From NCBI GenBank assembly GCA_029856375.1, contig JAHQWX010000027.1:1-11303 (forward strand): a DNA stretch of 11,303 bases. Direction: 5' to 3'. The notes under the pieces were generated by a model. The model saw nothing but the letters and a program-made list of their open reading frames with translations. It was not told the DNA's origin and made no database searches. The position numbers and the translations under genes are program-made. Positions 1-11,303 of the stretch are shown here, in pieces; the first letter of the stretch is position 1; each line of letters begins with the position of its first letter. The DNA is from Promethearchaeia archaeon (GTDB lineage: Archaea > Asgardarchaeota > Lokiarchaeia > Sigyniarchaeales > SOKP01).

Positions 1-187
1 AAGGATTATTAGCGAATTGCGCTCCTGGTCCCTGTTTTTCTTGAATATCGCTGAGATCCCCTTGTCCTGTTGCGGCAAATGCGGGTACAGAAGACAGGCT
101 CCAGTGTATAAAGATTCCAAATTTTGCGTCGTGGAACCAATCCGGGACTTGGTGTTTTCTTATAGATTTAATTTTTGGTTCGTACAT
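1..187 (-). CDS. Alpha-L-fucosidase (GH29), N-terminal part, cut by window edge
   Basis: Only the first 62 codons are present; the gene runs off the left edge. Reading the minus strand from an ATG at 187 gives a protein with VPDWFHDAKFGIFIHW at about residues 14-29, followed by a SVPAFA segment and QFANNP. This matches the conserved N-terminus of glycoside hydrolase family 29, where the first strand of the catalytic barrel has WF.DAKFG.F.HWG.YSVPA and a later NPYAEWY. The usual HWG.Y reads HWSLS here, a mild departure. There is no signal peptide, so a cytoplasmic enzyme releasing L-fucose from oligosaccharides is likely. The ATG lies 7 bases after the stop of the epimerase gene, with AGGA just upstream, so the two are probably one transcript. 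The catalytic Asp and acid/base cannot be seen. The family call is firm; the exact substrate is not. Confidence 0.85.
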   Translation of the reverse strand, partial: MYEPKIKSIRKHQVPDWFHDAKFGIFIHWSLSSVPAFAATGQGDLSDIQEKQGPGAQFANNP

Positions 188-194
188 GATCGTC

Positions 195-815
195 CTATCT
201 TTTTTTTAATTCCTTTATTACATAATTTGGGTCCTCTGCGTTTAATATCGCGCTCGCAGAGATTAAAATATCAGCTTGCGATAATTTTTTTGACGTTTCT
301 AAATTGACTCCTCCATCCACGCTAATTTCTATAGAATATTTTTCTTTGTATTTTGAGATTTCTTTCACCCGAATCGCTGTTGAATCGAGAAACTTTTGAC
401 CAGAAAATCCCGGATGAACCCCCATTACTAGGATTACATCAATGTTAGGTAGATATTGTTCCAACTGCGAAATTTCTGTATCAGGATTTATTACTAATCC
501 AATCTTTTTATCGTTACTTTTAACTTTATTTATTATGTCTTGTATGTTTTCGTCGATTTCGATATGAAACAAAAATATATCGATGTAATCAACAACTTTG
601 TCAATATAATTCAGCGGATCTTCGACCATTAGATGGACTTCTACTGGTAAGTCAAATTCTTCTTTAATGCTCTTCAATATGTCTATATTAAGTTTTAAAT
701 TTGGGACGAATTTACCATCCATTACATCCAAGTGGATTATATCAAGATTTTTTAATTGTTTCAAAATCTCTGTAGAAAAATCTTCGCTAGCGTGAATAGA
801 TACCGCGACTTTCAA
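195..815 (-). CDS. rpe: Ribulose-phosphate 3-epimerase family protein (divergent)
   Basis: A 206-residue TIM-barrel epimerase, slightly shorter than the usual 215-230. It would interconvert ribulose 5-phosphate and xylulose 5-phosphate in the cytoplasm. Family motifs in order are IIHLDVMDGKFVPN (26-39), VEVHLMVEDP (58-67), GVHPGFSGQKF (132-142), SVDGGV (165-170) and ADILISASAI (181-190). The expected metal ligands H28, D30, H61 and D167 are all present; D30 and D167 are also the family's acid/base pair. Departures: the N-terminal SILSADF motif is SIHASEDF with one extra residue, and the usual NPGFGGQ is HPGFSGQ. A related phosphosugar epimerase (allulose 6-phosphate type) is therefore possible. 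The start is TTG: no ATG exists between it and the upstream in-frame stop, and LKVAVSI aligns with the usual MKIAPSI. It is co-directional with the fucosidase and divergent from the xylulokinase. Confidence 0.82.
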   Translation of the reverse strand: MKVAVSIHASEDFSTEILKQLKNLDIIHLDVMDGKFVPNLKLNIDILKSIKEEFDLPVEVHLMVEDPLNYIDKVVDYIDIFLFHIEIDENIQDIINKVKSNDKKIGLVINPDTEISQLEQYLPNIDVILVMGVHPGFSGQKFLDSTAIRVKEISKYKEKYSIEISVDGGVNLETSKKLSQADILISASAILNAEDPNYVIKELKKR

Positions 816-883
816 TTTAAAAGCTATTAAACGGTTTTAATGATATTTACTAAAATAATATTAAATCTATCTTAGTCTAATGT

Positions 884-892
884 AATTATATA
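884..892 (+). promoter_or_regulatory. TATA-like box for the xylulokinase gene
   Basis: The sequence AATTATATA is centred about 22 bases before the ATG at 910. Archaeal TATA boxes sit about 26 bases before the transcript start, so a leaderless or nearly leaderless mRNA is inferred. No Shine-Dalgarno is visible before this ATG. The 94-base gap (816-909) must also hold the promoter of the opposing epimerase gene. Confidence 0.45.
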
Positions 893-909
893 GATAACTA
901 TTTCATATT

Positions 910-2538
910 ATGACGGATTATTTTTTAGGATTGGACTCCTCAACCCAGAGTCTAACTGGTGTTATTATCGATTTTGATGGGAGGAAGATTGTAATCTCAA
1001 AATCGTTGCCTTTTATGGAATATTTCCCGGAATACGAAACTGATCACGGAGTTATTAAACAAGAAGACGAAAAGGTGGTACATTCTTATCCTTTAATGTG
1101 GGTTGAAGCGTTAGATACAATTTTTGAATTATTTAAGGAGGAGAATGTAGATCTGAGTTCAATAAAAGCAATAACTGGCAGCGGCCAACAGCATGGGACC
1201 GTCTATTTGAACGATAAATTTGAAGAGCAGTTGAAGAATCTTAATCCAGATAAAGGTTTAAAACAACAATTGAGCGACGTATTTTCGAGAGAAACTGCAC
1301 CTATTTGGATGGATTCTAGTACAAATAAGCAATGCCAAGAAATACGAGAAGCGCTTGGAGGAAAGAAAAAAACTATCGAATTGACGGGTTCGGATACTTT
1401 TGAGCGATTCTCTGGCCCCCAAATTAGAAAGTTTTTCCAAGAGAATCCAGAAGCATATAATAACACCAGTATTATACATCTCGTAAGTTCATTTATGGCA
1501 TCAATATTACTGGGTGCCAATGCTCCAATTGATCACGGCGATGGAGCGGGTATGAATTTAATGGATATTAGAAAGAAGAATTGGAGCGATAAGGCCTTAA
1601 ATATAACTGCACCGGGTTTAAAAGGAAAACTCCCAAATTTGGTAGAATCCTTTAAAATAATTGGGAAAATTTCTCCCTATTTCGTAAATAAATACGGTTT
1701 TAATTCGGATACGATAATCTTACCATGGTCTGGGGACAATCCAAACAGCCTAATAGGCGTTGGTTTAATCGAAAAAGGAAAAATTGCAATCAGTTTAGGG
1801 ACAAGCAATACTTATTTTGGCTTTATGGACAAACCTCGCACGGATCCTCGTGGAGAGAGTCATGTTTTTGGTTCTCCTACTGGCGATTACATGAGTCTAA
1901 TATGCTTCAAAAACGGGGCTTTAACGTCCGAACAAGTAAAAAACGAATTTAAATTGAGTTGGAAAGATTTTTCAGATATTTTAGAAAAAACACCTCCTGG
2001 TAATGAGGGGAAAATTATGCTTCCGTACTATTTTCCAGAAATAGTCCCTCAAGTATTAAATCCCAAGGTTTATAGATTTGGATTCGATGAGAACGATAAA
2101 AATGGCAATGTTCGAGCAATAATCGAATCTCAATTGATATCTATGCGGTTGCATTCTCAATGGACCGGAGAAGAACCAGAAGTAATTTACGCAACTGGAG
2201 GAGCATCGAAAGATAAAGCGATACTTCAGACGATCGCCGATATTTACCAAGTGAATGTTATTCAGTTTGAAACGAGCGCTTCTGCCGCGTTAGGTGCTGC
2301 ATTAAGAGCTGCTAAAACTTATTACGATGATACTGGCAAAAATCTATCCTGGTCAGAGATAGTTCAAGATTATACGGTTGCTAAAGGAAAGATGATATCC
2401 CCAAGAAAAGAATATAAACAAATTTACGACGATATGGTATTGCTCTATGAGGCCTACGAAAATTACATTTTAAGGAGCGGAAAAAATCCAGAAGAACATC
2501 GTCAAAAATTTATCGATATATATTTTAAAAACAAATAG
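910..2538 (+). CDS. xylB: Xylulokinase, FGGY family, eukaryote-like (XYLB) type
   Basis: A 542-residue FGGY carbohydrate kinase predicted to phosphorylate D-xylulose with ATP to xylulose 5-phosphate. The N-terminal actin-like lobe starts with GLDSSTQSLTGVIID (7-21), followed by SGQQHGTVYL (91-100), which contacts sugar, and PIWMDSSTNKQC (131-142). GDNPNSL (275-281) contains the presumed catalytic base D276. The ATP-side motifs are SLGTSNT (295-301) and ATGGASKDKAIL (427-438). Length and many blocks (LMWVEALD, QQHG, WMDSST, QENPEAY, LVSSF.AS, GMNL, CFKNG.L) recall human XYLB rather than E. coli XylB, which is shorter at about 484 residues; this comparison is from memory of the family. It is divergent from the epimerase, which acts on the product of this kinase. 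Another ketose is possible as substrate, but the XYLB-type blocks make xylulose most likely. Confidence 0.92.
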   Translation: MTDYFLGLDSSTQSLTGVIIDFDGRKIVISKSLPFMEYFPEYETDHGVIKQEDEKVVHSYPLMWVEALDTIFELFKEENVDLSSIKAITGSGQQHGTVYLNDKFEEQLKNLNPDKGLKQQLSDVFSRETAPIWMDSSTNKQCQEIREALGGKKKTIELTGSDTFERFSGPQIRKFFQENPEAYNNTSIIHLVSSFMASILLGANAPIDHGDGAGMNLMDIRKKNWSDKALNITAPGLKGKLPNLVESFKIIGKISPYFVNKYGFNSDTIILPWSGDNPNSLIGVGLIEKGKIAISLGTSNTYFGFMDKPRTDPRGESHVFGSPTGDYMSLICFKNGALTSEQVKNEFKLSWKDFSDILEKTPPGNEGKIMLPYYFPEIVPQVLNPKVYRFGFDENDKNGNVRAIIESQLISMRLHSQWTGEEPEVIYATGGASKDKAILQTIADIYQVNVIQFETSASAALGAALRAAKTYYDDTGKNLSWSEIVQDYTVAKGKMISPRKEYKQIYDDMVLLYEAYENYILRSGKNPEEHRQKFIDIYFKNK

Positions 2539-2551
2539 TAGAACTAAGAAA

Positions 2552-3880
2552 TTAATAAAATTTGTGAAATTCGTACGTGTTATTTGGCGTTTGGAAGCAA
2601 TACTTGCACTCTTGAAAGTCATTACTAAAAGCTTTTACTTCTTCTTTAACCTTCTTGGGATCCTGTTTATCAATTATCAGTTTTTTGAAGAATTCAGCAA
2701 TCTCGACCATCTCACTTTTACCCATACCTAATCGCGTTACTTCGGAAGTTCCCAGTCTCAAGCCTCCCGGATTCATGTAATGCCTTCCATCTCTAATATC
2801 CCATGGAAGTAAATTGCGATTTATTATAATGTTTGCTTCCTCGAGGAGCCTTTCAATATCCCCGCCAAGACCGACCGATTTTTCGAAATTTGCGATGTCC
2901 ACAACAACTTGATGAGATTCCGTAAAACCAAGATGCTCGCAGAGTACTTTAAATCCCCGCTCGTATAACGCTTGACCAAACAATTTGGCGTTCTCTATAA
3001 TTTTTTTGTGATACTCCTTTCCAAATTCGATCATTTCAGCCAAACTTACTGCAAAACCAGCAACATTGTGTAGGTGGTGGTTAGAAAACAGAGCTGGAAA
3101 CGCAGCATTTTTCAAATCTTCAATTAAATCTTCTCGATCTGAGATTACCGCGCCGTGTTGAGGTCCAGGTAATGTTTTATGAGTACTAAAGGACATTGCG
3201 TCAGCCCCTTCTCTTAATGGATCTTGAAAATATCCTGAACCAATTAGACCTGCTACATGCGCTCCATCATATCCTATACTAGCTCCAACCTCTTTAGCTG
3301 CATCTTTTAATTCCTTAATTGGATGGGGAAAAAGGAATACCGAGCCACCAAATAAAACCATTTCTGGCTTACATTCGCGAATTGTTTTTGCTGAACCATC
3401 TGGATCTATATTCATGTTTTCTTCGTCGAAGTCTAGGTATTTTACTTCTAATCCACGAACAGTTCCAGCGGTACCATAGATTAATCGTCCTGAGGTTGCT
3501 TGATATGGTCCGTGCGAAATGTGACCTCCCTTTGGTATGCTCATGCAACACATCTTTCCGTTATTACGGCTAGTAAACGCATTATATAACACCAAATTAG
3601 CCATCACTCCAGATACAGGTCTGACATCAGCAAAACAACAGTTAAAATACTTTTTTGTTAAATCCTGACATAAGATTTCAATTTCATCGATATACTCGCA
3701 GCCCGCATAAACGCGAGATCCAGGCCATCCTTCTGCATATCGATGAGAAAAGTCCGAACAACACGCTTCTTTAACTGCCGGGCTAGTAATATTTTCAGAG
3801 GCGATTAATGGAATGCTATTTCTAAACATGTCGTGATGCGCTTGAAGACTATTTCTAATCTTTTCAATTGTATCTTTCAT
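2552..3880 (-). CDS. glyA: Serine hydroxymethyltransferase
   Basis: A 442-residue PLP enzyme of fold type I that interconverts serine and glycine and loads the one-carbon unit onto a folate or pterin carrier. Visible motifs are LIASENITSP (25-34), HRYAEGWPGSRVYAGCEYID (46-65), RPVSGVMANL (87-96), YDGAHVAGLIG (204-214, with D205 and H208 at the cofactor) and STHKTLPGPQHG (232-243, with K235 as the PLP lysine). LRLGTSEVTRLGM follows near the C-terminus. The glycine-rich GP.GG after the lysine is GPQHG, and QPHSG is RPVSG, so this belongs to a divergent, archaeal-looking branch. Length is slightly above the usual 415-430 because of a C-terminal tail with a C-K-Y-C motif (425-428). Three adjacent Cys pairs are also present (40-41, 81-82, 111-112). 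It starts at an ATG preceded by GAGAG and appears monocistronic. Confidence 0.94.
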   Translation of the reverse strand: MKDTIEKIRNSLQAHHDMFRNSIPLIASENITSPAVKEACCSDFSHRYAEGWPGSRVYAGCEYIDEIEILCQDLTKKYFNCCFADVRPVSGVMANLVLYNAFTSRNNGKMCCMSIPKGGHISHGPYQATSGRLIYGTAGTVRGLEVKYLDFDEENMNIDPDGSAKTIRECKPEMVLFGGSVFLFPHPIKELKDAAKEVGASIGYDGAHVAGLIGSGYFQDPLREGADAMSFSTHKTLPGPQHGAVISDREDLIEDLKNAAFPALFSNHHLHNVAGFAVSLAEMIEFGKEYHKKIIENAKLFGQALYERGFKVLCEHLGFTESHQVVVDIANFEKSVGLGGDIERLLEEANIIINRNLLPWDIRDGRHYMNPGGLRLGTSEVTRLGMGKSEMVEIAEFFKKLIIDKQDPKKVKEEVKAFSNDFQECKYCFQTPNNTYEFHKFY

Positions 3881-3955
3881 AATCTCTCAACACCGTAAAT
3901 TGTGATTTAATGAATAACTGATTTTTTTAGGATAATTAAATCTGAAATTAAAATT

Positions 3956-4019
3956 TTATCTAAGTAAATAATGCTTTTTATTTTTTTGTCAATTAAATGG
4001 AGTTTATTCGCTTAGATAA
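3956..4019. repeat. Inverted repeat TTATCTAAG / CTTAGATAA
   Basis: Perfect 9-base arms at 3956-3964 and 4011-4019 are separated by 46 bases in the gap between the divergent serine hydroxymethyltransferase and hydrolase genes. The right arm abuts an AT-rich TATA-like stretch (4016-4026, ATAATTTTAAG) placed to drive the hydrolase from an ATG at 4053. It could be a paired operator site, but chance is possible in such AT-rich DNA. Confidence 0.35.
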
Positions 4020-4052
4020 TTTTAAGAAACATTGAAAATTGTATTTAATATT

Positions 4053-5054
4053 ATGGTCGAATATCGCATTATATTATTTCCGATTTTTGCAACGATTTCC
4101 ATAATAGCCGCAGCGTTATTAATTGCTCTTAATTGGATTTTTGGCTTACTTTTTCTCATTTTATTTGTTGCGAATTCAATTTCGTCAATTTTAGTATATC
4201 TCAAATTTTTATTTTGGCCGTATAAAGACATGGTTGACACATCACTAGTCGATATTAAAGAGGTCGAAGTACCTTCGAGTTCTGAGGGAGAGATTCTAAA
4301 GGCGGTTGTAATTCGCGCTAAGAACAGCAACAATAAAGAAAAACAACCTGGAATTTTATTTCACCATGGTTATACAGGGCATAAAGAAAAGAATTATCAT
4401 TATATTATCCCTTTAGCGCTTAATGGTTGTACAATTTTGGCGATTGACGCCAGAGGCCACGGCGAATCTGTAAGTAAAGCGTTTAAAATGGGCGATTTCG
4501 CTGGAGTTATGGCAGATGTGAAGTACGAGATAGATTATTTAGAAAAGCTTGATGGAGTGGATAAAAACAAGTTGATGATGGTTGGCCATTCTATGGGAGC
4601 GATAGCAACATTAAGTCAAGGTTATCTCGATAAGAGGCTAAAAAAAATCGTGGGAATGGCTGGACCTAACGATCTATTGGCAATGTTTAATAGATATAGT
4701 GGTAAAATACTAAACCTCACTAGTATAGTACTTAAATTTATTGCAAGGGATGTCCGTAAACATGTTAGCGAACCTCTCGCAATCGCAAACGAAAAAATTT
4801 CCCCTAAATACAGTTTCAAGCAAGGTCATCCCATTCCAGATAAAGATAGAGTCTATCTCGTTCATTGTAAAGAAGATAATGTAGTAGATTTTCAGGAAAG
4901 TCTAAGCCATAAGGAGCAGTTGAACCTCCCCGACGAAAATCTCTTATTTTTGGAAAAACCCGAGAGAAAATACATGAACGCGCACGAATTCGTGGGTCAG
5001 AGTACGATAATTAGTAGTTTTCTAATAAAAATTGCGAATAGTTTAAAGGATTAG
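4053..5054 (+). CDS. Membrane-anchored alpha/beta hydrolase
   Basis: A 333-residue protein with two N-terminal hydrophobic helices (about 6-26 and 28-51) followed by a serine hydrolase domain. The oxyanion-hole segment is FHHGYTG (103-109). The strand IDARGHGES (131-139) is typical of the fold. The nucleophile elbow is VGHSMG (177-182) with S180. D275 (CKEDNVVDF) and H311 (MNAHEF) complete a plausible triad. The fold resembles dienelactone-hydrolase-like and acyl-aminoacyl-peptidase-like esterases; the substrate cannot be told. The helices should anchor the enzyme in the membrane; which side the catalytic domain faces is unclear. An upstream in-frame TTG at 4032 would add seven residues. The ATG is preferred because a TATA-like stretch near 4016-4026 would start transcription about 4048. 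The stop overlaps the stop of the convergent coiled-coil gene. Confidence 0.86.
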   Translation: MVEYRIILFPIFATISIIAAALLIALNWIFGLLFLILFVANSISSILVYLKFLFWPYKDMVDTSLVDIKEVEVPSSSEGEILKAVVIRAKNSNNKEKQPGILFHHGYTGHKEKNYHYIIPLALNGCTILAIDARGHGESVSKAFKMGDFAGVMADVKYEIDYLEKLDGVDKNKLMMVGHSMGAIATLSQGYLDKRLKKIVGMAGPNDLLAMFNRYSGKILNLTSIVLKFIARDVRKHVSEPLAIANEKISPKYSFKQGHPIPDKDRVYLVHCKEDNVVDFQESLSHKEQLNLPDENLLFLEKPERKYMNAHEFVGQSTIISSFLIKIANSLKD

Positions 5055-5950
5055 GATTCTTCTTCTTCTTTATTTTCGTGTTCTAAAAGAAGTCTGGCTT
5101 CGAATAAATCGAGTTTTTCTCCCTTCTTACGTTTTTCAATTGCAGATTCTAGTTGCTTTTTAATCATTTCCTGTTCGGCTATTTTCCTTTCTAGTTGTTT
5201 TTTATACGCGTAAGGTTTTTTGGGTCTTCTTACTTTCTTTTGTTGATTCATCATCTTTATGTAGAGCTCGTGAAACTCGTCTGCTTTTTTCTTATTTTCG
5301 ATGAGCTCGTCTTCTTTCGCTTTTCTCTGATCTCTTAAATAATCTGTTTCTTTAAAAAGAGTAATCATCTGTTCGTGGAATTCTTGGGATTCTTTTGAAA
5401 GTGCGTCTAATTTTTCCTTTAGATCGTCTAATTCTAATTGAATAGAATCGATTTCCTTCTCAATTTGATATAGTTCATCGTGTTCTTCCATATACTTCAA
5501 TAATTCTTTTCTCTTTGCGTTAAGATCGTTGATTTTTTCAATGATTCTATTTTCTTCTTTAATTGTCAGTACATCTGTTTCTATGCGCCTTTCTAATCGC
5601 TCAATTTCTAATTCGTGTCTTCTAATGGAAGAATATTGTTTACCGGACTCCTTATCTTTCTTTTTAAGAAGATTTCTTTGATTTGAGAGATTTTTAATTT
5701 TCTCGATAAGTTCGATTTTTTGCTTTTTAAACTCTTGAACTTTTTTATTGATGTCGTCCCTTTTATTTCTTAATTCCTTTGCTTCTTTCTTAAATTGGTC
5801 GATCTCTTTTTCTTTCGCTTTAAGCTCGTTGAAAATTTCTTTTGTCTTTTTGTTTAATTCGTCTCGTTGTCGTTTATAATCTTCAGCTAGAGTTTGAATT
5901 TCACTAAACGATAAGTACTGTTGTTTTTTTCTAGAATTATTTCTACTCAT
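5051..5950 (-). CDS. COG1340-type archaeal coiled-coil protein
   Basis: A 299-residue, highly charged protein predicted to be coiled coil for nearly its full length (about 15-270), rich in Lys and Glu with heptad-spaced Leu and Ile. The middle RRHELEIERLERRIETDVLT followed by EEN.IIEKI matches the central hinge of the archaeal COG1340 family. The C-terminal KKGEKLDLFEARLLLE resembles that family's conserved tail (KGEKL...EF.LLLE). No function is established for the family; partners in RNA or protein complexes have been suggested only by analogy. There is no signal peptide, so it should be cytoplasmic. The ATG start is clear. A PRC-barrel gene lies 104 bases upstream on the same strand, and a TATA-like box between them (6034-6045) argues for a separate promoter. 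Its TAA shares bases with the hydrolase TAG (TTAG, 5051-5054). Confidence 0.9.
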   Translation of the reverse strand: MSRNNSRKKQQYLSFSEIQTLAEDYKRQRDELNKKTKEIFNELKAKEKEIDQFKKEAKELRNKRDDINKKVQEFKKQKIELIEKIKNLSNQRNLLKKKDKESGKQYSSIRRHELEIERLERRIETDVLTIKEENRIIEKINDLNAKRKELLKYMEEHDELYQIEKEIDSIQLELDDLKEKLDALSKESQEFHEQMITLFKETDYLRDQRKAKEDELIENKKKADEFHELYIKMMNQQKKVRRPKKPYAYKKQLERKIAEQEMIKKQLESAIEKRKKGEKLDLFEARLLLEHENKEEEES

Positions 5951-6033
5951 TTATTAGAAAACCTTTAGAAAGGAGAGAATTAAGAATTCTTTTCTTAGCT
6001 AATTTATACTACTTCATTTTTTAAATTTTGGAA

Positions 6034-6045
6034 TTTTATATATAG
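6034..6045 (-). promoter_or_regulatory. TATA-like box upstream of the coiled-coil gene
   Basis: The minus strand reads CTATATATAAAA, a strong archaeal TATA match. A transcript would start near 6013, giving a leader of roughly 60 bases before the ATG at 5950. A weaker AT-rich box lies nearer at 6016-6028 (AATTTAAAAAATG on the minus strand), so the true promoter is uncertain. Confidence 0.35.
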
Positions 6046-6054
6046 GAATTAGGT

Positions 6055-6300
6055 CTAATAATCTAACTCAACCAAACATATGTCTCCTACAGAAACAATG
6101 TTTTTAAAATCTATGGGGATTGTCTTTCTGTTTTCTATCTTTATTGTGGTTTTGACCGAAATACTTTCGATTTTACCGGTTTGAGTTGAATAAATAATAT
6201 CAACAATTTTACCTATTTTTTTTGCCGTATTGACTTGATAACACTCTATACCTAGAAGTTCAGTAGCTTTAACGACATCTAACCCATTTACATTTGTCAT
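6055..6300 (-). CDS. Small PRC-barrel domain protein
   Basis: An 81-residue protein that is essentially one PRC-barrel. A strand segment around LLGIECYQVNTAKKIGKIVD is followed by TGKIESISV and the closing IPIDFKNIVSVGDICLVE, which matches the archaeal PRC pattern of I.....I..VGD..LV. Stand-alone PRC-barrel proteins are common in archaea. They are linked to RNA processing (RimM-like), FtsZ-ring partners (CdpB) and other assemblies, so the role here is open. The ORF can extend to a TTG at 6405 (116 residues). The ATG at 6300 is preferred: the extra 35 residues look like translated AT-rich spacer, the domain fits the short form exactly, and a start at 6405 would leave only 38 bases for two opposing promoters. 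A TATA-like stretch (TTATACTAAATAAA on the minus strand) lies about 25-40 bases before this ATG. Confidence 0.72.
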   Translation of the reverse strand: MTNVNGLDVVKATELLGIECYQVNTAKKIGKIVDIIYSTQTGKIESISVKTTIKIENRKTIPIDFKNIVSVGDICLVELDY

Positions 6301-6443
6301 ATAAAATTCAATTGAATTCTTGTTTTTATTTAGTATAACCGAATGGATAATTAGTTTTTCATATTTATAGAAATATTCAAAAAATTTAAACAATTTCAAA
6401 TCCAATCTTTTAATAGGAAAATCGCAAATAAAACGACTCGAAT

Positions 6444-7295
6444 TTGAATATTATAAAAGACAACGACCTAATTTTATTAATTTACGATAAAAATAAGCAA
6501 TGGTTATTAAGAGTACGCCAAAATGAGAAATTTGACACTCATAAAGGTACAATACATTTCGACGATATTATCGGAAAGCAATTTGGAACATGCGTTTTTA
6601 CGAAACCTCAAGGATTTAAATTGAGAGTGTTTAAACCGCTTCCGAGCGACTTTGTCGTAAAAATGAGTCGAAAAACTCAAATTATTTATCCCGAGGATGC
6701 GGGATTAATTCTAATGTATACAGGTATTGGGCCAGGTTCTAATGTTTTAGAAGCAGGTACTGGATCCGGTGCTCTTACATGCATTTTAGGAAGTTATGTG
6801 CGACCAAAAGGTCGTATTTTTTCTTACGACATAAGAGAGAAATCCTTAAAACAAGCAAGGAAGAATGTTTTAAAAGCTAAACTCGAAGATGTTGTTTCTA
6901 TTGAATACGGAGACATTTTACAAGATTTAGAACACGAAGATTTGGACGCAGTAGTTTTGGATATTGCAACTCCTTGGTTAGCTGTGAAGAAAGTGAAGAA
7001 TTTTCTAAAGCTAAGTGGAAGTTTTGCATCCTTCTCTCCAACAATAGAACAAGTAAAAAAGACCGTCGCTGCATTAGAAGGAGGAGGATTTTACGACATT
7101 AAAACGTTCGAAATCATGAAACGTGTAATTTCAGTTAAAGAAAACGCTACTAGACCTGCAACGCGTATGATTGGGCATACTGGCTATCTAACATTTGCTC
7201 GGAGGGTAGAAGAAATAGAAAATCCTTACCAAGCCAGAAAGCCAGAAAAGCAAGAACAGGTGGACCTTTCCGATTTACCTTTAAGACCACCATAA
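6444..7295 (+). CDS. trmI: tRNA (adenine-N1)-methyltransferase TrmI
   Basis: A 283-residue class I SAM-dependent methyltransferase that makes m1A at position 58 of the tRNA T-loop (57/58 in some archaea). The N-terminal beta domain (about 1-75) is followed by QIIYPEDAGLIL (79-90). SAM motif I is VLEAGTGSGALT (101-112) and the motif II acid is in YDIREKS (128-134). The active-site segment VLDIATPW (171-178) corresponds to the D..EPW motif. RPATRMIGHTGYLTFARR near the end is the family's conserved closing strand. Length is normal, plus a short hydrophilic tail. The start is TTG; the first in-frame ATG (residue 74) would remove the whole N-terminal domain. A CTTTTAATA stretch near 6406 could be its TATA box. 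It is probably co-transcribed with the tRNA-binding protein 30 bases downstream. The family normally forms tetramers. Confidence 0.93.
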   Translation: MNIIKDNDLILLIYDKNKQWLLRVRQNEKFDTHKGTIHFDDIIGKQFGTCVFTKPQGFKLRVFKPLPSDFVVKMSRKTQIIYPEDAGLILMYTGIGPGSNVLEAGTGSGALTCILGSYVRPKGRIFSYDIREKSLKQARKNVLKAKLEDVVSIEYGDILQDLEHEDLDAVVLDIATPWLAVKKVKNFLKLSGSFASFSPTIEQVKKTVAALEGGGFYDIKTFEIMKRVISVKENATRPATRMIGHTGYLTFARRVEEIENPYQARKPEKQEQVDLSDLPLRPP

Positions 7296-7313
7296 TTCTA
7301 ATAGAAAAATTGT

Positions 7314-7318
7314 GAGGA
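7314..7318 (+). promoter_or_regulatory. Shine-Dalgarno deciding the start at 7326
   Basis: GAGGA lies 7 bases before the ATG at 7326 in the gap between the two genes. The in-frame TTG at 7320 would be only one base from it, so the ATG is the better start. Confidence 0.6.
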
Positions 7319-7325
7319 ATTGATA

Positions 7326-7667
7326 ATGGATATATCATATGGCAAGTTTATGGAAATGGAAATAAAAATTGGACAAATTAAAATTTGTGAGGTAATTCCT
7401 AAATCAAGGAATTTAATGAAAATGCTGGTAAATTGTGGAGAAGGCGGAAATCTTCGGCAAGTAGTTGCTGGGATGCATCCATATTACAAACCAGAAGAAA
7501 TGATCGGTAAGAAAGTTGTTGTTTTAACGAATTTAAAGCCAAGAAAATTAATGGGAATAGAATCTCAAGGAATGATATTGGCAGCAGATGTAGAAGATAG
7601 ACCTTACCTAATAACATTGGAAGAATCTCATAAGGATTTAGTCCCTCCAGGCAGTAGAATCAAGTAA
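7326..7667 (+). CDS. tRNA-binding OB-fold protein (MetRS C-terminal / beta-subunit type)
   Basis: A 113-residue stand-alone tRNA-binding domain. The start ISYGKFMEMEIKIGQI (3-18) matches the family opening (I.F.DF.K.D.RVG.I). RQVVAGMHPYYKPEEMIGKK (44-63) and NLKPRKLMGIESQGMILAA (69-87) are the hallmark blocks, and VPPGSRIK closes the domain. In bacteria this domain is fused to the end of methionyl-tRNA synthetase; many archaea have it as a separate protein that helps MetRS bind tRNA, while bacteria also have a free form, CsaA. The archaeal MetRS beta-like role is the best guess. Placement right after TrmI, with a 30-base gap and a good Shine-Dalgarno, makes a tRNA-dedicated two-gene unit. The stop is two bases from the stop of the convergent hypothetical gene. 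Confidence 0.92.
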   Translation: MDISYGKFMEMEIKIGQIKICEVIPKSRNLMKMLVNCGEGGNLRQVVAGMHPYYKPEEMIGKKVVVLTNLKPRKLMGIESQGMILAADVEDRPYLITLEESHKDLVPPGSRIK

Positions 7668-7669
7668 GA

Positions 7670-8095
7670 TTAAAATCCTTTTTTTTGAACGCCCATTTTC
7701 CAATCTTTCTTTTTCTTAAATCGAGAAGTTTTAAAATTAAATTTTCCAGTCCCACTTCCTTGAAGGATTTCTTCGTATTTTCTCGTGATTTCGTCCAAAA
7801 TCTCTTTTGTATCTTTATCAAAAATTTGCCTAGGGTCGTTCAATATCCTTAATGCTTCTTTCTTTTTGGTATCAAGCGAAATATTCAAATTATTTATAGG
7901 AATATGGTAAGATCGAACAAACCAGCCCCCGCCTTCCTCGTGCGCAGTAACCTTAAGTATTTTAGATGGAAGTTTTTTAATTTTGTAATCTAAAACTTTT
8001 TTTCCAGACTTTACGAGGATATTTAAATAGTATGGAAGTTCATTTTTTGCGTCTGTTATCTTTGATAAGAACTCCTTTAATTTATTATCGCTCAA
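7670..8095 (-). CDS. Lysine-rich hypothetical protein
   Basis: A 141-residue protein that I do not recognise. A hydrophilic helix (1-18) is followed by a mixed alpha/beta core in which LPYYLNILVKSGKKVLDYKI and HEEGGGWFVRSYHIPINNLN look like strands of a small fold. A charged helix follows (about 75-110), then a Gly- and Lys-rich basic tail (SRFKKKKDWKMGVQKKGF) that could bind nucleic acid. No cysteine cluster, signal peptide or membrane segment is seen. The start is TTG, with no in-frame ATG between it and the upstream stop; an ATG at 8106 is in another frame and hits a stop after four codons. It is divergent from the pseudo-GTPase gene across a 122-base gap and convergent with the tRNA-binding gene. 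The protein-like composition supports a real gene. Confidence 0.66.
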   Translation of the reverse strand: MSDNKLKEFLSKITDAKNELPYYLNILVKSGKKVLDYKIKKLPSKILKVTAHEEGGGWFVRSYHIPINNLNISLDTKKKEALRILNDPRQIFDKDTKEILDEITRKYEEILQGSGTGKFNFKTSRFKKKKDWKMGVQKKGF

Positions 8096-8156
8096 AGATC
8101 GATCATAACAATTTTAGATTTTTTAAGTTAAAAGATAATATTATAAATAAGTTAAA

Positions 8157-8170
8157 AATTTCTAGAAATT
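8157..8170. repeat. 14-base perfect palindrome AATTTCTAGAAATT
   Basis: This sequence equals its own reverse complement. It lies in the gap between the divergent hypothetical and pseudo-GTPase genes, about 19 bases upstream of the TATA-like box at 8189-8197. The shape and position suit a dimeric regulator's operator. No second copy was noticed in the window. Confidence 0.45.
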
Positions 8171-8188
8171 AGACAATTTTTAATTTAA

Positions 8189-8197
8189 TTTATAAAA
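8189..8197 (+). promoter_or_regulatory. TATA-like box for the pseudo-GTPase gene
   Basis: TTTATAAAA is centred 25 bases before the ATG at 8218, the spacing expected if transcription begins at the start codon. No Shine-Dalgarno precedes the ATG, which fits a leaderless transcript. Confidence 0.55.
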
Positions 8198-8217
8198 TTG
8201 CCCCCTTCGAGTTAATT

Positions 8218-9261
8218 ATGGATTCTTGTCAAGTCCTCGATTATCAAAACAAATTTAAATTGAAAGCTTCTTTGTTGGGAGGCTTGGAAAACCTCAAGAA
8301 TATTTTTCAAAAGCACATAAGTTCCAATAATTTACCAATTAATCATAAAAAAACGATTGGGGTAAATATTTCTAGTATTTATTATGATTATAACTACGAA
8401 ACCCGCTTTGAGTTTTATTTGTGGAATGTTGATTGTGGTTCTAGCTATTCGTCTGTTCGGCCGACTTTCTACAGAGGATCTGAAGCGATTATTGTCTTTA
8501 TCTCAGAAAATAAATTAGAACAAATCTCAAGTTATCTTCAAGAAATCCAGTTTCATTTACCCGTTATCCATATTATTTTTTGCGTAATTTTAGACAAATT
8601 AAATAAAGAAAATATAATAAAAACTCATTTCTCGAATAATGAATTAAAGGAATATAGCTTTGAATTTAATTCAATAAAAACACCTTCAGATATTCTAACG
8701 CAAATTAGTGATAGATTCATACATAAAAGAGAGAATCAAGTACGTTCTGACGCGTTAGTTGTTGACTTTCTAAAAGTACCTGATTTGTTTAGCCAAAAAG
8801 AATTCATATTCTTATCTGAAAAAGATAAGTCCGAACTATTGTTATGCAACGATTATACGGAAACTCGCAAAAATCCCGATAAAATAAATCCAAGTTATCG
8901 TGCAAATACGAAAATTCTAACTCGCTATATACAACTTCTCGGCGATTACGAGATCGTGGACGGAGAATGGGTCGTAATTCCCCATCAAGAATATGGAAAT
9001 TTTCTTATATGGCTAAAAAGTGGAGAGGTTTACATAATACCAAAGATCTGTCGTAATTGTACAATAAAAAAGTGTAAATTTAAAAAAGTTAAGAAGCGAC
9101 ATCTCTGCATCGAAGCAAGTTCGAAAGGTTGGTCAAATAGAGTGGATATTAACCAGAAGGAATTGCTAATTTTATCTAAAATTTACGCGATTATTTATTC
9201 TAAATTACCGAAGGATGTTATCGAAAAACTTATAAAATTCAACAAGTGCAAATTTAGATGA
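8218..9261 (+). CDS. Degenerate Ras/Rab-like GTPase domain with C-terminal cysteine-cluster region
   Basis: A 347-residue protein. Residues 12-170 can be laid on a Rab-type GTPase: FKLKASLLG (strand 1), TIGVNIS (46-52, switch I with its Thr), FYLW (66-69), then SVRPTFYRGSEAIIVF (79-94), very like Rab SLRPSYYRGA..I.VF. Later FEFNSIK (148-154) resembles the G5 FETSAK. The nucleotide motifs have decayed. The P-loop is GGLENLKN (21-28), keeping Lys but with Leu for the last Gly and Asn for Ser/Thr. WDTAGQ is WNVDCG, losing the G3 Asp, Gly and catalytic Gln. NKxD is not intact near 122-127. It is probably a pseudo-GTPase that does not hydrolyse GTP. The C-terminal half (about 175-347) is unrecognised; C278, C281, C286, H295 and C297 could bind zinc in a basic stretch. 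The gene overlaps the downstream YjbQ gene by ATGA. The ATG start is set by the TATA spacing. The fold call is by eye. Confidence 0.76.
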   Translation: MDSCQVLDYQNKFKLKASLLGGLENLKNIFQKHISSNNLPINHKKTIGVNISSIYYDYNYETRFEFYLWNVDCGSSYSSVRPTFYRGSEAIIVFISENKLEQISSYLQEIQFHLPVIHIIFCVILDKLNKENIIKTHFSNNELKEYSFEFNSIKTPSDILTQISDRFIHKRENQVRSDALVVDFLKVPDLFSQKEFIFLSEKDKSELLLCNDYTETRKNPDKINPSYRANTKILTRYIQLLGDYEIVDGEWVVIPHQEYGNFLIWLKSGEVYIIPKICRNCTIKKCKFKKVKKRHLCIEASSKGWSNRVDINQKELLILSKIYAIIYSKLPKDVIEKLIKFNKCKFR

Positions 9262-9680
9262 CAGTTGAAACAAAAACGTTTTCTATAAGTACCAAACCAT
9301 ATTGCGATGTTATCAATATTACAGACCAAGTTAATAATGCTGTAAGAGAGAGTTCAGTAGAGAGTGGGATTGTTAACATACACAATCCAGGTTCTACCGG
9401 AGCCATCTCAACAGTAGAATACGAACCAGGCTTAGTGAAACACGATATCGGGGAGTTTTTAGAGAGGATTCTTCCTTACGATAAGCGTTATGAGCATACA
9501 AAAACTTGGGGCGACCATAACGGAGCTGGACACTTAAGAAGTTTTCTCTTAAAAACTTCGCAGACATTTCCATTTCAGAATAAAAAACTACTTCTAGGCA
9601 CCTGGGAGCAGATTGTTTTTCTGGAGTTTGATGAGAAACCCCGCACCAGACATCTAACTCTAACAATAATTGGCGACTAA
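9258..9680 (+). CDS. yjbQ: YjbQ/UPF0047 family protein
   Basis: A 140-residue member of the UPF0047 (YjbQ) family, full length. Conserved blocks are NPGSTGAISTVEYEPGL (43-59), YEHTKTWGDHNGAGHLRS (78-95, the family's H...D.NG..HLR signature with H80, D86, H92) and LGTWEQIVFLEFDEKPRTR (113-131). The PGSTGAI..VEYEPGL version is the one I associate with archaeal and Thermus-like members rather than the HTTA version of E. coli. Some members complement a thiamine-phosphate synthase mutant, so the family is often labelled secondary thiamine-phosphate synthase, but its physiological role is not settled. It is cytoplasmic. The start ATG overlaps the TGA of the pseudo-GTPase gene, implying coupled translation. 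No separate Shine-Dalgarno is seen. The signature reads NGAGH where NGHSH or NGHAH is usual, so one His is replaced by Ala. Confidence 0.93.
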   Translation: MTVETKTFSISTKPYCDVINITDQVNNAVRESSVESGIVNIHNPGSTGAISTVEYEPGLVKHDIGEFLERILPYDKRYEHTKTWGDHNGAGHLRSFLLKTSQTFPFQNKKLLLGTWEQIVFLEFDEKPRTRHLTLTIIGD

Positions 9681-9693
9681 AATATATATCACC

Positions 9694-9712
9694 GGAAAAA
9701 ACCAATTTTTCC
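9694..9712 (+). terminator. Possible hairpin after yjbQ
   Basis: GGAAAAA and TTTTTCC (7-base arms) flank the loop ACCAA, starting 14 bases after the yjbQ stop. The stem is weak, and no T-run follows beyond the one inside it. It could mark transcript end in archaeal fashion (U-rich tract), or it could be part of the next gene's promoter region. Confidence 0.3.
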
Positions 9713-9723
9713 TCAGACCAATC

Positions 9724-9732
9724 TTTATATAT
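9724..9732 (+). promoter_or_regulatory. TATA box for the seven-helix membrane protein
   Basis: TTTATATAT is a near-consensus archaeal TATA box. Transcription would start near 9755 and leave a leader of about 15 bases containing the Shine-Dalgarno at 9757-9763. The sequence TATATATCAC, which includes the box, is repeated upstream at 9683-9692, and ACCAATYTTT occurs twice (9701-9710, 9717-9726). Confidence 0.6.
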
Positions 9733-9756
9733 CACGCAATATGGGTTAACAATATT

Positions 9757-9763
9757 AGGTGAT
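9757..9763 (+). promoter_or_regulatory. Strong Shine-Dalgarno AGGTGAT
   Basis: AGGTGAT is an exact match to the archaeal anti-Shine-Dalgarno complement (AGGAGGTGATC). It is 5 bases before the ATG at 9769, the best ribosome site in the window, and it fixes the start of the membrane protein. Confidence 0.65.
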
Positions 9764-9768
9764 AGGGT

Positions 9769-10488
9769 ATGAACGAATTTTATCAAAACTTAGATCCAGC
9801 GTTATTATGGACGATAATTATTGTTTGGATTATTAATGTAACAATTACATACATTCTTTCTTTCTACACTTTGATTAAGTATTCAAAGTCCGATAGAGAA
9901 TCCAGATCGAGAGACGAGAAGGAAAACATTATCACTTGGGTTTTTTATTTTATTTTCATTGGAATTGCGAACACGATGAATATTTTTCACAGCTTTTTTC
10001 TAGAAGGTGAATTATTAGTAGACTTCGTCGATGGAATTTCAAACTATTTCATATACGCTTCTTGGTTGGTGAAAGTATTTCCCATTGAAAGGTTATTGAA
10101 AAGACATAACACCTTAAATACTCGTTATCTTTTTACCTTTTGCTACATAATCTTAATTATTTTCGCGTTTGCAGTTAATCCAATAAATATCGTGACCAAT
10201 GAACTCTATATTACGATCTTTCTCATCCTGAGCAATATAGCTAAAGCTATTTTCATTGGAGTCTATTTATATTTTGCAGTAAAATCGTTTGGGCAGCTTA
10301 GAAGGGACGCTCTAAAAGTCGCTGCTGGTGTGTTGATTCTAGATTTAGGAATGACTTTACAACCCGTTAGTCTCATAGCTATTTTTCCAGATTTAATTGC
10401 TATAATCCCCTACTTGTCAATAGTAGGAACATTAATAGTCGTTTTCGCAATGCTATTACTCTTTGACAGCTACAGAAAAATTGTATAA
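9769..10488 (+). CDS. Multi-pass (about seven-helix) membrane protein, function unknown
   Basis: A 239-residue integral membrane protein. Hydrophobic stretches are at about 12-36, 55-77, 83-103, 119-138, 147-171, 182-204 and 208-232, giving seven candidate helices. Basic and charged connectors lie at 37-53 (KYSKSDRESRSRDEKEN), 107-119 (ERLLKRHNTLNTR) and 172-180 (KSFGQLRRD), which by the positive-inside rule would place these loops in the cytoplasm and the N-terminus outside. The arrangement resembles small seven-helix sensor or input modules, but no signalling domain is attached and I do not recognise a family. It has its own TATA box and a strong Shine-Dalgarno, so it is probably transcribed separately from yjbQ. 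It ends 32 bases before the stop of the opposing small gene. Confidence 0.82.
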   Translation: MNEFYQNLDPALLWTIIIVWIINVTITYILSFYTLIKYSKSDRESRSRDEKENIITWVFYFIFIGIANTMNIFHSFFLEGELLVDFVDGISNYFIYASWLVKVFPIERLLKRHNTLNTRYLFTFCYIILIIFAFAVNPINIVTNELYITIFLILSNIAKAIFIGVYLYFAVKSFGQLRRDALKVAAGVLILDLGMTLQPVSLIAIFPDLIAIIPYLSIVGTLIVVFAMLLLFDSYRKIV

Positions 10489-10520
10489 AATAGGTTCGAT
10501 CGAAAAAGAAAGGAAAAAAT

Positions 10521-10745
10521 TTATTTTAGTCTTTTTACTAAATTTTCTAGCTCCCTCATTACCAACCGAAAAATATTTCTGCGCTTGACAACTTCTAATT
10601 CTTCTCCTGCTTGAATAACGGAGTCTCTTATCGTTCTCATCTGTTCTTCAAATGTTTTGTATTTTTGATATTGCGGTTTTTTAACTAGCGTTCGATACGC
10701 CAACATTTTTAAAAAATCGTGATTATTTTCTTCCAACCTCAACAC
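10521..10745 (-). CDS. Small basic helical hypothetical protein
   Basis: A 74-residue protein with no recognised family. It appears all-helical with alternating charged and hydrophobic residues (YKTFEEQMRTIRDSVIQAGE, then RNIFRLVMRELENLVKRLK), and the C-terminal part could form an amphipathic helix. The start is uncertain: GTG at 10745 is used here, but TTG codons at 10742 and 10736 are equally possible, and the first ATG is only at residue 14. A TATA-like T/A-rich stretch (10752-10763) lies immediately upstream, compatible with a leaderless transcript. It sits alone on the minus strand between two plus-strand genes. Composition is protein-like, but the short length keeps confidence moderate. 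Confidence 0.5.
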   Translation of the reverse strand: MLRLEENNHDFLKMLAYRTLVKKPQYQKYKTFEEQMRTIRDSVIQAGEELEVVKRRNIFRLVMRELENLVKRLK

Positions 10746-10881
10746 TTTTTGTTTTTTAAAAAATATTTTTATCTGCTAAATCACGAAACTTGGATATTTT
10801 TAAAAAATAGAAGCAATATTCAGATATTACTTGAAAGTTATATTAGGTGGGAAATAAAAAATTAAAAATAAAATGAATATA

Positions 10882-10886
10882 GAGGA
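10882..10886 (+). promoter_or_regulatory. Shine-Dalgarno for the last gene
   Basis: GAGGA lies 6 bases before the ATG at 10893. A TATA-like GTTATATTA at 10838-10846 would give a leader of roughly 25 bases that includes this site. Confidence 0.5.
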
Positions 10887-10892
10887 TAAATT

Positions 10893-11237
10893 ATGAAAGA
10901 TGTCGAAGAATTGTTTAATTTCTGGGACGAACTTAACGATAAAATCGAAAAACATTTAGCAGCATTCGAGATGAGCGATGTTAAGAAGCTTAGGATGGAG
11001 CAGAGTGCGACAGAAGATACCGTATACGAACTATTAAAGCAAAACGCGCCACCCGAAATTGCTAAAATCTTACCAGAAGGATGCGGGGAAATGGAAATTG
11101 GATTGAACCACGATGAAAAGGCATTTTATTTTATAATGGAAGACCCAAATACTAGTAAAGACGAATTTATTGCTATCGTTTTTGGTGTTGACGCAAAAGC
11201 TAAAATTATTAAAAATTTTGACATAGATAATTATTAA
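10893..11237 (+). CDS. Small acidic hypothetical protein
   Basis: A 114-residue acidic protein that I do not recognise. The N-terminal half is two charged helices (about 1-25 and 28-52). The second half looks alpha/beta, with MEIGLNHDEKAFYFIME and EFIAIVFGVDAKAKIIKNFD as probable strands. This two-strand pattern with intervening loops could be a small dimeric or binding domain, but no motif supports a function. A single Cys (64) is present; there is no membrane segment or signal peptide, so it should be cytoplasmic. The ATG is supported by the GAGGA site 6 bases upstream. A seven-codon ORF starting at an ATG at 10873 ends across this start codon. The 66 bases after the stop are AT-rich and show no further gene. 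Confidence 0.75.
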   Translation: MKDVEELFNFWDELNDKIEKHLAAFEMSDVKKLRMEQSATEDTVYELLKQNAPPEIAKILPEGCGEMEIGLNHDEKAFYFIMEDPNTSKDEFIAIVFGVDAKAKIIKNFDIDNY

Positions 11238-11303
11238 AAAAATAAACTCGAATTATTATTATATAATTGATTTAGTAAATTTAATATTATTTGGGACTAA
11301 GAT

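Follow-up and report, generated by a model that had tools for sequence, protein, structure and literature searches.

The window, a stretch of 11,303 nucleotides forming positions 1 to 11,303 of contig JAHQWX010000027.1 of a Promethearchaeia archaeon, carries on its forward strand a gene for a protein of 347 amino acids. A Rab-like G domain in this protein is followed by a C-terminal domain with a cluster of cysteines. The features of the locus are given below, where A4 is the alignment of 15 Loki sequences. The Loki group, the closest kin of the window, includes 21 loci named Candidatus Lokiarchaeota or Lokiarchaeia.

7670..8095, reverse strand: 141-aa gene, divergent neighbour; synteny conserved in Lokiarchaeota
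8218..9261, forward strand: pseudo-Rab gene with C-terminal cysteine-cluster domain, 347 aa; identity to Loki orthologs 32-65% across almost the whole protein
8245..8742, forward strand: Rab-like G domain with degraded G motifs, residues 10-175
8278..8301, forward strand: degenerate P-loop GGLENLKN, residues 21-28; G21, E24 and K27 invariant in A4
8356..8373, forward strand: switch I / beta2 segment IGVNIS, residues 47-52, Rab-like; G48, V49, N50, I51 and S52 invariant in A4
8422..8439, forward strand: interswitch W69, then NVDCG (70-74) replacing DTAGQ; W69, N70 and C73 invariant in A4
8593..8604, forward strand: DKLN (126-129), at the NKxD position by alignment
8743..8898, forward strand: strand 179-186 and linker with CNDY; C210 and Y213 invariant in A4
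8899..9258, forward strand: C-terminal domain, residues 228-347, alpha+beta, without a convincing family or fold match
9049..9108, forward strand: C278-x2-C281-x4-C286-x10-C297, probable metal site, invariant in A1 and A4
9247..9249, forward strand: C344, fifth invariant cysteine (A1 and A4)
9258..9680, forward strand: yjbQ/UPF0047 gene, overlapping the pseudo-Rab ORF by 4 nt; neighbour conserved in Lokiarchaeota

A protein search gave 11 proteins at E ≤ 0.1. Full-length relatives were found in genomes of the same family, plus one in the same order; one full-length relative, P0002, is 65% identical to the window protein.

Downstream sequence can be read in 21 Loki loci, the window included. 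In 17 of them yjbQ overlaps the pseudo-Rab gene or starts no more than 15 nt downstream; in two more it lies 130-201 nt away, and in the remaining two it comes two genes later. Genes for trm61, a tRNA-binding OB-fold protein and tryptophanyl-tRNA synthetase also belong to the Loki synteny. A Rag-type GTPase (PF04670) is encoded further downstream in 20 of 22 Loki loci, the exceptions being the window, where the contig ends too early, and L120, which is cut. One such gene, in L109 (9016-9942), has the intact P-loop GLDNAGKT, and its relatives lie downstream of yjbQ in the congeneric L142, L143 and L144, so that in the window's genome the gene is perhaps located just past the contig end. Downstream of yjbQ the window also contains a gene for a hydrophobic protein of 239 aa (9769-10488) with weak matches only, and a 114-aa gene (10893-11237) with no Pfam match at E ≤ 1, relatives of which adjoin yjbQ in the same three congeneric loci.

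The pseudo-Rab gene is absent from four of four congeneric genomes (G001-G004), in which the site is otherwise conserved. In these genomes and in G005, G008, G016 and G059 the 141-aa gene adjoins yjbQ directly, their starts being about 100-200 nt apart, and the pseudo-Rab is therefore dispensable in some lineages. The Thorarchaeota (Thor) loci are organized differently from the Loki neighbourhood, with PIN-like, SLOG, phosphoesterase, UbiA and TyrRS genes among the neighbours examined. Ten of 11 Thor loci have the gene flanked on one side by a gene pair (605 aa, weakly PIN-like, plus one of about 150 aa) and on the other by a phosphoesterase gene; L128 is the exception, with a rearranged order. 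In another genome (G082, locus L133) a relative is followed by a RING/zinc-ribbon-like gene (6989-7498; TackOD1, E 5.6e-6, below the cut-off) and a gene for a proteasomal-type AAA ATPase (7966-8994).

A model that had read the sequence alone, here called the sequence-only reading, described a Rab-like domain with destroyed nucleotide motifs joined to a cysteine cluster, and this observation was confirmed. Fold prediction assigned the Ras/Rab fold to the G domain. Compared with active GTPases, the Loki and Thor alignments, each taken alone, were Ras-like with probabilities of 96.5 and 96.9, and family f28, with only three sequences, with 92.6. RhoE chains occur among the PDB sequence matches of the window protein, which also passes the curated cut-off of the Pfam family Roc (PF08477; 29.5 bits against 27). 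In ROCO proteins a COR domain follows Roc; none was detected in the window protein by Pfam at E ≤ 1. The RabF motifs of Rab proteins are IGVDF, KLQIW, RFRSIT, YYRGA and LVYDIT. When these motifs were compared by eye, IGVNI, W69 and FYRGS resembled RabF1, 2 and 4, and RabF3 and RabF5 were unrecognisable. The window protein terminates in NKCKFR and has no prenylatable C-terminal cysteine tail, and the stretch beyond C344 differs in length among the relatives. Asgard Rab-like proteins likewise have no such tail, according to excerpts of PMC4915359 and PMC10933270.

Within the P-loop GGLENLKN (G21-N28) Leu replaces Gly and Asn replaces Ser/Thr, G3 is NVDCG, DKLN occupies the NKxD position and G5 is unrecognisable. 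The losses in the window protein comprise the second P-loop glycine, the Mg-binding Ser/Thr, DxxG, NKxD and G5, and the reading's claim of degraded nucleotide motifs is supported. All 27 Loki rows have likewise lost G1, G3, G4 and G5, and none has an intact P-loop or NKxD; the degeneration is common to the orthologs. The canonical G1-G5 motifs of the Rab family are not present in the window protein. An exception to the P-loop loss lies outside Loki, in the distant Helarchaeota relative P0010, where GAVGTGKT is intact. G21, E24, K27, N70, C73 and C122 are invariant in A4, which argues that the former pocket is under a constraint of its own and not drifting.

The claim of a fusion to a new cysteine-bearing module was also borne out: the matches of the C-terminal domain include no convincing known family or fold, and zinc and Fe-S families match weakly, below their cut-offs. 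C278, C281, C286 and C297 would provide the four Cys ligands expected of a zinc ribbon or zinc finger; H295, which had been listed as a ligand, was wrong in detail. The pattern C-x2-C-x4-C-x10-C is present in 64 of 70 ORFs with this domain and absent from six. Nine of the 70 have fewer than 120 aa ahead of the domain; some of these are cut by contig ends or the choice of start, and some look like stand-alone copies. In family f15 the third tail cysteine is lost in two members, and most tail cysteines are gone from three short copies (L089, L094 and L095, about 115-162 aa, mainly C-terminal domain), so that in this lineage the C-terminal fold may not need the putative metal site.

With the C-terminal-domain profile A2, matches were obtained at 104 places, distributed over 76 of the 227 genomes from the window's phylum. 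For two of these 76 genomes the matches reach only E ~6e-4: G072 and G056, where the match contains six stops. When the search was widened to 392 relatives, at least 165 of them outside the phylum if the 227 genomes are the whole phylum in the set, 76 were again found, every match within the same phylum. The 70 C-domain ORFs were extracted from fewer than all 104 places. A second group (Hel) is named Helarchaeota in large part; Promethearchaeota is given for two of its rows and Deferrimicrobium for one. The last, P0008, is a Helarchaeota-like pseudo-Rab labelled Candidatus Deferrimicrobium sp., which we take to be a bacterium; the contig is perhaps mis-binned. Family f8 is Thorarchaeota, as P0065, so named, is 100% identical to an f8 protein. 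The pairing of a Ras/Rab-like domain with the cysteine domain recurs in several Asgard lineages. Alignment of Loki against Thor with hhalign gave a probability of 99.5 and an E-value of 3.5e-22 over 297 columns including the linker; judged by this alignment, the two sets of proteins are one full-length homologous family.

For a census of motifs, 91 family G domains and 23 reference GTPases were placed in a single alignment. Family loci were collected via the C-terminal domain or whole-protein similarity, and a whole-protein profile search supplied most of the Hel rows, with a possible bias towards query-like rows. Three duplicates (P0001, P0011 and P0012) were removed, the nine short ORFs mentioned above were excluded, and five of the 91 rows were unscorable at the P-loop. 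The references are 23 of the 31 non-family proteins P0034-P0064, picked for an intact P-loop, and therefore serve as a yardstick of the alignment and not of the population rate. P0034, P0042, P0045, P0046, P0049, P0053, P0059 and P0062 were omitted; all of these except P0034 and P0059 lack GxxxxGK[ST] within the first 60 residues. P0045 and P0046 have a degenerate Ras-like domain with GLTEEQSDYLPQ at the P-loop and IWDITSQKRF retained, together with an N-terminal extension and without the cysteine domain; they possibly form a second pseudo-Rab line.

An intact P-loop was present in one of 86 scorable family rows against 23/23 chosen references, DxxG in 1/89 against 22/23, [NTS]KxD in 0/91 against 23/23 and G5 in 0/91 against 23/23. 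The interswitch Trp was found in 87 of 89 family rows (references 23/23), the switch I Gly in 86 of 88 (23/23) and the switch II Gly in 89 of 90 (18/23). All 19 Thor rows have lost one of the two switch II aromatics. These kept residues bear on the claim that the effector-facing side had been preserved. The high retention of the Trp and the switch II Gly agrees with it, and the kept switch and interswitch residues are presumably effector-facing from Rab structure; the claim stands only in part, since the Trp and glycines may have been retained for the fold alone.

The tree was calculated from 86 G domains, with 31 of 117 rows omitted as near-copies or partial. Loki (100/98), Hel (98/98) and Thor (100/99) each form a single group, and 62 pseudo-Rab rows cluster with moderate support (81/99). 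P0010, with its intact P-loop, P0011 and L063 branch apart from the other pseudo-Rabs, and two f28 rows are on a long branch. A single origin of all 67 fusion rows was not rejected (AU p 0.392), a result that does not amount to proof. We consider it possible, though short of probable, that a dedicated pseudo-Rab already existed before Loki-, Hel- and Thorarchaeota split, with a Rab fold that had abandoned GTP and persisted as an unchanging, nucleotide-independent docking surface attached to a new, putative metal-binding domain. If so, pseudo-GTPase signalling would be older than eukaryotes and part of the Asgard small-GTPase toolkit.

Pairwise dN/dS values (NG86) were calculated for 16 orthologs, excluding that of the window, for pairs with at least 68% identity. 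They ranged from 0.095 to 0.336 for the gene and from 0.06 to 0.39 over the G domain. The closest ortholog pair, L003-L004, has the highest value, 0.34; the closest pairs carry most weight, since dS is near or above 1 in many pairs. Values well below 1 indicate that purifying selection acts on the pseudo-Rab orthologs. The possibility that the gene is a duplicate in decay or reflects a sequencing error, which its absence from congeneric genomes would favour, is contradicted by these low values, by open, full-length orthologs with the same losses and by the 65%-identical, full-length P0002, and is scarcely credible. Similar losses in relatives from several Asgard groups argue instead for a preserved pseudo-enzyme.

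The gene most plausibly encodes an ancient Rab-type pseudo-GTPase, acting as a nucleotide-independent scaffold or decoy and fused to a new, putative metal-binding cysteine-cluster domain; we regard this reading as fairly probable. The G domain would not cycle GTP and would instead offer a fixed protein-interaction surface, as the kept residues are those of switch I, the interswitch and switch II. C278, C281, C286 and C297, perhaps with C344, would bind a metal, most likely zinc, which would hold the tail domain together. As scaffold or decoy the protein would bind partners of active Rab-like GTPases in the cell, dozens of which are encoded in the window's own genome: among 46 Ras-family matches, all 27 that were checked, mostly better-scoring, have an intact P-loop. 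Points against this reading are the P-loop Lys retained in Loki and Hel, a possible role of the kept Trp and glycines in the fold alone, the absence of the gene from the congeneric genomes, the difference between the Loki and Thor neighbourhoods and the six C-domain ORFs without the four-Cys pattern.

An unlikely alternative is an atypical nucleotide binder, in which K27 and the G21 turn hold the phosphates of GTP, another nucleotide or an anion, making the protein a class ii or iii ligand sensor. K27 is invariant in the Loki alignment, and 63 of 86 scorable family rows retain the P-loop Lys, among them 27/27 Loki and 23/23 scorable Hel rows, with Ser/Thr retained in 21 of the latter 23; residual phosphate or nucleotide binding by the pseudo-Rab is therefore possible. 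The intact P-loop of P0010, which carries the same C-terminal domain, also fits, and there is a precedent in the bacterial Group 2 MglA proteins, which deviate from the canonical NKxD and include CvnD9, with GTPase activity shown (excerpts of PMC4316618). Against nucleotide binding, the second P-loop Gly is present in only one of 86 scorable rows, NKxD and G5 are gone in 91 of 91, and the Lys too is missing in Thor (0/19).

Quite unlikely, in our estimate, is a redox- or metal-responsive protein, whose five tail cysteines, joined in Loki by C73, C122 and C210, would bind a metal or Fe-S cluster as the signal, with the G fold as a carrier. All eight are invariant in A4, the four-Cys pattern is widespread, and a Cys of the Thor homologs aligns with C210. 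C73 is present in 9 of the 24 Hel rows, which slightly raises this reading, and also in L028 and L062, but in only one of 19 Thor rows; C122 is found in 0/24 Hel and 0/19 Thor rows, and the cysteine losses of f15 and the sub-threshold zinc and Fe-S matches likewise speak against it. A translation- or tRNA-linked factor whose tail binds RNA is very improbable. It is suggested by the conserved synteny with the Trm61, tRNA_bind and TrpRS genes, but the flanking order persists where the pseudo-Rab is absent, the Thor neighbours are different, and the window protein had no match to an RNA-binding family.

The many small GTPases for which Asgard archaea are known have been interpreted as precursors of eukaryotic membrane traffic. 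A pseudo-Rab maintained across several Asgard lineages would mean that GTPase gene counts overstate the number of switches, and would show selection for non-switching Rab folds in archaea, accompanied by a family-less tail domain. It would also be a concrete protein for testing which partners Rab-like surfaces have in Asgard cells, free of the nucleotide cycle.

Excerpts of PMC5593906 describe pseudoGTPases and divide them into three classes, and a 2020 review of pseudo-GTPases by Stiegler and Boggon is cited in part of PMC13236570. Asgard and prokaryotic small GTPases and fusions with roadblock or longin domains are treated in PMC10933270, PMC4915359, PMC4917890 and PMC4316618, in excerpts of which the pseudo-Rab family was not met; titles and abstract starts of the open-licence literature gave no Asgard pseudoGTPase of this kind among the matches listed. 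Class (i), without nucleotide binding, includes p190RhoGAP pG1/pG2, CENP-M and fungal dynein LIC (excerpts of PMC5593906). The window protein shares with it the Ras-type fold and degraded G motifs, from which loss of nucleotide binding and a scaffold or regulatory role would be expected; unlike these eukaryotic examples, it comes from an archaeon, resembles Rabs most closely and carries at its end a cysteine domain that matched no known family. Table 2 of the same source places the Rnd/RhoE proteins in class ii; they too belong to the Ras superfamily and have no normal GTPase cycle, but they bind GTP, whereas the nucleotide motifs of the window protein are degraded. With Asgard Rab-like GTPases such as Thor-Rab, crystallised with GDP (excerpts of PMC10933270 and PMC4915359), it has in common a Rab-like G domain, IGVN, the interswitch Trp and the switch II aromatic and Gly; it differs by the loss of G1, G3, G4 and G5 and by an added domain of about 115 residues. 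P0010, annotated as 'Rab family GTPase' of a Candidatus Helarchaeota archaeon, combines the same C-terminal domain with a Rab-like G domain, and differs in its intact P-loop and in AKAE at the NKxD position.
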